Origin: Halorubrum salinum
GTDB taxonomy: Archaea; Halobacteriota; Halobacteria; Halobacteriales; Haloferacaceae
Direction: 5' to 3'
Assembly (NCBI RefSeq): GCF_024494575.1
Contig: NZ_JANHDO010000001.1
Coordinates: forward strand, 310,001 to 374,000
Length of the DNA: 64,000 bases
Shown: positions 1 through 64,000 of the stretch, one piece after another
Position numbering within the stretch: position 1 is the first letter of the stretch
Layout: every line of letters begins with the position of its first letter
Translations under genes and position numbers: made by a program
Notes under the pieces: generated by a model
Told to the model about the DNA's origin: nothing
The model's input: the letters and a program-made list of their open reading frames with translations, nothing else
The model's database searches: none

Positions 1-744
1 CTCGACGCGCAGATCCGTGCGCGCCACGAAGCCACCGCCGAGCCCACGGAGGACGTACCCGAGCGGTGGGTCGACGCGATGGAGATCATGGCTCCCGCCG
101 CCCGGAAGACGTACCGGGACCTCTTGAACAGCGACGGATTCGTCTCGTATTTCGGACAGGCGACGCCGATATCGGTCGTCGAGGACCTGAACCTCGGCTC
201 GCGGCCCGCCTCCCGCTCCGGCGAGCGCACCGTCGAGGACCTGCGCGCGATCCCGTGGGTGTTCTCGTGGACGCAAACGCGGCTCATCCTGCCCGGCTGG
301 TACTCGCTCGCCTCCGGCATCGACGCGTACCTCGATGCGGTCGGTGAGGAGAGCGGACTCGCCACGCTCCGCGAGATGTACGAAGAGTGGCCGTTCTTCC
401 AGACGACTCTCGACAACGCCGGGCTCGCGCTCGCCCGTACGGAGCCCGAGATCGCCGCGGAGTACGCCGACCTCGCGGACGACGACCTCCGCGAGCGGTT
501 CTTCCCGGAACTCGTCGGCGAGTACGAGCGCGGCCGCGAACTGGTCCTCGCCATCAGCGGGCGCGACCAGCTGCTCCGCCGCGAGTGGCTCGAAGAGAGC
601 CTCGGCCGTCGAAACCCGTACGTCGATCCGTTGAACCTGCTGCAGGTGAGCCTCCTCGGCCGCAGCGACCGCACCGATGAGGAGGAACGGACCCTTCGGC
701 TCACCGTCAACGGTATCGCTGCCGGCATGAAAAACACCGGATAG
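1..744 (+). CDS. ppc: Phosphoenolpyruvate carboxylase, C-terminal part
   Basis: This reading frame is open from the first base, so the gene begins outside the window; 247 codons remain. The product carboxylates PEP to oxaloacetate and replenishes the TCA cycle in the cytoplasm. The family C-terminus is clear: the block RAIPWVFSWTQTR followed by LPGWY, then residues resembling the PFF and D(N) sites of the aspartate-inhibited enzymes, and the tail RLTVNGIAAGMKNTG, which matches the near-invariant C-terminal T-x-x-G-I-A-x-G-M-x-N-T-G of PEPC. It is followed by a hairpin at 805-823 and then by an AT-richer accessory island. Identity is secure; start and full length cannot be seen. Confidence 0.95.
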   Translation, partial: LDAQIRARHEATAEPTEDVPERWVDAMEIMAPAARKTYRDLLNSDGFVSYFGQATPISVVEDLNLGSRPASRSGERTVEDLRAIPWVFSWTQTRLILPGWYSLASGIDAYLDAVGEESGLATLREMYEEWPFFQTTLDNAGLALARTEPEIAAEYADLADDDLRERFFPELVGEYERGRELVLAISGRDQLLRREWLEESLGRRNPYVDPLNLLQVSLLGRSDRTDEEERTLRLTVNGIAAGMKNTG

Positions 745-804
745 CGGGTCACCCGCACCGATCCGCTGCCCGCCGCTAGGCGATCGCCGCGCCCTAGACA
801 GACG

Positions 805-823
805 TTGAGACTGGCCGTCTCAA
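805..823 (+). terminator. Hairpin downstream of ppc
   Basis: TTGAGAC (805-811) and GTCTCAA (817-823) form a perfect 7-bp stem with a 5-nt loop, 60 nt after the ppc stop. A short T-rich stretch follows at about 843-847. It could end the ppc transcript or be a protein-binding site. Archaeal termination depends mainly on T-runs, so the terminator label is tentative. Confidence 0.35.
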
Positions 824-924
824 TGCATACGGTCTTGAGATCATTTTCTCCCCAAATTCACCCAGACACATCCCGAACCGCCCGCACACTTTGAGGATTC
901 GGGTCAACGACATATGTATCCGTT

Positions 925-941
925 AGATATGTGAAATATCT
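925..941. promoter_or_regulatory. Inverted repeat upstream of DUF7344 gene
   Basis: AGATAT (925-930), spacer GTGAA, ATATCT (936-941). This perfect AT-rich inverted repeat lies about 20 nt upstream of the ATG at 963 and 50 nt upstream of the ATG at 993. It overlaps the only TATA-like sequence in the interval, so it could be the core promoter, an operator over it, or both. Confidence 0.4.
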
Positions 942-962
942 CGTCCATGTTCTCGCGAGCCG

Positions 963-1330
963 ATGTCCCGACTGGACATGGTGGAACTACTCATGAGCAA
1001 CTCAGAACAGCGGATGTCGACCGAGACAGCACTAGAGCTGCTGACCAACCAGCAGCGACGACAGATCCTCCGCCGGGTGGCTGACACAACCGACGGGACG
1101 ACTGTCGATCAACTCACACAGCACCTGCGAGGGGCGGATTCATTCCACCCGGACGGTACGGTTCTGTAGAACATCGACGTATCGAGCTCCACCACGTTCA
1201 CCTGCCGAAGTTACAGGAAGCAAGCGTGATCGAGTACGACACCGGCCAGGGAACCGTTCGTCGAGCCCGAGAGTTCCAAGAGGTTCTCGATCTGCTCAAG
1301 CTATCGACGATCATCGGGAAGATATACCAC
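963..1330 (+). pseudogene. DUF7344-type HTH protein, frameshifted
   Basis: The first frame (963-1169, with a likelier start at the ATG at 993) encodes a winged-helix N-terminus: TALELLTNQQRRQILRRVAD, then DQLTQHL. It stops after DGTVL. In another frame the sequence continues without a gap as HRRIELHHVHLPKLQEASVIEYD and then REFQEVLDLLKLSTIIGKI. The motif H-x-H-L-P-K-L-x-E-A-x-V-I-E-Y-D is the second half of haloarchaeal DUF7344 domains, which are small DNA-binding-like proteins of unknown function. One small indel near 1150-1170 would restore a full-length domain, so this is a recent pseudogene or a sequencing error. It lies in the accessory island next to a HalOD1 gene. Confidence 0.72.
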
Positions 1331-1370
1331 CGTCTGTCTCCTAACCACCCTCGTTCGGCAGGTCGTAGAA

Positions 1371-1709
1371 CTATTCGTTGTCCTCTCTTCCGGGGTCTCC
1401 ATTGGTGTGGACTTCTATGCTTCCGTTCTCGCTCACCGAGACGGTGGTGTCGGCGTACCGGAAGGAGACCGTTACTGATGATGGCTGTCCGTTGAGAAGT
1501 GTGTTGAGTGCATCCACATCCAGAGTCTTCTGCAGCGGTGGAAGCTCCGTCGTGGGCCGGTTAGTGGCCGCAGCCACCGCTTCGACGATCATCATAGAGG
1601 GTTGGTCCCGATCCGTCCAGTTGTCACGAACCGCCGTGGATTTCGCACCTGTGCCCTCGGCCTGGTCGGAGGGCTCCGAGTCGTCAACGCTGTTCGTGTC
1701 GTCATCCAT
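1371..1709 (-). CDS. HalOD1 output domain protein
   Basis: A 112-residue acidic protein with a disordered N-terminus (about residues 1-35) followed by one HalOD1 domain: PSMMIVEAVAAATNRPTTELPPL, then LDVDALNTLL, then VSFRYADTTVSVSENGSIEV. HalOD1 is a haloarchaeal domain often found as a stand-alone protein or fused to signalling proteins, and its biochemical function is not known to me. A TATA-like box at 1791-1797 (read on the minus strand) and an inverted repeat at 1758-1776 precede it, which suggests regulated expression. It is tail-to-tail with the broken DUF7344 gene and downstream, on the same strand, of a TrmB-type regulator. Confidence 0.8.
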   Translation of the reverse strand: MDDDTNSVDDSEPSDQAEGTGAKSTAVRDNWTDRDQPSMMIVEAVAAATNRPTTELPPLQKTLDVDALNTLLNGQPSSVTVSFRYADTTVSVSENGSIEVHTNGDPGREDNE

Positions 1710-1757
1710 TAGCTATCACCGGTTGTTACGGAAGAAGCGACAGCGGGAGCAACTACC

Positions 1758-1776
1758 ATGAGTTATGGTGACTCAT
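1758..1776. promoter_or_regulatory. Inverted repeat near HalOD1 transcription start
   Basis: ATGAGT (1758-1763), 7-nt spacer, ACTCAT (1771-1776). On the minus strand it lies about 20 nt downstream of an AT-rich TATA candidate at 1789-1797 and 50 nt before the HalOD1 start. It would therefore cover the expected transcription start, a typical repressor position in archaea. Confidence 0.4.
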
Positions 1777-1829
1777 ATTGAACCCGGATATTTATAATCT
1801 TGTTGTGATTATCTGAGTTACTATTTATT

Positions 1830-2627
1830 TTAGGAGTCTCGATTGTTGTCGAGCTGCCAGGTGAACAGCGCTTTCAGCACTACGACAAGGCTATTCGTCT
1901 GACCCGCGCCCCAAATAGCGGTTTCATCGCGCGATTCGGGGGGATGTTCACCATTCCCGTCGACGAGCACACTCACGAGCGTCTTATCCCGATCGACCAT
2001 GAGGAGGCGACCAGCAGGCGTATCCGACCAGTCCCACACCGATTCGAACAGTTGCGCGTCAGGAACGTTCTGTTCGAGCCGGGTTTCGACGGGTTGTTCC
2101 ATCTCTGCGAGCCGAATCGAGGCCCCACGGTCGTTGGCGGTCGAGAGGCATTCAGCGACCTCGTCGGTCAGCAGTTCTCCGACAGTCATGTACACGACCT
2201 CCTCATTAGCGGACGAGATGAAATCCACTACGCGTTCGGTCACGGTGTCCCGGCCGGTTACCGTCCAGACACCCTGCTGTTCAGTGCTGCGATTCGCTGA
2301 TGCAAGCTGGTCGAGCGCGTCTGTGAGGACCGTCACCCGGTGGTCGTACTCCTGTTCGAAGTGACGGCCGGCCGTCTCCGTCGAAATGGCCCAATACCGA
2401 TTGGGACTCGATTGTTTTACGTCAACGAGACCGCGGTTCTGAAGCTCGTCAGCTGCGTCGTAGACGCGTGTTCGGGGGACATCGACAACTTCGCTCACGT
2501 CCTGAGCAGTCCCTTCGCCGAGACTGACCAGTGCGACGAATGTCCGGGCGGCGTAAGTACTGAGGCCAAGCGCTTTGAGCTGTTTGACGGCCGTGGGTCG
2601 TGCTTGGTCGGATTGGTCGCCGGACAT
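1830..2627 (-). CDS. TrmB family transcriptional regulator
   Basis: A 265-residue protein with an N-terminal TrmB-type winged helix (about residues 12-80: LKALGLSTYAARTFVALVSLGEGTAQDVSEVVDVPRTRVYDA). A coiled stretch follows (about 85-115), then a PLD-like or effector domain, with TVTGRDTVTERVVDFISSANEEVVYM matching the start of that C-terminal domain. At 265 residues it lacks the long sugar-binding domain of the classical ~350-residue TrmB, so the ligand cannot be predicted. It is divergent from a paralogue at 2920, and a perfect 24-bp palindromic element lies 22 nt upstream of its start, which suggests autoregulation. The coding sequence is visibly less GC-rich than the core genes around it, consistent with acquisition. 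Confidence 0.88.
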   Translation of the reverse strand: MSGDQSDQARPTAVKQLKALGLSTYAARTFVALVSLGEGTAQDVSEVVDVPRTRVYDAADELQNRGLVDVKQSSPNRYWAISTETAGRHFEQEYDHRVTVLTDALDQLASANRSTEQQGVWTVTGRDTVTERVVDFISSANEEVVYMTVGELLTDEVAECLSTANDRGASIRLAEMEQPVETRLEQNVPDAQLFESVWDWSDTPAGRLLMVDRDKTLVSVLVDGNGEHPPESRDETAIWGAGQTNSLVVVLKALFTWQLDNNRDS

Positions 2628-2648
2628 TCACTCGTCACCAGTTTCGTG

Positions 2649-2672
2649 AAAACCACCACGTGTGGTGGTTTT
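2649..2672. promoter_or_regulatory. Perfect palindrome at trmB-type promoter
   Basis: AAAACCACCAC (2649-2659), GT, GTGGTGGTTTT (2662-2672): two perfect 11-bp arms around a 2-nt centre. It spans about -22 to -45 of the TrmB-type gene at 2627, where the TATA box would lie in a leaderless promoter. A dimeric regulator bound here would block that promoter. The divergent trmB paralogue starts 248 nt away. Confidence 0.6.
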
Positions 2673-2919
2673 TGACGCGTAGCGACAGAGAGGTTGGGAC
2701 CAGTTCTGCGACTACGCGCCACTCTACCCTCCGTGCTACCCGCACAAAGAAGTATTGTGATTAAATGAGTGAATAGCTGAGTAGTCCCTATTTTAGGACG
2801 TTCAGAAGTCCCTGAATCAACGTAATTCTGTGATAAACTGGGTGACAACCGCGAATCTCGGTGCGACGTACTAAACACCCGGGACACGAACCAGAAGGTA
2901 GCAGTCGAGGTTGGGACCA

Positions 2920-3750
2920 ATGGATGATGTTTCAAATCAAGACCAAGCGATAGAACTGCTCCAACAGCTCGGGCTCAAAGAGTACGAAGCCAAGTCGTTC
3001 GTGGCGCTCGCACGCCGCCAGCGCGGGACGGCCAAGGACATCAGCGAGACTTCCGAAGTGCCCCGCACGCGCGTCTACGACGCGATTCGCGTGCTAGAAT
3101 CGAAAGGACTGGTAGAGACTCAGCATTCAAATCCGCAGGTGTTTCGAGCGGTCTCGATCGACGAGGCCGTCAACACCCTTCAGTCGGAGTACGTCGAGCG
3201 GGCCGAGTCACTACGGAACGCCCTGGGCGGGCTTGAGCCAACTGACGAGGGAGAATCGACAGAGACCACACACGAGGTCTGGTCTATCTCGGGCGATCAG
3301 GGCATTACGAGCCGGACACGGCAGTTGATTGAGGGTGCGACAGAGGAGTTGATCCTCGTGATCGGGCACGAAAGTATTTTCACCGAGCAACTGGCCGAAC
3401 AGCTGCGGTCAGCCCAGGAACGAGATGTGAACGTCTTTATCGGGACGGTCGATGAAAAGCTCCGGACCACGATTCAGGATGCCCTTCCGGATACCGAGGT
3501 GTTTGTCTCGGGTTTAGACTGGTTGAGCCGGTCACCGCTTCCAGACGACGATACCGAAATCAGTCGGCTGTTACTGGCCGATCGTGAGGCAATCTTGATA
3601 AGTTCGTTCACCGAAACCAGGGCAGACGGCCGTGAGCACGAACAAGGTGTCTTCGGCCGCGGATTCGACAACGGGCTGGTCGCGATCACGCGACGGCTGA
3701 TGGCAACGGGATTGCTGTCTATGAACGACCCCGAAACTGAGGAAACCTGA
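2920..3750 (+). CDS. TrmB family transcriptional regulator (paralogue)
   Basis: A 276-residue protein divergent from the 1830-2627 regulator and clearly its paralogue. The winged helix is at residues 8-75 (QLGLKEYEAKSFVALARRQRGTAKDISETSEVPRTRVYDAIRVLESKGLV) and a coiled segment lies at about 85-105. The C-terminal domain begins WSISGDQGITSRTRQLIEGATEELILVIG and ends with RGFDNGLVAITRRLMATGLL. The ATG at 2920 is preferred over the TTG at 2911 because GAGGT (2908-2912) lies 7 nt upstream as a possible ribosome-binding site. Like its neighbour it is short for TrmB and has no recognisable sugar-binding domain, so its target and inducer are unknown. A transposase remnant follows. Confidence 0.88.
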   Translation: MDDVSNQDQAIELLQQLGLKEYEAKSFVALARRQRGTAKDISETSEVPRTRVYDAIRVLESKGLVETQHSNPQVFRAVSIDEAVNTLQSEYVERAESLRNALGGLEPTDEGESTETTHEVWSISGDQGITSRTRQLIEGATEELILVIGHESIFTEQLAEQLRSAQERDVNVFIGTVDEKLRTTIQDALPDTEVFVSGLDWLSRSPLPDDDTEISRLLLADREAILISSFTETRADGREHEQGVFGRGFDNGLVAITRRLMATGLLSMNDPETEET

Positions 3751-3804
3751 GTTCGTACGTCAGCGTCGGAGAGAACGTCATATCATCGGCCCGGAACGGC
3801 AGAC

Positions 3805-4285
3805 GTGTCCCCGAGCACCGACTGCGGTCTCTCGGCGCGATGTCTTCCGTTCGACAGCGACAACACGGTATCTCGGCTTGGGTCACGAAACGGCACTCGC
3901 CGAGTTTCTCCGGCAGCACTCAGAAATCCGTCGCTCGCTCGGGTTCGATTCCGTTCCCGACCAGCCGACACTCTGGCGCAGTTGAACAGGGCGATCTAGC
4001 GCCGATATCCGTGAGACAGTCGAACGGCTCGGCCGCTCCTCAGTGTACAGAAGGCCGGTGTTGCGATTCCTCGCGACCCGGAACGGAAGCTCCAGTACCA
4101 CGACGAGTCTGGGGCGACCGATCCGGACGACCAGACCGTTTCGGAAGAAGCAGCGAAGATCAGCGACGTCAACCTCGCCGTCTTCCGGCGTTTTCGCTGG
4201 ACCGTGGCGAGGGCCGTGAGATTCACGAGAACGGGGGACAAACGTATCTCGGACTTCGCGAGAGGCTTGATGCGAACTACGGTCT
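3805..4285 (+). pseudogene. Degenerate haloarchaeal transposase
   Basis: Three reading frames carry consecutive pieces of one protein. Frame 2 from 3869 reads YLGLGHETALAEFLRQHSEI and SLGFDSVPDQPTLWRS, then a stop at 3983 and SADIRETVERL. Frame 1 from 4054 reads AGVAIPRDPERKLQYHDES, then DPDDQTVSEEAAKISD. Frame 3 from about 4180 reads LPAFSLDRGEGREIHEN and QTYLGLRERLDAN. These blocks are, from memory, typical of one group of haloarchaeal insertion-sequence transposases; I cannot assign the IS family. At least two frameshifts and a nonsense codon make it inactive. Both ends of the protein are missing and I see no terminal inverted repeats. The rest of 3751-4410 holds no other recognisable gene. 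Confidence 0.72.
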
Positions 4286-4410
4286 TGATATTTGGTATAG
4301 CGAAATATTGTGTATTATCGGCATCGGCTCTGCAACTAAGAGGCACGAATATCGACAGCTCCGAGAGCCGCCGCTAGGCGGTCAACGCGGCAGAGAAACC
4401 GATCGGCGAT

Positions 4411-4866
4411 CTACGCGTAGCGTTCGAGTTCCGGACGGTCGAGGTCCTCGAAGACCTCGGTCGCGACCTCGGTGAGGAACGCCTCACCGTCGTCGGAGAG
4501 GCGTCGCCCCTCGCCGGCGGCAGTCGTCACGAGACCCTCGTCTTCGAGCGCCTGCAGCGACGCGCGGATGAGCTTGCGCGAGCCGCCTTCGTGCTCGCCC
4601 GGGCGGACGATATAACGGTTCGAGCCGCGCTTTTTGCTCCCGTACTCGGTCGCGAGTCGCTCGATGCCGATCGGTTCGTTCTGGGCGACCTTACGGAGCA
4701 GGCTCGCGGAGCGAACGTACCAGAAGTCTTCCTGTTCCGGCGGCAGTTCCTTCCCTGCGCCGCTTTTCGCGAACTCGACCCACTCCGGCTCGTCGATCCG
4801 GTCTTCGAGCCGTGCGGCGACCGCCTCGATCAGGGCGTCGGCCGGCACGTCGTAGATGGTTACCAT
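4411..4866 (-). CDS. rps19e: Small ribosomal subunit protein S19e
   Basis: A 151-residue protein of the archaeal/eukaryotic S19e family, part of the small subunit head and needed for its maturation. MVTIYDVPADALIEAVAARL is the family N-terminus. EFAKSGAGKELPPEQEDFWYVRSASLLRKV and the glycine-rich RIVRPGEHEGGSRKLIR-like segment (here YIVRPGEHEGGSRKLIRASL) carry the conserved RNA-contacting residues. The start at 4866 is chosen over an upstream one at 4902 because a TTTAAA box at 4892-4897 lies 28 nt upstream, as expected for a leaderless transcript, and because the family begins at this methionine. It marks the return to the core chromosome after the accessory island. Confidence 0.96.
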   Translation of the reverse strand: MVTIYDVPADALIEAVAARLEDRIDEPEWVEFAKSGAGKELPPEQEDFWYVRSASLLRKVAQNEPIGIERLATEYGSKKRGSNRYIVRPGEHEGGSRKLIRASLQALEDEGLVTTAAGEGRRLSDDGEAFLTEVATEVFEDLDRPELERYA

Positions 4867-4891
4867 TGCAGTGAGATTCACCCTAACGTCG

Positions 4892-4897
4892 TTTAAA
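4892..4897 (-). promoter_or_regulatory. TATA box of rps19e
   Basis: TTTAAA centred 28 nt upstream of the ATG at 4866 on the minus strand. This spacing predicts a leaderless mRNA and supports the start at 4866. Confidence 0.6.
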
Positions 4898-4946
4898 CCC
4901 ATCGTATTCGAGAAGCGTCGTGTGACCCGTTTTCACGGGGATACGG

Positions 4947-6290
4947 CTATTCGACGTACTCGTACTTCCGCTCGTTCATCCGCCCCCAGCCGGTGAACAC
5001 GAACTCCGATTCCGGCTGTGTGAACTCCTCTATCTCGCGGCCGACGTCCATGTCGTACTCGTGAACGTCGTGAACGTCCTCGTATTCACTCCACGTGAGG
5101 TCGTACCGGGCGGCGAGCTGCTCGTCGATGTCGAGCCCCTCGATCTCCGCCCGCCACCCCTCGCGGATGGTCTCGGCGTGGATCTCGGCTTGCGCCCCGG
5201 ATCCGTACGAGGCGACGAGAAGGGTGTCGTCGACGAACTCAGCGTCCCGGTCGAGCGCGTCACGCAGCGCGCTGACGCGAGCGAGGTGGACGGAACTCGT
5301 GTACCAGTTGCCGACCTCGCGTGAGAGACCGAGCGTCGGTTCGACGACGGTGTCGTACCACGACTGGTACTGCTCGGTGCGCTTCAGTTCGTCCATGTAG
5401 TCGCGTATCGCCTCCTCGTAGGACTCGCGGTCGGCGAAGTCGTCCTCACGCGGCTGTCGGCCGATCTCGTCCGCGAGCTCGTCTTCGTACTCGGAGTCGC
5501 GAATGACGTGGCGGTACGCCAAAAGCGCCGCCTTCCGGACCATCCCCGGGAACGGCGTGTGGAACGGAGCGTACACGAAATCGTCGAGTTCGATGTCGTC
5601 CGTGACCGATTCGTAGTCTTCGAGCGCCTCGCGCATCCGAGAGAGGTACACCTGCACAGAGCGCTTGCCGTCGACGCTCGGGAACTGCTGGTTCGGCTTC
5701 AGGAAGTCCGTCTCGTCTTTCGATCCGTACCCCTGATCCGTGGAGAGCGCGACGATCGAGGGGTCCTCGTCGATCAGCATCGCGACGGCACCGGCCCCCT
5801 GGGTCGCCTCGCCGGGATCACCGCGCTCGTACAGCGCCGTGTCCGTCGAGATGACGAGCGCCGCGCGCCCGCGGTTCCGACCCGCACGGATCCAGTTGTA
5901 CGCGTCGTCTATCGCCTGCGTGCCGGCGAGACAGGCGAACTTCCGCTCGCCCTTGTTGGCGTGGGTGAAGTCGCCGTCGTACACCTGTTCGAGACACCCC
6001 GCGATGTACGTCGAGACGGGCTTAGAGTGGTCGAACGCCGACTCCGTGGCGACGTCGATCCGCCCGATGTCCGCGGGATCTAACCCCTTGCGGTCCATCA
6101 GATTCTTCGCGGCGTTCGCGCCCATCGTGACGATGTCCTCGTACACGTCCGGGAACGAGGAGTTGTTGAGGCCGAGCCCCTTCGTGTATTTTTCCGGGTC
6201 GTCGCCCTTCTCGGGCGCGAACGTGCCCGGAAGGTCGAGTTTGAGGTTTCCGCTCCAGATTCCGACACCGTCGATGCCGACTGCGGTCAT
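4947..6290 (-). CDS. hmgB: Hydroxymethylglutaryl-CoA synthase
   Basis: A 447-residue HMG-CoA synthase that condenses acetyl-CoA with acetoacetyl-CoA in the mevalonate route to archaeal isoprenoid lipids. The catalytic cysteine is in FACLAGTQA (about residue 118), the general acid/base Glu region is near VATESAFDHSKP, and the active-site histidine is in YAPFHTPFPGMVRKA. The N-terminus GIDGVGIWSGNLKL and the insertion-rich C-terminal half are of the haloarchaeal type, with length close to that family and to eukaryotic enzymes. The gene stands alone, with rps19e downstream on the same strand and the pilin-like gene upstream. HMG-CoA reductase is not in the window. Confidence 0.95.
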   Translation of the reverse strand: MTAVGIDGVGIWSGNLKLDLPGTFAPEKGDDPEKYTKGLGLNNSSFPDVYEDIVTMGANAAKNLMDRKGLDPADIGRIDVATESAFDHSKPVSTYIAGCLEQVYDGDFTHANKGERKFACLAGTQAIDDAYNWIRAGRNRGRAALVISTDTALYERGDPGEATQGAGAVAMLIDEDPSIVALSTDQGYGSKDETDFLKPNQQFPSVDGKRSVQVYLSRMREALEDYESVTDDIELDDFVYAPFHTPFPGMVRKAALLAYRHVIRDSEYEDELADEIGRQPREDDFADRESYEEAIRDYMDELKRTEQYQSWYDTVVEPTLGLSREVGNWYTSSVHLARVSALRDALDRDAEFVDDTLLVASYGSGAQAEIHAETIREGWRAEIEGLDIDEQLAARYDLTWSEYEDVHDVHEYDMDVGREIEEFTQPESEFVFTGWGRMNERKYEYVE

Positions 6291-6378
6291 ACACGGTCGT
6301 TCATGCGGCCGGCATATGGGTGTGTCGATGGGGATTACGTCGATTGTGGAAATTCTATTTTATACAACGCAGCAGAAA

Positions 6379-7578
6379 CTAGCACGGATTCCAATCTCCG
6401 GGATATATCGCAGTCGAATCAGTCTCTTCGAGTGTAGCAGTCTGGCAACCACCACCATTGATATTTGCAGTTACTGTAACCGGTCTGTTATTACCAGAGG
6501 ATTTGTCGATACTGACTTCTTGAGTCTGTTCTCCGGTATTACCGCTTCCCGTCTCGGTGTTTGTTACTCCACGAGCGTCGGTTACTGTAAAGCTAACACC
6601 GGATGTGGCCTCTGAAAGCTGGTAATCAAAGGTAACTTCGCCGATGCCAGAACTACTGCTCTGTGTCACTTCTGCAGACAAAGACTCAAATGAGGCCCCG
6701 TCTGAACCATCGCTGCCATCTCCGGTTCCACCCCCTCCGCTGCCACCGTCTCCGCCACCACCAACACCGTCACCTTCCTGCGTCGCCTCCTCGGGTGCTT
6801 CCTGCACCCCGACCGTGTCCACGGTCAGGTCGTTAGCGGTCGTCTCAAGCGTCAGGTTGTACACGTCGTCGTCGTTTGCGTCGCTCGTGACGCCACCGTA
6901 GATGTCGCTCGGGATCGCTGCGTCGTCCCAGTACGCACTCCCGCTCAACCGCGTCGGAACGGTCACGGTGAGATTGCCGTCGGGAATGGTCTCTGTGACG
7001 TTCTCAGCGGGGTAGAGTTCGAGCGTCACCTGTCCGGTGCCGCTTCGCCGGAACTCGTTTTGCACGGCGACGATCTGCACCTTACCGTCGCTGACGAGAT
7101 TCTGGTCTTCGAGCACCGCGACCTCGCCTCCCTCGCCGCGAGCGTCGAGATACAACACGGAGGCGTCGTACCACGTCGAAGAGTCCTCGATCTCGTGGTA
7201 GCCCGGCCGGTACTGGATGAATCGCGTCGGAACTGTTTCCGTTGTGGTTCCGTTCGAGATCGTGATCGGATAGGGGTCGCTCGTCCGTATCGTCCCGCTC
7301 GGCGCTGGAGGATTGATCGCGAACAGCCGCGGCGGATACGTCGTGCCGAGCTGTACCGTCTGGTACTGTCGCCGGTCGGTGCTTCCGGCCTGCAGGATTC
7401 CCGCCCGCAGATCGACCATGTCGTTGCGGACCTCTTGGAAGTGCTCGAACTCGACCTGCGCGTTCTCCTGTGGAACGATCTGGACCTGATACAGCGAGAT
7501 CGCCAGGATCAAGAATCCGAACAGGATCACGGTTCCGACCACGACCGACTGGCCCCGACGGTCGCGATTGAAGCGCAT
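6379..7578 (-). CDS. Pilin-like secreted surface protein
   Basis: A 399-residue protein. Its N-terminus is of type IV pilin style: a charged MRFNRDRRGQ followed by the hydrophobic segment SVVVGTVILFGFLILAISLYQVQ (residues 11-33), suggesting prepilin-peptidase-like export or membrane anchoring. A beta-rich ectodomain follows (to about residue 255), then a Gly/Ser/Asp linker (about 262-295) and a C-terminal domain ending with a cysteine pair spaced by about 20 residues (GGGCQ and WNPC). The start at 7578 fits a TATAAAA box at 7603-7609; upstream in-frame codons are noncoding in character. The last ~360 bases have clearly lower GC than the rest of the gene. Ligand or role is unknown; DUF7289-like pilin proteins are the nearest group I can suggest. 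Confidence 0.75.
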   Translation of the reverse strand: MRFNRDRRGQSVVVGTVILFGFLILAISLYQVQIVPQENAQVEFEHFQEVRNDMVDLRAGILQAGSTDRRQYQTVQLGTTYPPRLFAINPPAPSGTIRTSDPYPITISNGTTTETVPTRFIQYRPGYHEIEDSSTWYDASVLYLDARGEGGEVAVLEDQNLVSDGKVQIVAVQNEFRRSGTGQVTLELYPAENVTETIPDGNLTVTVPTRLSGSAYWDDAAIPSDIYGGVTSDANDDDVYNLTLETTANDLTVDTVGVQEAPEEATQEGDGVGGGGDGGSGGGGTGDGSDGSDGASFESLSAEVTQSSSSGIGEVTFDYQLSEATSGVSFTVTDARGVTNTETGSGNTGEQTQEVSIDKSSGNNRPVTVTANINGGGCQTATLEETDSTAIYPGDWNPC

Positions 7579-7602
7579 TATGAGAGGTCGACGGCGAGCG
7601 GG

Positions 7603-7609
7603 TATAAAA
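7603..7609 (-). promoter_or_regulatory. TATA box of pilin-like gene
   Basis: TATAAAA on the plus strand, read as TTTTATA on the minus strand, 28 nt upstream of the ATG at 7578. It decides the start of this gene, since the frame is open much farther upstream. Confidence 0.6.
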
Positions 7610-7813
7610 TCCTCCGTCGACCTCTCAGTCGCGATAACTGCTCTCGGTTGGCGAATCACCCGAGGATTCGAGTCACGTATGGCGGAGACATCGACCGATA
7701 TGTATTTTATGCCGCTATACGAAACTCGTCTCAGTCGGGGCTGCCGGTGAGGTCGACCGTCGGACCGTCGCCCGACCGGTCCCCTTTTGCGCGGAGCGGG
7801 CGTCTCCGCGCGT

Positions 7814-8539
7814 ATGGCGAAACAACCGCACCTGCTGGTCGAGGAGGACGACGTACACGAGATCGCGATCATCCCGGGCGACCCCGGCCGCGTCGACCGG
7901 ATCGCCGACCTGTGTGACGACAGCGAACTCGTCGCCGAAAACCGCGAGTACCGGGTCGTCAACGCGAGCTACGAGGGCGTCGACCTCACGATCTGCTCGA
8001 CGGGGATCGGCTGTCCGTCGGCCGCGATCGCCGTCGAGGAACTCTCCCGAGTCGGCGTCGAGACGTTCCTCCGGTGTGGCACCTGCGGCGCGCTACAGCC
8101 GGACATGGAGGTCGGCGACATGGTCGTCGCGACCGGTGCGGCCAAAGAAGAGGGAACGAGCAAGCGGTACGAAGATGAAGTGTACCCGGCCGTACCGGAC
8201 TACGACGTGCTCACCGGTCTGGTCGAGGCGGCCGAGAACAACGACGAGGAGATTCACGTCGGTCCGATCGTCTCCGACGACGCCTTTTACAACGAGGACG
8301 AGGAGTTCGTCGACGACTGGAACGACGCGAACCTGCTCGCGATCGAGATGGAGGCCGCGACCGTCTTCGCGCTCGCGCGGCGCAAGGGGCTGCGCGCGGG
8401 AGCCATCTGCACCGTCGACGGCAACCTCGTCGCGGGCACGCAGAAGGGCGCGGACTCCGACGACGAACTACCGGAAAAAGCGAAGGACAACGTCGAACGC
8501 GCGATCCGGATCACGCTGAACGCGGTCACGGCGCTGTAG
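7814..8539 (+). CDS. udp: Nucleoside phosphorylase (uridine phosphorylase type)
   Basis: A 241-residue member of the PNP/UDP phosphorylase family that cleaves nucleosides with phosphate to free base and ribose-1-phosphate. Visible signatures are the phosphate-binding IIPGDPGRVDRI (about residues 21-32), STGIGCPSAAIAVEEL (about 68-83), RCGTCGALQPDMEVGDMVVATGA, and the ribose-binding LLAIEMEAATVFALARRKG (about 178-196). The E-M-E-A motif and length favour a uridine phosphorylase of the hexameric class, although the precise base preference cannot be read from sequence. The start is set at the methionine preceding AKQPHLLVEEDD; an upstream GTG at 7787 would add a non-conserved extension. Convergent with the UPF0179 gene. 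Confidence 0.88.
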   Translation: MAKQPHLLVEEDDVHEIAIIPGDPGRVDRIADLCDDSELVAENREYRVVNASYEGVDLTICSTGIGCPSAAIAVEELSRVGVETFLRCGTCGALQPDMEVGDMVVATGAAKEEGTSKRYEDEVYPAVPDYDVLTGLVEAAENNDEEIHVGPIVSDDAFYNEDEEFVDDWNDANLLAIEMEAATVFALARRKGLRAGAICTVDGNLVAGTQKGADSDDELPEKAKDNVERAIRITLNAVTAL

Positions 8540-8568
8540 TCGGTCGAACCCCGGGTCGGTTCACCTGC

Positions 8569-9015
8569 TCACTCTTCGGCGCGGAACTCCACCAGCGTCA
8601 GGTCGCGGTCGAGCGCGCACTCGTCGTGGGGGGGCTCGCCGAGCACCTGGTCGATCACGCGCTCCTCGTCGAAGTCGACCCCGTCGGGAACGCAGTACCC
8701 GTGGCTCGGACACTCGGTGTGCGGGCACGGGCCCGCGAGGGAGGCCTTGCTCCCGGCGTACGCTCGCTTCGACGGGACGGTGGCGGGGACGGGCGCGGGC
8801 TCGACCTCGACGGCGCGGACCCCCGCGTCGTGGACGGCGCAGTCGAGCGTCTGCGCGTTCTCGCGGATCCCCGTCACGCGGTACCGGGTCCCCTCGGTGA
8901 GATTGAGACACTGTCCCCGGTAGGGACACCCCTCGCAGTCGGGCGATTCGCCCTCGTAGACGAACTCGCGGCCGACGTCCGCGAGCCGCGTACCGACGAG
9001 CGTGACCGTGGTCAT
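8569..9015 (-). CDS. UPF0179 family cysteine-rich protein
   Basis: A 148-residue protein of the archaeal UPF0179 family, whose function is unknown. It has the family start TTVTLVGTRLADVGREFVYEG and four cysteine groups: C-E-G-C-P-Y-R-G-Q-C (about residues 26-35), LDCAVHD, GPCPHTECPSHGYC and ECALDRDLTLVEF. The cysteine spacing suggests metal or iron-sulfur binding, which is inference only. The ATG at 9015 is followed directly by the conserved N-terminus, so longer in-frame extensions are rejected. The gene is divergent from tmcA, with 163 nt between the starts. Confidence 0.87.
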   Translation of the reverse strand: MTTVTLVGTRLADVGREFVYEGESPDCEGCPYRGQCLNLTEGTRYRVTGIRENAQTLDCAVHDAGVRAVEVEPAPVPATVPSKRAYAGSKASLAGPCPHTECPSHGYCVPDGVDFDEERVIDQVLGEPPHDECALDRDLTLVEFRAEE

Positions 9016-9178
9016 ATCCGAACTGACGCTCCGCGCCGCCGTAAGCCTCCCGCCTCGGCCGGACCGAGCCTTCCCTTTCGCCGCGCGCTGCGGTCCGCCT
9101 CGACGGACCACCTCGACCGCGGCCGCCGCGGAGGACAAGACACATCCGCAGTCCCGGACAACGAGTGCCAACAGACGG

Positions 9179-11500
9179 ATGATCGCGACGCTGGCGCGAC
9201 GGGCGAAACGGGCGGCCGAGGCGGCGAACGAGCGACGCGTCCTCGTGCTCGCCGGCGACCGCGACCGCGGCGTCGACGCGGCCTACACGGCGGTCGAGGC
9301 GGCCCTCGGAGCGACCGCGGACGACGTCTCGATCGTCTCGACGCGCGAGGGGTTCCGGTTCGAGGAACACCGGCCGCGGCGCGCGGACGGGCTTCTCGGC
9401 CGCACCCGCGAGGCCGTGGTGCTCGACTGCCACGAGCAGTTCGTGCCGAACGCGCTCGGCCGGTGCGTCGGGGCCGTCGACGGCGGCGGGCTCTTGGTCC
9501 TCCTCACCCCGGCGCTCGACGCGTGGCCCGAGACGCGCGACCGCTTCGACGAGTCGCTCGCGGTTCCGCCGTACGCCCTCGACGACGTGACTGGGCGCTT
9601 CCGCGAGCGGCTGGTCGACACGCTCCGAACCCACTCGGGGATCGCGATCGTCTCGCTCGACGGCGGCTCGGACGGGAGCGACGCGCTCGATCGCGACGCG
9701 CTCTCCGCGGAGTCCGTGGACGGTGACAGGTCGACCTCGGCGACGCGGCCGCCGACTGCACCGCCGGACGCGACGTTCCCGACGGCGGCGTACGAGGCCT
9801 GTCTCACGGCCGATCAGGCGCGCGCCGTGCGAGCGTTCGAGGCGCTCTCGACCCCCGGGAACGCGGTCGTCGTCGAGGCGGACCGCGGTCGCGGCAAGTC
9901 GAGCGCGGCGGGGCTCGCGGCCGGCGCGCTGGCGCTTTCGGGCGCGGACGTGCTCGTCACCGCGCCGGCGGCTCGAAACGCCGCGGAGGCGTTCGCGCGC
10001 GCCCGAGAGCTGGCCGGACGCGACAGCGCCGCCGACCATACAGAGCGGTCCGCGACCGCGGGGACGGAGGCGACGCGCCGCCTCGACGTTGCGGGCGGCG
10101 GACGCGTCCGCTACCTGTCTCCGGCGGAGGCGGCGGAGCTGCCCGGGAGCCCGGACGCCGTGATAGTCGACGAGGCGGCCGCGCTGCCGGTGCGACTGCT
10201 CGAACGTCTCCTCGACGCGCCGTCGATCGCGTTCTGTACGACGGTCCACGGCTACGAGGGGTCCGGGCGCGGGTTCGCGGTCCGGTTCCGCGAGCGTCTG
10301 CTCGCGAGCCGGCTCGCGGTGCGAGACGTGCGGCTCGACGAGCCGATCCGGTACGCGCGCGGCGACCCGGTCGAGGCGTGGGCGTCGCACGCGCTCTTAC
10401 TCGACGCGCGGCCGGCGGTCGAGGAGGCGGTCGCGGGAGCGACGGCCGCAGACGCGACGTATCGACCCCTCGATCCGGCCGACCTGACCGCGGACGAGGC
10501 GCTTCTCGGCGAGGCGTTCGGCCTGCTCGTGGCCGCGCACTACCGCACGGAGCCGAACGACCTCGCGCGGCTGCTCGACGCGCCGAACCTCCTCTCGCGC
10601 GCGCTCGTCGCCGACGGCCGGATCGTCGCGGTCGCCCTGCTCGCGCGCGAAGGCGGACTGGACGCGGCGACCCGCGGAGAGATGTACGAGGGCGAGCGCG
10701 TCCGCGGGAACATGGTTCCGGACCTGCTCACGAGCCAGCTCCGCGACGAGGCGGCCGCCGAACCGCGGGGCCTCCGGACGGTCCGGATCGCGACTCACCC
10801 CGCGCTCCGCGGCGAGGGGTTCGGCTCGCGGCTGCTCTCCGAGATCCACGCCGAGTTTGGGAGCGGGGACGACGCCGGCAGCGGGGTCGACTACTTCTCC
10901 GTCGGGTACGGCGCGACGCCTCGGCTGCTCCGGTTCTGGCGGCGCGCGGGCTACCGGACGGTCCACCTCTCGACCTCACGAAACGACGCCTCCGGCGAGC
11001 ACTCGGCGGTCATGTTACGCCCGGCCGGCGAGACGGGGGAGGCTCTCCTCGACCGCCACGCCGCCGCGTTCCGAGACCGGGAGCGAGACGGCCTCTCGGA
11101 CGCTCACCGCGAGGTCGACGCCGACGTGGTCCGCGGCGCGCTCCGCGCCTGCTCCGCTCCGGCTTCGGTCGACCTGACGGAAACGGAGTGGCGCTCCGTG
11201 GTGGGCGCGTCGTTCGGACCGGGAACCTACGACACCGCGCCGGGGGCGTTCCGCGACCTCGCGCTCGCGGCGCTGATCGAGGGTGACGGCGCGGACGACG
11301 CCGCACTCGACGACCGCGAGGAGCGCCTGCTGGTCCAGAAGGTGTTACAGGGCCGGAAAGCGGCGCCGGTGGCAGACGACCTCGGGTTCGTCTCGACGGC
11401 CGCCTGCATGCGCGCGCTCGGCGACGCGTACGCTCCGCTCGTCGAACGCTACGGCACGGAGCTCGCGCTCGCGGAACGGGAGCGGTTCACGACCGAGTGA
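9179..11500 (+). CDS. tmcA: tRNA(Met) cytidine acetyltransferase TmcA
   Basis: A 773-residue multidomain enzyme that uses ATP and acetyl-CoA to make N4-acetylcytidine in tRNA, and in archaea more broadly in RNA. The N-terminal DUF1726 region is followed by an RNA-helicase-like ATPase with Walker A EADRGRGKSSA (about residues 233-243), Walker B VIVDEAAALPV, and the TmcA block FCTTVHGYEGSGRGFAVRF. A GNAT acetyltransferase domain follows with the acetyl-CoA loop IATHPALRGEGFGSRLL (about residues 538-554), then a C-terminal tRNA-binding tail with LLVQKVLQGRKAAPVADDLG. The start MIATLARRAKRAAEAANERRVLVLAGD is the first one matching family length; an open frame extends upstream to 9002 but opposes the UPF0179 gene and lacks conservation. 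Confidence 0.93.
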   Translation: MIATLARRAKRAAEAANERRVLVLAGDRDRGVDAAYTAVEAALGATADDVSIVSTREGFRFEEHRPRRADGLLGRTREAVVLDCHEQFVPNALGRCVGAVDGGGLLVLLTPALDAWPETRDRFDESLAVPPYALDDVTGRFRERLVDTLRTHSGIAIVSLDGGSDGSDALDRDALSAESVDGDRSTSATRPPTAPPDATFPTAAYEACLTADQARAVRAFEALSTPGNAVVVEADRGRGKSSAAGLAAGALALSGADVLVTAPAARNAAEAFARARELAGRDSAADHTERSATAGTEATRRLDVAGGGRVRYLSPAEAAELPGSPDAVIVDEAAALPVRLLERLLDAPSIAFCTTVHGYEGSGRGFAVRFRERLLASRLAVRDVRLDEPIRYARGDPVEAWASHALLLDARPAVEEAVAGATAADATYRPLDPADLTADEALLGEAFGLLVAAHYRTEPNDLARLLDAPNLLSRALVADGRIVAVALLAREGGLDAATRGEMYEGERVRGNMVPDLLTSQLRDEAAAEPRGLRTVRIATHPALRGEGFGSRLLSEIHAEFGSGDDAGSGVDYFSVGYGATPRLLRFWRRAGYRTVHLSTSRNDASGEHSAVMLRPAGETGEALLDRHAAAFRDRERDGLSDAHREVDADVVRGALRACSAPASVDLTETEWRSVVGASFGPGTYDTAPGAFRDLALAALIEGDGADDAALDDREERLLVQKVLQGRKAAPVADDLGFVSTAACMRALGDAYAPLVERYGTELALAERERFTTE

Positions 11501-11559
11501 GTCGGAACGAACGGGACAAAAACGACGTTAGCAACTCGCGGCGGCCGCGACGTCGGCGG

Positions 11560-11850
11560 TCACTGCAGGTGCCCTTCCTCGCGGAGCTGTTCGGCCTCGC
11601 TCTTCTCGTAGCGCCACGAGATGTCGGCCTTCTCGTCCTGCCAGTCCCACGGCTCGACGAGCACGATGTCGTCCTCGCGGATCCAGACGCGCTTTTGCAT
11701 TCTCCCCGGAATGCGCGCGGTCCGTTCCGTGCCGTCCGCACAGCGGACCTTGACGCGGTTCGCGCCGAGCATCTCGACGACCTCCGCGAACACCTCGTCG
11801 TCGTCCGGCATCCGGAGGTCGTTCCGACCGTCGCCGTCTCCGTTGCTCAT
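11560..11850 (-). CDS. eif1A: Translation initiation factor aIF-1A
   Basis: A 96-residue archaeal initiation factor 1A, the counterpart of eIF1A and bacterial IF1. It binds the small subunit A site and assists start selection. The S1-like OB fold is recognisable from [67 protein letters not shown] split over residues 24-90, with a short acidic N-terminus in place of the eukaryotic tail. The ATG at 11850 has a TTTTAT box at 11879-11884, about 30 nt upstream. Convergent with tmcA, with 59 nt between stops. Confidence 0.95.
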
Positions 11851-11878
11851 GCGTACGCGGTGATACGCGCTCACGAAA

Positions 11879-11884
11879 ATAAAA
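11879..11884 (-). promoter_or_regulatory. TATA box of aIF-1A gene
   Basis: CTTTTATTTTCG on the minus strand, with the TTTTAT core about 30 nt upstream of the ATG at 11850. Confidence 0.5.
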
Positions 11885-12000
11885 GGGCCGCTCTCCGTCG
11901 CCGATACCGGGGCGTTCCCCTCCCAGCGGCGGCGGTCGCGTCTCACCAACCATCCCGTCGGTCCAAAAGAGTCATATCGCGCCGCGGTCGTCGGTCGGGT

Positions 12001-12246
12001 ATGGTCGAAGTACCCGCTGTCGCGGTCGAGATCGCTGAACTCGTCGCCGTCACCCTCGGTGCCGGGGCGGCGGCCGCGGGCGGCGTCGTCCTCGAACAGT
12101 TCGGACTGTCGGCGGTCACCGGCGGCGACCTCGTGCTCGGCGCGTGGGGGATCGCGATGGGGCTTCTCGCGCTGTATGTCGGCGTCGTCGGTCTCGGCTA
12201 CGAGCAGGCGCTCCCCCGGCTGCGTCGGCTCGCGGCCGGCGAGTGA
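12001..12246 (+). CDS. Small membrane protein, unknown function
   Basis: An 81-residue protein with two probable transmembrane helices: [20 protein letters not shown] (about residues 12-31) and [24 protein letters not shown] (about 43-66), followed by a short basic tail [11 protein letters not shown]. The charge pattern suggests the C-terminus faces the cytoplasm. A CATATC sequence about 28 nt upstream could be the TATA element. I do not recognise the family. It lies between the aIF-1A gene (divergent) and a methyltransferase gene 59 nt downstream. Confidence 0.68.
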
Positions 12247-12305
12247 GCCGGCCGCCGACTGCCGCCCCGGAACCAATAAGAGAGACACCCGCGCCATCAT
12301 CTGGT

Positions 12306-12899
12306 ATGGAACGCTTTCGGAACACCGGACAGCCGGACTGGGACTGGTGGGCCCGCCTCTGGCCGACGCCGGCGGACACGCTCCGTCGGCTCGGGCTCGA
12401 ACGGGGCGACCGCACGGTCGAGATCGGCTGCGGTAACGGCTACTTCGCGCTGCCGGCCGCGCGGCTCGTCGACCCCGCGCCGGTGTACGCCGTCGACCTC
12501 GACGAGACACTCCTCGACGAACTCGCGGCGCTCGCGGCCGAACAGGAGATAGACGCCGTCGTCCCGATCCGGGGTGACGCCCGCGAACTCGGAGCGCATC
12601 TCCCGGAGCCGGTCGACGTCGCGCTGCTCGCTAACGCGTTCCACGGGATCGACGACCGAGACGCCTTCCTCGCCGCCGTGGCCGACGCGCTCGCGCCCGA
12701 CGGTCGGTTCGTGGTGGTCAACTGGCGGACGCTCCCCCGAGCGGAGACGACGGTCGGCGGAGAGCCGCGCGGTCCGCCGACGGACCTCCGGATCGGTCCC
12801 GCGGAGACGCGACGCGCCGTCGAGTCGGCGACCGACCTCCGGCTCGCCCGGGAGGTCGACCTCCCGCCGTACCACTACGGGCTCGTCTTCGAGCGGTAG
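12306..12899 (+). CDS. Class I SAM-dependent methyltransferase
   Basis: A 197-residue protein with a Rossmann-fold methyltransferase core: motif [19 protein letters not shown] (about residues 39-56), an acidic residue ending strand 2 in [14 protein letters not shown] (about 61-74), motif [10 protein letters not shown], and [38 protein letters not shown] (split over about 101-138), typical of UbiE/CbiT-like small methyltransferases. [16 protein letters not shown] segment precedes the fold and may shape the substrate site. Substrate is unknown. It is followed after 20 nt by an alpha/beta hydrolase on the same strand, so the two may be cotranscribed. Confidence 0.85.
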
Positions 12900-12919
12900 A
12901 CGAACGCGACTGACCTGCT

Positions 12920-13798
12920 ATGACGACACGCGAACCGACTGCGAGACGACGCGCGGTCTCGACGCGCGAATGCACCCTCCCGGACGAGCGAACGCTCGCG
13001 TACGCGGTCGCCGGTGACCCGAACGGAGACCCGCTCGTCGTCCATCACGGGACTCCCGGATCGCGGCTGTTCGCGGCCGTGTGTGGTCCGATCGCGACCG
13101 AGGCCGGCGTGCGGCTCGTGGTGCCGGACCGGCCCGGATACGGGAAGTCGTCGCCGCCGCCCCGCGGCTGGTCGCTCGGCGACTGGCAAACCGACGTCCG
13201 GGAACTCCTCGCGACCGAGGGGACCACGACCGAGCCTACGGGCGGAGACGCCGCCGACGAGAACGGAGACGCGCGGTCCGCGGGCGTGCCCCACGTCGGG
13301 TTCTCCGGCGGGGGGCCGTTCGCGCTCGCGGCCGCGGGACCGGACGACCGCGTCGGACTGGTGTCCACCGTCGTCCCGCCGGCGGAGACCGGTCTCGCCC
13401 GGCTCGCCGCGGTCCCGTTCGCGGTGCGGCTTCTGTTCCGGCTCTCGAAGCCGCTGGCGCGCGTTCGCGGCTCCGAGGCGGTGATCGCCCAGTACACGGA
13501 CCGGGAGGTGCCCGCGGCCGTCGCCGACGCGGTCGCCGCCGACTTCCACGAGGCGCTCCGGCAGGGCGCGACGGCCGTCGCCCGCGAGGCCCGGTGGTTC
13601 GGCGAGGTGTCGATCGGCCGGCCGCCCCGCCGGGCGACCGTGCGGGCGTGGCACGGAACCGACGACGACAACGCCCCGATCGAACCGGTCAGAGAGCATC
13701 TCGACGGGGGTGACGGTCGCCTGACCTCGGTCGAGAGCGACCATCTCGGGACCCTCCTCGACCGTCAGCGGGAGGTGTTCGAGTGGGCGATCGGCTGA
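12920..13798 (+). CDS. Alpha/beta hydrolase
   Basis: A 292-residue alpha/beta-hydrolase-fold protein. The oxyanion-hole region is HHGTPGSR (about residues 42-49), the strand-4 signature is VVPDRPGYGKSSP, and the nucleophile elbow GFSGGG (about 132-137) carries the catalytic serine. The histidine is probably in VESDHLGTLLD near residue 274, and the aspartate near HGTDDDNAPI. Two insertions rich in Thr/Glu and Ala/Asp interrupt the fold between strands 5 and 6. The substrate cannot be told from sequence; the family includes esterases, haloperoxidase-like and epoxide-hydrolase-like enzymes. It lies 20 nt after the methyltransferase gene. Confidence 0.85.
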   Translation: MTTREPTARRRAVSTRECTLPDERTLAYAVAGDPNGDPLVVHHGTPGSRLFAAVCGPIATEAGVRLVVPDRPGYGKSSPPPRGWSLGDWQTDVRELLATEGTTTEPTGGDAADENGDARSAGVPHVGFSGGGPFALAAAGPDDRVGLVSTVVPPAETGLARLAAVPFAVRLLFRLSKPLARVRGSEAVIAQYTDREVPAAVADAVAADFHEALRQGATAVAREARWFGEVSIGRPPRRATVRAWHGTDDDNAPIEPVREHLDGGDGRLTSVESDHLGTLLDRQREVFEWAIG

Positions 13799-13830
13799 TC
13801 GGAACTCGGCTGACATCGGGGCGACCGATC

Positions 13831-13888
13831 GGCTGGCCGGAGTGGCTGACTGGCGGTCCGGCGCGATCGGCCGGCTGGCCGGAGTGGC
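13831..13888 (+). repeat. Direct repeat between hydrolase gene and bolA
   Basis: GGCTGGCCGGAGTGGC occurs at 13831-13846 and again at 13873-13888, 42 bp apart, with related GATCGGC stretches around both. The copies lie in the 169-nt gap between the hydrolase stop and the bolA start. No function is evident. Confidence 0.6.
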
Positions 13889-13967
13889 CGATCGGCGGGC
13901 GCGTCCGGCGACGACCGCCCCCGTACCCATGCGGTCGCTTTTTGCCCGCCGGGGACCGAGACGGACC

Positions 13968-14291
13968 ATGACCATCGATCCGGCAGCGGTCGAAGACCTC
14001 ATCGAGTCGAACGTCGCGGACGCCGTCGCTCGCGTGACGAACCCGCGGATTCACGACGACGAGGACGAAGACGCGCACTTCGCTGCCCTCGTCGTCTCGC
14101 CCGCCTTCGAGGGCGAGTCGCTCGTCGACCAGCACCAGCGCGTGTACGACGCCGTCGGCGACCACATGACGCGCTCGGTCCACGCCTTAGAGATCAAGAC
14201 GTACACCCCCGACGCCTACGCCGAGCACGGCGACGGGAGCCTCGACGCCGACCTCCGCGACGCGGGGCTGCTCCCGGTCGACGAGGCCTGA
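13968..14291 (+). CDS. BolA family protein
   Basis: A 107-residue BolA/IbaG-like protein with a class II KH-like fold. The order VEDLIESNVADAVARVTNPR (residues 8-27), an acidic linker, HFAALVVSPAFEGESLVDQHQRVYDAVGDHM (about 37-67) and HALEIKTYTPDAY (about 73-85) matches the family, with the F-x-G-x-x-x-V-x-x-H-Q-x-V-Y signature and the cluster-coordinating histidine of the loop. BolA proteins work with monothiol glutaredoxins in iron-sulfur or redox regulation, although no glutaredoxin gene is nearby. The ATG at 13968 is 29 nt after a CTTTTTGC box. Confidence 0.85.
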   Translation: MTIDPAAVEDLIESNVADAVARVTNPRIHDDEDEDAHFAALVVSPAFEGESLVDQHQRVYDAVGDHMTRSVHALEIKTYTPDAYAEHGDGSLDADLRDAGLLPVDEA

Positions 14292-14308
14292 ATCGGTCCG
14301 TGGTGGCT

Positions 14309-14329
14309 GCTCTCCCGTGCCGTGAGAAC
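14309..14329. promoter_or_regulatory. Degenerate GTTCTCAC/GTGAGAAC element upstream of fumC
   Basis: GTGAGAAC (14322-14329) is an exact half-site. The left arm GCTCTCCC (14309-14316) matches GTTCTCAC at 6 of 8 positions with a 5-nt spacer. It lies about 19 nt upstream of the fumC TATA box. The exact half-site is shared with the elements at 44220-44237 and 51226-51244. The looser left arm makes function here uncertain. Confidence 0.4.
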
Positions 14330-14348
14330 GGTGACCGGTTTCAGTAGC

Positions 14349-14353
14349 TTTTA
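14349..14353 (+). promoter_or_regulatory. TATA box of fumC
   Basis: GCTTTTACC with a TTTTA core about 28 nt upstream of the ATG at 14379, predicting a leaderless transcript. Confidence 0.5.
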
Positions 14354-14378
14354 CCCGGTCTCGCGGGAAGCCGCAGGC

Positions 14379-15788
14379 ATGGGCGAAGACTACCGCACGG
14401 AGGAGGACAGCCTCGGCGAGATGCAGGTCCCGGCCGACGCCTACTGGGGCGCACAGACCCAGCGGGCCGTCGAGAACTTCCCGATCTCCGGGATTCCGAT
14501 GAGCCGACGGTTCATCCGCGGGCTCGGCGTCGTCAAGAAGGCGGCCGCGCAGGCGAACCGCGACCTCGGCCTGCTGGACGAGGACACCGCGGAGGCGATC
14601 GTCGCCGCCGCCGACGAGGTGATCGCGGGCGAGCACGACGACCAGTTCCCCGTCGACGTGTTCCAGACCGGCTCCGGCACCTCCTCGAACATGAACGCCA
14701 ACGAGGTCATCGCCAACCGCGCGGCCGAGATCGCGGGCGCGGAGATCGGCGACCGGGTGGTCCACCCGAACGACCACGTCAACTACGGCCAGTCGTCGAA
14801 CGACGTGATCCCGACGGCGATGCACGTCGCCTCGCTCGAAGCCGTCGAGAAGGACCTGGTGCCCGCCCTCGAAACGCTCCACGCCGAGCTCGAGGCCAAG
14901 GAAGCCGCGTTCGACGGCGTGGTCAAGACCGGCCGCACGCACCTCCAGGACGCCACGCCGATCCGGCTCGGCCAGGAGTTCGGCGGCTACCGCACGCAGG
15001 TCGCGAAGGGGATAGAGCGCGCCGAAGCCGTGCAGTCGAACCTGCGAGAGCTCGCGCTGGGCGGCACCGCCGTCGGCACCGGGCTCAACACCCACCCCGA
15101 GTTCCCCGGGCTCGCCGCGGAGTACATCTCCGAGGAGACGGGGACGACGTTCCGCGAGGCCGAGAACCACTTCGAGGCGCAGGCGGCCCACGACGCGATG
15201 GCGGAGGCACACGGCGCGCTCCGCACGATCGCCGGGAGCATGAACAAGATGGCGAACGACCTCCGGCTGCTCGCGTCCGGCCCGCGAAACGGCCTCGGCG
15301 AGGTCGAACAGCCGGAGAACCAGCCCGGCTCGTCGATCATGCCCGGCAAGATCAATCCGGTCGTCGCCGAGTCGGTCAACCAGGTCCACAAGCAGGTGGT
15401 CGGTAACGACGCCGCGATCTCGGCCGGCGCGGCCCGCGGCGAGATCGATCTCAACCTCTACAAGCCGGTGATCGCACACAACTTCCTCGAATCCGCCCAG
15501 CTGCTCTCGAACGCCGCGGCGACGTTCGGCGAGCGGTTCGTCGCGAAGCTGGAGGCGAACGAGGAGCACTGCGAGACCCGCGTCGAGCAGTCGATGGCGC
15601 TCGCGACCGCGCTCAACCCCGCCATCGGCTACGACAAGGCCTCGAAGGTGGCGAAGACCGCGCTGAAAGAGGGAAAGAGCGTCCGCGAGGCCGCCGTCGA
15701 CGCCGGCTACCTCACCGAGGAGGAGGCGGACGACGTGCTCGACCCCGAGGCGATGACCCACCGCGTCATCCTCGGCGACGACGACTGA
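14379..15788 (+). CDS. fumC: Fumarate hydratase, class II
   Basis: A 469-residue class II fumarase catalysing reversible hydration of fumarate to malate in the TCA cycle. The family start DSLGEMQVPADAYWGAQTQRAVENFPIS is followed by the substrate-binding GSGTSSNMNANEVIANRA (about residues 103-120), the catalytic-histidine region VHPNDHVNYGQSSND (about 127-141), TGRTHLQDATP, and the signature loop GSSIMPGKINPV (about 318-329). Length and motifs are complete. It is convergent with the P450 gene. Upstream are a TATA box at 14349 and a half-site of a motif shared with the ba3 oxidase promoter, which would link two parts of respiration. Confidence 0.96.
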   Translation: MGEDYRTEEDSLGEMQVPADAYWGAQTQRAVENFPISGIPMSRRFIRGLGVVKKAAAQANRDLGLLDEDTAEAIVAAADEVIAGEHDDQFPVDVFQTGSGTSSNMNANEVIANRAAEIAGAEIGDRVVHPNDHVNYGQSSNDVIPTAMHVASLEAVEKDLVPALETLHAELEAKEAAFDGVVKTGRTHLQDATPIRLGQEFGGYRTQVAKGIERAEAVQSNLRELALGGTAVGTGLNTHPEFPGLAAEYISEETGTTFREAENHFEAQAAHDAMAEAHGALRTIAGSMNKMANDLRLLASGPRNGLGEVEQPENQPGSSIMPGKINPVVAESVNQVHKQVVGNDAAISAGAARGEIDLNLYKPVIAHNFLESAQLLSNAAATFGERFVAKLEANEEHCETRVEQSMALATALNPAIGYDKASKVAKTALKEGKSVREAAVDAGYLTEEEADDVLDPEAMTHRVILGDDD

Positions 15789-15866
15789 ACTGAGCGAACG
15801 GACGAGACGGCCCTCCGCGAGCCCCACCGATTCGGGCGTGGATCAGAGGCGGGAGGGCGACGCTCG

Positions 15867-17195
15867 CTACCGCCGGCCGACTCGCAGTTTCACCGGCCCG
15901 TCCGGACGAAGCGTGATCGACGGCGACAGCGACAGTTCGTCCGTCACGGCCTCGAACTCCCAGTCCCGCGCGATCGTGGCGAGCGCCAGTCGCATCTCCT
16001 GTTTAGCGAAGTTCTCGCCGATGCAGCGCCGAGGCCCGCCGCCGAAGGGGAAGTACGCGAACCGCGGGAGCGACTCGCGGAACGCCTCATCCCACCGCTC
16101 CGGACGGAACGCCTCGGGCTCCTCGTAGAACCGGGGATCGCGGTGGAGCACCCACTGCGGCGCCGTCACGACGGCCCCCTCGTCGAGTTCGTAGCCGCCG
16201 ATCTCGACCGGCTCGGTGGCCTCTCGTATCACGCTCTGCACCGGCGGATACACGCGCATCCCCTCCCTGAGCGTCCGCTTCGTGTACGACAGCTCCTCTG
16301 TGACGTCCGTCGACAGCCGACCGCGACCCGCCTCCTCGTCGAGTTCGGCACCGAGTCGGTCCGCCCGCTCCGGGTTCGTGGCCAGCAGGTGGAGAGTGTA
16401 CGTCAGCGCGAGCGCGGTGGTCTCGTGGCCCGCTAAAAGCAGCGTCACGACCTCGTCTCGTATCTGCTCGTCGTCGAGGTCCTCCGCGTGTTCTTTCGCC
16501 CGCAGGAGCCGCGAGACCACGTCGTCTCCGCTCCCGTCGTGCGACTCGACGATCTCCGTCGCGATCTCGTACAGCGTCGCGAGCGCGCGCTTGTACCGTC
16601 GGTTGCCGGGCGTCGGGACGCTATCGGGTATCTCGATCGGTCGTTCGAGCCGCTTTTCCGACCGGTCCATCACCGCTTCGAGGGCGTCGGAGATGTTGGC
16701 CTCGTACTGTCGAATGTCGGCGTCGAAAAGCGTCTTCGCCGCGATCTCGACGGTGAGTTGCATCATGTCCGCGTGGACGTCTCGGACGGTGTCGTCGCGC
16801 CAGCCGTCCAGCAGCCGTTCCGTGTGTTCGACGATCACCGGTGCGTACTCCGCGAGCGCCTCTGGGTGGAAGGCCGGCTCCATCCGGTGACGCTGCTTCC
16901 GCCAGAACTCGCCTTCGCTTATCAACAGGCCGTTGCCGATGACGGGGTCCAGAATCCGCCGGTACTCCTCGCCCTTGTCGAACCTGTCGTTTTCGTGGAC
17001 GAGCACCCGCTCGACGAGTTCGGGGTCGCTCAACTGGTAGAACTCCCTGCCGCCGAGCGCGTAGCGTGCGATCGGTCCGTACTCGCGCGCGACCTCCTCG
17101 TAGAACGACAGTGGATCCGATGCGAACTGGTAGGCGTTTCCCACCACCGGTAGGCCCGACGGTCCCGGCGGCTCTCCACTTCGTCCCGTTCCCAT
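15867..17195 (-). CDS. Cytochrome P450
   Basis: A 442-residue soluble P450 monooxygenase. The proline-rich start [12 protein letters not shown] is followed by the I-helix [13 protein letters not shown], the K-helix E-x-x-R in TLREGMR, the PERW meander ([10 protein letters not shown]), and the heme loop [16 protein letters not shown] with the thiolate ligand at Cys391. No membrane anchor or fused reductase is present, so it needs a ferredoxin or similar donor that is not encoded nearby. The substrate is unknown; haloarchaeal P450s such as Halobacterium CYP174 are the likely relatives, an inference. The ATG at 17195 is chosen over the GTG at 17207 because a GTATAC box lies 25 nt upstream. Confidence 0.93.
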
Positions 17196-17217
17196 ACGTT
17201 CGTGCACGGGGCGTACA

Positions 17218-17223
17218 GTATAC
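17218..17223 (-). promoter_or_regulatory. TATA-like box of P450 gene
   Basis: GTATAC, 25 nt upstream of the ATG at 17195 on the minus strand; it favours that start over the upstream GTG. Confidence 0.4.
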
Positions 17224-17305
17224 GTCTTTCCCCGTCCGAGGGGTCTCCGTTCGGGGGTGGATTCGTCCCGAGTTGGTCGCCGAGCCCCGCCGGTCGACCG
17301 ACGCC

Positions 17306-17374
17306 CCCACCGTCAACCGACTGTCGAGCCCCGACGTCAGCCGACTCCAAACCCCGACGTCAGCCGGCCGTTCG
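17306..17374 (+). repeat. Three 23-bp tandem repeats upstream of sucCD
   Basis: Units run 17306-17328, 17329-17351 and 17352-17374, exactly 23 bp each. Units 2 and 3 share CCCCGACGTCAGCCG, whose core GACGTC is palindromic. Unit 1 is a degenerate copy (CCCACCGTCAACCGACT). The array ends 17 bp before the sucC TATA box, the usual place for an upstream activating site. Confidence 0.6.
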
Positions 17375-17390
17375 AGTCGGATCGGAACCA

Positions 17391-17396
17391 TTTAAG
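17391..17396 (+). promoter_or_regulatory. TATA box of sucCD
   Basis: ATTTAAG with the core at 17391-17396, about 30 nt upstream of the sucC ATG at 17423. Confidence 0.55.
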
Positions 17397-17422
17397 CCGC
17401 CGTCGGTACCGATCCCAAACGG

Positions 17423-18568
17423 ATGAAACTTCACGAACATCAAGCGAAGACTATCTTCGCGGACGCCGGGATCCCGGTGCCGGACTCCCGGCTCGCGACG
17501 ACCGTCGAGGAGGCGCTCGACGCCGTCGACGAGATCGGCTATCCGGCCGCGATCAAGGCGCAGGTCCACGTCGGCGGCCGCGGGAAGGCCGGCGGGATCA
17601 AGATCGCGACCGATCGAGACGAGGCCGAGCAGTACGCCGACGAGATCCTCGGCATGGACCTGAAGGGATACACCGTCGACTCGGTCCTCGTCGAGGCCGG
17701 CGTCGACTTCGTCGACGAACTCTACGTCGGCGTCACCATGGACCGCGGCGAGGGCGAGCCCGTCCTGATGGTCTCGACCGAGGGCGGCGTGGACATCGAG
17801 GAAGTCGCGGCGGAGAACCCCGACGCGATCGCCCGCGAGCACGTCGATCCCGCGTTCGGGCTCCACCCGTACCAGGCCCGAAAGGTCGTCTACGAGGCGG
17901 GCGTCGACGGCGACGTGGCGCTCGACGTGGCGTCTATCCTCTCGACGCTGTACGACCTCTACGAGGAGAACGACGCCTCGGAGATCGAGGTCAACCCCGT
18001 CATGATCACGGGCGACCGCGACGTGGTCGCCGCCGACGCGGTCATGAACATCGACGAGGACGCGCTGTTCCGCCAGCCCGATCTGGCCGAACTCGCCGAG
18101 GAGTCTTACGAGGACGACTTAGAGCGCAAGGCCGGCGAGTACGGCTTCGACTACGTCCGCCTGTCGGGCAACGTCGGTATCATCGGCAACGGGGCCGGCC
18201 TCGTGATGACGACGCTCGATCTGGTCGACTACTACGGCGGCTCGCCCGCGAACTTCCTCGACATCGGCGGCGGCGCGAAGGCAGAGCGCGTCACGCAGGC
18301 GCTCGACATGGTCTTCTCCGACGACAACGTCGACGCCGTCGTGTTCAACATCTTCGGCGGGATCACCCGCGGCGACGAGGTCGCCAAAGGGATCAACGAG
18401 GCCTTAGAGCAGTTCGACGAGATCCCGAAGAAGGTGGTCGTCCGGCTCGCCGGCACGAACGCCGCGGAGGGGATGGAGATCCTGAACACGGACCTCGTCG
18501 AGGTCGAGGAGACGCTGGAGGACGCCGTCCAGCGTGCGGTGCAGAACGCGGAGGAGGTGACCCAATGA
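17423..18568 (+). CDS. sucC: Succinyl-CoA synthetase subunit beta
   Basis: A 381-residue beta subunit of the TCA-cycle enzyme that couples succinyl-CoA cleavage to ATP or GTP synthesis. It has the N-terminal ATP-grasp domain beginning [20 protein letters not shown], the nucleotide-binding region [17 protein letters not shown] (about residues 45-61), EINPVMIT-like [19 protein letters not shown] for Mg binding, and the C-terminal ligase domain with [19 protein letters not shown] and [16 protein letters not shown]. The ATG at 17423 has a TATA box 30 nt upstream and a 23-bp repeat array before it. Its stop overlaps the sucD start (ATGA), so the two are translationally coupled. Confidence 0.97.
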
Positions 18569-19434
18569 GCATTTTCGTCGACGACGACACCAGAGTGGTC
18601 GTGCAGGGAATCACCGGTGGGGAAGGGAAGTTCCACGCCGGCCAGATGATCGAGTACGGCACCAACGTCGTCGCAGGCGCGGTGCCCGGCAAGGGCGGCC
18701 AAGAGGTCGACGGCGTCCCCGTCTACGACACGGTCGACGAGGCCGTCGAGGCCGAAGACGCGGACGCGTCCGTCATCTTCGTGCCGCCGGCGTTCGCGGG
18801 CGACGCCATCTTCGAGTCACTCGACACGGACCTCGATCTCGCGGTCGCGATCACCGAGGGGATCCCGACGCAGGACATGGCGAAGGTGAACAAGCGCCTG
18901 AGCGAGGTCGACACCCGCCTCATCGGACCGAACTGTCCCGGCATCATCACGCCGGGCGAGGCGAAGCTCGGCATCCTCCCCGGCAATATCTTCAGCGAGG
19001 GGCGCGTCGGGCTCGTCTCCCGGTCCGGCACGCTGACCTATCAGGTAGTCGATAACCTCACCGAGCGCGGGCTCGGCCAGTCGACCGCGATCGGCATCGG
19101 CGGCGACCCGATCATCGGTACCTCCTTCATCGACGCGCTCGACGCGTTCGAGGCCGATCCGGAGACCGACGCGGTCGTGATGTGCGGCGAGATCGGCGGC
19201 GAGGACGAAGAGCAGGCCGCGAAGTTCATCGGCGAGCACATGGACACGCCGGTCGCCGGCTTCATCGCCGGCCGCACCGCGCCGCCGGGCAAGCGGATGG
19301 GCCACGCGGGCGCTATCGTCTCCGGCTCCGGGACGGGCACGGCCCAGTCGAAGATCGACGCGCTCAACGACGCGGGCGTCCCCGTCGGCGACACCCCGGA
19401 GGAAGTCGCGGACCACGTCGAGGACTTCCTGTAG
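18565..19434 (+). CDS. sucD: Succinyl-CoA synthetase subunit alpha
   Basis: A 289-residue alpha subunit that binds CoA and carries the phosphorylated histidine. The CoA-binding start [23 protein letters not shown] (split; about residues 11-33) is followed by [17 protein letters not shown], the [11 protein letters not shown] motif, [13 protein letters not shown], and the phosphohistidine in [11 protein letters not shown] at His247, which agrees with the position in characterised enzymes. It overlaps sucC by 4 nt and shares its promoter. Confidence 0.97.
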
Positions 19435-19501
19435 CGCGCGCCGTCGGCCGGTCGACACGTCCGCTTTCCGACCGATTCTCAATACTGGTCTTCGGGGCGA
19501 A

Positions 19502-19509
19502 AAATAAAA
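19502..19509 (+). promoter_or_regulatory. TATA box of receiver-kinase gene
   Basis: AAATAAAA within an A-rich run, 28 nt upstream of the ATG at 19534. It supports that ATG over the GTG at 19516 and the internal ATG at 19648. Confidence 0.5.
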
Positions 19510-19533
19510 CAGCACGTGGCGTCTGCAGATCCC

Positions 19534-22032
19534 ATGGACCCCGGATCCGGCGACACTCCTGACGGACCGAGCGGTGGTTCCGGGACCGTCCCGAACCGGG
19601 ACGACGCGGACCGAGGCCGCGACACGCAGACGCGGGAGGGCCCCCGGATGCGGATCCTCATCGTCGACGACGAGCCCGGTGCCGCCGACCTCGCCGCCGT
19701 CCACGTTGACCGGCTCGTCGACGGCGCGGAGACCGTCACTCGCACGGACCCGGAAGCGGCGCTGGCCGTCGTGCGTGACGAGTGCGTCGACTGCGTCGTC
19801 AGCGACTACAACATGCCGGGACTGGACGGACTCGAACTGCTGGAGGCCGTCCGGTCGATCGATTCCGACCTCCCGTTCGTGCTCTTCACCGGCAGGGGAT
19901 CAGAGGAGATCGCGAGCGAGGCGATCTCCGCCGGCGTCACGGATTACCTCCAGAAGGGAATCGGACGCGACCGGTACGAGGTGCTCGCGAACAGCGTCGA
20001 GAACGCGCTCGACCGCCGCCGCGCCGAACGAGACCTCCGAGAGGTGAACGCGAAGGTCACGGCGATACACGGGTTCGCGAGCGACCTCGCGTCGGCCCGC
20101 GACACGGACGAGGTGTTCGAGCGGGTCGTCGACGCGGTCGAGGAGATCCTCAACTTCGACCGCTGCGTCACGGCTCGTCTGGAGGGGGATCGGCTCTGCC
20201 ACGTCGCGCGCTCAGAACGCGCCGATCCGGCGTCGGCCGCGGCGTTCGACCCCGCAGCGGGCGTTCCGCCGGGGGTCACAGACGGGAGCGTGGAGACACC
20301 GGGGGACGTCGACGGCGTCGAGACGTGGACCGACGCCGAGGGGCGATCGGTGATTCGGGTTCCGATCGGGTCAGACGGCGTGTTTTACGCGGTCGCGGCG
20401 GACGGCGAGGCCTTCGACGCTCGCGACGTCGAGTTCGCCGAACTGGTGGCTGCACACGCGGCCGACGCCATCGAGCAGATCGAGACGGAAGACGCGCTCC
20501 GAGGCGAACGCGACAGGCTGAGCGCGCTCTTCGACGACCTCCCGCTGCCGGCCGCGCGGACGGCGAGCCGAGACGGTGACGGTCGGCGGCTGGAGGCCAC
20601 GAACGACGCGTTCGAGGCGACGTTCGGTTACGCCGCGAGCGACCGCGGCTATCGGGAGATCCGCGATGCGATCGTCACGGACGACGCAGACGGGGTCGAT
20701 CTGGCCGGCGTCGCGGACGGCGGGACCGACTCGCGAGTCGAGGTCCGCCGCCGCACGAGCGAGGGGGTTCGGGACTTCATCTTGCACGCAATCCCCGTCG
20801 AGTGTCCGGAGGAGACCGTCGTCTACACCGTCTACGCGGACATCGGCGAGCAAAAGCGGGTCGAACGGATCCTCCGGAAGCTCCACGAGACGACCCGAAC
20901 GATGCTCCGCGGTGACGACTGCGAGGCGATAGCGGAGATCGCCACGCGCGCGGCGATCGACATCCTCGAGTTTCCGAGCAGCGGTGTCCGGCTGTACGAC
21001 GCCGACCGAGACGCCCTGTTGCCGACGGCGCTCAGCGAGGAGGCGCGGGCGGCGCTCGGAGACCGCCCCGCGTTCGGACCGGGCGACGGGATCGTCTGGG
21101 AGGCGTTCGAGCGGGGCGAACCGATCGCCGTCGACGACCTCGACGCGACGGAGACCGTCATCGAGTACGGCGACCTCCGAAGCACTCTCGTCGTCCCCCT
21201 CGGCGACCACGGCGTGATGCCGCTCGGCTCCGACGAGCCGGGGTTTTTCGACGACACGGCGGTCCAGTTGGCGCGCGTCTTGGGAGCGAACGTCACGGTC
21301 GCGCTGGATCGAGCCGAGCGGACGAGACAGCTCAGAGAGCGCGACGACGACCTGAAACGGGAGGTCGAACGCCTCGAGAAGTTCGCCGGCCTCGTCTCCC
21401 ACGACCTCCGGAACCCCCTCAACGTCGCTACCGGGCGAGTCGAGCTCGCTCGGGATCACGCCGCCGACGCCGACGCGCTCGCGAACCTCGATAAGGCCGC
21501 GGACGCGCACGACCGAATAGAGGAGCTCATCGACGACCTCCTGGCGCTGGCGCGACAGGGACGGACCGTCGACGACCCCGAGCCGGTCTCGTTGGCCGCG
21601 GCCGCCGAGCGCGCGTGGCGCACCGTCGACACCGAGCGGGCGACGCTCGACGTGCGCGACGACGGCGCCGCGGTCGAGGCCGACCCGGAGCGCCTGCGGA
21701 CGCTGTTCGAGAACCTGTTTACGAACAGCGTCGAACACGGACTCGGACGCGGCGACGACGCCTCGGACGCGGCGGGACGGAACGGCTCGGGCGGAATCGA
21801 CCGCCTCTCCGTCGCCGTGGGATCGCTCCCGGACGGGTTCTACGTCGCGGACGACGGTGCCGGCTTCGACATCGACCCGGAGGCGGCGGTCGAGTACGGC
21901 ACGTCCGACGACCCGGAGGGGACTGGCTTCGGGCTCGCGATCGTCCGCGAGATAGCGGCGGCTCACGGATGGGAGTTCGCGATCGCCGAGGCCGGCTCCG
22001 GCGCGCGCTTCGAGTTTCTGACCGGCGGATAG
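19534..22032 (+). CDS. Receiver-GAF-PAS-GAF sensor histidine kinase
   Basis: An 832-residue hybrid signalling protein. After a disordered start comes a receiver domain (about residues 39-150) with acidic residues VDDEP, phospho-acceptor Asp91 in VSDYNMPG, and the conserved lysine in YLQKG. A GAF-like domain (about 170-310), a PAS domain (about 315-440) and a second GAF domain (about 460-605) follow. The HisKA segment has His623 in SHDLRNPLN. The HATPase domain has the N box FENLFTNSVEHG and the G boxes DDGAGF and GTGFGLAIV. No transmembrane helix is seen, so it senses a cytoplasmic signal or binds a partner. The N-terminal receiver makes it a relay target of another kinase. No adjacent response regulator or halobacterial transducer is found. 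Confidence 0.9.
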   Translation: MDPGSGDTPDGPSGGSGTVPNRDDADRGRDTQTREGPRMRILIVDDEPGAADLAAVHVDRLVDGAETVTRTDPEAALAVVRDECVDCVVSDYNMPGLDGLELLEAVRSIDSDLPFVLFTGRGSEEIASEAISAGVTDYLQKGIGRDRYEVLANSVENALDRRRAERDLREVNAKVTAIHGFASDLASARDTDEVFERVVDAVEEILNFDRCVTARLEGDRLCHVARSERADPASAAAFDPAAGVPPGVTDGSVETPGDVDGVETWTDAEGRSVIRVPIGSDGVFYAVAADGEAFDARDVEFAELVAAHAADAIEQIETEDALRGERDRLSALFDDLPLPAARTASRDGDGRRLEATNDAFEATFGYAASDRGYREIRDAIVTDDADGVDLAGVADGGTDSRVEVRRRTSEGVRDFILHAIPVECPEETVVYTVYADIGEQKRVERILRKLHETTRTMLRGDDCEAIAEIATRAAIDILEFPSSGVRLYDADRDALLPTALSEEARAALGDRPAFGPGDGIVWEAFERGEPIAVDDLDATETVIEYGDLRSTLVVPLGDHGVMPLGSDEPGFFDDTAVQLARVLGANVTVALDRAERTRQLRERDDDLKREVERLEKFAGLVSHDLRNPLNVATGRVELARDHAADADALANLDKAADAHDRIEELIDDLLALARQGRTVDDPEPVSLAAAAERAWRTVDTERATLDVRDDGAAVEADPERLRTLFENLFTNSVEHGLGRGDDASDAAGRNGSGGIDRLSVAVGSLPDGFYVADDGAGFDIDPEAAVEYGTSDDPEGTGFGLAIVREIAAAHGWEFAIAEAGSGARFEFLTGG

Positions 22033-22103
22033 CCGTTCGGCGTCGGGCCGGCGGACGGCCGTTCGCCGTTCAGACCGGCAGACGACCGTTCGCCGTCCGG
22101 ATC
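22032..22103 (+). repeat. Imperfect 26-27-bp tandem repeat
   Basis: Three units begin at 22032, 22058 and 22085, each with (G/A)CCGTTCG(G/C)CGT followed by a GC-rich half ending near CCGGCGGAC or CCGGCAGAC. The array follows the histidine-kinase stop and precedes a TATAAA sequence at 22143-22148. Confidence 0.55.
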
Positions 22104-22191
22104 GGTGCGGCCGTTCCCGCCGCTCGCGGGCCGCGAACGCGTATAAACGGTTCGTGGACGTGTGGAAGCCGCGCACACCCGGACCACGATT

Positions 22192-22527
22192 ATGCCTGAC
22201 TCTCCCGTGTGCGTGTACATGGACGAAGGTACCCGCGAACTGCTCTCGCCGCTCCCGCCGAGCGCCAAGCTCGTCTACTACGTCCTCGAAGCAGAGGGCC
22301 GCTTCGACCAGACGGGGCTCGCGGAGGAGACTCGTCTCTCGACGCGCACGGTCCGGTTCGCGGTCGAGAAGCTGATCGACGTCGGCCTCGTCGAGGAGGG
22401 GTTCTGTCCCACGGACGCCCGCCGGTCGGTGTACGAGGCGGTCGACGCGACCGAGGCGAGCGACCCGGGATCCGCGGGCGACCCCGACGTGGAGGCCCCG
22501 ACGCCGACCGCGGTCGCCGAGGACTGA
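22192..22527 (+). CDS. Winged-helix MarR-like regulator
   Basis: A 111-residue protein with a winged helix-turn-helix at about residues 15-75: LSPLPPSAKLVYYVLEAEGRF, then TGLAEETRLSTRTVRFAVEKLIDVGLVEEGFCP. The C-terminal tail (about 80-111) is acidic, proline-rich and probably disordered. The pattern is that of small haloarchaeal MarR/TrmB-type DNA-binding proteins; a target is not evident. The start is placed at MPDSPVCVYM. A TATAAA sequence at 22143-22148 would give a short leader of about 20 nt. Confidence 0.82.
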   Translation: MPDSPVCVYMDEGTRELLSPLPPSAKLVYYVLEAEGRFDQTGLAEETRLSTRTVRFAVEKLIDVGLVEEGFCPTDARRSVYEAVDATEASDPGSAGDPDVEAPTPTAVAED

Positions 22528-22580
22528 CGGCCGCCAATCCGTCGCGTTTTTGCCTTCGGGGCGGGTAGCGTGCGTACTCG

Positions 22581-23882
22581 ATGGCGACGTATCACATCGA
22601 AACCTACGGCTGTAGCTCGAACCGAGGCGAGAGCCGAGAGATCGAGCGGGCGCTCCGCGACGGCGGCCACCGCCCGGCCGAGAGTCCGAAAGACGCCGAC
22701 GTCGCCATCCTCAACACCTGTACGGTCGTCGAGAAGACGGAGCGGAACATGCTGGCACGCGCCGAGGAGCTGGCCGAGGAGACCGCGGACCTCGTCGTCA
22801 CCGGCTGTATGGCGCTCGCGCAGGGCGACCTGTTCGAGGCGGCCGGTATCGACGCGGAGATCCTCCACTGGGACGAGGTCCCGTCGTACGCGCTCAACGG
22901 CGAGTGCCCGACGACCACGCCCGACGCAGATCCCGTCTTAGACGGCGTCGTCGGCATCCTCCCCATCGCGCGCGGCTGCATGAGCAACTGCTCGTACTGC
23001 ATCACGAAGTTCGCGACCGGCCGCGTCGACTCGCCGCCTATCGAGGAAAACGTCGAGAAGGCCCGGGCGCTGGTCCACGCCGGCGCGCGCGAGATCCGCG
23101 TCACGGGACAGGACACGGGCGTCTACGGCTGGGACACGGGCGACCGGAAGCTCCCCGAGCTGCTCGACCGGATCTGCGACATCGACGGCGAGTTCCGGGT
23201 GCGGCTCGGGATGGCCAACCCCGGCGGGATACACGGGATCCACGAGGAGCTCGCGGACGTGTTCGCTGACAACCCGAAGCTGTACGACTTCATCCACGCG
23301 CCCGTCCAGTCCGGCTCCGACGACGTGCTCGAAGACATGCGCCGGCAACACCGCGTCGACAAGTTCCGCGAGGTCGTCGCGGCGTTCGACGACCGGCTCG
23401 ACCACTGGACGCTCTCGACCGACTTCATCGTCGGCTTCCCGACGGAGAGCGAGGCCGACCACGAGCGCTCGATGGACCTGCTCGCGGAGGTCCGCCCCGA
23501 GAAAATCAACGTCACCCGCTTCTCGAAGCGCCCCGGCACCGACGCCGCGGAGATGAAGGGGCTCGGCGGCACGGTGAAAAAGGAGCGCTCGAAGGCGATG
23601 TCGGAGCTGAAGATGACGGTCGTCGGCGAGGCGTACGAGTCGATGGTCGGCGACGAGTTCGAGGTGCTCGTCGTCGAGGAGGGGACCGGCGACTCGGTGA
23701 AATGCCGCGACGGCGCCTACCGGCAGATAATCGTCCAGAACGCGACGGAGCGCGGCGTCGCGGTCGGCGACGTCCTCGACGTGACCGTGACCGGGCACAA
23801 CACGGTGTACGCGTTCGGTGAGCCCGTCGACGACGGCCGCCCCGCGGACGACGCGACGGAGTCGACCCGGACGACGGCGTAG
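22581..23882 (+). CDS. tRNA t6A37 methylthiotransferase (MtaB-like radical SAM)
   Basis: A 433-residue methylthiotransferase converting t6A37 to ms2t6A37 in tRNAs. The N-terminal UPF0004 domain has cluster cysteines in YGCSSN, LNTCTVVEKTE and TGCMA. The radical-SAM domain has C-x3-C-x2-C in ARGCMSNCSYCITK (about residues 130-143), then IRVTGQDTGVYGWD, IHAPVQSGSDDVLEDMRR and DFIVGFPTESEAD. A C-terminal TRAM domain lies at about 350-415 (FEVLVVEEGTGDSVKCRDGAYRQIIVQN). It belongs to the archaeal/eukaryotic branch with CDKAL1. A CGTTTTTGCC box is about 30 nt upstream of the ATG. Confidence 0.93.
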   Translation: MATYHIETYGCSSNRGESREIERALRDGGHRPAESPKDADVAILNTCTVVEKTERNMLARAEELAEETADLVVTGCMALAQGDLFEAAGIDAEILHWDEVPSYALNGECPTTTPDADPVLDGVVGILPIARGCMSNCSYCITKFATGRVDSPPIEENVEKARALVHAGAREIRVTGQDTGVYGWDTGDRKLPELLDRICDIDGEFRVRLGMANPGGIHGIHEELADVFADNPKLYDFIHAPVQSGSDDVLEDMRRQHRVDKFREVVAAFDDRLDHWTLSTDFIVGFPTESEADHERSMDLLAEVRPEKINVTRFSKRPGTDAAEMKGLGGTVKKERSKAMSELKMTVVGEAYESMVGDEFEVLVVEEGTGDSVKCRDGAYRQIIVQNATERGVAVGDVLDVTVTGHNTVYAFGEPVDDGRPADDATESTRTTA

Positions 23883-23902
23883 CTCGCTTCCGTTCCCGTC
23901 GA

Positions 23903-25933
23903 TCAGAACTTCTCTAAGAGGTCGTCGTAGAACTCCCCACCGCGGTCGCCGGCGAGCTTCTCGACGATGAGCTCCGGCGTCGAGCGCGCGAGGTGCCCCT
24001 TCTTCGGCGAGCGATTCACCCGGAGTTCGCCGTCGACGAGCCCGGCCGCCTCGATCCCGTCGACGGCGACTGCGAAGTCGGCGGCGTCGCGGATCTCGCG
24101 GGCCAAGTGCGAGACGAACACCGCGGTCGCGTTTTGGTCGTCGAGCGCCTCCAGAATGCCGGCGATGATCTTCGCGGACGCCCCCGGCTCCGTGATCGAC
24201 TCCAGCTCGTCGACTAGGACGAGCCGTCCGTCCGCGCCCTCGACGAGGTCGCCGAAGTCCCGGAGCGTGGCCTCGAACGCGCCGGCGTCGAGGGTGCCCT
24301 GCGATTTGGCGTAGTAGTGGACCTCTTCGAACCGCTCGACGGTCGCGGACTCGGCGGGGACGGGCAGCCCCATCTGCGCGAGCACGACGACGAGCGCGAC
24401 CAGATCGAGGGTGGAGGTCTTCCCGCCGGAGTTGACCCCGGACAGGAGCGTCGCGCCCGAGACCCCGTAGTCGATCGGCTCGACGTCGTCGAACGCGACG
24501 TCGAGAAGCGGTGAGCGCCCGCCCTCGATCCGGAAGCCGCCGTCCACCGGTCCGTCCGAACCGCCTTCCGCGCTCGGGTCGACGACCTCGGGCATCACGC
24601 AGTCGAAGTCGCGGGCGAACCGCGAGATCGCGAGTTCCACGTCCAGTTCGAGGGCGTCGCGCACCAGCGCCTCGACCGGCTCGCGGAGGTCGCCGAGGTC
24701 GTCCGCGAGGTCGGCTTTCAGACGAGCGGCCCGCCGGTCGCGAGCGGCTGCGAGTTCGGTTCGGAGCCGCGAGACCGCTTCCTCGTCGTGTTCGACCGGG
24801 AACGACGGGTCGCCGTCGAAGATCGGATCGGCGAGCTCCGCCTCCTCGGGCGCTAACCGGAGGGTGTCCGCGAGGTGCTCGCGGGCGGCGGCTATCGCCT
24901 CGTCGTACTCGTCGGCCAGCTCGCGGTCCAGAAGGGAATCGACGCGCGCGCCCTGTTCGACGAGCGAGAGGAAGTCGGTTCCCTCGATGGTCACGTCGCG
25001 CTCGCGGATCGCCTCGCGCAGCCGGTCGTCGGCGACCGACGCCGCCGTCGAGACCGCGGCATCGAGGTCGTCGACCGCGTCGGAGAGCCGGGCGAGCTCG
25101 TCGTCTCCGACTATCGTCCCGTCGTCGTCGAGCCGGGCGAGCGCGTCCCGGAGTCGGTCGAGATCGGCAGCGGGGCCGTCCGGTGTGACGGGATCGCCAG
25201 CCGCCGCGGCCGCCTCGTGGACCGCGGCGGCCGCCTCCAGCCGGTCGCGGTTCGTCGCGAAGAAGGCGAGCAGCCGCTCGGGAACCGTCTCTGCGGGGGT
25301 CTCCAACGCGTCCGGTCGGACCTTGACGTCGCCCTCGACGTCGAGACCGGCGAACGCCTCGTCTATGACGATCACCGTCGCGTACGACCGCGCGAGCTCG
25401 GAGATGTCGCGGGCGTTTTCGACCGTCTCGACCGACAGTTCGGGGACCGCGCGCTCGGCGCGCGCGAGCGTCTCGGCGTCGGCGGTCGCGAGACAGCGAT
25501 CGCGGACGCGCACGGTCGGCGGGTCCGAGAGCGGTTCGACGCCGGCGAGCGCCTCGCGGACGTCGGGGTCTGGGTCGCGGTCCGTCGCGTCGGCGGCGAG
25601 CGACTGCGCCTCCGCGATCCGCGAGGCAGACGCGCTCGGGTAGAACGTCTCCAGCCGCTTCGCGGCGTAGTCGGTGACGGTGCGCTCGCGCAGCAGGTCG
25701 ATCGCCGAGCGGTACACCTCGCGGGCGCGGTCGGTCGCGAGCACGCGCCCCGCGTCGTCGTGTCGTCGCCGGATCGCGCCGCGGGCGATCCGGGCCGCCC
25801 GGGCCTCGTTGACGCCCGGCGCGCGAGCGATGGCGGCCACGTCGCCGGACTCGACGGTCTCGACGGGGTCGTCGAGCTCCGACAGCGCCGCCGCCGTCTT
25901 CGCGCCGACGCCGGGGATCGCCTCCAACTCCAT
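23903..25933 (-). CDS. MutS-related ATPase with HhH N-terminus (MutS2-like)
   Basis: A 676-residue MutS-family protein. The N-terminus has helix-hairpin-helix motifs (LEAIPGVGAKTAAALSEL at residues 2-19, then ARAPGVNEARAARIARGAI) where MutS proper has its mismatch-recognition domain. The middle is a long helical core rich in Arg/Glu. The C-terminal ATPase has Walker A LLSGVNSGGKTST (about residues 500-512), a Q-loop, Walker B RLVLVDELES and a HLAREI switch. No Smr nuclease domain follows, unlike bacterial MutS2. The family is widespread in haloarchaea; a role in recombination control rather than mismatch repair is an inference. The true mutS is at 55867. Convergent with the methylthiotransferase gene, 20 nt apart. 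Confidence 0.88.
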   Translation of the reverse strand: MELEAIPGVGAKTAAALSELDDPVETVESGDVAAIARAPGVNEARAARIARGAIRRRHDDAGRVLATDRAREVYRSAIDLLRERTVTDYAAKRLETFYPSASASRIAEAQSLAADATDRDPDPDVREALAGVEPLSDPPTVRVRDRCLATADAETLARAERAVPELSVETVENARDISELARSYATVIVIDEAFAGLDVEGDVKVRPDALETPAETVPERLLAFFATNRDRLEAAAAVHEAAAAAGDPVTPDGPAADLDRLRDALARLDDDGTIVGDDELARLSDAVDDLDAAVSTAASVADDRLREAIRERDVTIEGTDFLSLVEQGARVDSLLDRELADEYDEAIAAAREHLADTLRLAPEEAELADPIFDGDPSFPVEHDEEAVSRLRTELAAARDRRAARLKADLADDLGDLREPVEALVRDALELDVELAISRFARDFDCVMPEVVDPSAEGGSDGPVDGGFRIEGGRSPLLDVAFDDVEPIDYGVSGATLLSGVNSGGKTSTLDLVALVVVLAQMGLPVPAESATVERFEEVHYYAKSQGTLDAGAFEATLRDFGDLVEGADGRLVLVDELESITEPGASAKIIAGILEALDDQNATAVFVSHLAREIRDAADFAVAVDGIEAAGLVDGELRVNRSPKKGHLARSTPELIVEKLAGDRGGEFYDDLLEKF

Positions 25934-26083
25934 CTACCCGCGGATATCGCGGCAACGCTCTAAAGCATATGGGTCGGGCGGGGCCGGAGCCCGGGCGGCG
26001 CGCTCGACGCGCCCCGCCGGGGCCGGTCCGCGTCCGCCTCCGCGGCCGACGCGTTTTTTCCCGCCGCCCGCGAACCGGGGGTC

Positions 26084-27037
26084 ATGAGTCAGCACACCCT
26101 CGCCGCCGGCGACGACCTCCCGTCGGAGACGGCGGCGAAGGCGGCGGCCGCCCGCGACGCGCTCGCCGCCCGCGACGGGGTCCTCGTCGCCTTCTCCGGC
26201 GGCGTCGACTCCGCGGTCGTCGCGGCGCTCGCTCGCGAGGCCCTCGGCGACGACGCCGTCGCCTGTACCGCCCGAAGCGAGACGCTTCCGGCCGCGGAGC
26301 TGGAGGACGCGGAGCGCGTCGCTGGGGAGATCGGTATCCGCCACGAGACGGTGACCTTCTCCGAGCTCGACGACCCGAACTTCGTCGCCAACGACGGCGA
26401 TCGGTGTTACCACTGCCGGACGATGCGGCTCGGGCGGATGTACGAGACGGCCAAGGACCTCGGCATCGACACCGTCTGTGACGGCACCAACGCGGACGAC
26501 CCGGGCGAGGGACACCGCCCCGGGCTGCGAGCGGTCGAGGAGCTGGACGTGTTCTCGCCGCTTCTCGACGCGGACGTCACGAAGGCGGAGGTCAGAGAAA
26601 TCGCCGACGCGTACGGCCTGTCGGTCGCGGATAAGCCCTCGATGGCCTGTCTCTCCTCGCGGATCCCGACCGGGCTGGAGGTGACCGAGGCGCGGTTGAC
26701 CCGCGTGGAGAAGGCTGAACGGGTGCTCCGCGAGTGGGGCTTCGAGGGGTTCCGCGTGCGCGACCACGACGGCCTCGCGCGCGTCGAGATCGTGCCCGAC
26801 GAACTGGAGCGCGCGCTCGATCCCGCCTTCGCCGAGGCCGTCCACGAGCACCTCACCGACGTCGGCTTCGAGTACGTCACCCTCGACATGGCCGGCTACC
26901 GGACCGGGAGCGTGAGTCCGGGCGGAAACGCGGACGGTGACGAGGACGTATCGCCCGGCGACGACGAGGAGGACGCAGGCACCGACACCGCGGACGGTTC
27001 TGACGACCTCGACGTCGGTCGGACGTACCCGCGCTGA
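26084..27037 (+). CDS. larE: LarE-like ATP-dependent sulfur transferase
   Basis: A 317-residue PP-loop pyrophosphatase of the LarE family. LarE adenylates a pyridinium dicarboxylate precursor and transfers sulfur to it for the nickel-pincer cofactor. The PP-loop SGGVDSAVVAALA (about residues 40-52) is followed by ARSETLPAAELEDAERVA, DGDRCYHCRTMRLGRM, CDGTNADDPGEGHRPGLRA and KPSMACLSSRIPTG (about 185-198). Cysteines in the last three blocks are candidates for the sulfur-donor or cluster cysteines. The last ~45 residues are an acidic low-complexity tail. No larA, larB or larC gene is in the window, so the pathway assignment rests on this protein alone. Confidence 0.88.
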   Translation: MSQHTLAAGDDLPSETAAKAAAARDALAARDGVLVAFSGGVDSAVVAALAREALGDDAVACTARSETLPAAELEDAERVAGEIGIRHETVTFSELDDPNFVANDGDRCYHCRTMRLGRMYETAKDLGIDTVCDGTNADDPGEGHRPGLRAVEELDVFSPLLDADVTKAEVREIADAYGLSVADKPSMACLSSRIPTGLEVTEARLTRVEKAERVLREWGFEGFRVRDHDGLARVEIVPDELERALDPAFAEAVHEHLTDVGFEYVTLDMAGYRTGSVSPGGNADGDEDVSPGDDEEDAGTDTADGSDDLDVGRTYPR

Positions 27038-27094
27038 GGATCGGGCGGTCCGCGGACGGGACCCGTTATCACCGGAGAGAACCTGACGCGAACG

Positions 27095-27100
27095 TTTATA
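27095..27100 (+). promoter_or_regulatory. TATA box of small membrane protein gene
   Basis: GTTTATACC with TTTATA at 27095-27100, 27 nt upstream of the ATG at 27125. A clear match to the haloarchaeal leaderless promoter. Confidence 0.6.
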
Positions 27101-27124
27101 CCGGATGTTGGCACAGTTACAGCT

Positions 27125-27328
27125 ATGAGCGAGGCGCAGACGCTCGCGATCATCGCGGGCGGCGTCGGGGGTGCCGTCGGTGCGTTCGTGGGCGTCGCCG
27201 TCGGCGGAAGCGCGCTCTCGGTGGCGGTGACGACCAGCGTCGTCGCGCTCCTGATCGGCGTGGGAGTGATAGCGAGCGCGGTGATCGCCGGCGACGTGGA
27301 GTTTCTCGCGGACGCGGACGGGGAGTAA
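27125..27328 (+). CDS. Small two-helix membrane protein, unknown function
   Basis: A 67-residue hydrophobic protein with two predicted helices separated by a Ser/Thr turn: IIAGGVGGAVGAFVGVAVGG (about residues 9-28) and VVALLIGVGVIASAVIAG (about 38-55), followed by an acidic tail. Glycine zipper-like G-x3-G spacing in helix 1 suggests oligomerisation or tight packing. A strong TATA box 27 nt upstream supports expression. It is convergent with the DUF7126 gene. I do not recognise a characterised homologue. Confidence 0.7.
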   Translation: MSEAQTLAIIAGGVGGAVGAFVGVAVGGSALSVAVTTSVVALLIGVGVIASAVIAGDVEFLADADGE

Positions 27329-27365
27329 GGAGAGAAGCGAAACCGTAAGTGACGACCCCGGCCGG

Positions 27366-27752
27366 CTACGAGTCGTCTGCGGCCGCGTCGTGCGTCAGTT
27401 CCTCGGCGACCATTTCTGCGTCCATGAGCGCCGGGTCGACGGCGAGGTCGGCGACACCGGCGACGAACTCCGGTAGCGACCGCTCGGCGTACGTCACGGC
27501 GAGGACGTCGGGGTTGATCTCTTTGGCGATCGGGATGCCGGTCGCCTCCTCGACGTCGGTCAAGACGACGTACGCGGCCTCGCCGATCCCGGCGTCGCGG
27601 AGCGTCTCGGCGGTGACGAGCCCCTCGATCCGGCGGACCGTCACGCCGAGGGCGGCCAGCTCGTCACCGAGCCCGTGTGCGTCCGGGCCGGCGACGACGG
27701 CGATCCGGTCGCCGTCGCGGCCGCCGTCGGACCGGGCGGGGGTCCCCGCCAT
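27366..27752 (-). CDS. DUF7126-like protein downstream of guaAb
   Basis: A 128-residue acidic protein. After a short charged start it reads RIAVVAGPDAHGLGDELAALGVTVRRIEGLVTAETLRDAGI (split; about residues 15-56), VLTDVEEATGIPIAKEINPDVLAVTYAERSLPEFVAGVADLAVDPALMDAEMVAEEL: a small Rossmann-like alpha/beta fold resembling the NAD-binding half of TrkA-N/KTN proteins but without a clear G-x-G-x-x-G. It overlaps the guaAb stop (TGATG), so it is translationally coupled to GMP synthase. Recognition as DUF7126 is from memory of haloarchaeal guaA neighbourhoods. No biochemical role is known to me. Confidence 0.72.
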   Translation of the reverse strand: MAGTPARSDGGRDGDRIAVVAGPDAHGLGDELAALGVTVRRIEGLVTAETLRDAGIGEAAYVVLTDVEEATGIPIAKEINPDVLAVTYAERSLPEFVAGVADLAVDPALMDAEMVAEELTHDAAADDS

Positions 27753-28669
27753 CACTCGTACTCGATCGTCGCCGGGGGCTTGTGCGTCACGTCGTAGACG
27801 ACGCGCGCGACGTTCTCGTTTTCGCCCGTGATCCGGCTCTGGATGCGCTGGAGCGTGCTCCAGTCGATCTCCTGTGCGCGGGCGGTCATCCCGTCTCGGC
27901 TCTCCACCGAGCGCACGGCGACGACCCAGCCGTGGACGCGGTTGTCGCCCTTGACTCCCGTGGCCTTCCCGAGAACGGCGGCGAACGCCTGCCACGGGTC
28001 GTACTCCTCCAGTTCCTCCTCGACGACGTGGGTCGCCTCGCGGGCGACGGCGGCCTTCTCCGGTGTGACCTCGCCGACGATCCGGACGGCGAGCCCCGGT
28101 CCGGGGAACGGCATGCGCTCGGAGATTATCTCTTCGAGCCCGAGCGCGCGGGCGACCTCGCGTACCTCGTCCTTGTAGAGGTCACGCACCGGCTCGACGA
28201 TCCCCTCGAAGTCGACGACTTCGGGGAGGCCGCCGACGTTGTGGTGCGATTTGATGTTCCCCTCCGACTCGATGCGGTCGGGGTAGATCGTCCCCTGCAC
28301 GAGGTAGTCGGCGTCGACGTCGCGCGCGACCGTCTCGAACTCGTCGATGAACCCCTCGCCGATGACGTGGCGTTTCTCCTCCGGGTCGGTGACCCCGTCG
28401 AGCCGCTCGAAGAAGCGGTCTTGCGCCTCGATGACCCGCAGCGACTCCATAAAGGAGAACGTGTCGCGGATCTCCGCGGTCTCGCCCTTTCGCATCAGTC
28501 CGGTGTCGACGTACACCGGCGTGAGCTGGTCGCCGACCGCCTCGTACGCGAGCGTCGCCGCGACCGACGAGTCGACGCCGCCCGACAGGGCGATCACGGC
28601 GTTCGCGTCGCCGATCGCCTCTCGGATCTCCGCTTTCGCCTCCGCGATGAACTCCTCCGTCTCGACCAT
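27752..28669 (-). CDS. guaAB: GMP synthase, ATP pyrophosphatase subunit
   Basis: A 305-residue synthetase subunit (GuaAb) of the split archaeal GMP synthase, which adenylates XMP and aminates it to GMP with ammonia from a separate glutaminase subunit. The PP-loop [15 protein letters not shown] is at about residues 28-40. Further family blocks are [42 protein letters not shown], the [14 protein letters not shown] signature and the C-terminal [18 protein letters not shown]. It directly abuts pyrG upstream (TAG followed by ATG) and overlaps the DUF7126-like gene, forming a three-gene nucleotide operon. The glutaminase subunit is not in the window. Confidence 0.95.
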
Positions 28670-30325
28670 CTATAGCCTCACGTCCGCGTTCCGCTCTGTT
28701 GTGTCCGTCGATCCCAGCGCGGCCTCGACGAGGGAGACGAACGGCGGGCTCGCGCGGTCCGGCCGCGACCGGAACTCGGGGTGCGCCTGCGTCCCGAAGA
28801 AGAACGGGTGGTCGTCACGCTCGACGATCTCCATCCGGTTGTCGGCGCGCCCGGAGAAGACGAGTCCCTCGGTCTCCAGGTCGTCGATGTACTCGGGGTT
28901 CACCTCGTACCGGTGGCGGTGGCGCTCGGTACAGGAGTCCGCGTCGTACACTCGCGCCGCGAGCGTGTCGGGCTCGATGGCGGTCTCGTGTGCGCCGAGC
29001 CGCATCGTCCCGCCCATGTCCTCCGTCTCGTACTGCTCGGGGAGCAGATCGATGACCGGGTGCGGGGTGTCGGGGTCGATCTCCGCGGAGTGTGCGCCCT
29101 CCAGCCCGAGCACGTTGCGCGCGTGCTCGACGACCGCCATCTGAAAGCCCAAACAGAGCCCGAGGAAGGGCACGTCGTTTTCGCGGGCGTACCGGACGGC
29201 CTCGATCTTCCCGTCCGTGCCGCGGGAGCCGAAGCCGCCGGGGACGACGACGGCGTCCGCGCTCGCGAGCCGCTTTTCGTGTTCCGCCCGCGTCTCGTCG
29301 GCGTCGACCCACAGCACGTTCACCTCCGTCTCCGTCTGGATACCGGCGTGTTTCAGCGCCTCGTGGATGGACATGTACGCGTCCTCCAAGGCGTACTTGC
29401 CGACGAGCGCCACGTCGACCTCGCGGTCGCGGTCGCGGGTGACGAGCTCTCTCCACTCCGTCGAGCGGTCGGCCTTCGGCAGCGCCTCGTCGGCGATGCC
29501 GAGCCGCTCCATCACGTACTCGTCTAACCCCTCGTCTTCGACCATCAGCGGGACGTGGTAGATGTCCTCGACGTCGGGGTTCGAGAAGACAGCGGCGGTG
29601 GGCACGTCACAGAACAGGGCGATCTTCTCTTTCGTCTCCGGGTCGAGCCGGTCCTCGGAGCGGCCGACCAAGATGTCCGGCTGGAGGCCGATCGAGCGCA
29701 GCTCCTTCACCGAGTGCTGTGTCGGCTTCGTCTTCTGCTCGCCGTTCTTCGAGTAGGGAACTAAGGTGACGTGGGTAAAGAGGATGTCCTCGTCGTCCTC
29801 CTCGTGGGCGAACTGGCGGAGGGCTTCGAGGAAGGGCATCGACTCGATGTCGCCGACGGTGCCGCCGATCTCGATGAGACAGACGTCGCTCCCCTCGGCT
29901 GCCTCGCGGATTCGCCGCTTGATGTCGTCCGTGACGTGCGGGATGATCTGGACGGTCTTGCCGAGGTAGTCGCCGGCGCGCTCGCGCTCGATGACGTGCT
30001 GGTAGGTCTTCCCCGTGGTGACGTTGTGGTCGAACGTCATGTCGGTGCCGAGGAAGCGCTCGTAGTTGCCCAGATCGAGGTCGACCTCGCCGCCGTCTTT
30101 GAGGACGTACACCTCGCCGTGCTCGTACGGGTTCATCGTCCCGGCGTCGACGTTGAGGTAGGGGTCCACCTTCACCGCGGTGACGTCGAAACCGGCGTTC
30201 GCGAGCAGTCGCCCGGTGCTGGCGGCGGTGATCCCCTTACCCAGCCCGGACATGACGCCGCCGGTGACGAACACGAACTTCCGACCCAGAGACGGGTCGT
30301 ACCCTGTGTCAGGATCCGTTGGCAT
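28670..30325 (-). CDS. pyrG: CTP synthase
   Basis: A 551-residue glutamine-dependent CTP synthase converting UTP to CTP. The amidoligase domain starts [21 protein letters not shown] (P-loop at about residues 12-32) and includes [22 protein letters not shown] and [13 protein letters not shown]. The C-terminal class I glutaminase has the nucleophile in [19 protein letters not shown] (about residues 388-406) and the His-Glu pair in [21 protein letters not shown] box about 26 nt upstream is the likely TATA element. guaAb follows with zero spacing, so CTP and GMP synthesis are coexpressed here. Confidence 0.97.
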
Positions 30326-30413
30326 ATCGACCGTCCGTCAGGGCCCGGCAAAACCGTTTCGGACCCTCCGTTTCGGGTGGACGTTCGTGTCGTTTCGGTC
30401 CGGCGGCGAGCGC

Positions 30414-31679
30414 TCAGGCCTCGACGAGCTTGTAGCACATCCCGGCCTCGTCCGAATCCTCTGGCGCGCGTTCCGCGTAGTAGATCCCGTCGTCGGTGAC
30501 GAGCGGCGCGCTCGTCACTTCGCCGCGCCCCTCGATCGACCACGTGACCGAGCCGTCCTCGCGGTCGAGCGCGTAGAGGTTCGCGTCGTACGAGCCGACG
30601 AGGACGTGGTCCGCAGTCGCGACTACGCTCCCGGTGATCCAGCCGCCCGTGGGCGTCGACCACACCTCCTCGCCGGTCGCGAGGTCGATCGCGTAACAGT
30701 TGGTGTCGTGGCTGCCGACGTACACCGTGCCGTCGCGGACCGCGGGCGCGCACATGACCATGTCCTCGGTCTCGAACTCCCAGATACGCGAACCGTCCTC
30801 GACGTCGACCCCGGTGATCGTCTCCGCCCACGACGGGACGACGGCGACCCCGCGGCTGATCGCTATCGGGGCCTTCGAGTCGCCGCCGGTGTCGTACCGC
30901 CACATGCGCTCGCGGTCCGAGAGCGACCACGCGTAACAGTAGCCGTCGTTCGAGCCGAACAGGAACCGATCGCGCTCCACGTCGACCGCGACCGTCGAGT
31001 GCGGGTGGTCGGTCGGCCGGCGGTCGCGCCACTCGATCTCGCCGCTCTCGGCGTCCATCACGACGACGCTCCCGCTCGGCGTCGCGTGCTCGACGGCGAC
31101 GTACAGCTTCCCCTCGTAGTAGGTCGGGCTGGCGGCGGCGGCGTCGCCGACCTCGGTCTGCCAGTCGATCTCGCCGCCGTCGACCGTCACCGCCGAGACG
31201 ACCCCGTCGTAGGTGCCCACGTACGCCGTTCCATCGGCGATCGCGGGCGTCCCGTGGCTGCCGCGGTCGTCGTCGGAGATCGAGGTCGACCAGTTCGTCT
31301 CGCCGGACGGGGAGAGCGACCGGATCCGACCCGTGTCGTCGGCGATGAGGATCGCGCCGCTCGGTGCCCGTATCGGGCTCCCCTTCGAGGCGGTGTGGTC
31401 GCCGAGGTTGGTCGGGACGGCCCAGTCGACCTCGACGCTGTCCGGTATCGTCGCGTCGACGGACCCCGAGTTCCGCAGCCCCTGCCGGAACTGCGTCGTG
31501 AGTCCGTCTGGCGACTCGGGGCGGCTCGACAGGTCGATCCCGTCGCCGCGCTCGTCGGTCCCGTCGGCGGGGTCGTCGCCGGGCGACGCGGTGTCTCGGA
31601 GGGCGCTACAGCCGGCGAGTCCCGCGAGGCCGACGCCGCCGGCGGCGCGGAGCCAGCCGCGGCGCGTGAGTTCGGGCAT
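30414..31679 (-). CDS. Tat-exported lipoprotein with PQQ-type beta-propeller
   Basis: A 421-residue predicted lipoprotein. A twin-arginine signal (LTRRGWLRAAGGVGLAGLAGC, residues 4-24) ends in the lipobox LAGC. The mature part is an 8-bladed PQQ-like propeller with repeated W-x-x-x-T-x-G-x-x-x-x-S/P strands, for example INWSTSISDDDRGSHGTPAI, GTAYVGTYDGVVSAV, GTVYVGSHDTNCYAIDLATGEEVW and HVLVGSYDANLYALDREDGSVTW. Such proteins act as surface scaffolds or BamB-like factors; no dehydrogenase motif or PQQ ligand set is visible. A TTTTTATC box lies about 26 nt upstream. Confidence 0.88.
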   Translation of the reverse strand: MPELTRRGWLRAAGGVGLAGLAGCSALRDTASPGDDPADGTDERGDGIDLSSRPESPDGLTTQFRQGLRNSGSVDATIPDSVEVDWAVPTNLGDHTASKGSPIRAPSGAILIADDTGRIRSLSPSGETNWSTSISDDDRGSHGTPAIADGTAYVGTYDGVVSAVTVDGGEIDWQTEVGDAAAASPTYYEGKLYVAVEHATPSGSVVVMDAESGEIEWRDRRPTDHPHSTVAVDVERDRFLFGSNDGYCYAWSLSDRERMWRYDTGGDSKAPIAISRGVAVVPSWAETITGVDVEDGSRIWEFETEDMVMCAPAVRDGTVYVGSHDTNCYAIDLATGEEVWSTPTGGWITGSVVATADHVLVGSYDANLYALDREDGSVTWSIEGRGEVTSAPLVTDDGIYYAERAPEDSDEAGMCYKLVEA

Positions 31680-31792
31680 GGACGGTGATTCGAGGGCGGA
31701 GATAAAAATCCACCTCGGTCGCCTCGGAGCGCCGCCGGCGGCGCGGCGTCCCGACCCGACGCCTGCACGTCACCCGCACTCGTGCCGGGCTC

Positions 31793-33460
31793 TCACCGGC
31801 CGTCTGCGTCGCCGTCGCGCCGGTCACCGACCTTCTCGTCGCCCCGATCCCCACCCTTCTCGTCGCGTCGGTCACCGACCTTTCCGTCGCGCCGGTCTCG
31901 CGCCCGCGCCGCCGGGTCGCGCTCGTCCGGGTCGCCGTGTCCGCCGCCGCCGGGCGTCCGGACCGAGACGGTCGTTCCGGCCGCGACGTCGATCGAGGCC
32001 TTCGCGGGCACGGGCTCGCCGTCGACGAGGTTCGTCCCCGTGGCTCCGTCCTCGCCGCCGTCGAGCCCAGCGGGGGCGGTCCGTCGCCGCTCCGTCAGCA
32101 GCGACACGGTTGCGTCGGTCTCGACGGTGACGGTCCGTTCGAGCCCCAGCCCGCCGCGGTGTCGGCCGTCGCCGCCGCTTCCCGGACGCAGCGCGTACCG
32201 TTCGACCCGGAGCGGGTACTCGGTCTCTAACGCCTCGACGGGCGTGTTGAGCGTGTTGGTCATCCCGACCTGCACGCCGTCCATACCGTCCCTGTCGGGG
32301 CGAGCGCCGAAGCCGCCGCCGATCGTCTCGTAGTAGGCGAACGACCCGGCGCGGTCGCCGACGATGAGGTTGTTCATCGTCCCCTGTCCGGCGGCCGGTA
32401 TCGCGTCCGGAACGGCCGCGGCCAGCGCCGCGAGCGTCACGTCCATGACGCGCTGGCTGGTCTCGACGTTGCCGCCGACGACCGCGGCCGGCGGGTCCGG
32501 GTCGAGGACGGACCCCTCGGGAACCGACACCGACACCGGCTCGTAACACCCGTGGTTCGGCGGGATGTCCGGATCGGTCACCGCGCGAACGACGAAGTAG
32601 ACCGCGCTCTTCGCGACGGACAGCGGCGCGTTGAGGTTGCCCGCGACCTGATCCGCGGTTCCGGCGAAGTCGACGTCGAGCGCGGTCCCGTCGACGGTGA
32701 CGGTCACCGCGATCGGCACCTCGTCGTCCGTCACCCCGTCGCCTTCGAGGACGTCTCGCGCGCGGTACGTCCCGTCCGGGAGCGCCGCGACCTCGGCTTC
32801 GACGCGCTCGCGGGAGTAGTCGATCACGGCGTCGAACGCGTCGAGAAGCGTCGGGCCGTGGTCGTCGAGCAGCTCGCCGACCCGCTCTTCGGCGCGGTCG
32901 TTCGCGGCGCGCTGCGCCCGGAGGTCGGCCGCGCGCTCGTCGGGCGTCCGGACGTTGGCGCGGATCAGGTCCCGGACCGCCTCGTTCGGCTCGCCGCCGT
33001 CGACGAGCCGGACCGCGGGCAGCCGTAATCCCTCCTCGTATATCTCCCGTGCGCCCGGAGGCATGCTTCCCGGCGCGCTGCCGCCCACGTCGGCGTGGTG
33101 CGCCCGCGACACCGCGAACCCGATCACCTCGCCGCGGGGTGCGATCGTCGAGACCAGCGTGATGTCCGGGAGGTGCGTCCCGCCGGAGAACGGGTCGTTG
33201 AGGACGAAGACGTCGCCCGGCTTCGGGTCCTTTTCGAGGACGGCGTCGACCGCGTCCGGCATCGCGCCGAGGTGGACCGGGATGTGTTCCGCCTGCGCGA
33301 CCATCTGCCCGGTCGCGTCGAAAAGCGCCGTCGAGCAGTCCTGCCGCTCCTTGATGTTCGGCGAGTGCGCGCCCCGGATGAGCACGTGGCCCATCTCGGT
33401 CGCGACGCCTTCCAGTTGGTTCCGGAGTATCTCGAGGGTCACCGGGTCGACGTCGCTCAC
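31793..33460 (-). CDS. hyuB: Hydantoinase B/oxoprolinase family protein
   Basis: A 555-residue HyuB-type subunit of an ATP-dependent hydantoinase/oxoprolinase-like amidohydrolase. It starts with a GTG (33460) overlapping the hyuA stop (GTGA), giving MSDVDPVTLEILRNQLEGVATEMG, the usual family N-terminus. Further blocks are HSPNIKERQDCSTALFD, GDVFVLNDPFSGGTHLPDI, RAHHADVGGSAPGSMPP, ANLNAPLSV-like GNLNAPLSVAKSA, GNVETSQRVMDV and IGGGFGARPDRDGMDG. The C-terminus carries an unusual charged tail (about residues 525-555) built of repeats such as KVGDRRDEKGGDRGDEK. The substrate cannot be assigned from sequence; 5-oxoproline and N-methylhydantoin are known for the family. Confidence 0.92.
   Translation of the reverse strand: MSDVDPVTLEILRNQLEGVATEMGHVLIRGAHSPNIKERQDCSTALFDATGQMVAQAEHIPVHLGAMPDAVDAVLEKDPKPGDVFVLNDPFSGGTHLPDITLVSTIAPRGEVIGFAVSRAHHADVGGSAPGSMPPGAREIYEEGLRLPAVRLVDGGEPNEAVRDLIRANVRTPDERAADLRAQRAANDRAEERVGELLDDHGPTLLDAFDAVIDYSRERVEAEVAALPDGTYRARDVLEGDGVTDDEVPIAVTVTVDGTALDVDFAGTADQVAGNLNAPLSVAKSAVYFVVRAVTDPDIPPNHGCYEPVSVSVPEGSVLDPDPPAAVVGGNVETSQRVMDVTLAALAAAVPDAIPAAGQGTMNNLIVGDRAGSFAYYETIGGGFGARPDRDGMDGVQVGMTNTLNTPVEALETEYPLRVERYALRPGSGGDGRHRGGLGLERTVTVETDATVSLLTERRRTAPAGLDGGEDGATGTNLVDGEPVPAKASIDVAAGTTVSVRTPGGGGHGDPDERDPAARARDRRDGKVGDRRDEKGGDRGDEKVGDRRDGDADGR
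31800..31893 (-). repeat. Short tandem repeat coding the HyuB tail
   Basis: Imperfect units of about 24-30 nt encode GDRRDEK-like blocks (RRDGKVGDRRDEK, GGDRGDEKVGDRRDG). The array begins at the 3' end of hyuB and looks like a repeat expansion that extended the reading frame. Confidence 0.55.
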
Positions 33461-35514
33461 GCGTCGCTCACCTCCGCGATCAGCGCGCCGTCCCCGCGCA
33501 CCGCCACGTCCCACCCCGGCGGGACCACGACCGTGCTCTCGTCGCCCTCGACGACCGCGGGCCCCTCGATCGGCGACCGGGACGCGGCCGACGACCCGCC
33601 TCCGCCCCGCGGCGACAGCCGACCCCGGTCGTACACCGGCGTCTCGCGGACCTCGCCCTCGAACGCCGCCTCGCGAGCGCCGGTCAGCGGGTCGCCGTCG
33701 GCCGCGTACGCGACCGGCGGCGCGTCCCGCGCGACCGCGGCCGTCACCCGGCAGTTCACCAGCTCGACCGGCTCGTCGGCGCGGTAGCCGTACGCGGACT
33801 CGTGAGCCGTCGCGAACCGCTCGCGGACGGCCTCGCCGTCGAACGGCGGCTCGACGTCCACGGTGAGCTCGAAGCTCTGACCGGCGTACCTGAGGTCCGC
33901 GGCGTGACGCAGGCTCGCCGCGTCGCGGTCGCTGACCTCCGCGAGCACCTCCGCGCTCAGGTCCTCGTACACGGCGTCGACGTCTGCGGGATCGGCTTCG
34001 GCGAGCGGGCGCTGATACGTCCGAACCGCGTCGCGCTTCTCGTCTGCGGCGAGCAGGCCGTACGCCGACAAGACGCCCGACGCGCGCGGGATCACGACCC
34101 GCCCGACGTCGAGGTCGTCCGCGATCGCGAGCGCGTGCATCGGTCCCGCACCGCCGAACGCGACGAGGTCGAACGCCCGCGGATCGTGTCCCCGCTCGAC
34201 GGTCACGGAGCGGATCGCCCGGGTCATGTTCGCGGTGGCGACGCGATAGACCCCGCGAGCGGCGGCCGACGGGCCGGCCAGTCCCGCCTCGTCGGCGAGG
34301 GCCGAGAGCGCGTCGCGGGCGGCGTCCGCGTCGAGCGACAGTTCGCCGCCGAGGCTGGCGTCCTCCCCGATGTAGCCCAACACGAGGTTCGCGTCGGTGA
34401 CGGTCGGCTCCGTTCCCCCGTTTCCGTAGCAGGCGGGACCGGGGTCGCTCCCGGCCGAGCGCGGGCCGATGCGGAGCGCTCCGCCGGCGTCGACCCACGC
34501 GATCGACCCCCCGCCGGCCCCGACGGTCTCGACGTCGACCATCGGCGTCCCGATCGGTCGGTCGGCGATCGACCCCGCCGTCGTCCGCTCGACGTCGCCG
34601 TCGCGGACGAGACTCACGTCGCTCGACGTGCCGCCCATGTCGAGGGTGACGAGCCCCGCGCGCTCGTCGGCTCGGCCCGGCCCGCCCCCGTCGCGCTCGC
34701 CGGCCGCCATCGCGCTCGCGCCGACGACGCCCGCCGCGGGTCCCGAGAGCACGGTCGTGACCGCGTTCCGCCTGACGGTTTCGGCGTCCGTGATCCCGCC
34801 GTTCGCCTGCATGATCCGCGGCCGCGGCAGGCCGAGCGCTTTCGCGCGCTCCGTGAGCCGGCCGACGTAGCGGTCGATCGCCGGCCGCACGTACGCGTCG
34901 ACGACCGTCGTCGAGGTCCGCTCGTACTCGCGGAACTCGGCGAGCACCTCGTGTGAGGCCGACACGGGCACGTCGAGTGCCGATCGGAGAACCTCCGCGA
35001 CCCGCCGCTCGTTCTCGGGGTGCGCGTACGCGTGCAGCAGCGAGACGGCGACCGACTCGGCGTCGGTCTCGCGTATCTCCGCGGCGAGCGCGCGAACCTC
35101 GTCGCCGTCGACCGGCCGCTCGACCCCGTCCGCCGTCGCCCGCTCGTCCACCTCGAACCGGCGACGTCTGGGAACGAGCGGCGTCGGCTTCTCGGCGTCG
35201 AGGTCGTACAGCGACGGCCGGTCCTGCCGACCGATCTCCAGGACGTCCCTGAACCCCTCCGTGGTGACGAGCGCCGTCCGCGCGCCGTCGCCTTCGAGGA
35301 GCGCGTTGACGGAGACGGTCATCGCGTGCGAGAACTCCCCTACGCTCTCCGGGTCGACGCCCGCCTCCGCGCAGGCCGTCCGTATCCCGGCGATCACGCC
35401 CTCGCTCTGGTCCGCGGTGGTCGGGACCTTCGCGGTGACGAGTCCGCCGTCGAGCGACAGCGCCACGTCCGTGAACGTCCCCCCGACGTCGACGCCGATC
35501 CGCCGCGTCCCCAC
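33457..35514 (-). CDS. hyuA: Hydantoinase A/oxoprolinase family protein
   Basis: A 685-residue HyuA-type subunit with an acetate/sugar kinase-like ATPase fold. The N-terminus RRIGVDVGGTFTDVAL carries the phosphate-binding loop. Further blocks are HAMTVSVNALLEGDGARTALVTTEGFRDVLEIGRQDRP, SLLHAYAHPENERRV, VLAEFREYERTSTTVVDAYVRP, the ATPase blocks LDMGGTSSDVSLV and VGAGGGSIAWVDAGGALRIGPRSAG, and FGGAGPMHALAIADDL. The start is a GTG at 35514 directly after an in-frame TAG; the conserved motif begins five residues later, so no later start is plausible. It overlaps hyuB by 4 nt. A 43-codon ORF with its own TATA box ends at the base before this start. Confidence 0.92.
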   Translation of the reverse strand: MGTRRIGVDVGGTFTDVALSLDGGLVTAKVPTTADQSEGVIAGIRTACAEAGVDPESVGEFSHAMTVSVNALLEGDGARTALVTTEGFRDVLEIGRQDRPSLYDLDAEKPTPLVPRRRRFEVDERATADGVERPVDGDEVRALAAEIRETDAESVAVSLLHAYAHPENERRVAEVLRSALDVPVSASHEVLAEFREYERTSTTVVDAYVRPAIDRYVGRLTERAKALGLPRPRIMQANGGITDAETVRRNAVTTVLSGPAAGVVGASAMAAGERDGGGPGRADERAGLVTLDMGGTSSDVSLVRDGDVERTTAGSIADRPIGTPMVDVETVGAGGGSIAWVDAGGALRIGPRSAGSDPGPACYGNGGTEPTVTDANLVLGYIGEDASLGGELSLDADAARDALSALADEAGLAGPSAAARGVYRVATANMTRAIRSVTVERGHDPRAFDLVAFGGAGPMHALAIADDLDVGRVVIPRASGVLSAYGLLAADEKRDAVRTYQRPLAEADPADVDAVYEDLSAEVLAEVSDRDAASLRHAADLRYAGQSFELTVDVEPPFDGEAVRERFATAHESAYGYRADEPVELVNCRVTAAVARDAPPVAYAADGDPLTGAREAAFEGEVRETPVYDRGRLSPRGGGGSSAASRSPIEGPAVVEGDESTVVVPPGWDVAVRGDGALIAEVSDA

Positions 35515-35646
35515 CTAGATCACCTCGGCTCCGTCGGACGACGGGAACTGCACCGTCCGCTCGCGTCTCCTCTCACGCCGGTCGGTTCGTCTCGTGTGCC
35601 CGACCGGTGCGTCCTCGCCGAGGGAGGCCGTCCGCGCGAGTGTCAT
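35515..35646 (-). CDS. Possible 43-codon leader ORF before hyuA
   Basis: The ATG at 35646 opens a 43-residue reading frame (MTLARTASLGEDAPVGHTRR at the start, an Arg/Glu-rich middle, ending PSSDGAEVI). Its TAG at 35515-35517 directly precedes, in the same frame, the GTG of hyuA. A TTTAAG box at 35671-35676 lies 28 nt upstream of this ATG, the standard leaderless spacing, whereas no TATA box is positioned for hyuA itself. It may be translated as a leader or simply be the 5' untranslated region. No homologue is recognised. Confidence 0.4.
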   Translation of the reverse strand: MTLARTASLGEDAPVGHTRRTDRRERRRERTVQFPSSDGAEVI

Positions 35647-35670
35647 GGCCGTGTTCGTCGCCGGGTGAAC

Positions 35671-35676
35671 TTAAAT
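35671..35676 (-). promoter_or_regulatory. TATA box of the hyuAB transcript
   Basis: GATTTAAGTTC on the minus strand, 28 nt upstream of the ATG at 35646 and about 160 nt upstream of hyuA. Confidence 0.5.
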
Positions 35677-35734
35677 CGGCGTCTCGGTCTACGGCTCCCA
35701 CACTCACCGTGCCGCTCTCGCACCTTTCGGTCGA

Positions 35735-35740
35735 TTTAAC
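35735..35740 (+). promoter_or_regulatory. TATA box of PAS kinase gene
   Basis: GATTTAAC, 28 nt upstream of the ATG at 35765. Confidence 0.5.
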
Positions 35741-35764
35741 ACACCACCTCGGGTATGGTCGGTA

Positions 35765-37168
35765 ATGGCCTCTGAGGACGGCTCAGCCACGGATCTGCGG
35801 GCGTTCCGCGAGGCGGTCGAAAGCGCAGGTCACTCGATGTACTGGACGGACCTGAACGGCCGGATCGAGTACGTCAACCCGGCGTTCGAAGACCAGACCG
35901 GCTACCCCGCCGACGAAGCCGTGGGAAGCAACGCGAACATCCTCCAGTCCGGGGCTCACGACGACCTGTTTTACGAGCGGCTCTGGGACACCATCCTCGG
36001 CGGCGACGTCTGGGAGGGAGAGATTATCAACGAGCGGCGGTCCGGCGAGCGGTACGTCGCCGCACAGACGATCTCGCCGGTCACGGACGAGTCGGGGGCG
36101 ATCACGCGGTTCGTCGCCGTCAACGAGGACATCACCGAACTGCGGAATTATCAAGAGCAGCTCGAACGCGAGCGCGACCGCTTCGCCGCCCTGCTCGACG
36201 CCGTGCCCGTCCCGCTCGTGCTCGCGGCGTTCGACGGCGACGATCCGGTGGTCAAACAGACGAACGACGCGTTCCGCGAGACGTTCGGCTTCTCCGGCCG
36301 CGAACTCGGCGGCTCGTCGCTCGACAAGTTCATCGTCGACGACGAGACGTCACGGGAGGCGAGCGAGATAAACGCGCAGGTGCGAGACGGCGACCGGGTC
36401 GACAGGGAAGTGACGCGGCAGACCGCGGCCGGCGACAGCCGAGAGTTCCTGTTGACCGCCACGCCCCTCGTCTGGGGCGACGAGACCGACGTCTTGGCGA
36501 CGTACATCGACATCACGGACCGGAACGAGGCCCGTCGGAAGCTGGAGCGGCAGACGGAGGAGCTCGAAGACTTCGCCAACGTCGTCAGCCACGACCTCAG
36601 AAGCCCGCTGAACGTCGCGTCCGGCCACCTCGACCTCCTCGCGGCGGAGTGTGACAGCCCCCACGTCGACACGATCCGGAACGCGCACACGCGGATGCAA
36701 GAGCTGATCGAGAACATCCTCATGCTCGCGAAGCAGGGCCGGTCGGTCGACGAGACGGAGCCGGTCGAGTTGGACGCCTGCGCCTCTCGAAGCTGGGAGA
36801 CCATCGACACGGGAGACGCCACGCTCGCTATCGCGACCGCGAAGGCGATCGACGCCGACGAGAGCCGGCTCCGACAGTTGTTCGGGAACCTCGTTCGGAA
36901 CGCGATAGAACACGGGGGCGACGGCGTGACGGTCACCGTCGGCGACCTCGACGACGGCTTCTACGTCGCCGACGACGGCCCCGGTATCCCCGAGGGCGAG
37001 CGCTCGCAGGTGTTCGAAGCCGGACACACGAGCACGGACGACGGCACGGGGTTCGGACTCTCGATCGTTCAGGAGATAGTCGACGCGCACGGCTGGGAGG
37101 TCACCGTCACCGAGAGCGCCGACGGCGGTGCGAGATTCGAGATCACCGACGTTTCGACCGCCTCGTAG
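35765..37168 (+). CDS. PAS-PAS sensor histidine kinase
   Basis: A 467-residue soluble histidine kinase. The first PAS domain (about residues 10-125) has GHSMYWTDLNGRIEYVNPAFEDQTGY and a PAC tail VTDESGAITRFVAVNEDITE. A second PAS domain (about 135-255) has VVKQTNDAFRETFGFSGREL. The HisKA segment has His276 in VVSHDLRSPLNVASGHLDLL. The HATPase domain has FGNLVRNAIEHGG, DDGPGIPEGER and GTGFGLSIVQEIVDAHGW. No membrane helix and no receiver domain are present, and no response regulator is adjacent. The first PAS, with NPAF-x-x-x-T-G-Y, is of the type that can bind FAD or heme, which I cannot decide. It precedes the taxis operon tail-to-tail. Confidence 0.9.
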   Translation: MASEDGSATDLRAFREAVESAGHSMYWTDLNGRIEYVNPAFEDQTGYPADEAVGSNANILQSGAHDDLFYERLWDTILGGDVWEGEIINERRSGERYVAAQTISPVTDESGAITRFVAVNEDITELRNYQEQLERERDRFAALLDAVPVPLVLAAFDGDDPVVKQTNDAFRETFGFSGRELGGSSLDKFIVDDETSREASEINAQVRDGDRVDREVTRQTAAGDSREFLLTATPLVWGDETDVLATYIDITDRNEARRKLERQTEELEDFANVVSHDLRSPLNVASGHLDLLAAECDSPHVDTIRNAHTRMQELIENILMLAKQGRSVDETEPVELDACASRSWETIDTGDATLAIATAKAIDADESRLRQLFGNLVRNAIEHGGDGVTVTVGDLDDGFYVADDGPGIPEGERSQVFEAGHTSTDDGTGFGLSIVQEIVDAHGWEVTVTESADGGARFEITDVSTAS

Positions 37169-37200
37169 TCACCGGCGCGTCGCTCGCCTCTTAACGGCGG

Positions 37201-38067
37201 TCACTGCTCGTTCATCGCCTCGCTGGCGATGTTGCGTCCGCGGGAGTTGAGCGCGACCTCGCGGCGCACCCGCACCTCCTCGACCACCTCCAGGTCGACG
37301 AGCCGCTCGAACGTCTCCTCGACGTCGTCGACGTCCATCCCCAGAAACGACGGGATCTCGAACGGTGAAACGCCGGAATACAGCGCCATCAGCACCTCTC
37401 GGTCCCGACTGGACAGGTCGACGTTCGTCGAGCTTCGCTCCTCTCCCTTGTGGAGCCACGCCTCGACGAAGCGCATCCGGTTCGGGTCGCCCGCGATGTG
37501 CGTCTCGATGCTCGTCCCCTCGTCGTCGGTGTGCGACACCTCGATGACGGGCTTTTTCTCGCCGTTGACGGTACGTTTGGCGGCGTCGAGCCCGCTGATG
37601 TCGTCGAGGTCGAACTTCACGAACGCGCCGCCTTCCAGCGCCGCGTTGAGCCCGTTCTCGTCGATCTTCACCCGGGCCTGTTCCCACTTCGAGTCCTGCA
37701 CGACGCCGCCCTCGATCGCCGGGTGTTTCGCCATCACCGTCCGCTGGTCGAGAAGCGCCCGGTAGACGTCGCGCTCGAACTCCTCGTGTTCGCTCGCCGC
37801 GACGAGCAACACCTGATCGCCCAGATCGAAGCTCACGTAGTTCGACACGCGCGCGACCGACTGGTTCGCGTCGTGTCGGCCGCCGAGCCCGCGGAGGTCG
37901 GAGAGCGGGATCGTCCGCTTTCCGTCGTTGCCGGCCAAGATCAGCCGTCGGTTGGAGAGGAGTATCCGCCCCGCCGTCCACGAGACGTCGTTCATCTTGC
38001 GACCGTCGCGGACGGCCACCGCGAACCGCCCCTGCGTGTCCGTGACCTTGTACTCGCCGTCGGACAT
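37201..38067 (-). CDS. cheF: Taxis protein CheF
   Basis: A 288-residue archaeal CheF (DUF439) protein. In Halobacterium such proteins link the Che system, through CheY and CheD/CheC partners, to the archaellum motor. Visible features are EYKVTDTQGRFAVAVRDGRKMNDVSWTAGRILLSNRRLIL, a PH-like beta-rich half with GGAFVKFDLDDISGLDAAKR, and a C-terminal winged-helix region LSSRDREVLMALYSGVSPFEIPSFLGMDVDDVEETFERLVDLEVVEEV. It is the last gene of the cheB-cheA-cheR-HEAT-cheF operon, and its ATG follows the HEAT stop with zero spacing. Confidence 0.9.
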   Translation of the reverse strand: MSDGEYKVTDTQGRFAVAVRDGRKMNDVSWTAGRILLSNRRLILAGNDGKRTIPLSDLRGLGGRHDANQSVARVSNYVSFDLGDQVLLVAASEHEEFERDVYRALLDQRTVMAKHPAIEGGVVQDSKWEQARVKIDENGLNAALEGGAFVKFDLDDISGLDAAKRTVNGEKKPVIEVSHTDDEGTSIETHIAGDPNRMRFVEAWLHKGEERSSTNVDLSSRDREVLMALYSGVSPFEIPSFLGMDVDDVEETFERLVDLEVVEEVRVRREVALNSRGRNIASEAMNEQ

Positions 38068-39276
38068 CTACGGACCCCCCGCCCGGAGCTTCGAGACCGC
38101 GGAGAACACCCGCTTTCTGACCGCGGAGCTCTCGTCGTCGGTGAGGTCTTCGAGCCGGTTCAGCGTCTCCTGTCCGCCCACCTGCCCCAGCACGAACACC
38201 GCCTTCGCACGGGCGTCTTCGGGGTGTTCGGTCCCGATCCGGTCGAGAAGCCGGTCCTCGACTATCGGCCCGCCGAGGTTCTTGAGGCTCGTGGCCGCGA
38301 ACTGCGCGGTCTGTGCGTCGTCGTCCGCGAGCGCCTCCGCGAGCGCCTCGACCGCGAGTTCGGTTTCCGGCTCCGCGACCCGGCCGAGGATCCACGCGGC
38401 GTTCCGCCGCTGTCGGCTCTGCTGGCCGTCAGTCAAGATCTCGACTAACGGCTCGACCACGGTCTCGTCGTCGGCCGACTTCAGCTCGGAGACGACGCGG
38501 TCCCGGACCGCGTGGCTCTGTTGGGTCGGGACGTTCGAGAGCAGCTCGATTATCGAGTACACCGCGGCGTTGCGCACGACCGCGCTCTCGTCGCCGAGCG
38601 CCCGCGCGAGGGGTTCGACCGGCTCGGGGTTGTTCGCCTTGCCGAGCGCGCCGGCCGCGATCCGCCGAAGCGACTCGTCGGGCTCGTCGAGCAGGTCTAA
38701 AAGCGCCGCGAGCGCCTGGTCCGTGCCGATGCTCCCCAGCGCGTTCGCCGCGGCTCGCCTGACGCGGGGCTCGTCGTCGAGCCGCGCGGTGAGGCCGGGA
38801 ACGGCGCGCGGGTCCGCGAACGTCCCGCAGGCCTGCGCGGCTCGGAGCCTGACGCGAGGGTCGTCGTCGTCGAGCGCGTCGACGAGGTGCGAGAGGCCGC
38901 TCGCGTCGTCGAGTCGACCGAGCGCGTTCGCCGCGGCCATCCGCAGTTCCGGGCGGTCCGCCCGCAGCGCGCGGGCGAACTTCCGCGCGGTCACCCACTC
39001 GGCCTCGGACCCCGTCGTCCCGGTGAGCTCCGAGAGCAGCTGTTCGAGCGCTCCGTCGCCGAGCGCGTCGAGCGCGTCGACCGCGGCACCGCGGACCTCC
39101 CCGTCCTCGTCGTCGGTCGCCGCGCGGAGCAGGACGTCGACGGTCGCCTGCTCTGTCCCGTCGCCGACCTCGCCGAGGAACTCGGCCGCACGCCGCCGCA
39201 CCGCGGCGCTGTCGCTGCCCATCGCGTCCCTGAGCCGCTCGACGTTTCCGTCCCGCGCGTGCTGGTACAGTGACAT
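38068..39276 (-). CDS. HEAT-repeat taxis protein
   Basis: A 402-residue alpha-solenoid of about eleven PBS-type HEAT repeats, each ~31 residues with the pattern DD(D/E)xxVRxxAAxALGxxG, such as SAAVRRRAAEFLGEVGD, DPRVRLRAAQACGTFAD and EPRVRRAAANALGSIGT. In Halobacterium a HEAT-repeat protein (OE2401F) encoded beside CheF interacts with the taxis proteins and archaellum components; gene order here suggests this is its counterpart. The start at 39276 overlaps the cheR stop (TGATG). The longer open frame upstream of this ATG opposes cheR codons and is rejected. It probably acts as a protein-binding scaffold, an inference. Confidence 0.85.
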   Translation of the reverse strand: MSLYQHARDGNVERLRDAMGSDSAAVRRRAAEFLGEVGDGTEQATVDVLLRAATDDEDGEVRGAAVDALDALGDGALEQLLSELTGTTGSEAEWVTARKFARALRADRPELRMAAANALGRLDDASGLSHLVDALDDDDPRVRLRAAQACGTFADPRAVPGLTARLDDEPRVRRAAANALGSIGTDQALAALLDLLDEPDESLRRIAAGALGKANNPEPVEPLARALGDESAVVRNAAVYSIIELLSNVPTQQSHAVRDRVVSELKSADDETVVEPLVEILTDGQQSRQRRNAAWILGRVAEPETELAVEALAEALADDDAQTAQFAATSLKNLGGPIVEDRLLDRIGTEHPEDARAKAVFVLGQVGGQETLNRLEDLTDDESSAVRKRVFSAVSKLRAGGP

Positions 39277-40079
39277 CAGACCCTCTCGAACACCCGCCGT
39301 CGCTTGTCGATCGGTTCGTACCGGTCCGACCGGTCCGGCGGGACGCTCTCGGTCATTCCGAGAACGAGGACGCCGTCGTCCGCGAGCGACGCTTCGAGCG
39401 TGTCGAACAGCGCGCCCTTGTGGTCGACGTCGATGTAGATCAGCAGGTTGCGACACAACACCACGTCGAACGGGTCGCGCGCCCCGTCGCGGATCAGGTC
39501 GTGCGTCTCGAAGTCGACGAGTCGGCGGACGGCGGGCTTGACCTGAAAGGCGTCCCCGTCCTGTTCGACGTACCGGTCGGGGTCAGAGAGCGGTTCGAGC
39601 TCCGCCGCGATGTCAGTCGTCCTCGTGGTGTGGTAGGTGCCGCCACGGGCGTTGTCGAGCGCCTCTTCGCTGATGTCGGAGCCGAGCACCTCGACGCGCG
39701 ACTCGTCGATCTCGCGGTCGTCACACGCCAGCATCGCGATCGAGTACGCCTCGCGTCCGTCCGCCGACGGGGCGGACCAGACCCGGACGCGCCGCTTCTC
39801 GTCCGTCTTCTCGCGGAGCACCTCGCGGAGCACGTCCCACATCTCGGGGTTCCGGAAGAACTCGGTCACGTTGATCGTGAGCGCGTCCATCAGCGCCTGT
39901 CTCTCCTCGTCGTCGTCGCGGAGCAGCCTCTCGTACTCCGCGTGCGACTCGGTGTCGCGGCGGCGCATCCGCGCCGTGATCCGCCGGTCGAGGTACGACT
40001 CGTTGTAGTAGCCGGGCTCGAACGGCACCGTGTCGTCGATCTGCCGCAACACGCCCTCGAAGGGGGTTTCACTGCTCAT
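39276..40079 (-). CDS. cheR: Chemotaxis methyltransferase CheR
   Basis: A 267-residue glutamate O-methyltransferase that methylates transducer proteins with SAM. The N-terminal helical domain (about residues 1-70) contains FEPGYYNESYLDRRITARMRRRDTESHAEY. The catalytic domain has FFRNPEMWDVLREVLRE, the SAM-binding VWSAPSADGREAYSIAMLA (about 100-118), VLGSDISEEALDNARGGTYH, VLCRNLLIYID (about 208-218) and ADDGVLVLGMTES. The SAM loop reads WSAPSADGREAYS where bacterial enzymes have a Cys-Ser-Thr-Gly-Glu-Glu-Pro form. It overlaps cheA upstream (ATGA) and the HEAT gene downstream. Confidence 0.93.
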   Translation of the reverse strand: MSSETPFEGVLRQIDDTVPFEPGYYNESYLDRRITARMRRRDTESHAEYERLLRDDDEERQALMDALTINVTEFFRNPEMWDVLREVLREKTDEKRRVRVWSAPSADGREAYSIAMLACDDREIDESRVEVLGSDISEEALDNARGGTYHTTRTTDIAAELEPLSDPDRYVEQDGDAFQVKPAVRRLVDFETHDLIRDGARDPFDVVLCRNLLIYIDVDHKGALFDTLEASLADDGVLVLGMTESVPPDRSDRYEPIDKRRRVFERV

Positions 40080-42364
40080 AGGCTCACCACGTCGAGGACG
40101 GCAACGACGTCGCCGTCGCCGAGGACCGCCGTGCCGCTGAGCCCCGGCGTCCCCGACAGCGGCCCGTCGAGCGGTTTCACGACGACCTCCTCCTGGTCCA
40201 ACACGGCGTCGCAGTGGAGCGCCACCTGTCGCGTCTCCTCGCGGATCCGCACGAGCATCCCAACGTCGTCCGCGGACTCCGAAGCGTCGAGCGCGTCCGC
40301 GCCCTCGACGGTCCCGCCGTCCGGCGTCGCGGTCTCGTCGGGCCCGCTCGCGGCCGATCCGCCCGGAGCCGATCCGCCCACGCCGGAGCCGGCCGCGGCG
40401 GCCCCGCTCTCTTCGAGCCGGTCGTTCAGTCGGATCACGGGGTAGAGGTCGTCCTCGTGGCGCACGATCTCGTCGCCGTGGACCTCCTCCACGTCGTCCG
40501 CGCGGGCGACCTCCGCGATCGACTTTATCGGGATCCCGTACTCGGTGCCGCCGACGTCGACGAACATCACCTTCACGATGGCGACGGTCACCGGGAGCCG
40601 GAAGCGGACGGTCGTCCCCTCGCCGGGCTCGCTCTCGACGGCGACCGAGCCGTCGAGGTCGCGCGCGGTCGTCCGCACGACGTCCATGCCGACGCCGCGG
40701 CCGGAGACGTCGGTGACCTCCTCCGCGGTGGAGAAGCCGGGGTGGAACACGAGGTCGTACACCTCGTCGTCGTCCATCGCCTCGACCGCCTCGGGGCTCT
40801 TTACGCCCTCGGCGACCGCCTTCTCGCGGAGCTGGTCGGGATCGAGCCCGCCGCCGTCGTCTGCGACCTCGATGATGACGTGGTCGCGCTCGCGCTCGGC
40901 CGTGAGCCGGACGGTGCCCGTCGGGTCCTTCCCGGCGGCCTCGCGCTCGTCCGGCGACTCGATCCCGTGGTCGACGGCGTTCCGGAGGACGTGGACGAGC
41001 GGGTCGCGCATCTCCGTGAGGATCGTCCGGTCGAGTTCGACGTCGTCGCCCTCGATCTCGAAGTCGATCCGCTTGTCGAGGTCCCGAGAGATGTCGCGGA
41101 CGAGCCGCGGGAACGAGTCCGACACCTGCGAGAAGGGGATGAGCCGCATGTCCATCGCCGTGTCCTGCAGGCTGGAGGCGAGCTTGTCGAGTTCGTCTAA
41201 GGCGTCCGACTGCGCGTTCATCCCCTCCAGCTCTCGCCGGAGCTTGATGCGACTCGTCACCAGCTGCTCGACGAGCCCGTACAGCTCGTCGACCTGATCG
41301 ACGTCGACGCGGATAGACTTGATCTCGTCGCCCGACTTGGAGTCGGAGCCGGAGTCGTCTCCGCCGCCTTTCGTGTCCCCGGTGTTCCCCGTGTCGTCCG
41401 CATTGTCCCCGTCGTCCGTTCCTTCCGCGTCGTCGAGGGCGGTGACGGTGTCCGTGCGCTCGTCGTCTGCCGCCCCGCCGTCGGCGGGTTCGGCATCGTC
41501 GCCGTCGGCGTCAGCGGCCGCTTCGGACGGGGTCTCGGCCGCTGCGTCGCTCCCGCTCCCGTCGCCCTCTTCGCCGGCTCCGACGAGAGCAGTCGTCACC
41601 GACTCCACCTGCGTGAGCGCGTCGAGTCCCTCCGCGACCACGTCGGCCGCCGCGCCGCCGACGAACGCGTCGAACCCCTCGTCGTACTCGCCGTCCTCAA
41701 GCGCGGCCGGGTCGGGGTCGGTGACGAAGCCGTCGAACTGCCCGTCGAGCGCCTGCACGACGAGCGTGGCGTCGACGCCCGCCATCGCGCTCTCGCCTAT
41801 CGTCACGTCCGCGTACACGACGGGCTCTGGAAGGTCCGCCACGCCCGACGGGAGGTCGGGGACGGCGACGTCGCCGGACTCGCTCGTCTCGGCGGTCGAG
41901 TCGCTCTCGTCCGCTTCGCCGGACGCGTCGTCACCGGCGTCAGCGTCTCCAGCATCGGCGTCTCCATCGGCATCCTCGCCTCCGACGGTTCCGTGCTCTT
42001 CCATCTCGCGGAGGCGCGCTTCGAGGTCCGACGGGTCCGTCGTCACCTCGCCGGTGTCGGCGATCTCGGCGACCATCGCCTCGACGGCGTCGACGCCCTC
42101 GAAGAGGAGGTCCATGACCTCGGGCGTCACCTCGCGGTCGCCCTGTCTGATCGCGTCGAGCAGGTCCTCCAGCGCGTGGCCGAACGACGAGACGTCCTCG
42201 TACCCCATCGCCGCCGCGTTCCCCTTCAGGGTGTGTGCGACGCGGAACACGTCGTCCATCGCCGCGGCGTCCTCGGGGTCGGACTCGAGCGCGAGCAGCG
42301 CGTTGTTGAGGTCCGTGACCCCGTCTTCCGCCTCGGCGACGAACGCGGCGCGGTGTGAGTCCAT
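40076..42364 (-). CDS. cheA: Chemotaxis histidine kinase CheA
   Basis: A 762-residue CheA kinase, the core of the taxis signalling array with CheW and the transducers. P1 has the phosphorylated His44 in RVAHTLKGNAAAMGYEDV. An acidic linker follows, then a P2-like domain (about residues 185-285), then a second, longer Asp/Gly/Ser-rich linker (about 285-370). P3 dimerisation runs from IRVDVDQVDELYGLVEQLVTSRIKL. P4 ATPase has HVLRNAVDHGIESPDERE, DDGGGLDPDQLREKAV and SGRGVGMDVV. The CheW-like P5 closes at VVAVLDVVSL. Joined to cheB by TGATG and to cheR by ATGA. Confidence 0.95.
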   Translation of the reverse strand: MDSHRAAFVAEAEDGVTDLNNALLALESDPEDAAAMDDVFRVAHTLKGNAAAMGYEDVSSFGHALEDLLDAIRQGDREVTPEVMDLLFEGVDAVEAMVAEIADTGEVTTDPSDLEARLREMEEHGTVGGEDADGDADAGDADAGDDASGEADESDSTAETSESGDVAVPDLPSGVADLPEPVVYADVTIGESAMAGVDATLVVQALDGQFDGFVTDPDPAALEDGEYDEGFDAFVGGAAADVVAEGLDALTQVESVTTALVGAGEEGDGSGSDAAAETPSEAAADADGDDAEPADGGAADDERTDTVTALDDAEGTDDGDNADDTGNTGDTKGGGDDSGSDSKSGDEIKSIRVDVDQVDELYGLVEQLVTSRIKLRRELEGMNAQSDALDELDKLASSLQDTAMDMRLIPFSQVSDSFPRLVRDISRDLDKRIDFEIEGDDVELDRTILTEMRDPLVHVLRNAVDHGIESPDEREAAGKDPTGTVRLTAERERDHVIIEVADDGGGLDPDQLREKAVAEGVKSPEAVEAMDDDEVYDLVFHPGFSTAEEVTDVSGRGVGMDVVRTTARDLDGSVAVESEPGEGTTVRFRLPVTVAIVKVMFVDVGGTEYGIPIKSIAEVARADDVEEVHGDEIVRHEDDLYPVIRLNDRLEESGAAAAGSGVGGSAPGGSAASGPDETATPDGGTVEGADALDASESADDVGMLVRIREETRQVALHCDAVLDQEEVVVKPLDGPLSGTPGLSGTAVLGDGDVVAVLDVVSL

Positions 42365-43506
42365 CAGGCCTCACCCCCCACGATCGCGCCGGCGACGTCG
42401 TCGAGGTCGTGCACCTCGTCCACGCCGCCGGACTCCACCGCGCGCTTCGGCATCCCGTAGATGACGCAGGTGTCCTCGCTCTGGGCTATCGTCCGCGCGC
42501 CGGCGTCGGCCATCGCGCGGATCCCCTCGGCGGCGTCCGAGCCCATCCCGGTCAACACGACGCCGACGAGCGGGTCGTCGACGACCTCGGCCGCAGAGCG
42601 CATCGTCACGTCTGCGGCCGGCGACACCGACTGTGAGTCGTCCTCGTCGAGTTTGACCCGGAGCCGACCCGCGCGGTAGCTGTCGATTCGGGTGTGGCTC
42701 CCGCCGCGGGCGACGAGCGCCTCGCCGGCACCGATCCGCGCCCCGTCGCTCGCCTCCCGCACGTCGTACGCCGAGGCGGCGTCCAGGCGGTCGGCGAACC
42801 GCGGCGTGAACGCCTCCGGCATGTGCTGGACGATGACGATCCGACAGTCCGCCATCGGCAGCGCCGACATGACGCGCTCGACCGCGTTCGGCCCGCCGGT
42901 CGACGCCCCGATCACGACCGTCAGCGGTTCGTCGAGGCCCGCCGCTGGTGCGGTCGTCGCCGCGCTCGCCGACGCGGACGCGCCCGTCGACGCGGACGCG
43001 CCCGCCGACGCCGACCCGCCGGACCCGGCAGACGCGCTCGCCGAGCCGCCTCGGTCCCACGTCGCCGCCGCGAGGTCCGCGTCCGCGACCGACCTGACGG
43101 CCTCGACGAGCCGATCTGACTCCCGAGAGACCCCGGTCGAGACCTCGCCGCCGGGCTTCGAGAAGAAGTCGACCGCGCCGCGTTCGAGCGCCTCGAAGGT
43201 CACCTCTGCGCCCTCGTCCGTGTGTGCAGACAGCATCAGAACGGGCGTCGGGGTCTCCTCCATCAGCCGTTCGACGGCCTCTAACCCCCCCATTCCGGGC
43301 ATCTCCACGTCCATCGTCACCACGTCGGGAGCCGTCTCGGCGACCACCGACAGCGCCTCCGCGCCGTCGCCCGCCTCGCCGACGACCGCGACACCGGCGT
43401 CTGTCAAGAGATCGGCGATCAACCCGCGCATGAACGGCGAGTCGTCGACGACCACCACCCGCGGTGACCCGTCGCGGCTCCCCCGCCGATCCGTCGTCCT
43501 GCTCAT
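42364..43506 (-). CDS. cheB: Chemotaxis methylesterase CheB
   Basis: A 380-residue protein-glutamate methylesterase/deamidase. The receiver domain has VVVVDDSPFMRGLI and phospho-acceptor Asp66 in TMDVEMPG. A low-complexity Ala/Ser/Gly linker (about residues 165-200) is unusually repetitive. The esterase domain has the catalytic serine in VIGASTGGPNAVERV, histidine in VQHMPEAFTPRFADRLD and aspartate in LTGMGSDAAEGIRAM. The ATG at 43506 fits a TTTATG box at 43532-43537, 28 nt upstream; the in-frame extension to 43533 is rejected. First gene of the taxis operon and divergent from cheW. Confidence 0.95.
   Translation of the reverse strand: MSRTTDRRGSRDGSPRVVVVDDSPFMRGLIADLLTDAGVAVVGEAGDGAEALSVVAETAPDVVTMDVEMPGMGGLEAVERLMEETPTPVLMLSAHTDEGAEVTFEALERGAVDFFSKPGGEVSTGVSRESDRLVEAVRSVADADLAAATWDRGGSASASAGSGGSASAGASASTGASASASAATTAPAAGLDEPLTVVIGASTGGPNAVERVMSALPMADCRIVIVQHMPEAFTPRFADRLDAASAYDVREASDGARIGAGEALVARGGSHTRIDSYRAGRLRVKLDEDDSQSVSPAADVTMRSAAEVVDDPLVGVVLTGMGSDAAEGIRAMADAGARTIAQSEDTCVIYGMPKRAVESGGVDEVHDLDDVAGAIVGGEA
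42966..43018 (-). repeat. 18-bp tandem repeat in cheB linker
   Basis: On the plus strand GACGCGGACGCGCCCGTC is followed by GACGCGGACGCGCCCGCC and then a decayed third copy. They encode the SASAGASAS part of the linker between the receiver and esterase domains. Confidence 0.6.
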
Positions 43507-43531
43507 ACCCAAAAGCGGTCGCAGAATCAGC

Positions 43532-43537
43532 ATAAAT
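43532..43537 (-). promoter_or_regulatory. TATA box of the che operon
   Basis: GCATTTATGC on the minus strand, 28 nt upstream of the cheB ATG at 43506. It sits in the 102-nt divergent cheB/cheW region. Confidence 0.55.
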
Positions 43538-43578
43538 GCACGCCCCCGCTAATCACTGCTGATAATTCAGGGGACACG

Positions 43579-43584
43579 GTTATT
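43579..43584 (+). promoter_or_regulatory. TATA-like box of cheW
   Basis: CGGTTATTGG about 28 nt upstream of the cheW ATG at 43609; weaker than the divergent cheB box. Confidence 0.4.
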
Positions 43585-43608
43585 GGTGGCTTCACCGCAG
43601 GAGTTCGT

Positions 43609-44103
43609 ATGGCAGCCACGGAAGCAGACGCCGAACCGACGAAGGTACTGGAGTTCGGCTTGGGCGACGGGACGTACTGTCTGGACATCGGCGTGATAGA
43701 CGAGATCGTCGACGCCGGCGAGCTCACGCGCATCCCGAACTCGCCCGATCACGTCGAAGGCGTGATGGATCTCCGCGGGCGAACGACGACGATCGTCGAC
43801 CCGAAGACGCTGTTCGCCATCGAGGAGGACGGCCCCCGCGAGCGGATCGTCGTCTTCGACGACGACGAGATCGACGAGGGCGGGACCGTCGGCTGGATGG
43901 TCGACGAGGTGTTTCAAGTCCGCGACGTCGCGCCCGAAGACGTCGACCAAGGAACGACCGTCGAAGACGAGGGCGTCCGCGGGATCGTCAAGTCGGACGA
44001 CCGGTTCGTCGTCTGGGTCTCGCCGGACGTCGACGGCCTCGACATCGACGACGTCGCCGACTCCTCACCCGACGACGCGGGCGGCGAGTCGGTCGAGGCG
44101 TAA
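43609..44103 (+). CDS. cheW: Chemotaxis coupling protein CheW
   Basis: A 164-residue CheW adaptor joining CheA to transducers. The family order is VLEFGLGDGTYCLDIGVIDEIVDAGELTRIPNSPDHVEGVMDLRGRTTTIVDPKTLF, then RIVVFDDDEIDEGGTVGWMVDEVFQV and GIVKSDDRFVVWV. It is longer than many CheW proteins because of an acidic C-terminal tail (about residues 145-164). Divergent from cheB with only 102 nt between starts, so both promoters share one short control region. cheY, cheC and cheD are not in the window. Confidence 0.94.
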   Translation: MAATEADAEPTKVLEFGLGDGTYCLDIGVIDEIVDAGELTRIPNSPDHVEGVMDLRGRTTTIVDPKTLFAIEEDGPRERIVVFDDDEIDEGGTVGWMVDEVFQVRDVAPEDVDQGTTVEDEGVRGIVKSDDRFVVWVSPDVDGLDIDDVADSSPDDAGGESVEA

Positions 44104-44191
44104 GCCGGACCCGGTCGACGCGCACGGCGGTTTCGGTGAGGCGTCAGTCACGCCGCCGCGACGGACGGCCGTCCCGTTTTGGTCTCTCCGC

Positions 44192-44207
44192 TGCCGTCCT
44201 CACGGCA
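44192..44207 (+). terminator. Hairpin after cheW
   Basis: TGCCGT (44192-44197), CCTC loop, ACGGCA (44202-44207): a perfect 6-bp stem about 90 nt after the cheW stop, preceded by a T-run at 44176-44179. Possibly transcript-end structure; function is uncertain. Confidence 0.3.
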
Positions 44208-44219
44208 GGCCCGTCCGGC

Positions 44220-44237
44220 GTTCTCACGGGTGAGAAC
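44220..44237. promoter_or_regulatory. Palindromic operator candidate GTTCTCAC-GG-GTGAGAAC
   Basis: Perfect 8-bp arms (44220-44227 and 44230-44237) around GG. It ends 13 nt upstream of the TATA box (44251) of the RecA-fold gene at 44281, the position of an activator site or upstream operator in haloarchaeal promoters. An almost identical element is at 51226-51244 upstream of the ba3 oxidase operon, and an exact half-site is at 14322-14329 upstream of fumC. Confidence 0.6.
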
Positions 44238-44250
44238 CGGGTGCCAATCC

Positions 44251-44255
44251 TTATG
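44251..44255 (+). promoter_or_regulatory. TATA box of RecA-fold gene
   Basis: CCTTATGCGG about 28 nt upstream of the ATG at 44281. Confidence 0.5.
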
Positions 44256-44280
44256 CGGTGACCGACGAGTCTGACACGAT

Positions 44281-44976
44281 ATGCGCGCACCAAGCGGCGT
44301 CCCCGGGTTCGACGACCTCGTCGACGGCGGGTTCCCGGAGAGCCGCCTCTACGTCGTGAGCGGTCCGCCGGGGAGCGGAAAGACCACGTTCTGCTCGCAG
44401 TTCGCGGCACAGGGCGCTCGCAACGGCGAGGACGTGTTGTATATCAGCATGCACGAGACCAAGGCGGGGATCCGCCGCGACATGGGCGAGTACGACTTCG
44501 GATTCGACCGCGCGCTCGACACCGATCGCGTCACGTTCCTCGATTCGTTCTCGTCGGACGGTCGTCGCTTCTTCGGGCTCCCGGGCGAGCGCCGGGACCA
44601 CTCCGGCGTCACGAACCGCCTCACCGGATTCATCAACTCGCGCGATATCGACCGCGTCGTCTTCGACTCCACGATGCTGTTGCGGTTCCTCCTCGACGAC
44701 GACGAGGACACCATGGTCCAGCTACTCTCCTCGCTGAAGCGGACCGACGCGACCACTCTCCTTATCTCCGAGATGACCGACCCGAGCGCCTACTCCGAGG
44801 AGCACTACCTCGCACACGGAGTCGTCTTCATGCACAACTACCTCGAAGACGAGGGGATGCGCCGCGGGATACAGGTGTTGAAGATGCGCGGTACCGACGT
44901 GAACACCGACATCCAGGACGTCGAGTTCACCGACGGGGGGCTTCGCGTCGGCGCGGCCGCGACGGTGACGCACTGA
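44281..44976 (+). CDS. KaiC/RAD55-like RecA-superfamily ATPase
   Basis: A 231-residue single-domain ATPase of the KaiC/GvpD/RAD55 group, which haloarchaeal annotation associates with signal transduction. SGVPGFDDLVDGGFPESRLYVVSGPPGSGKTTFCSQFA (split; residues 5-43) holds the Walker A GPPGSGKT. LYISMHETKAGIRRDMGEYDFGF follows. Walker B-like RVVFDSTMLLRFLL and TTLLISEMTDP, then HGVVFMHNYLEDEGMRRGIQVLKMRGTDVNTDIQDVEFTDGGLRV, form the core strands and the R-M-x-x-x-Q-V-x-K-x-R motif of the family. It starts a three-gene cluster just after cheW; the next gene overlaps it (TGATG). A conserved palindrome lies upstream of its TATA box. Confidence 0.86.
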   Translation: MRAPSGVPGFDDLVDGGFPESRLYVVSGPPGSGKTTFCSQFAAQGARNGEDVLYISMHETKAGIRRDMGEYDFGFDRALDTDRVTFLDSFSSDGRRFFGLPGERRDHSGVTNRLTGFINSRDIDRVVFDSTMLLRFLLDDDEDTMVQLLSSLKRTDATTLLISEMTDPSAYSEEHYLAHGVVFMHNYLEDEGMRRGIQVLKMRGTDVNTDIQDVEFTDGGLRVGAAATVTH

Positions 44977-45368
44977 TGTACGACCGTACGTTCGGAACCG
45001 AGTGGGACGACCTCGCACGCGAGGAGGCGGTCGAGCGCGCGTTCGCACTCGGTGTCGCGACCGAAATCGACCGCGAGCGCCCGACGGAGCTGGATCGCGT
45101 GCTCGACGCGTTCGAGAGCGCGTACGACCGGAGTCTCGTCGAACTCGCCTACGACGAGGGGCGGACGAAGGCGCTCGAGGCGGCGGCCGAATCCGCCGAC
45201 GCCGACCCGCAGACGGTGTGGGACGCCTTGGTCGACGGCGGCGGCACGCCACGAGTCGCTCCCGTCTCCGCCGCCTTGCCCGGCGCGCTGACCGAACTGT
45301 CGCTCACGAAGCGACCGCGGGAGGGACCGCCGTCCTCGCTCGCGTTCCCGTCAATGCTTCGGAAGTGA
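44976..45368 (+). CDS. Small acidic helical protein coupled to RecA-fold genes
   Basis: A 130-residue protein with no family I recognise. The first ~95 residues look all-helical: EWDDLAREEAVERAFALGVATEIDRE, ELDRVLDAFESAYDRSLVELAYDEGRTKALEAAAE, ADPQTVWDALVDGG. The C-terminus (about 96-130) is Pro/Ser-rich and basic at the end (SLTKRPREGPPSS, MLRK). Its start overlaps the stop of the KaiC-like ATPase gene (TGATG), which implies translational coupling and a shared function, perhaps as its binding partner. A second RecA-fold gene follows after 43 nt. Confidence 0.72.
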   Translation: MYDRTFGTEWDDLAREEAVERAFALGVATEIDRERPTELDRVLDAFESAYDRSLVELAYDEGRTKALEAAAESADADPQTVWDALVDGGGTPRVAPVSAALPGALTELSLTKRPREGPPSSLAFPSMLRK

Positions 45369-45381
45369 ATCCTCGGAAGGG

Positions 45382-45387
45382 TTTTAC
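45382..45387 (+). promoter_or_regulatory. TATA box of second RecA-fold gene
   Basis: GGTTTTACC with TTTTAC about 28 nt upstream of the ATG at 45412. It gives the third gene of the cluster its own leaderless promoter. Confidence 0.5.
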
Positions 45388-45411
45388 CCGCCCTCGCACC
45401 AACCTACACCA

Positions 45412-46020
45412 ATGAGCGTACTTCCAGACGCTGTCCGGAACGCCGACAGCGTCCTCCTCAGCGGTCCGCCGATGAGCGGGAAGTACGACCTCTTCACCCG
45501 CCTGCTCGCGGACTGGGTCGACGAACCGGTCGTGATCTCGACGGGTCGAACCGCGGAGAAGGTCCGCGCCGACTACGAGTCGATCACCGGTCGCGACGGC
45601 GACGACGTGATCGTCATCGACTGCGTCACCCACGAGCAGGGCGACAAGCGTCCGGACACCCCCTCGACGAAGTACGTCGCAAGCGCCGGGAACCTCACGG
45701 ACATCGGGATCAAGTTCACCGACATCGTCGAGTCCTCGGCCGGCAAGGAGCGCGCGGTCGGCGTCTACTCGCTCTCGCAGCTCCTGATGTACTGGGATCC
45801 GGAGCGCATCTATCAGTTCACCCGCGTGCTGACCTCACAGACCTCCGGAGAGGGCTGGCCCTTCGTCGGGGTGCTCAACTCGACGGCCCACGACGAGCAG
45901 GTCGTCCACACGCTCCACGAGCCGTTCGACGTCGTCCTCGAAACGCGCGTCGACGGCGACGACCGGGAGTTCCGCGTCCGCGGCCGCGTTGAACAGCCCT
46001 CCGGGTGGGCACCGTACTAA
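45412..46020 (+). CDS. RecA-fold protein with atypical P-loop (DUF7090-like)
   Basis: A 202-residue protein related to the KaiC/RAD55 fold. The P-loop reads LLSGPPMSGKYDLFTRLLADW (split; residues 15-35): G-x-x-M-S-G-K is kept, but the canonical Thr/Ser after the lysine is Tyr. That residue normally helps bind Mg, so ATP hydrolysis may be altered or lost. VVISTGRTAEKVRADYESITG, VIVIDCVTHEQGD and RAVGVYSLSQLLMYWDPERIYQFTRVLTSQTSGEGWPFVGVLNSTAHDEQVVHTL follow the RecA core order. The DUF7090 label is from memory. It is the third gene of the cluster behind cheW and has its own TATA box. Confidence 0.78.
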   Translation: MSVLPDAVRNADSVLLSGPPMSGKYDLFTRLLADWVDEPVVISTGRTAEKVRADYESITGRDGDDVIVIDCVTHEQGDKRPDTPSTKYVASAGNLTDIGIKFTDIVESSAGKERAVGVYSLSQLLMYWDPERIYQFTRVLTSQTSGEGWPFVGVLNSTAHDEQVVHTLHEPFDVVLETRVDGDDREFRVRGRVEQPSGWAPY

Positions 46021-46044
46021 CCGATCGTTGGGTCTCCGGTCGAC

Positions 46045-46641
46045 TCAGCCGATCAGATCGAACTCGACGCCGATCGGCGGCGCGTCGACGGCCCCCCAGT
46101 AGACGAACCGGTGTGTCCCCGCGCCGAGCGGCGGGCAGACGGCGAGGTCGAGGTCGGGAACCGCCGACGCGATCGCCGACTCGTCGAGCCGTATCTCCCA
46201 GCTGTACGCGCCGGTCGTCCCGAACTCCTCTTCGGCCTGCGGGAGCGCCGCCGGCTCGCCCGTGGTCGACCCTCTGACCTCGAGCCACCCCGCGTCCGTC
46301 TCGCGTTGGATCGCGTAGGCGTACCTGCCGAGCGTCGTCGTCGCCGCGTCGCCGGTGTTCCGCAGCACGACTCGGACCGACTGGCCGTAGGTCTCCGCGG
46401 AGCCCTCGCTCGACAGCTCCAGCCGAGTCTCCGGCGCGTCGACGACGGTCCCCTCGACCGGCCCGTCGATCGGCGGATCGAGCCGGACGAACGCGTCGTC
46501 TTCACAGGTCAGCGTCTCCGGCGTTCCCTCTGGGCCCTGGGGGCCGTCGCCGGCCGCGAAGTCGAGGCAGCCGGCGAGACCGGCCGTGCCGACCGCGGCG
46601 AGGGCACCGCGTCCCAACAGGTCGCGTCGCGTGCGTTCCAT
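46045..46641 (-). CDS. Tat-exported lipoprotein, unknown function
   Basis: A 198-residue predicted lipoprotein. The twin-arginine signal MERTRRDLLGRGALAAVG ends in LAGC near residue 25. The mature domain is beta-rich and starts TCEDDAFVRLDPPIDGPVEGTVVDAP, followed by YGQSVRVVLRNTGDAATTTLGRYAYAIQRETDAGW and LAVCPPLGAGTHRFVYWG: an immunoglobulin-like extracellular fold. A possible disulfide joins the cysteines near the start and in LAVCPP. A GGTTCAAACC sequence about 27 nt upstream may be the TATA element. Divergent from the mutase gene. I do not recognise a characterised family. Confidence 0.8.
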   Translation of the reverse strand: MERTRRDLLGRGALAAVGTAGLAGCLDFAAGDGPQGPEGTPETLTCEDDAFVRLDPPIDGPVEGTVVDAPETRLELSSEGSAETYGQSVRVVLRNTGDAATTTLGRYAYAIQRETDAGWLEVRGSTTGEPAALPQAEEEFGTTGAYSWEIRLDESAIASAVPDLDLAVCPPLGAGTHRFVYWGAVDAPPIGVEFDLIG

Positions 46642-46759
46642 ACGAGCGGGTGGGACGGCAGGGGTTTGAACCGCACGGCGACGCCTCGCCCGCCGCGTCG
46701 CGACGTCCGATCTCTCCCGGTTCGGAACCGCTTTCCCGTCGGGTGGTCCATACTCGCCC

Positions 46760-48124
46760 ATGGAGCTGTTCGGATCCAGCGGCATTCGCGGGGTCGCACT
46801 CCGGTATCTCACCCCGGAACTCGTGCTCGACATCGCGAAGGCGGCCGGGACGGTGTGGGACACAGACCGGGTCGCCGTCGCCCGCGACACCCGCACCACC
46901 GGCGAGCTGTTCGCCAACGCGGCCGCGAGCGGGCTCGCCGCCGTCGGCTGCGACGTCGACCGGCTCGGCGTGGTGCCGACGCCCGCAGTCGGGAACTACT
47001 GCGAGTCCGCTGGGGTCCCCTGCGTCCTCGTCACCGCCTCGCACAACCCGCCGGAGTTCAACGGGATCAAGCTCGTCGGCGACGACGGCGTCGAGCTCTC
47101 CGTCGACCTGCTCGAACGCGTCGAGCGCCGCGTGCTCGACGACGAGTACGACCACGCCGACTGGCGGACCGCCGGCGCGACGACGGGCGTCGAGGGCGTC
47201 GTCGACGACTACGTCGATCAGCTCGTCGACGCGGTCGACGCCGAGGCCATCGCCGACGCCGACCTCACGGTCGCTATCGACCCCGGCCACGGCGCGGCCT
47301 CGCTCGCTTCCCCGCGGATCTACCGCGAACTCGGCTGTGACGTGTTGACGGTGAACGCGACGCCCGACGGTCACTTCCCGGGTCGGGAGTCCGAGCCCGT
47401 CCCAGAGCACCTCGCCGACCTCTCCCGGCTCGTCGCGACCTCCGACGCCGACGTGGGGATCGCTCACGACGGCGACGCCGACCGCGCCGTCTTCGTCGAC
47501 GAGACGGGCGCGTTCGTCGACGGCGACACCTCCTTCGCGGCGATGGCGGACGCCTGCCTCACCCCCGGCGACGCCGTCGTCAGCGCGGTCAACGTCTCCC
47601 AGCGGCTCGTCGACGTCTGTGCGGAACACGACGCCGACCTCGAACTCACGCCCATCGGCGCGACGAACATCATCACCCGCACGCGCGAGCTCCACGCCGA
47701 GGGGACGACCGTGCCTATCGCCGGCGAGGGCAACGGCGGGGTGTTCTTCCCGCCGTACCGGCTCTCCCGCGACGGGGGGTACATCGGCGCGCGGTTCCTC
47801 GAACTGCTCGCGGCCGCGGACGGCGCGCCCGCGAGCGAGGTCATCGCTCCCTACACCGACTACCACTTCGTGCGGCTCAACGTCGAGTACGCGGACGGCG
47901 ACGAGCGCGACGAGATGCTCTCGGCCGCGCGGGCGTACGTGGAGACCGCCGACGCCGAGCCGAACACCACCGACGGCTACCGGCTCGACTACGGCGACGC
48001 GTGGGTGCTCGTACGCCCCTCGGGCACGGAACCGAAGATACGGATCTACGCCGAGTCCGCCGACGCCGACCGCGCCGAACAGCTCGCGATGGACATGCGA
48101 GTCGCGGTCGAGAGCGGTCGATAG
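46760..48124 (+). CDS. glmM: Phosphohexomutase (phosphoglucosamine/phosphomannomutase family)
   Basis: A 454-residue alpha-D-phosphohexomutase interconverting 1- and 6-phosphosugars for nucleotide-sugar synthesis. The N-terminus LFGSSGIRGVALRYLTPEL is followed by the active serine in VTASHNPPEFNGIKLVG (about residues 91-107), the metal-binding HDGDADRAVFVD (about 235-246), the sugar-binding GEGNGGVFFP (about 319-328) and the phosphate-binding VRPSGTEPKIRIYAE (about 415-429). Glucosamine, glucose and mannose phosphates are all handled by this family, and GNGGV favours glucosamine only weakly, so the gene symbol is provisional. Confidence 0.88.
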   Translation: MELFGSSGIRGVALRYLTPELVLDIAKAAGTVWDTDRVAVARDTRTTGELFANAAASGLAAVGCDVDRLGVVPTPAVGNYCESAGVPCVLVTASHNPPEFNGIKLVGDDGVELSVDLLERVERRVLDDEYDHADWRTAGATTGVEGVVDDYVDQLVDAVDAEAIADADLTVAIDPGHGAASLASPRIYRELGCDVLTVNATPDGHFPGRESEPVPEHLADLSRLVATSDADVGIAHDGDADRAVFVDETGAFVDGDTSFAAMADACLTPGDAVVSAVNVSQRLVDVCAEHDADLELTPIGATNIITRTRELHAEGTTVPIAGEGNGGVFFPPYRLSRDGGYIGARFLELLAAADGAPASEVIAPYTDYHFVRLNVEYADGDERDEMLSAARAYVETADAEPNTTDGYRLDYGDAWVLVRPSGTEPKIRIYAESADADRAEQLAMDMRVAVESGR

Positions 48125-48139
48125 CGGGCGTTCGGCCGC

Positions 48140-48406
48140 TCACCGCCCGCCGTCGCCTTCTGACGCGTCCGCCCCCGGCGGGTCGACGAGCGGCGAGTCG
48201 GCGTTGGTACACTCCGGTCGACCGCAGACGCCCGCGTCGGCTCCGGCCCGCGTCACGCCGGCCGCGAGCGACTCGATCTCCCACCGCGCGTCGTGGCCCG
48301 TCTCCGACTCGTGGTCGTCGAGGGCGACGCGCGCGTCACGGAGCCGTTCGTGTTCGGACTCGAACGAACAGTCGGCACACGTGACGGTGACGCGGGTTCG
48401 GTCCAT
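48140..48406 (-). CDS. Small cysteine-containing protein, unknown function
   Basis: An 88-residue acidic protein with TVTCADCSFESEHERLRDARVALDDHESETGHDARWEIESL: one C-x2-C plus two histidines downstream, arranged as in a single C2H2-like zinc finger. The distal part has a second pair, GVCGRPECTNADSPL. The tail is acidic and disordered. Zinc binding is an inference. Small zinc-finger proteins of this style are common in haloarchaea, mostly uncharacterised. Convergent with the mutase gene, 15 nt apart, and 87 nt downstream of the oxidase operon. Confidence 0.75.
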   Translation of the reverse strand: MDRTRVTVTCADCSFESEHERLRDARVALDDHESETGHDARWEIESLAAGVTRAGADAGVCGRPECTNADSPLVDPPGADASEGDGGR

Positions 48407-48493
48407 GCGGTATCGGTAGAGTCGGGAGAAACGTACGGTTGTCGGTGCACGAGCCGGCGGAACCGGCTCCGGGACGGCGCGGGAGAACCGGCG

Positions 48494-48709
48494 CTACGCC
48501 GGGTCGTCGCCGCCGGTGTCGGTCCGCCAGCCGCCGGTGAGCGAGATGACCCAGAGCGTCAGTCCGGCGAGCGCGAAGACCGCGGCCATGTACGGGATGA
48601 GCGGCAGCTCGATCCCGATGAAATCCAGCACGGTCCGGAGTTCGTAGACGATCACGCCGAAGATCGCGAGCGTCACGAGGAGCCCGCCGCGGCTCACGTC
48701 GAGGCTCAT
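48494..48709 (-). CDS. Small ba3 oxidase-associated membrane protein
   Basis: A 71-residue protein with two membrane helices (GGLLVTLAIFGVIVYELRTVL at about residues 8-28 and LIPYMAAVFALAGLTLWVISL at about 37-57). Its ATG overlaps the stop of the subunit I gene (ATGA), so it is translated with the oxidase. Natronomonas pharaonis has small extra subunits in its cba operon, and this is likely such a subunit. Which one (cbaC or cbaD type) cannot be told. Confidence 0.75.
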   Translation of the reverse strand: MSLDVSRGGLLVTLAIFGVIVYELRTVLDFIGIELPLIPYMAAVFALAGLTLWVISLTGGWRTDTGGDDPA

Positions 48710-50496
48710 CGAACCACCCCGACGAGCGCGGCCGCCGCGTCGCGCGCCCCGTCAGCGAGCGGAGTCAGGGCGCTCACCAGCGCGTCGAACGCGGGCCCGA
48801 GCCACACGGGATACGTGCCGACGCCCGACCCGAGGAGCCCGCCGCGGTTGATTATCGCCGCGAGCGGGAGCGCGTACGCGAGGACGACGAGCGTGAGCGC
48901 GATGCCGACCCACAGCCGGAGGTTATCGAGGACCTGCGGCGCGTCGTCGGGGCCGGAGAGCGCCGGCGGAAGCGGGTCCGCGAGCCCGGAGACCTTCGGG
49001 TTCCCCATCGTGAGCACGAGATTTCCGATGAACAGCACGGTCGAGACGAAAAGCAGCGTCCCGCCGATCGCGATCTGGATGTTGAGTTCCTCGAACCCGC
49101 CGAACATCGTCGGATAATCGAACCCGGAGTACTCCGGCTCAGCGGTCCGGCGCGGGACGCCCATGATCCCCTGTGCGTGCATCGCGTTGGACATGAGCGC
49201 CATCCCGATGAACCAGAGGACGACCTGGAACAGCCCGATCGTCCGGCTGTAGATCGGTTTGTTCGAGATCTGCGGCCAGATCCAGTAGGTCGCCGCCATG
49301 AACGTGAGCGCCACGGCGGTCCCCACGGTGAGGTGGAAGTGACCGGGGACCCAGATCGTGTTGTGGATCATGTAGTTGATGTTCATTCCGGCGTTCACCA
49401 TCCCGGAGAACCCGCCGGCCGCGAACATCAGCCCGGCGAGCATCATCCCGGTGAACTCCGGCTTGCGCCACGGGAGGTCGGTGAGCCAGCCGAGCAGCCC
49501 GGTGCCGCCGCGCTGGCGGGCACCGTACTCGACGCTCGCCACCACGGTGAACGCCGTGAGCAGGCTCGGCAGCAGCAGGAACATCGTGTTCGTCATCGAG
49601 ATGAACTTGAACCCCTCCGCGATGCCGGGGTCGAGGTACTGGTGGTGGATGCCCACCGGGGTCGAGAGCAGGAGGAACAACACGAACACGACTCGCGCGA
49701 GCGGGTCGCTAAAGAGCCGCCCCCCGGCGATCCGCGGCAGCACGGTGTACCAGAGCAGGTACGCCGGCATCAGCCAGAAGTACACGACCGGGTGGCCGAA
49801 GAACCAGAACAGCGTCCGGGTGAGCGTCGGGTTCACCTGATCGATGAAGCCGAGCGACCACGGGAGCAAGAACAGCAGCACGGACGCCGCGACCGCCGAC
49901 GACGCGATGTACCACATCGCCATCGTCGTCAGCACCATGAACGTCTGCAGCGGGATCCGCTCGTCGGGGTGCTCGCGCTTCCACGCGAGGAACGTCCGGA
50001 ACCAGTCCGCACCGGCGATCCACGACCCGACGATGAACACGGCGAGACCCGTGTAAAACAGCGGGTGCGCCTGCAGCGGCGCGTAGAAGGTGTAGAGGAC
50101 GTCGGCGCTCATGTCGATCGAGCTGACGAACCCGGCGAGAATGGAGACGCCGGTCATCGTCATGCCGATCGCCATCAGCGCGTACCAGGTCCACGTGATC
50201 TTGATGTTCACGAGCGGACGGTCGAGGCTCCGCGTGAGCGCCCACGTGAACAGGCCGACGAGGAAGAAGATCGTGAAGCTGATGACGAGGAACACGCCGT
50301 GAGCGGTCAGAACGGTGTAGTAGTCCGTCGACGGGATGATACGCGCTACGTCGGTCCGGTGGAGCGTCTGGATGATCCCGAACACCGCGCCCAGCAAGAG
50401 CGCGAAGAAGGAGCTGAGGAAGGCGGAACGGACGATCCGAGCCTCCTCCGGGAACTTGTCGACGAAGCTACGATCGCCTTCGATCGCCTCACTCAT
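48706..50496 (-). CDS. cbaA: ba3-type terminal oxidase subunit I
   Basis: A 596-residue heme-copper oxidase subunit I of the B (ba3) class with about 13 membrane helices. It reduces O2 and pumps protons. The low-spin heme histidine is in VLTAHGVFLVISFT (about residue 71). The CuB/heme a3 center lies at WFFGHPVVYFWLMPAYLLWY (about 231-250), the His-His pair is in STPVGIHHQYLDPG, and the high-spin and low-spin heme histidines are in WVPGHFHLTVGTAVALT. The helix VI Glu of A-type enzymes is absent after the Trp-x-x-x-His-Pro motif, as expected for ba3. It overlaps subunit II upstream and a small subunit downstream, each by 4 nt. Confidence 0.95.
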   Translation of the reverse strand: MSEAIEGDRSFVDKFPEEARIVRSAFLSSFFALLLGAVFGIIQTLHRTDVARIIPSTDYYTVLTAHGVFLVISFTIFFLVGLFTWALTRSLDRPLVNIKITWTWYALMAIGMTMTGVSILAGFVSSIDMSADVLYTFYAPLQAHPLFYTGLAVFIVGSWIAGADWFRTFLAWKREHPDERIPLQTFMVLTTMAMWYIASSAVAASVLLFLLPWSLGFIDQVNPTLTRTLFWFFGHPVVYFWLMPAYLLWYTVLPRIAGGRLFSDPLARVVFVLFLLLSTPVGIHHQYLDPGIAEGFKFISMTNTMFLLLPSLLTAFTVVASVEYGARQRGGTGLLGWLTDLPWRKPEFTGMMLAGLMFAAGGFSGMVNAGMNINYMIHNTIWVPGHFHLTVGTAVALTFMAATYWIWPQISNKPIYSRTIGLFQVVLWFIGMALMSNAMHAQGIMGVPRRTAEPEYSGFDYPTMFGGFEELNIQIAIGGTLLFVSTVLFIGNLVLTMGNPKVSGLADPLPPALSGPDDAPQVLDNLRLWVGIALTLVVLAYALPLAAIINRGGLLGSGVGTYPVWLGPAFDALVSALTPLADGARDAAAALVGVVR

Positions 50497-51005
50497 TCGC
50501 CGTCACCTCCCTGGCGGGACTCGAACTCGGACTGTGAGACCACGTTGACTTTCCCCTCCATCGCGTGGTGGGCCGCGCCGCAGTACTCGTTACAGAGGAG
50601 CCCGTACTCCTGTGGTTCGGCGGTCTCGACTGTGAGCGTCGCGACCTCGCCCGGGATGACCATCGTGTTCGCGTTCGTTCCGGCGACCTCGAAGCCGTGT
50701 GTCACGTCCCTAGAGGTGACGTAGAACGTCACCGTGCTGTTCGCCGGGACGACGATCGGATCGGGGGTGAACCCGAACTGGTAGGCGACGACGTACGCCG
50801 CGTACTCGTTTTCACCGACCTGCTCGACGCCCGGGTCGGCGAACCGCTCGCTCTCGTCGAGGTTCTGTGCGTCGATCGGCTGCTCGCTGTCCGCCACCAT
50901 CGCGATGCCGGGCCCGACTGCCCCGTACGTGACCGTACCGATGAGAAACAGGATCAACAGGACGGAGCACGCGAGCCAGAGCTTCTCGTAGGCGTGTATG
51001 TGCAT
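50493..51005 (-). CDS. cbaB: ba3-type terminal oxidase subunit II
   Basis: A 170-residue subunit II with one N-terminal helix (LWLACSVLLILFLIGTVTYGAV, about residues 9-30) and a cupredoxin domain. It carries the binuclear CuA site that accepts electrons from halocyanin or a similar donor. The CuA ligands are the histidine in DVTHGFEV and the loop LLCNEYCGAAHHAM (C-x3-C-x3-H-x2-M). The short length and single helix match the ba3 class. Its stop overlaps the subunit I start (ATGA), and a 57-residue subunit gene ends 6 nt upstream of its start. Confidence 0.94.
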   Translation of the reverse strand: MHIHAYEKLWLACSVLLILFLIGTVTYGAVGPGIAMVADSEQPIDAQNLDESERFADPGVEQVGENEYAAYVVAYQFGFTPDPIVVPANSTVTFYVTSRDVTHGFEVAGTNANTMVIPGEVATLTVETAEPQEYGLLCNEYCGAAHHAMEGKVNVVSQSEFESRQGGDGE

Positions 51006-51011
51006 CCGTGA

Positions 51012-51185
51012 TCACCCCACCACGACGAGGTCGCGACCGAGGAACTCGATATAGTAGATGTACACCCACGACAACACGAGGATCGCGAAGTAGATCCCGA
51101 TGAGCGTGAGCGTGCCGATCGGATCGAACTCCGCGTCGTCACCGCCCACGTCGTCGACGCCGTGTGCGGTCTCGTTTTGACCCAT
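51012..51185 (-). CDS. 57-residue single-helix oxidase subunit
   Basis: A short gene starting at the ATG at 51185. It encodes MGQNETAHGVDDVGGDDAEF, then a membrane helix (LTLIGIYFAILVLSWVYIYY, about residues 26-45), then IEFLGRDLVVVG and TGA. The acidic N-terminus and single helix resemble subunit IIa of Thermus ba3 oxidase and the small haloarchaeal counterpart. A TATATA box at 51210-51215 is 27 nt upstream of the ATG, so it is the first gene of the oxidase operon, 6 nt before cbaB. It is easily missed because of its length. Confidence 0.82.
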   Translation of the reverse strand: MGQNETAHGVDDVGGDDAEFDPIGTLTLIGIYFAILVLSWVYIYYIEFLGRDLVVVG

Positions 51186-51209
51186 AGTGCGGGATTACGC
51201 GCACCCGAA

Positions 51210-51215
51210 TATATA
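51210..51215 (-). promoter_or_regulatory. TATA box of the ba3 oxidase operon
   Basis: GTATATATTC on the minus strand, 27 nt upstream of the ATG at 51185. One of the strongest TATA matches in the window. Confidence 0.65.
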
Positions 51216-51225
51216 CGATCGACTC

Positions 51226-51244
51226 GTTCCCACGACGTGAGAAC
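51226..51244. promoter_or_regulatory. Operator candidate GTTCCCAC-GAC-GTGAGAAC
   Basis: GTTCCCAC (51226-51233), GAC, GTGAGAAC (51237-51244): 7 of 8 arm positions pair. It lies 11 nt upstream of the oxidase operon TATA box and about 40 nt before the divergent small gene at 51284. It matches the palindrome at 44220-44237 except for one base and one extra spacer base. Confidence 0.6.
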
Positions 51245-51283
51245 TTTGCCGTTACCTATGACGAACGGGGCCCGCTCTCAGGT

Positions 51284-51481
51284 ATGGACTTCTCGATCCA
51301 ACAGGCGGTGTTGCTCGTGTTGGGTGGACTCATCCCCGCCGTGGTGTTTATCGCCGATCGAGCGGACTTCGTCGTGGCGATCACGCTCGTGAACGTGCTC
51401 CTCATCTGGGCGAGCCTCCGGATCGCCACCGGGGGGAGCCTCGGCCCGGCCGGCGGAAACGCGAGCACGGACGAGGCGTGA
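51284..51481 (+). CDS. Small membrane protein divergent from ba3 oxidase
   Basis: A 65-residue protein with two helices (AVLLVLGGLIPAVVFIAD, about residues 8-25, and FVVAITLVNVLLIWASLRIA, about 29-48) and a polar, Gly/Ala/Asp-rich tail. It is divergent from the oxidase operon and close to the copper ATPase gene. Similar short proteins are annotated as ba3 oxidase subunits in haloarchaea; that role is an inference from position and size. Confidence 0.7.
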   Translation: MDFSIQQAVLLVLGGLIPAVVFIADRADFVVAITLVNVLLIWASLRIATGGSLGPAGGNASTDEA

Positions 51482-51572
51482 CGAGTTACAGAGCCCGCTT
51501 CGCCCGACACCGAACCGCATAACGGCGACCGGATCAAAGACTCCGACGACCGCCGTACCGACGACCGCCATC

Positions 51573-51613
51573 GGCCGTCACCACCCCCGGCCGTCACCAC
51601 CCCCGGCCGTCAC
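51573..51613 (+). repeat. 16-bp tandem repeat upstream of P-type ATPase
   Basis: GGCCGTCACCACCCCC is repeated exactly at 51573-51588 and 51589-51604, followed by a partial third copy GGCCGTCAC (51605-51613). It ends 35 nt before the ATPase start at 51648. Confidence 0.65.
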
Positions 51614-51647
51614 TGCCACCCCCGCGCCGACGCGAGACACACTCTCA

Positions 51648-54110
51648 ATGACCAGTTGCACGCTCTGTGACCTGCCGACGGGAGCCGATCCCCACACCGC
51701 ACCCGACGTCGACGGCGAGTTCTGCTGTCGCGGCTGTCTCGCCGTCGCGCGCTCGCTCGACGACGTCGACGACCTCGACGAGGTCGAGGAGCGCCGGCCG
51801 GACGCGGAGCCCGACGACGACTTCGACGGAGAGACGGCCTTCTTCCACGTCGACGGGATGCACTGTGCGACCTGCGAGTCGTTCTTAGAGATGACGGCGG
51901 GCGAGCAGCCGGGCGTCGCGGCCGCCGAGGCGAGCTACGCGACGGACACGATCCGGGTCGACTACGACCCCGACGCCGTGACCGAAGCGGAGCTTCCCGA
52001 CCGGCTGTCGGTCGCCGGGTACGCCGCGAGCGACCGGGCGGACCCGGAGTCCGACGGCGACGGCGCGGCGGTCGTGCGGTTCCTCATCGGCGGCGGCTTC
52101 TTCGGGATGATGGCGATGCTGTGGTACGTCCTCGTTCTGTACCCGACCTACTTCGGCTACGACCCGATCCTCGACATCGGCGGCGTCTCGGGGACCTACC
52201 TGTTCGCGCAGGTGTGGGTGTTCGCCTCCATCGTGCTGTTTTACACCGGATATCCGATTCTCAGGGGAGCCTACGTCAGCCTCCGCGCGCGCCAGCCGAA
52301 CATGGACCTTCTGGTGTCGCTGGCGGCGGTGAGTTCGTACGCGTACAGCACGCTCGCGATGTTTCTCGGCCGGACCGACCTCTACTTCGACGTGACTATC
52401 GCCGTCATCCTCGTCGTCACCGCGGGCAACCACTACGAGTCGCGGATCAAGCGGCGGGCGACCGGCGTCCTCAGCGACCTGACGACCGCGGGCGACCGCG
52501 AGGCCCGCACCGAGTCCGGCGAGACGGTTCCGGTGGACGCGGTCGAGCCGGGGGACCGCCTGTTGGTCCGCCCCGGCGAACGCGTGCCGGTCGACGGGAC
52601 CGTCGTGGAGGGGGCCGCCGCCGTCGACGAGGCGCTCGTCACGGGCGAGTCGCTGCCGGCGACGAAGCGCGAGGGCGACGCCGTGCGCGGCGGCACGGTG
52701 GTGACGGACGCGCCCGTCGTCGTCGAGGTCGGCGAGGACGCCACGAGCACGCTCGACACCCTCGTTCGCCTCTTGTGGGAGATACAGAGCTCCCGGTCCG
52801 GGGTCCAGCGGCTCGTCGACAAGCTCGCGACCGTGTTCGTCCCGCTCGTCGTCGTCGTCGCGGCCCTCGCCGCGGGCGCGACGTTCGCCCTCGGCGGCTC
52901 GCCGACCGACGCCGCGCTCGTCGGGCTCACGGTGCTCATCGTGTCGTGTCCCTGCGCGCTCGGGCTCGCGACGCCGCTCGCGATCGCCGCCGGCATCCGC
53001 GACGCCGCGCGCCGCGGGATCGTGATCGTCTCCGACGCCGTCTTCGAGGACGCCGCCGACGTCGACACGGTGGTCCTCGACAAGACCGGGACGCTCACCG
53101 ACGGCGAGATGCGGCTGCTCGACACGGTGACGCTGGACGGACGGTCGGCTGACGCGTCCACGGGAGACACCGAGCCGGCCGCCGCCGCCGACGTCCGTCG
53201 CCGCGCCGCCGCGGTCGAGCGCGCCTCGCCGCACCCGGTCGCCGAGGCGATAGTCGAGGGCGTCGCGGCGAGCGGCGGCGGGGCGGACGATTCTGACGGC
53301 CGTCCGACGGCGACGGACGGCGGCGCGGCGGCGACGACCGAGGCCGGAGACCTCGGGTCGGCATCGGTCCCGTCCGCCGCCGCCGTCGAGGTGACGGACC
53401 GAGGCGTCTCGGGCCGCGTCGACGACACCGAGGTCGTCGTCGGCCACCGGTCGCTCTTCGACGGCGCGTCGTGGAGGGTTCCCGACGCGCTTCGCGAGGC
53501 CGGCGAGGCGGCCGAACGCGACGGCAACGTCCCGGCGTACGTCGGCTGGGACGGCGCGGTCCGCGGGGTCCTCGTCGTCGGCGACGAGGTCCGCGACGGG
53601 TGGGAGGACGTGGTGGACGACCTCGCCGCCGACGGCCGGCGCGTCGTCGTGCTCACCGGCGACGCGCCCGCTGCGGCCCGGCGGTTCGAGGCGCACGCGG
53701 CCATCGACGAGGTGTTCGCCGAGGTCCCGCCGGAGGCGAAAGCCGAGACGGTGCGGCGGCTCGCCGCGACGGAGCGTGTCGCCATGGTCGGCGACGGGAG
53801 CAACGACGCGCCGGCGCTCGCGGCCGCCGACATCGGCGTCTCGATCGCGAGCGGGACCGACCTGGCGGCCGACGCCGCGGACGCCGTCTTACTCGAAGAC
53901 CGGCTCTCCGCCATTCCGGAGCTGTTCGCCGTCACCCGCGGGACGAACCGCCGTCTCAAACAGAACCTCGGCTGGGCGTTCTGTTACAACGCGGTCGCGA
54001 TTCCCATGGCCGTTACGGGCGTCCTCAATCCGCTCCTCGCGGCGCTCGCGATGGCGACGAGCAGCATCCTCGTGGTGACGAACTCGTCCCGTAGCGTCGT
54101 TTCGGACTGA
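51648..54110 (+). CDS. Copper-type P1B ATPase (CcoI/FixI-like)
   Basis: An 820-residue metal-translocating P-type ATPase. The N-terminus has a cysteine-rich zinc-finger-like segment (SCTLCDLPTG, then EFCCRGCLAVA) of the kind found in CcoI/FixI pumps, then a heavy-metal domain with GMHCATC (about residues 73-79). Eight membrane helices surround the A-domain VTGESLP, the ion-path SCPCALGLATP (about 431-441), the phosphorylation site DKTGTLTDG, the nucleotide-binding ASPHPVAEAI and the hinge GDGSNDAPALAAADIGVS. A low-complexity insertion lies in the N-domain (about 540-590). Beside a ba3 oxidase, a role in delivering copper for CuA/CuB assembly is the best reading, although export for resistance is possible. 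Confidence 0.9.
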   Translation: MTSCTLCDLPTGADPHTAPDVDGEFCCRGCLAVARSLDDVDDLDEVEERRPDAEPDDDFDGETAFFHVDGMHCATCESFLEMTAGEQPGVAAAEASYATDTIRVDYDPDAVTEAELPDRLSVAGYAASDRADPESDGDGAAVVRFLIGGGFFGMMAMLWYVLVLYPTYFGYDPILDIGGVSGTYLFAQVWVFASIVLFYTGYPILRGAYVSLRARQPNMDLLVSLAAVSSYAYSTLAMFLGRTDLYFDVTIAVILVVTAGNHYESRIKRRATGVLSDLTTAGDREARTESGETVPVDAVEPGDRLLVRPGERVPVDGTVVEGAAAVDEALVTGESLPATKREGDAVRGGTVVTDAPVVVEVGEDATSTLDTLVRLLWEIQSSRSGVQRLVDKLATVFVPLVVVVAALAAGATFALGGSPTDAALVGLTVLIVSCPCALGLATPLAIAAGIRDAARRGIVIVSDAVFEDAADVDTVVLDKTGTLTDGEMRLLDTVTLDGRSADASTGDTEPAAAADVRRRAAAVERASPHPVAEAIVEGVAASGGGADDSDGRPTATDGGAAATTEAGDLGSASVPSAAAVEVTDRGVSGRVDDTEVVVGHRSLFDGASWRVPDALREAGEAAERDGNVPAYVGWDGAVRGVLVVGDEVRDGWEDVVDDLAADGRRVVVLTGDAPAAARRFEAHAAIDEVFAEVPPEAKAETVRRLAATERVAMVGDGSNDAPALAAADIGVSIASGTDLAADAADAVLLEDRLSAIPELFAVTRGTNRRLKQNLGWAFCYNAVAIPMAVTGVLNPLLAALAMATSSILVVTNSSRSVVSD

Positions 54111-54113
54111 CCG

Positions 54114-55022
54114 TTAGACGCCGCGGCCCTGTAGCTTCTCTTCTTCTTTCATGTCCTCGTTCGACTGCCCTTTCATGCCCTTCCCGATCCCGCTCGCGAT
54201 CTCGGCCAGCTCGTCGGGGTCGTCCCAGTTGTTGACGGCCTCGACGATGGCCGTTCCCATCTCGACGGGGTCCTCCGCGCCGAAGATCCCGGAGCCGACG
54301 AAGATGCCGTCACAGCCGTGGTACATCATGAGCGCGGCGTCGGCGGGCGTCGCGATCCCGCCCGCGGCGAAGTTGACGACGGGAAGTCGCCCGGCCTCCG
54401 CGGTCTCGTGGACCAGGTCGCGGGGCGCGCCGTGCTCGCGGGCCCACGCCTCGCGCTCCTCGTGGTTGAGTCCCGTCAGGGTGCGAATCTGGTTTTTGAT
54501 GGTGCGCTGGTGTTGGACGGCCTGGTTCACGTCGCCGGTGCCGGCCTCGCCCTTCGTCCGGATCATCGCCGCGCCCTCGCGGATCCGCCGGAGCGCCTCG
54601 GGGAGGTTACGGGCACCGCAGACGAACGGCGACGCGAACTCGCGCTTGTCGATGTGGTACTCGTCGTCGGCGGGCGTCAGCACCTCCGACTCGTCGATCA
54701 TGTCGACGCCGAGCGACTCCAGAATCTCTGCCTCCTTGCGGTGACCGATGCGCGATTTCCCCATCACCGGGATCGAGACCTCGTCGATGATCTCGGTGAC
54801 GTTACCGGGGTCGGGCATCCGAGCGACGCCGCCGCGCTTGCGGATGTCGGCCGGGACCGCTTCCAGCGCCATCACCGCGACCGCGCCGGCGTCCTCGGCG
54901 ACCCGCGCCTGTTCGCGGGTGACGACGTCCATGATGACGCCGCCCTTCTGCATCTGCGCGAAGCCGCGCTTGATCAGGTCGGTCCCCCGCTTCAGATCCT
55001 CCAGATCCGTGGCCTCTGCCAT
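54114..55022 (-). CDS. pdxS: Pyridoxal 5'-phosphate synthase subunit PdxS
   Basis: A 302-residue PdxS/SNZ subunit that makes PLP from ribose-5-phosphate, glyceraldehyde-3-phosphate and ammonia from PdxT. The TIM-barrel signatures are [20 protein letters not shown] (residues 12-31), [21 protein letters not shown], the catalytic lysine in [39 protein letters not shown] and [17 protein letters not shown]. The ATG at 55022 fits a GTTAAG box at 55046-55051; an upstream start at 55046 would overlap it. The partner gene pdxT is not in the window. Confidence 0.96.
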
Positions 55023-55045
55023 AGCGGAAAGAGGGTCGCCGACCA

Positions 55046-55051
55046 CTTAAC
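55046..55051 (-). promoter_or_regulatory. TATA box of pdxS
   Basis: CCGTTAAGTGG on the minus strand, 26 nt upstream of the ATG at 55022. It overlaps the alternative upstream start codon and so argues against it. Confidence 0.5.
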
Positions 55052-55188
55052 GGGTGGCTTTCGGGCGGCAGGCGGTCGCACTGACACGGGCGGTCTGGCC
55101 GCTCGGCGGCGACGCCGACGGGCCGCCGACGCGACCACCGCGAGCGACGCGGCCGCGACGCACCCGGCGACGCGACACAACCCCGATC

Positions 55189-55746
55189 CTACTCTTTCAG
55201 CGCCTCGTACGCCTGATTCAGCTCCTTGAACGCCTCTTCGTCGCCGTCTTCGCCGTCCGGGTGGAGCCGCTTCGCCCGCTCGCGGTAGGTCGATCTGACC
55301 GTCTCCTGGTCGGCCGTGCGGTCGAGCCCGAGCGTCTCGTACGCCTCGCGCTCGGACATCCCGCCCGTCTGCGGCGCGCGGTCTCGCGGATCGCTCCCGG
55401 AACTCCCCGACCCGCGACGACCACCGGCGGCTCCGCGACGGGCGCGACCGCGCCCGAACCCGCCGTCGGTCGCCCCGCTGCGCCGATGCGCCGCCCGCCG
55501 GTGTTCGGCGGCTCTGGCGCGCTGTCGCGCGCGCTCGCGGTCTCTCGGGCCGACGCGCCCGGCCTCGCGGCGGACGCGGTCGCGGAGCCGGCCGCTCGCC
55601 TGGTACCAGAGGAAGTACGAGACGAGCCCGAACGGGAGCGCGACGGCCAGCAGGACGGGCGAGACGACGATCCCGGAGATGACGAGCAGGGCCGTCAGCC
55701 CGATGAACGTCGCGGCCATGCCGACCACGATCGAACGGTTCTGCAC
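55189..55746 (-). CDS. Membrane-anchored J-domain protein
   Basis: A 185-residue protein with a likely GTG start (reading [16 protein letters not shown]). Two N-terminal membrane helices follow ([19 protein letters not shown] and [20 protein letters not shown], about residues 10-52), then a long Arg/Gly-rich basic linker (about 55-130). A C-terminal J domain ends the protein ([51 protein letters not shown]) with the HPD motif that stimulates DnaK. The J domain at the C-terminus of a membrane anchor is type III organisation, suggesting recruitment of Hsp70 to the membrane. DnaK is not in the window. Divergent from mutS, sharing a 120-nt intergenic region. Confidence 0.8.
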
Positions 55747-55836
55747 GGCGGTGATCGGGGACGCACGCGTGTAAAACTCTCGGGGGACCGGTACGGCGAA
55801 GCGGGGACGGGAGAGGAGGCGGCCGCCTCCGCACCG

Positions 55837-55841
55837 TTTAT
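55837..55841 (+). promoter_or_regulatory. TATA box of mutS-mutL
   Basis: CCGTTTATGCC about 28 nt upstream of the ATG at 55867; it confirms that start although the frame is open much farther upstream. Confidence 0.55.
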
Positions 55842-55866
55842 GCCCGCGGGCGCCTCGGTTCGTGGT

Positions 55867-58710
55867 ATGCCAACGGCGGACCGAGAGACGGTGACGGGGC
55901 TCCCGCCGGGGATCGCCGCGGCCCGCGACGAGTTGACCCCGATGCTCTCGCAGTACGCCGACCTGTGTGCCGCCCACGAGGACGCGCTCGTGTTGTTCCA
56001 GGTCGGCGACTTCTACGAGGCGTTCTGCGAGGCCGCAGAGACGGTCGCGCGGGTCTGTGAGGTGACGCTCACGGAGCGTTCCGACTCGACCGGCGACTAC
56101 CCGATGGCCGGGATCCCGATCGACAACGCCGGTCCCTACCTCGAAACGCTGCTCGACGCGGGCTACCGCGTCGCCCTCGGCGATCAGGTGGAAGACGCCG
56201 AACAGGCGTCGGGGCTCGTCGACCGCGCCGTCACGGAAGTGATAACGCCCGGCACGGTCGTCGAGGCGGATCTACTGGAGTCCGGAACGACGAACTACGT
56301 CGCGGCGGTGGCCGGCGAGGTCGGGGAGGCGTCTGCCGCGTCGTCCGGCGACGCCGCGTCGGTCGGCCTCGCCGCCGTCGACGTCTCGACCGGCGAGTGT
56401 CTCGTCACCGCTGGGGACCCGGAGACGATAGCCGGGGAGCTGGAGCGCATCGCGCCGGCGGAACTCATTGTCGGCCCCGACGCGCCCGCGTTCGAGCCCG
56501 CGGACGCAGACCGTGGCTGGACGACGCACGACCACGACCCGGCGACATTCGAGTACCGGGCCGCGACCGAGCGGCTGGAGTCGTACCTCCCCGCGCCGGA
56601 CCGACGGTTCGACGCCGACGCGGCGCTCCGCGCGGCGGGCGCGGTGCTCGCGTACGCCGAGTACACCCAGGGCGACGACGGGCCGCTCTCGTACGTCACC
56701 CGGATCCGGCGGTACGACCCGCGGGACCGGCTCCGGCTCGACGCCGCCGCCCAGCGCAGCCTCGAACTGTTCGAGAACCGCGGGCTGGGCGCGAGCGACA
56801 CCCTGTTCGACGTCCTCGACGAGACGAACTCCGCGCTCGGTCGCCGCTGTCTTGAGCGGTGGCTCCGACGGCCGCTCGTCGACACCGACGCGATCGCCGA
56901 CCGGCACGACGCCGTCGAGGAACTCGCAGACCGCACGCTGGTCCGGGAGGCCGTCGCCGACGCGCTCACCTCCGCGTACGACCTCGAACGGCTCGTCGGC
57001 CGCGTCTCCCGCGGCCGCGCCGACGCCCGCGATCTCCGATCGCTGCACGCCACGCTCGCCGTCGTCCCGGAGTTGAAGGCGGTGCTCGCGGGCGCGTCCG
57101 ACGACGGCGACGCGCCCGCGGGCGATGACGTCGACGCGTCCCCCGACCCCGGTCCGCTCCCCCGGACCGAGCACCTTCGCGACCTCCGCGACCGGCTCGA
57201 CGAACTCGCGGAGGTCCGCGAGCTGATCGACGCGGCGATCGCCGTCGATCCCCCACAGGAGATCACGGAGGGCGGCGTGATACGCGAAGGGTTCGACGCC
57301 GACCTCGACGACCTGCGAGCGACCGAGCGCGAGGGGCGCGAGTGGATCGCGGACCTGGAGGCTCGCGAACGCGAGCGGACGGGGATCGACTCGCTGTCCG
57401 TGGGGCACACGCAGGTCCACGGCTACTACATCGAGGTGACCGACGCCAACCTCGACCGGGTGCCAGAGAACTACCGACGCCGGCAGACGCTGAAGAACAG
57501 CGAGCGGTACGTCACGCCGGAGCTGAAAGAGCGCGAGGAGGAGATCGTCGGTGCCGCGGAGCGCGCGGACGCCGCGGAGTACGAGCTGTTCGTCGACGTC
57601 CGCGAGCGCGTCGCGAGTGAGACCGAGCGGATCCAGGCGCTCGCGGACGCGCTCGCCGAGGTCGACGCGCTCGCCTCGCTGGCGACCGTCGCCGTCGAGA
57701 ACGACTACGCCCGCCCCGAGGTCGTCGACGACTCCGACGCCGGCGTCGCGATCGAGGGCGGCAGACACCCGGTCGTCGAGCGCGCCGAGGCGTCGTTCGT
57801 CCCGAACGACGCGACCCTTCCTCGGGGGTCTGCCACCCTGATAACCGGACCGAACATGAGCGGGAAATCGACGTACATGCGGTCCGTCGCGCTCGCGGTC
57901 GTGCTCGCGCAGACGGGCTCGTTCGTCCCCGCGCAAGCGGCCGAACTGCCCGTGTTCGACCGCCTGTTCACCCGCGTGGGTGCCTCGGACGACATCGCCG
58001 GCGGCCAGTCGACGTTCATGCGCGAGATGAGCGAGCTGACGGAGATCCTCCACGACGCGGGGCCGGACTCGCTCGTCCTCTTAGACGAGGTGGGTCGCGG
58101 CACCGCGACCACCGACGGCCGCGCCATCGCCCGCGCGGCCGTCGAGTTCGTCCACGACGAGCTCGGCGCGACGACGCTGTTCGCGACTCATTACCACGAG
58201 CTCACCGACATCGCGGACCGACGCGACCGCGTCCGCAACCTCCACTTCGCCGCCACCCGCGAGGACGGCGACGTGACGTTCCTCCACCGGATCGTCCCCG
58301 GCGTCTCCTCGTCGTCGTACGGCGTCGAAGTCGCCGAGCTCGCGGGCGTTCCCGCTCCGGTCGTCGAGCGGGCCCGATCGATCGTGGCCCGCGACGGAAA
58401 CGGCCAGCGGCCCGCAGACACGCCGGACGCCTCTCTCGACGAGTTCGTCTCTGAGAACGCCGCCGAGGCCACTGCCGCCGAGGCCACTGCCGCCGATGCG
58501 AACCCCACAGAACGCGGCGACGAGGGCCGGGACCGGCCCGGAGAGCCTCCGAACGCCGGAGACGAGAGCACGGACGTTGCCGGGGAGAACCCGGGTCTCG
58601 TCGCCGACCTCCGCGATCTCGACATCGCGCGCATGACACCGGTCGAGGCGTTGAACGCCCTACACGACCTTCAGTCCCGAGCCGATGGCGGCGAACGCAA
58701 TGACGGGTGA
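55867..58710 (+). CDS. mutS: DNA mismatch repair protein MutS
   Basis: A 947-residue bacterial-type MutS1. The mismatch-recognition domain has the Phe-x-Glu motif within [23 protein letters not shown] (about residues 43-65). Connector, core and clamp domains follow, with [16 protein letters not shown] and [18 protein letters not shown]. The ATPase has Walker [31 protein letters not shown] (about 660-690), the [14 protein letters not shown] signature, Walker [17 protein letters not shown] and the ATHYHELT switch. After the ATPase a repetitive acidic linker (about 855-910) leads to a short conserved C-terminal helix ([22 protein letters not shown]), the tetramerisation or clamp-binding region. 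Overlaps mutL by 26 nt. Confidence 0.96.
58457..58499 (+). repeat. 15-bp tandem repeat in the MutS linker
   Basis: GCCGAGGCCACTGCC recurs head to tail (58460-58474 and 58475-58489), followed by a decayed copy. It encodes AEATA blocks in the linker between the ATPase and the C-terminal helix. Confidence 0.55.
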
Positions 58711-60442
58711 GGACGTCGAGGTCGACTCGGACGCGCCGGCGGTCCGCCGGCTCGATCCGGCCACGGTCGACCGGATCGCGGCCGGGGAAGTCGTCACTCG
58801 CCCGGCCCGCGTCGTCGGCGAGCTGATAGACAACGCGCTCGACGCCGACGCGTCTCGCGTCGAGATCGCGGTCGCGGGCGACGGAACCGACCGGATCCGA
58901 GTCGCTGACGACGGCCGCGGGATGAGTCGGCCGGACGCTCGGCGGGCGATCGAACGTCACGCGACGAGCAAGCTCGCGCCCGACGGCGAGGTCGTCGGCG
59001 TCGACTCGCTCGGCTTCCGGGGCGAGGCGCTGGCGGCGGTAGCCGACGCCGCGAGGCTCGAACTCGTCACGAGTGACGGCGGCGCGGTCGGTACGCGGAT
59101 CGTGGCCGACGGGACAGACCGCTCGGGGACGGACACTGGATCGGACGACTCCACCCCGACCGTCTCGGACGCCGGCCGCGCTCGGGGCACCACCGTCGTC
59201 GTCGAGGACCTGTTCGCGACTCGCCCCGCGCGCCGCGAGTCGCTCGCGGGAGCGGCCGCCGAGTTCTCGCGGATCTCTTCGCTCGTCGCCGAATACGCGC
59301 TCGCGAATCCCGCGGTCGCGTTCACGCTCGATCACGACGGCTCGCGGACGCTGTCGACGCCGGGGTCCGGAGTCACCGACGCGCTGCTCGGCGTGTACGA
59401 CCGACGGACGGCGAGCCGGTCGACGGAACTCGACGCGAGCGCCGACATCGACCCGGGAAGCGGGGACGGTTCCGTCTCTGTCGGGATAGCCGGCGTCCTC
59501 GCGTACCCCTCGATCACCCGCGCCTCGCGCGACCACGTCCGGGTCTCGGTGAACGGCCGTCCCGTCCGTAACGACCGCCTCGCGGCCGCGGTCCGCGCGG
59601 GATACGGTCGGCTCCTCTCTGACGACAGCGAGCCCGTCGCCGCGGTCGACGTGACGGTCCCGCCCGCCCGCGTCGACCCGAACGTTCACCCCGCCAAGCG
59701 CGAGGTCGGGCTCCGCGACGCAGATCGGGTCGCCGACGCCGTCGAGACGACCGTCGCCGACGCGCTCACCGGTGCCGACCTCAGACGGCGAGACGGCGTC
59801 GACACGGGGATCGGCTCCGCGCTGGAGCCGGTCGGAGCCGACGACGGTGACCGCCCGGCGGCGTTCGCCGACGCGGAGCCGATCGGAACGTTCCGCGACC
59901 TGTACCTCCTCGTCGAGGCGGGCGACGAACTGCTCGTCGTCGACGGCCACGCCGCCCACGAGCGGGTGAACTACGAGCGGCTCGCTCGGGCGTTCGACGG
60001 CGAGCCCGTCCCGACGGCCTCGCTCGACCCGCCGGCGACGCTCTCGCTGTCGGCCGACGAGGCCGCGGCAGCGGCGGCGCACGCGGGCGCGCTCGACGCG
60101 CTCGGCTTCGAGACGGAGTCGTTCGGCGGCGACACGGTCAGGCTTCGGTCGGTTCCGGCCCCGTTCGGCCGGACGCTCGACGGCGACGGGTTTCGCGAGG
60201 CCCTCGCCGCGCTCGGTGCCGGCGAGCGACCCCGGGACGCCCGAGAGGCGCTGCTCGCGGACCTCGCGTGTCACCCGTCTCTGAAGCGCGGCGATATCGG
60301 TGAACTGAGCCCGGACGCCCAGCGGGCGCTCCTGAACCGGCTCGGCGAGTGTGAGCGGCCGTACGCGTGTCCGCACGGCCGCCCCACCGTCCTCGCCGTC
60401 GACGAAGCGACGTTCGCGGCGGCGTTCGGGCGGGACCGGTGA
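58685..60442 (+). CDS. mutL: DNA mismatch repair protein MutL
   Basis: A 585-residue MutL. The N-terminal GHKL ATPase has [36 protein letters not shown] (split), DDGRGM, the ATP lid HATSKL and [16 protein letters not shown]. The transducer domain has [10 protein letters not shown] and [10 protein letters not shown]. The C-terminal domain carries an endonuclease-like motif [12 protein letters not shown] (residues 420-431), where latent-endonuclease MutL proteins read D-Q-H-A-x2-E-x4-E, together with [11 protein letters not shown] and CPHGRPTVL. The ATG at 58685 lies inside the mutS coding region; an alternative ATG at 58700 would still overlap. Coupled to mutS by a 26-nt overlap. Confidence 0.95.
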
Positions 60443-60523
60443 GGCCGGTCAGCCGTCGCGGCGTCTCCGCGTCCGCCCCGTCGGCCTCGGAGTCGACAGC
60501 GAGATCGTCGCCGCGATACGCCC

Positions 60524-62167
60524 TCACTTTTCGATCCACAGGTCGGCCTCGGCGGCGGCCTCGGGACCCGGTGCACGTACCTCGAAGCACGCGCCGTCTA
60601 CTTCGTCGCCCGCGTCCGGAGCGCGCTCGCCGTCCACGCCGGTGTCCTCGCGTGCGACGTCTCCCATATCGACCGCGTCGTCTCGGAGCGTGACCTCCCA
60701 GCCGTGTGACTCCACTATCTCTCGGACGATGTCGAGTCCGTATCCGGTCCCGTCCTCTCGGGTGGTGACGCCCGGCTCGAACACGCGCTCGCGGTGCGCG
60801 GGATCGACTCCCGGACCGTCGTCCGCGACGAGAAAGCCCGACTCGGTCGCGGCCACGGCGACCGTGAGGTCGGTTGGGGCCGCCGAGCCGTCCTGTGTTC
60901 CGTGCTCGATGCAGTTCCGGAACAGGTTCTCGAACGCCTGTCGCAGCCGCCCGCGGTCGCCCCTGACGCGCGCGTCCGCGTCGACGAGCAGGGTCGCGTC
61001 GGGGCTCCCGGCCGTTCCCCACGCGTCGCGGACCACGCCGTCGAGTGTGAACTCGGTCGGCTCGTCGATCCCCGACCCCTGCCGCGCGAGCGTCAACAGC
61101 TCGGTGACGAGCTGGTCGATCCGGTCGACCGCGCGCTCGCCGCGAGCGAGCGGCGTCGTGTCGTCTTTGAGCCGAGCCATCTCCATCGACGCGCGGATCA
61201 CGGACAGCGGGTTGCGCAGGTCGTGTGAGACGATGCTCGCGAACCGATCGAGGCGCTCGTTGCGGTCGGTGAGACGCCGTTCGCGGGCCTTCCGGTCGCT
61301 GACGTCTCGGGAGTTGAGGAGCAGCCGCCCCCCGACGTCGTCGCCGGGGAGCGACCGCGTCTGCGACTCCAACCAGACCCAGTCGCCGTCGGCGGTGCGG
61401 TACCGGTACTCGAGCGTCGGGGCCGCGTCCGGGTCCGAGAGCGCGTGGTAGAACCGCTCCGTCACGCGCTCGCGGTCGTCGGGATGAACGTACCCGAGCG
61501 GCGACCGCCCGACGGTCGACCCCTGTTCGTACCCGAGCACCTCCTCTACCGACGGACTCTCGTACCTGACGCGGCCGTCTCCGTCGACGACGGTCACGAG
61601 ATCGGTACCGTACTCCAGAAACTGTCGGAACCGTTCCGGAAACGCCCTGTCGACGTCGACGCGACGCGCGGTCACGACGCGGCCGCCGAACTCGGGAGCC
61701 AGCTTCTCGTCGACGACCGACTCGACCCAAACGAACCCGCCATTCGCGTGTCGGATCCGATGGGTGACGGTCCGGTCGGTCGCGACGGCGGAGAGCGCGT
61801 CCGCGACGCCGTCGCGATCGTTCGGATGCACGTACTCCAGCAGGTCGTCACCGGTCACGGCCTCTCGTCCGACGCCGATGACCCCAGGCATCGACGGCCC
61901 TGCGAACAGCACCTCGCCGTCGACCGCGACAGCCATGACGAACCGGTCGGCGTCCGGAACTATCGCTCCGCCGTCGGCGGTCGACACACGCCCGGTGCGG
62001 TCGCGGTCGACGACCGCTCGTTCGGTGTGGTCTCCCGACCGATGAGAACCGCGGGAACGGGGACGATCGATACCACTACCGGGCCCCACGCCTCGCGCTT
62101 CGTCGATCGGTCGGAAGGTCACGCTTGCGACAGGCTTCGTTCGACGACGCATAAACCCGCACCCCAT
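60524..62167 (-). CDS. PAS-PAS sensor histidine kinase
   Basis: A 547-residue soluble kinase. A poorly conserved basic N-terminus (about residues 1-55) precedes a PAS_3-type domain (about 60-175, VEYVHPNDRDGVADALSAV-like LLEYVHPNDRDGV and GGFVWVESVV). A second PAS_3 domain follows (about 180-300, VLGYEQG, LGYVHPDDRERVTERF, DGDWVWLESQTRSLPGDD). His315 lies in SIVSHDLRNPLSVIRASM. The HATPase has FENLFRNCIEHG, DDGPGVDPAHRERVF and GTGYGLDIVREIVESHGW. The start is uncertain: 62167 and 62152 are both plausible and an in-frame ATG exists at 62281. No response regulator is adjacent. Confidence 0.87.
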   Translation of the reverse strand: MGCGFMRRRTKPVASVTFRPIDEARGVGPGSGIDRPRSRGSHRSGDHTERAVVDRDRTGRVSTADGGAIVPDADRFVMAVAVDGEVLFAGPSMPGVIGVGREAVTGDDLLEYVHPNDRDGVADALSAVATDRTVTHRIRHANGGFVWVESVVDEKLAPEFGGRVVTARRVDVDRAFPERFRQFLEYGTDLVTVVDGDGRVRYESPSVEEVLGYEQGSTVGRSPLGYVHPDDRERVTERFYHALSDPDAAPTLEYRYRTADGDWVWLESQTRSLPGDDVGGRLLLNSRDVSDRKARERRLTDRNERLDRFASIVSHDLRNPLSVIRASMEMARLKDDTTPLARGERAVDRIDQLVTELLTLARQGSGIDEPTEFTLDGVVRDAWGTAGSPDATLLVDADARVRGDRGRLRQAFENLFRNCIEHGTQDGSAAPTDLTVAVAATESGFLVADDGPGVDPAHRERVFEPGVTTREDGTGYGLDIVREIVESHGWEVTLRDDAVDMGDVAREDTGVDGERAPDAGDEVDGACFEVRAPGPEAAAEADLWIEK

Positions 62168-62301
62168 GGAATCAAATTCGATAATCGGAAGCGGTCGGCG
62201 GCGGTGATGTCTCGTCGGTTGCGGGTCTGATACTCTCGGAACACTTGTACATCGCTCCTCTCTGCGATCCGTCCCTGTCACATCTGGGATCGGGAGTCAG
62301 A

Positions 62302-62314
62302 AGCGTTAAACGCT
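62302..62314. promoter_or_regulatory. Palindromic TATA region of tRNA-Arg
   Basis: AGCGTT, A, AACGCT: perfect 6-bp arms centred on the TTAAA that lies 29 nt upstream of the tRNA 5' end. It should be the TBP site of the tRNA promoter. Confidence 0.5.
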
Positions 62315-62336
62315 CTCCGGCGATACCCCGTCGTGA

Positions 62337-62409
62337 GGGCGCGTAGCTCAGTGGACAGAGCACTTGGTTCCGGACCAAGATGCCGCGAGTTCAAATCTCG
62401 TCGCGCCCG
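62337..62409 (+). tRNA. tRNA-Arg(CCG)
   Basis: A 73-nt cloverleaf. The acceptor GGGCGCG (62337-62343) pairs with CGCGCCC (62402-62408), with discriminator G62409. The D stem is GCTC/GAGC (62346-62349 with 62358-62361). The anticodon stem CTTGG/CCAAG encloses loop TTCCGGA with anticodon CCG at 62370-62372, reading CGG (Arg). The T stem GCGAG/CTCGT has loop TTCAAAT. The 3' CCA is not encoded and no intron is present. The TATA-like TTAAA at 62306-62310 is 29 nt upstream. A20 in the D loop, an arginine identity element, is consistent with GTGGACA. Confidence 0.95.
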
Positions 62410-62497
62410 TTTCGTTTCCTAACGAACCGGATCCAATAGCGCTGCGGTTATCGCACGTCGCCTCCGAGACGACCCGACACCGCGCCGGTCGCCGCGT

Positions 62498-62896
62498 TCA
62501 CACCGCGGTCACCCACGCCCGGTAGTCGTCGTCGAGCGCATACACCTCACGGAACGCGCGTTCGATGAACCCGGCCACGCGATTCGCGTCAGACCGCGCG
62601 GTGATCACCGCGTTCGTCCCCTCTGCCTCCTCCGGACTGACGAGTTCGTCGATGCGGAACTCCGGAAACTCGCCGAGCAGCGCCTTCAGTCGCTCCAGTT
62701 CCGCGTCGGTGCAGTCGAGTACCACCTCCGTCCCTGCAAGCTGGATCCACGGCGGAACCTCGCCGCCGTCGGTCCCGTCGCTATCGGGGTCGACGTCGAC
62801 GGTCATCACGTCGCTCGACCGGTTCCGGTGTGCGGCCGCGGCGTCTGCGAACAGCTTCAGCCGCTCCGCCTCGGTCGCGGCGTCGAATCGAGTCAT
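62498..62896 (-). CDS. Conserved-looking protein of unknown function
   Basis: A 132-residue acidic protein. The helical start TRFDAATEAERLKLFADAAAAHRNRSSDV is followed by an Asp-rich turn. Then comes an alpha/beta domain with PPWIQLAGTEVVLDCTDAELERLKALLGEFPEFRIDELVSPEEAEGTNAVITARSDANRVAGFIERAFREVYAL (split). The pattern of strand-helix-strand with an exposed helix-rich end suggests a small ferredoxin-like or ACT-like fold, but I recognise no family. It lies between tRNA-Arg and a coiled-coil gene on the same strand, and its stop is 88 nt from the tRNA 3' end. Confidence 0.72.
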   Translation of the reverse strand: MTRFDAATEAERLKLFADAAAAHRNRSSDVMTVDVDPDSDGTDGGEVPPWIQLAGTEVVLDCTDAELERLKALLGEFPEFRIDELVSPEEAEGTNAVITARSDANRVAGFIERAFREVYALDDDYRAWVTAV

Positions 62897-62969
62897 GCCC
62901 GCCTCTCGGCTCCGACGCGTCTTAAAAAGCGGCCACGCGGGCGACGCCTCGCACGCAATCGGCCGCCGC

Positions 62970-64000
62970 TCACGTCCGTTCCGTCTCCGCGAGCACGTCC
63001 TCGACGATCGACCGCGTCCGTTCCGCCTCTTTCACGCGCTCGTCGACGACGCCGCGCTCGATGAGCGCTACCTCGGCGTCGTCGAGGGCGTCGCGTACCT
63101 CGGCCGCGCGCCGCAGCCGCTCGTAGTCGTCCTCGCGGGCGAGTTCTCGAACCGACCGCAGCGTCGCGACCGTCTCGTCGTCGGCCACCCGCGAGACGAG
63201 CGGGATCAGCTCGTCGATCTCGTAGCCGAGTTCGTCGCCGCCGGCGGGGGGCCAGTCGAGCGTCAGGGGTTCGCCGTCGAGCCGCTCGATGTAGGTCCGG
63301 TGGACCGCGACCGCCGTCCGGAGCGCGCCGGGGTCGTCGACGTAGTGGTCGAGCTTCGAGTTCGAGTAGTCGGCGTACTCTACGAGCGTCGGCAGCGGCT
63401 CCTCGCCCGCCTCGTAGTCGGCGACGTAGTCGGCGAGGTCGGTCGGCGGCACGTCGACGTCGACGAACGGCGTCCCGTCGGCCCTTTCAAGGAAGGCGAA
63501 CACCTCGCGGGCGGACGCCGAGGCGTAAAACGACGCGAACGCCTCGCGCACCGCCTCGTTGTACGCCTCTATCGGCTCGCGGAGGCGGTCGACGTCGACG
63601 TCGAGGTCGGCGTCAGCCATTTCGGCGACCGATCGGAGTTCGTCGAGCCGCGAGTCGAGGTCTTTTTTCGCCGCTTTCGCCTCCTTGCGAGCGATCCGGT
63701 ACGCGTCGACGGCGTCGTCGTACGCGTCGAGGAGGTCGACGTACTCGCCCGCGGGGTCGAGCGCGTCGCGGGCGGCGTCGAAGTCGCCCTCGGAGAGTCG
63801 TTTCTTGTCGACGGCGCCGTCCGCGGCGTCGAACGCGTCGGCCGCGAGCGCCCCGTCGCCGACGTCCACGGCGTCGGCGAACTCGCCGCGGAACTGGACG
63901 TAGGATCCGAAGTCGCCGGTCCCGACCGCGTCCTCCTCGTACTGGTCGAGCACGCGGTGCGCCCGGCGGTAGGCGTCCGCGGCGGCCTCGACCCGCTCCC
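62970..64000 (-). CDS. Coiled-coil protein (DUF7118-like), N-terminus outside the window
   Basis: At least 343 residues; the frame is open to the last base, so the true start is probably beyond 64000, although an internal GTG exists at 63953. The protein is helical and highly acidic. Visible parts are YRRAHRVLDQYEEDAVGTGDF, a coiled coil around DAYRIARKEAKAAKKDLDSRLDELRSV, REVFAFLERADGTPFVDV, LPTLVEYADYSNSKLDHYVDDPGALRTAVAVHRTYIERLD, and a C-terminal coil VKEAERTRSIVEDVLAETE. This resembles a haloarchaeal DUF7118 protein from memory; function is unknown. No membrane segment or enzyme motif is visible. Confidence 0.75.
   Translation of the reverse strand, partial: ERVEAAADAYRRAHRVLDQYEEDAVGTGDFGSYVQFRGEFADAVDVGDGALAADAFDAADGAVDKKRLSEGDFDAARDALDPAGEYVDLLDAYDDAVDAYRIARKEAKAAKKDLDSRLDELRSVAEMADADLDVDVDRLREPIEAYNEAVREAFASFYASASAREVFAFLERADGTPFVDVDVPPTDLADYVADYEAGEEPLPTLVEYADYSNSKLDHYVDDPGALRTAVAVHRTYIERLDGEPLTLDWPPAGGDELGYEIDELIPLVSRVADDETVATLRSVRELAREDDYERLRRAAEVRDALDDAEVALIERGVVDERVKEAERTRSIVEDVLAETERT

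Follow-up and report, generated by a model that had tools for sequence, protein, structure and literature searches.

A conserved palindrome in the cirD and chemotaxis promoters of haloarchaea is a predicted CsmR-type operator

The closest described system is that of CsmR in Haloferax volcanii (HVO_1209), a 13 kDa winged-helix protein whose gene adjoins the archaellin genes (PMC13286277, PLoS Genet, June 2026). According to that report, the motif TATCA(N4)TGATA was present in 50 of 65 CsmR ChIP-seq peaks, and at the arl and che promoters it adjoined the BRE/TATA elements on their upstream side (PMC13286277). Deletion of csmR resulted in an increase in the cirD transcript in all growth phases, and archaellum transcripts also rose, yet swimming was abolished; cells deleted for cirD were non-motile and not archaellated (PMC13286277). 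A positive role of CsmR was argued from the position of the motif, whereas the deletion data showed raised transcripts (PMC13286277). EarA of Methanococcus and Pyrococcus is also a winged-helix regulator placed upstream of archaellum promoters, next to the BRE. In the CsmR report, the two proteins are said to share no sequence or structural similarity, and H. volcanii to be without EarA (PMC13286277). The KaiC-like Cir proteins of H. volcanii, which include the orthologue of the gene behind the palindrome described here, were studied with respect to light-dependent expression, and the available part of that study names no operator (PMC3941300). The regulator and its motif have been known since June 2026 in this one species, and a search of open-licence PMC papers gave no further publication dealing with CsmR or the palindrome motif.

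We analyzed a 64,000-nucleotide stretch of Halorubrum DNA (the window), in which positions 44220 to 44237 form a perfect intergenic palindrome, GTTCTCAC-GG-GTGAGAAC (in full GTTCTCACGGGTGAGAAC; no strand is assigned to this or to the other dyads). The palindrome ends 13 nt before TTATGC (44251..44256, plus strand), as the original prediction had described, and the ATG at 44281 follows it by 43 nt. We consider TTATGC to be the TATA-like element of the downstream promoter, with the BRE region immediately upstream of it, based on its sequence and on equal spacing at other sites. That prediction knew of no described haloarchaeal regulator with a consensus of this kind, and is corrected by the CsmR motif of H. 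volcanii. When up to three mismatches to the full palindrome were allowed, the window contained 2 sites against 0.24 expected. Genome-wide there were 15 sites, and the same pattern read backwards as a control gave none; the full palindrome exceeds chance. The half-site GTGAGAAC was present in both arms of the palindrome, at 14322-14329 upstream of fumC and at 51237-51244 upstream of the ba3 oxidase genes, and at no other place in the window, exactly where it had been predicted. Recurrence of this 8-mer by itself was, however, not significant (4 occurrences against 1.57 expected, with at least 4 in 7 of 100 shuffles), and the full palindrome is absent from the fumC and ba3 promoters. Two true recurrences of the element within the window, overlooked in the original prediction, lie at 27065-27082 and 43549-43566.

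The gene behind the palindrome (44281..44976, plus strand) encodes a KaiC-like RecA-fold ATPase of 231 aa (PF06745, 1e-41), whose nearest relatives are from Halorubrum. Primers for quantitative PCR of H. volcanii cirD have been published (PMC3941300), and in the Haloferax orthologues 16-17 of 18 bases of one primer and 18 of 19 of the other were matched. The neighbours of cirD in Haloferax prahovense are oxidoreductase-like and hypothetical genes, in agreement with the published description of an oxidoreductase and a hypothetical protein. Because both the primer match and the neighbours in Haloferax fit, we assign the gene at 44281 as the cirD orthologue. Downstream of cirD (44976-46020) are genes for a 130-aa protein and a DUF7504 protein, neither with an assigned function, which may form one transcription unit with it.

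Across many haloarchaeal genera the cirD promoter carries the consensus GTTNTCA-N4-TGANAAC at the same place. From the end of the element to the ATG there are 41-43 nt in Halorubrum, Halohasta, Natronocalculus, Haloarcula, Halomicroarcula, Halovenus, Halorientalis and Halosimplex; Halobellus, Halobaculum and Haloferax have it in a weaker form. Among 36 cirD loci outside a mostly Halorubrum set, 25 had a site 41-43 nt before the ATG whose score exceeded the 95% level obtained with shuffled promoters, and 15 of the 36 were within one mismatch of the consensus, compared with 0.04% of shuffles. The weight matrix was built from 33 cirD sites, so that the matrix-score test at cirD is partly circular, while the mismatch test and those at cheY, cheW and the 67-aa gene discussed below are not. 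Natrialba, Halobiforma and Halobacterium lack the site upstream of cirD, although csmR is present in these genera, and the link to cirD is therefore not universal.

We then ran the cirD matrix over the window and three stretches of the same genome. Sites lie upstream of cheY (27.0), cirD (26.1), arlD (25.5; identified by the Arch_fla_DE family) and a gene for a 67-aa protein (20.5), followed by cheW (17.2), arlCE (17.1), a DUF7521-like gene (15.2) and, weakly, archaellin (12.7). The operator at 43549..43566, CTAATCACTGCTGATAAT, is common to the divergent cheW and cheB promoters and is flanked on either side by a TATA element at 13 nt. From it, cheW (43609..44103, plus strand; PF01584, 1.6e-25) starts after 42 nt, and cheB (42364..43506, minus strand), whose start at ATG 43506 is predicted from its translation and promoter sequence, begins 42 nt away on the other side and is followed by cheA (40076-42364). 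A third operator, GTTATCACCGGAGAGAAC (27065..27082), precedes the gene of the 67-aa small hydrophobic protein (27125..27328, plus strand), a probable target that had no match in Pfam or NCBIfam. The TATA element lies 13 nt from the site at cirD, cheY, cheW, cheB and the 67-aa gene.

Conservation upstream of orthologues, a check proposed with the original prediction, was found not only at cirD (25 of 36) but also at cheY, where 30 of 30 promoters of a family-wide footprint had the site, always at 42 nt, at the 67-aa gene (26 of 26 Halorubrum promoters, again at 42 nt) and at cheW/cheB (kept in 18 of 20 related loci). The fumC promoter, taken as the control, gave 1 of 25. This conservation strongly supports the part of the prediction that proposed a dimeric regulator with a small regulon. 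A degenerate pattern with up to two mismatches matched 44 sites genome-wide, against 12 in the reversed control; for 10 of these 44, a simple gene finder placed a gene start 41-46 nt downstream. In another genus, GTTCTCACTAGTGATAAC occurs with the same spacing before a gene that, judged by eye from its translation, encodes a putative methyl-accepting transducer. The element is a motility/chemotaxis operator.

The csmR orthologue in this genome encodes 112 aa with an HTH_20 winged helix (C1:135277-135615). It stands beside two archaellin genes (within about 1 to 2 kb) and a KaiC-like gene, and its position beside archaellin genes is common to H. volcanii and this genome. Each of 20 genomes of named haloarchaea gave a best csmR match, those of four Haloferax being 61% identical. 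In Haloferax, and in most of the genomes examined, archaellin genes adjoin csmR. Its predicted recognition helix, IPIAT(C/S)YRRI, hardly varies among the orthologues. Weaker csmR paralogues occur in the same genomes. Archaellin promoters of Haloferax carry GATATCAGTCTTGATATT or similar, and Haloferax has the TATCA form at these promoters and the TCTCA form at cirD, so that both forms are found within one genus. The csmR gene itself has a CsmR-like site between its TATA element and start codon, which exceeded the 95% shuffle level in 18 of 30 genomes. Since a site in this position is expected to block transcription, negative autoregulation would follow, and the site is a probable autorepression site. 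Among the family genomes csmR was present in 54 of 60 and cheY (E 1e-40) in only 39 of 60, and in several genomes without cheY, csmR was still next to a convergent KaiC-like gene; CsmR may act beyond motility.

Comparison with the described CsmR operator showed that the core of the semi-palindrome, TCA-N4-TGA, is present at 44220-44237, while there is variation at the fourth base (A/C/T) and in the outer bases. The outer bases here favour GTTCTCA or GTTATCA (GTT..AAC) over the TATCA of H. volcanii, and the exact TATCA form does not occur at 44220, where TCTCA is found. The palindrome is often perfect here, whereas the H. volcanii motif is a semi-palindrome. As in the CsmR regulon of H. volcanii, the site lies just upstream of the BRE/TATA elements, and the targets in both organisms are archaellum and chemotaxis promoters (cheY, cheW/cheB, arlCE and arlD, with archaellin weak). 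KaiC-like cirA and cirD belong to the CsmR network of H. volcanii, and KaiC-like cirD is among the genes with a site here. The sites before the 67-aa and DUF7521-like genes, and cirD as a predicted direct target, differ from the published H. volcanii regulon.

Taking these comparisons together, we infer that CsmR binds in Halorubrum, and the palindrome is very probably the operator through which a CsmR dimer acts on cirD, a predicted direct target of the regulator. The variable outer bases (GTTCTCA versus TATCA) and the weaker csmR paralogues in the same genomes could instead mean that a genuine motility operator is read in Halorubrum by another winged-helix or Lrp-type dimer. We consider this unlikely, as the TCA-N4-TGA core, the place before the TATA element and the set of targets all match CsmR, csmR adjoins archaellins in most genomes checked with its recognition helix nearly unchanged, and Haloferax uses both the TATCA and TCTCA forms. 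A perfect inverted repeat could also fold, and the palindrome might be a chance or RNA-level feature such as a hairpin and not a protein site. However, it is located upstream of the TATA element and therefore probably outside the cirD transcript, orthologous promoters keep one set distance between it and TATA, and divergent promoters use one common site, making this explanation extremely improbable.

The original prediction had also joined cirD, the ba3 oxidase and fumC in one regulon linking respiration and the TCA cycle, on the basis of the 8-mer common to the three promoters, and had placed the half-site always just upstream of a TATA box. The distance of 13 nt at cirD agrees with the latter, but the half-site at fumC (14322..14329, plus strand) ends more than 20 nt before the fumC TATA. 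It is not conserved in Halorubrum (1 of 25 promoters above the 95% shuffle level), and the best matrix score at this promoter was 0.1; fumC was rejected as a regulon member and its half-site attributed to chance. Downstream of the fumC TATA (~14345-14375), near the likely transcript start, is a ACCCGGTCTCGCGGGAAG-like stretch that is partly symmetric and conserved in most Halorubrum. At ba3, a 19-bp dyad, GTTCCCACGACGTGAGAAC (51226..51244), is located between the divergent TATA boxes of the ba3 cluster genes, and its conservation in Halorubrum could be taken to favour the joint regulon. In most species, however, this dyad reads GTTCYCG-N5-TGAAAAC, with a spacer one base longer than that of the cirD operator, and it lies 7-8 nt from the TATA element of a 65-aa gene, in contrast to 13 nt at cirD; its matrix score was 1.3, against 26 for the cirD site. 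The ba3 promoter was also rejected and, because its conserved dyad differs, is assigned to another regulator, the dyad being on this evidence a separate element of a separate regulator. With neither promoter fitting the matrix and the 8-mer count not significant, a regulon of cirD, ba3 and fumC is very improbable, and fumC and ba3 are removed from the proposed regulon.

A CsmR dimer would bind the palindrome before cirD, and would find the same element before archaellum and chemotaxis units, at one fixed place upstream of the BRE/TATA elements. Because element and place are the same, one regulator could set the archaellum and chemotaxis units together. Bound just upstream of the BRE, the dimer could contact TFB; this position suggests help in TFB recruitment, whereas the raised expression seen on csmR deletion points the other way. 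At csmR itself, binding between TATA and the start codon would likely repress the gene. It is possible, though on balance doubtful, that a single CsmR operator has two place-dependent effects across haloarchaea, one upstream of the BRE at cirD and at the motility and chemotaxis promoters, and the other downstream of TATA at csmR, where it would give negative feedback. In this reading cirD would be a direct target whose KaiC-like protein closes the loop. If true, this could explain why archaellum transcripts increase when csmR is lost and the cells nevertheless cannot swim.

What is new here is the breadth of the element across genera, its variant consensus, the prediction of cirD and the 67-aa gene as direct targets, the single operator common to cheW and cheB, and the probable csmR autorepression site. 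With this conservation, the CsmR network can be tested throughout the haloarchaea by sequence alone, and DNA positions for mutation are supplied. Within the network cirD stands out as a likely direct target, and two function-unassigned genes become candidate motility genes.

Similar sites were observed at a few other genes. A candidate site upstream of a gene for the tubulin-like CetZ (C1:461859, score 17.0) has a TATA element 13 nt away and was found in 4 of 4 sampled Halorubrum (scores 10.9-17.0), with weak sites outside this genus; CetZ is a tentative target, since only 15 of 30 family promoters passed the shuffle level. Two 268-aa paralogues have sites at 42 nt, with no clear TATA at 13 nt. 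In one further genus, a HIT-like gene is preceded by near-perfect palindromes with the TATA element ~40 nt off, unlike the arrangement at motility promoters.
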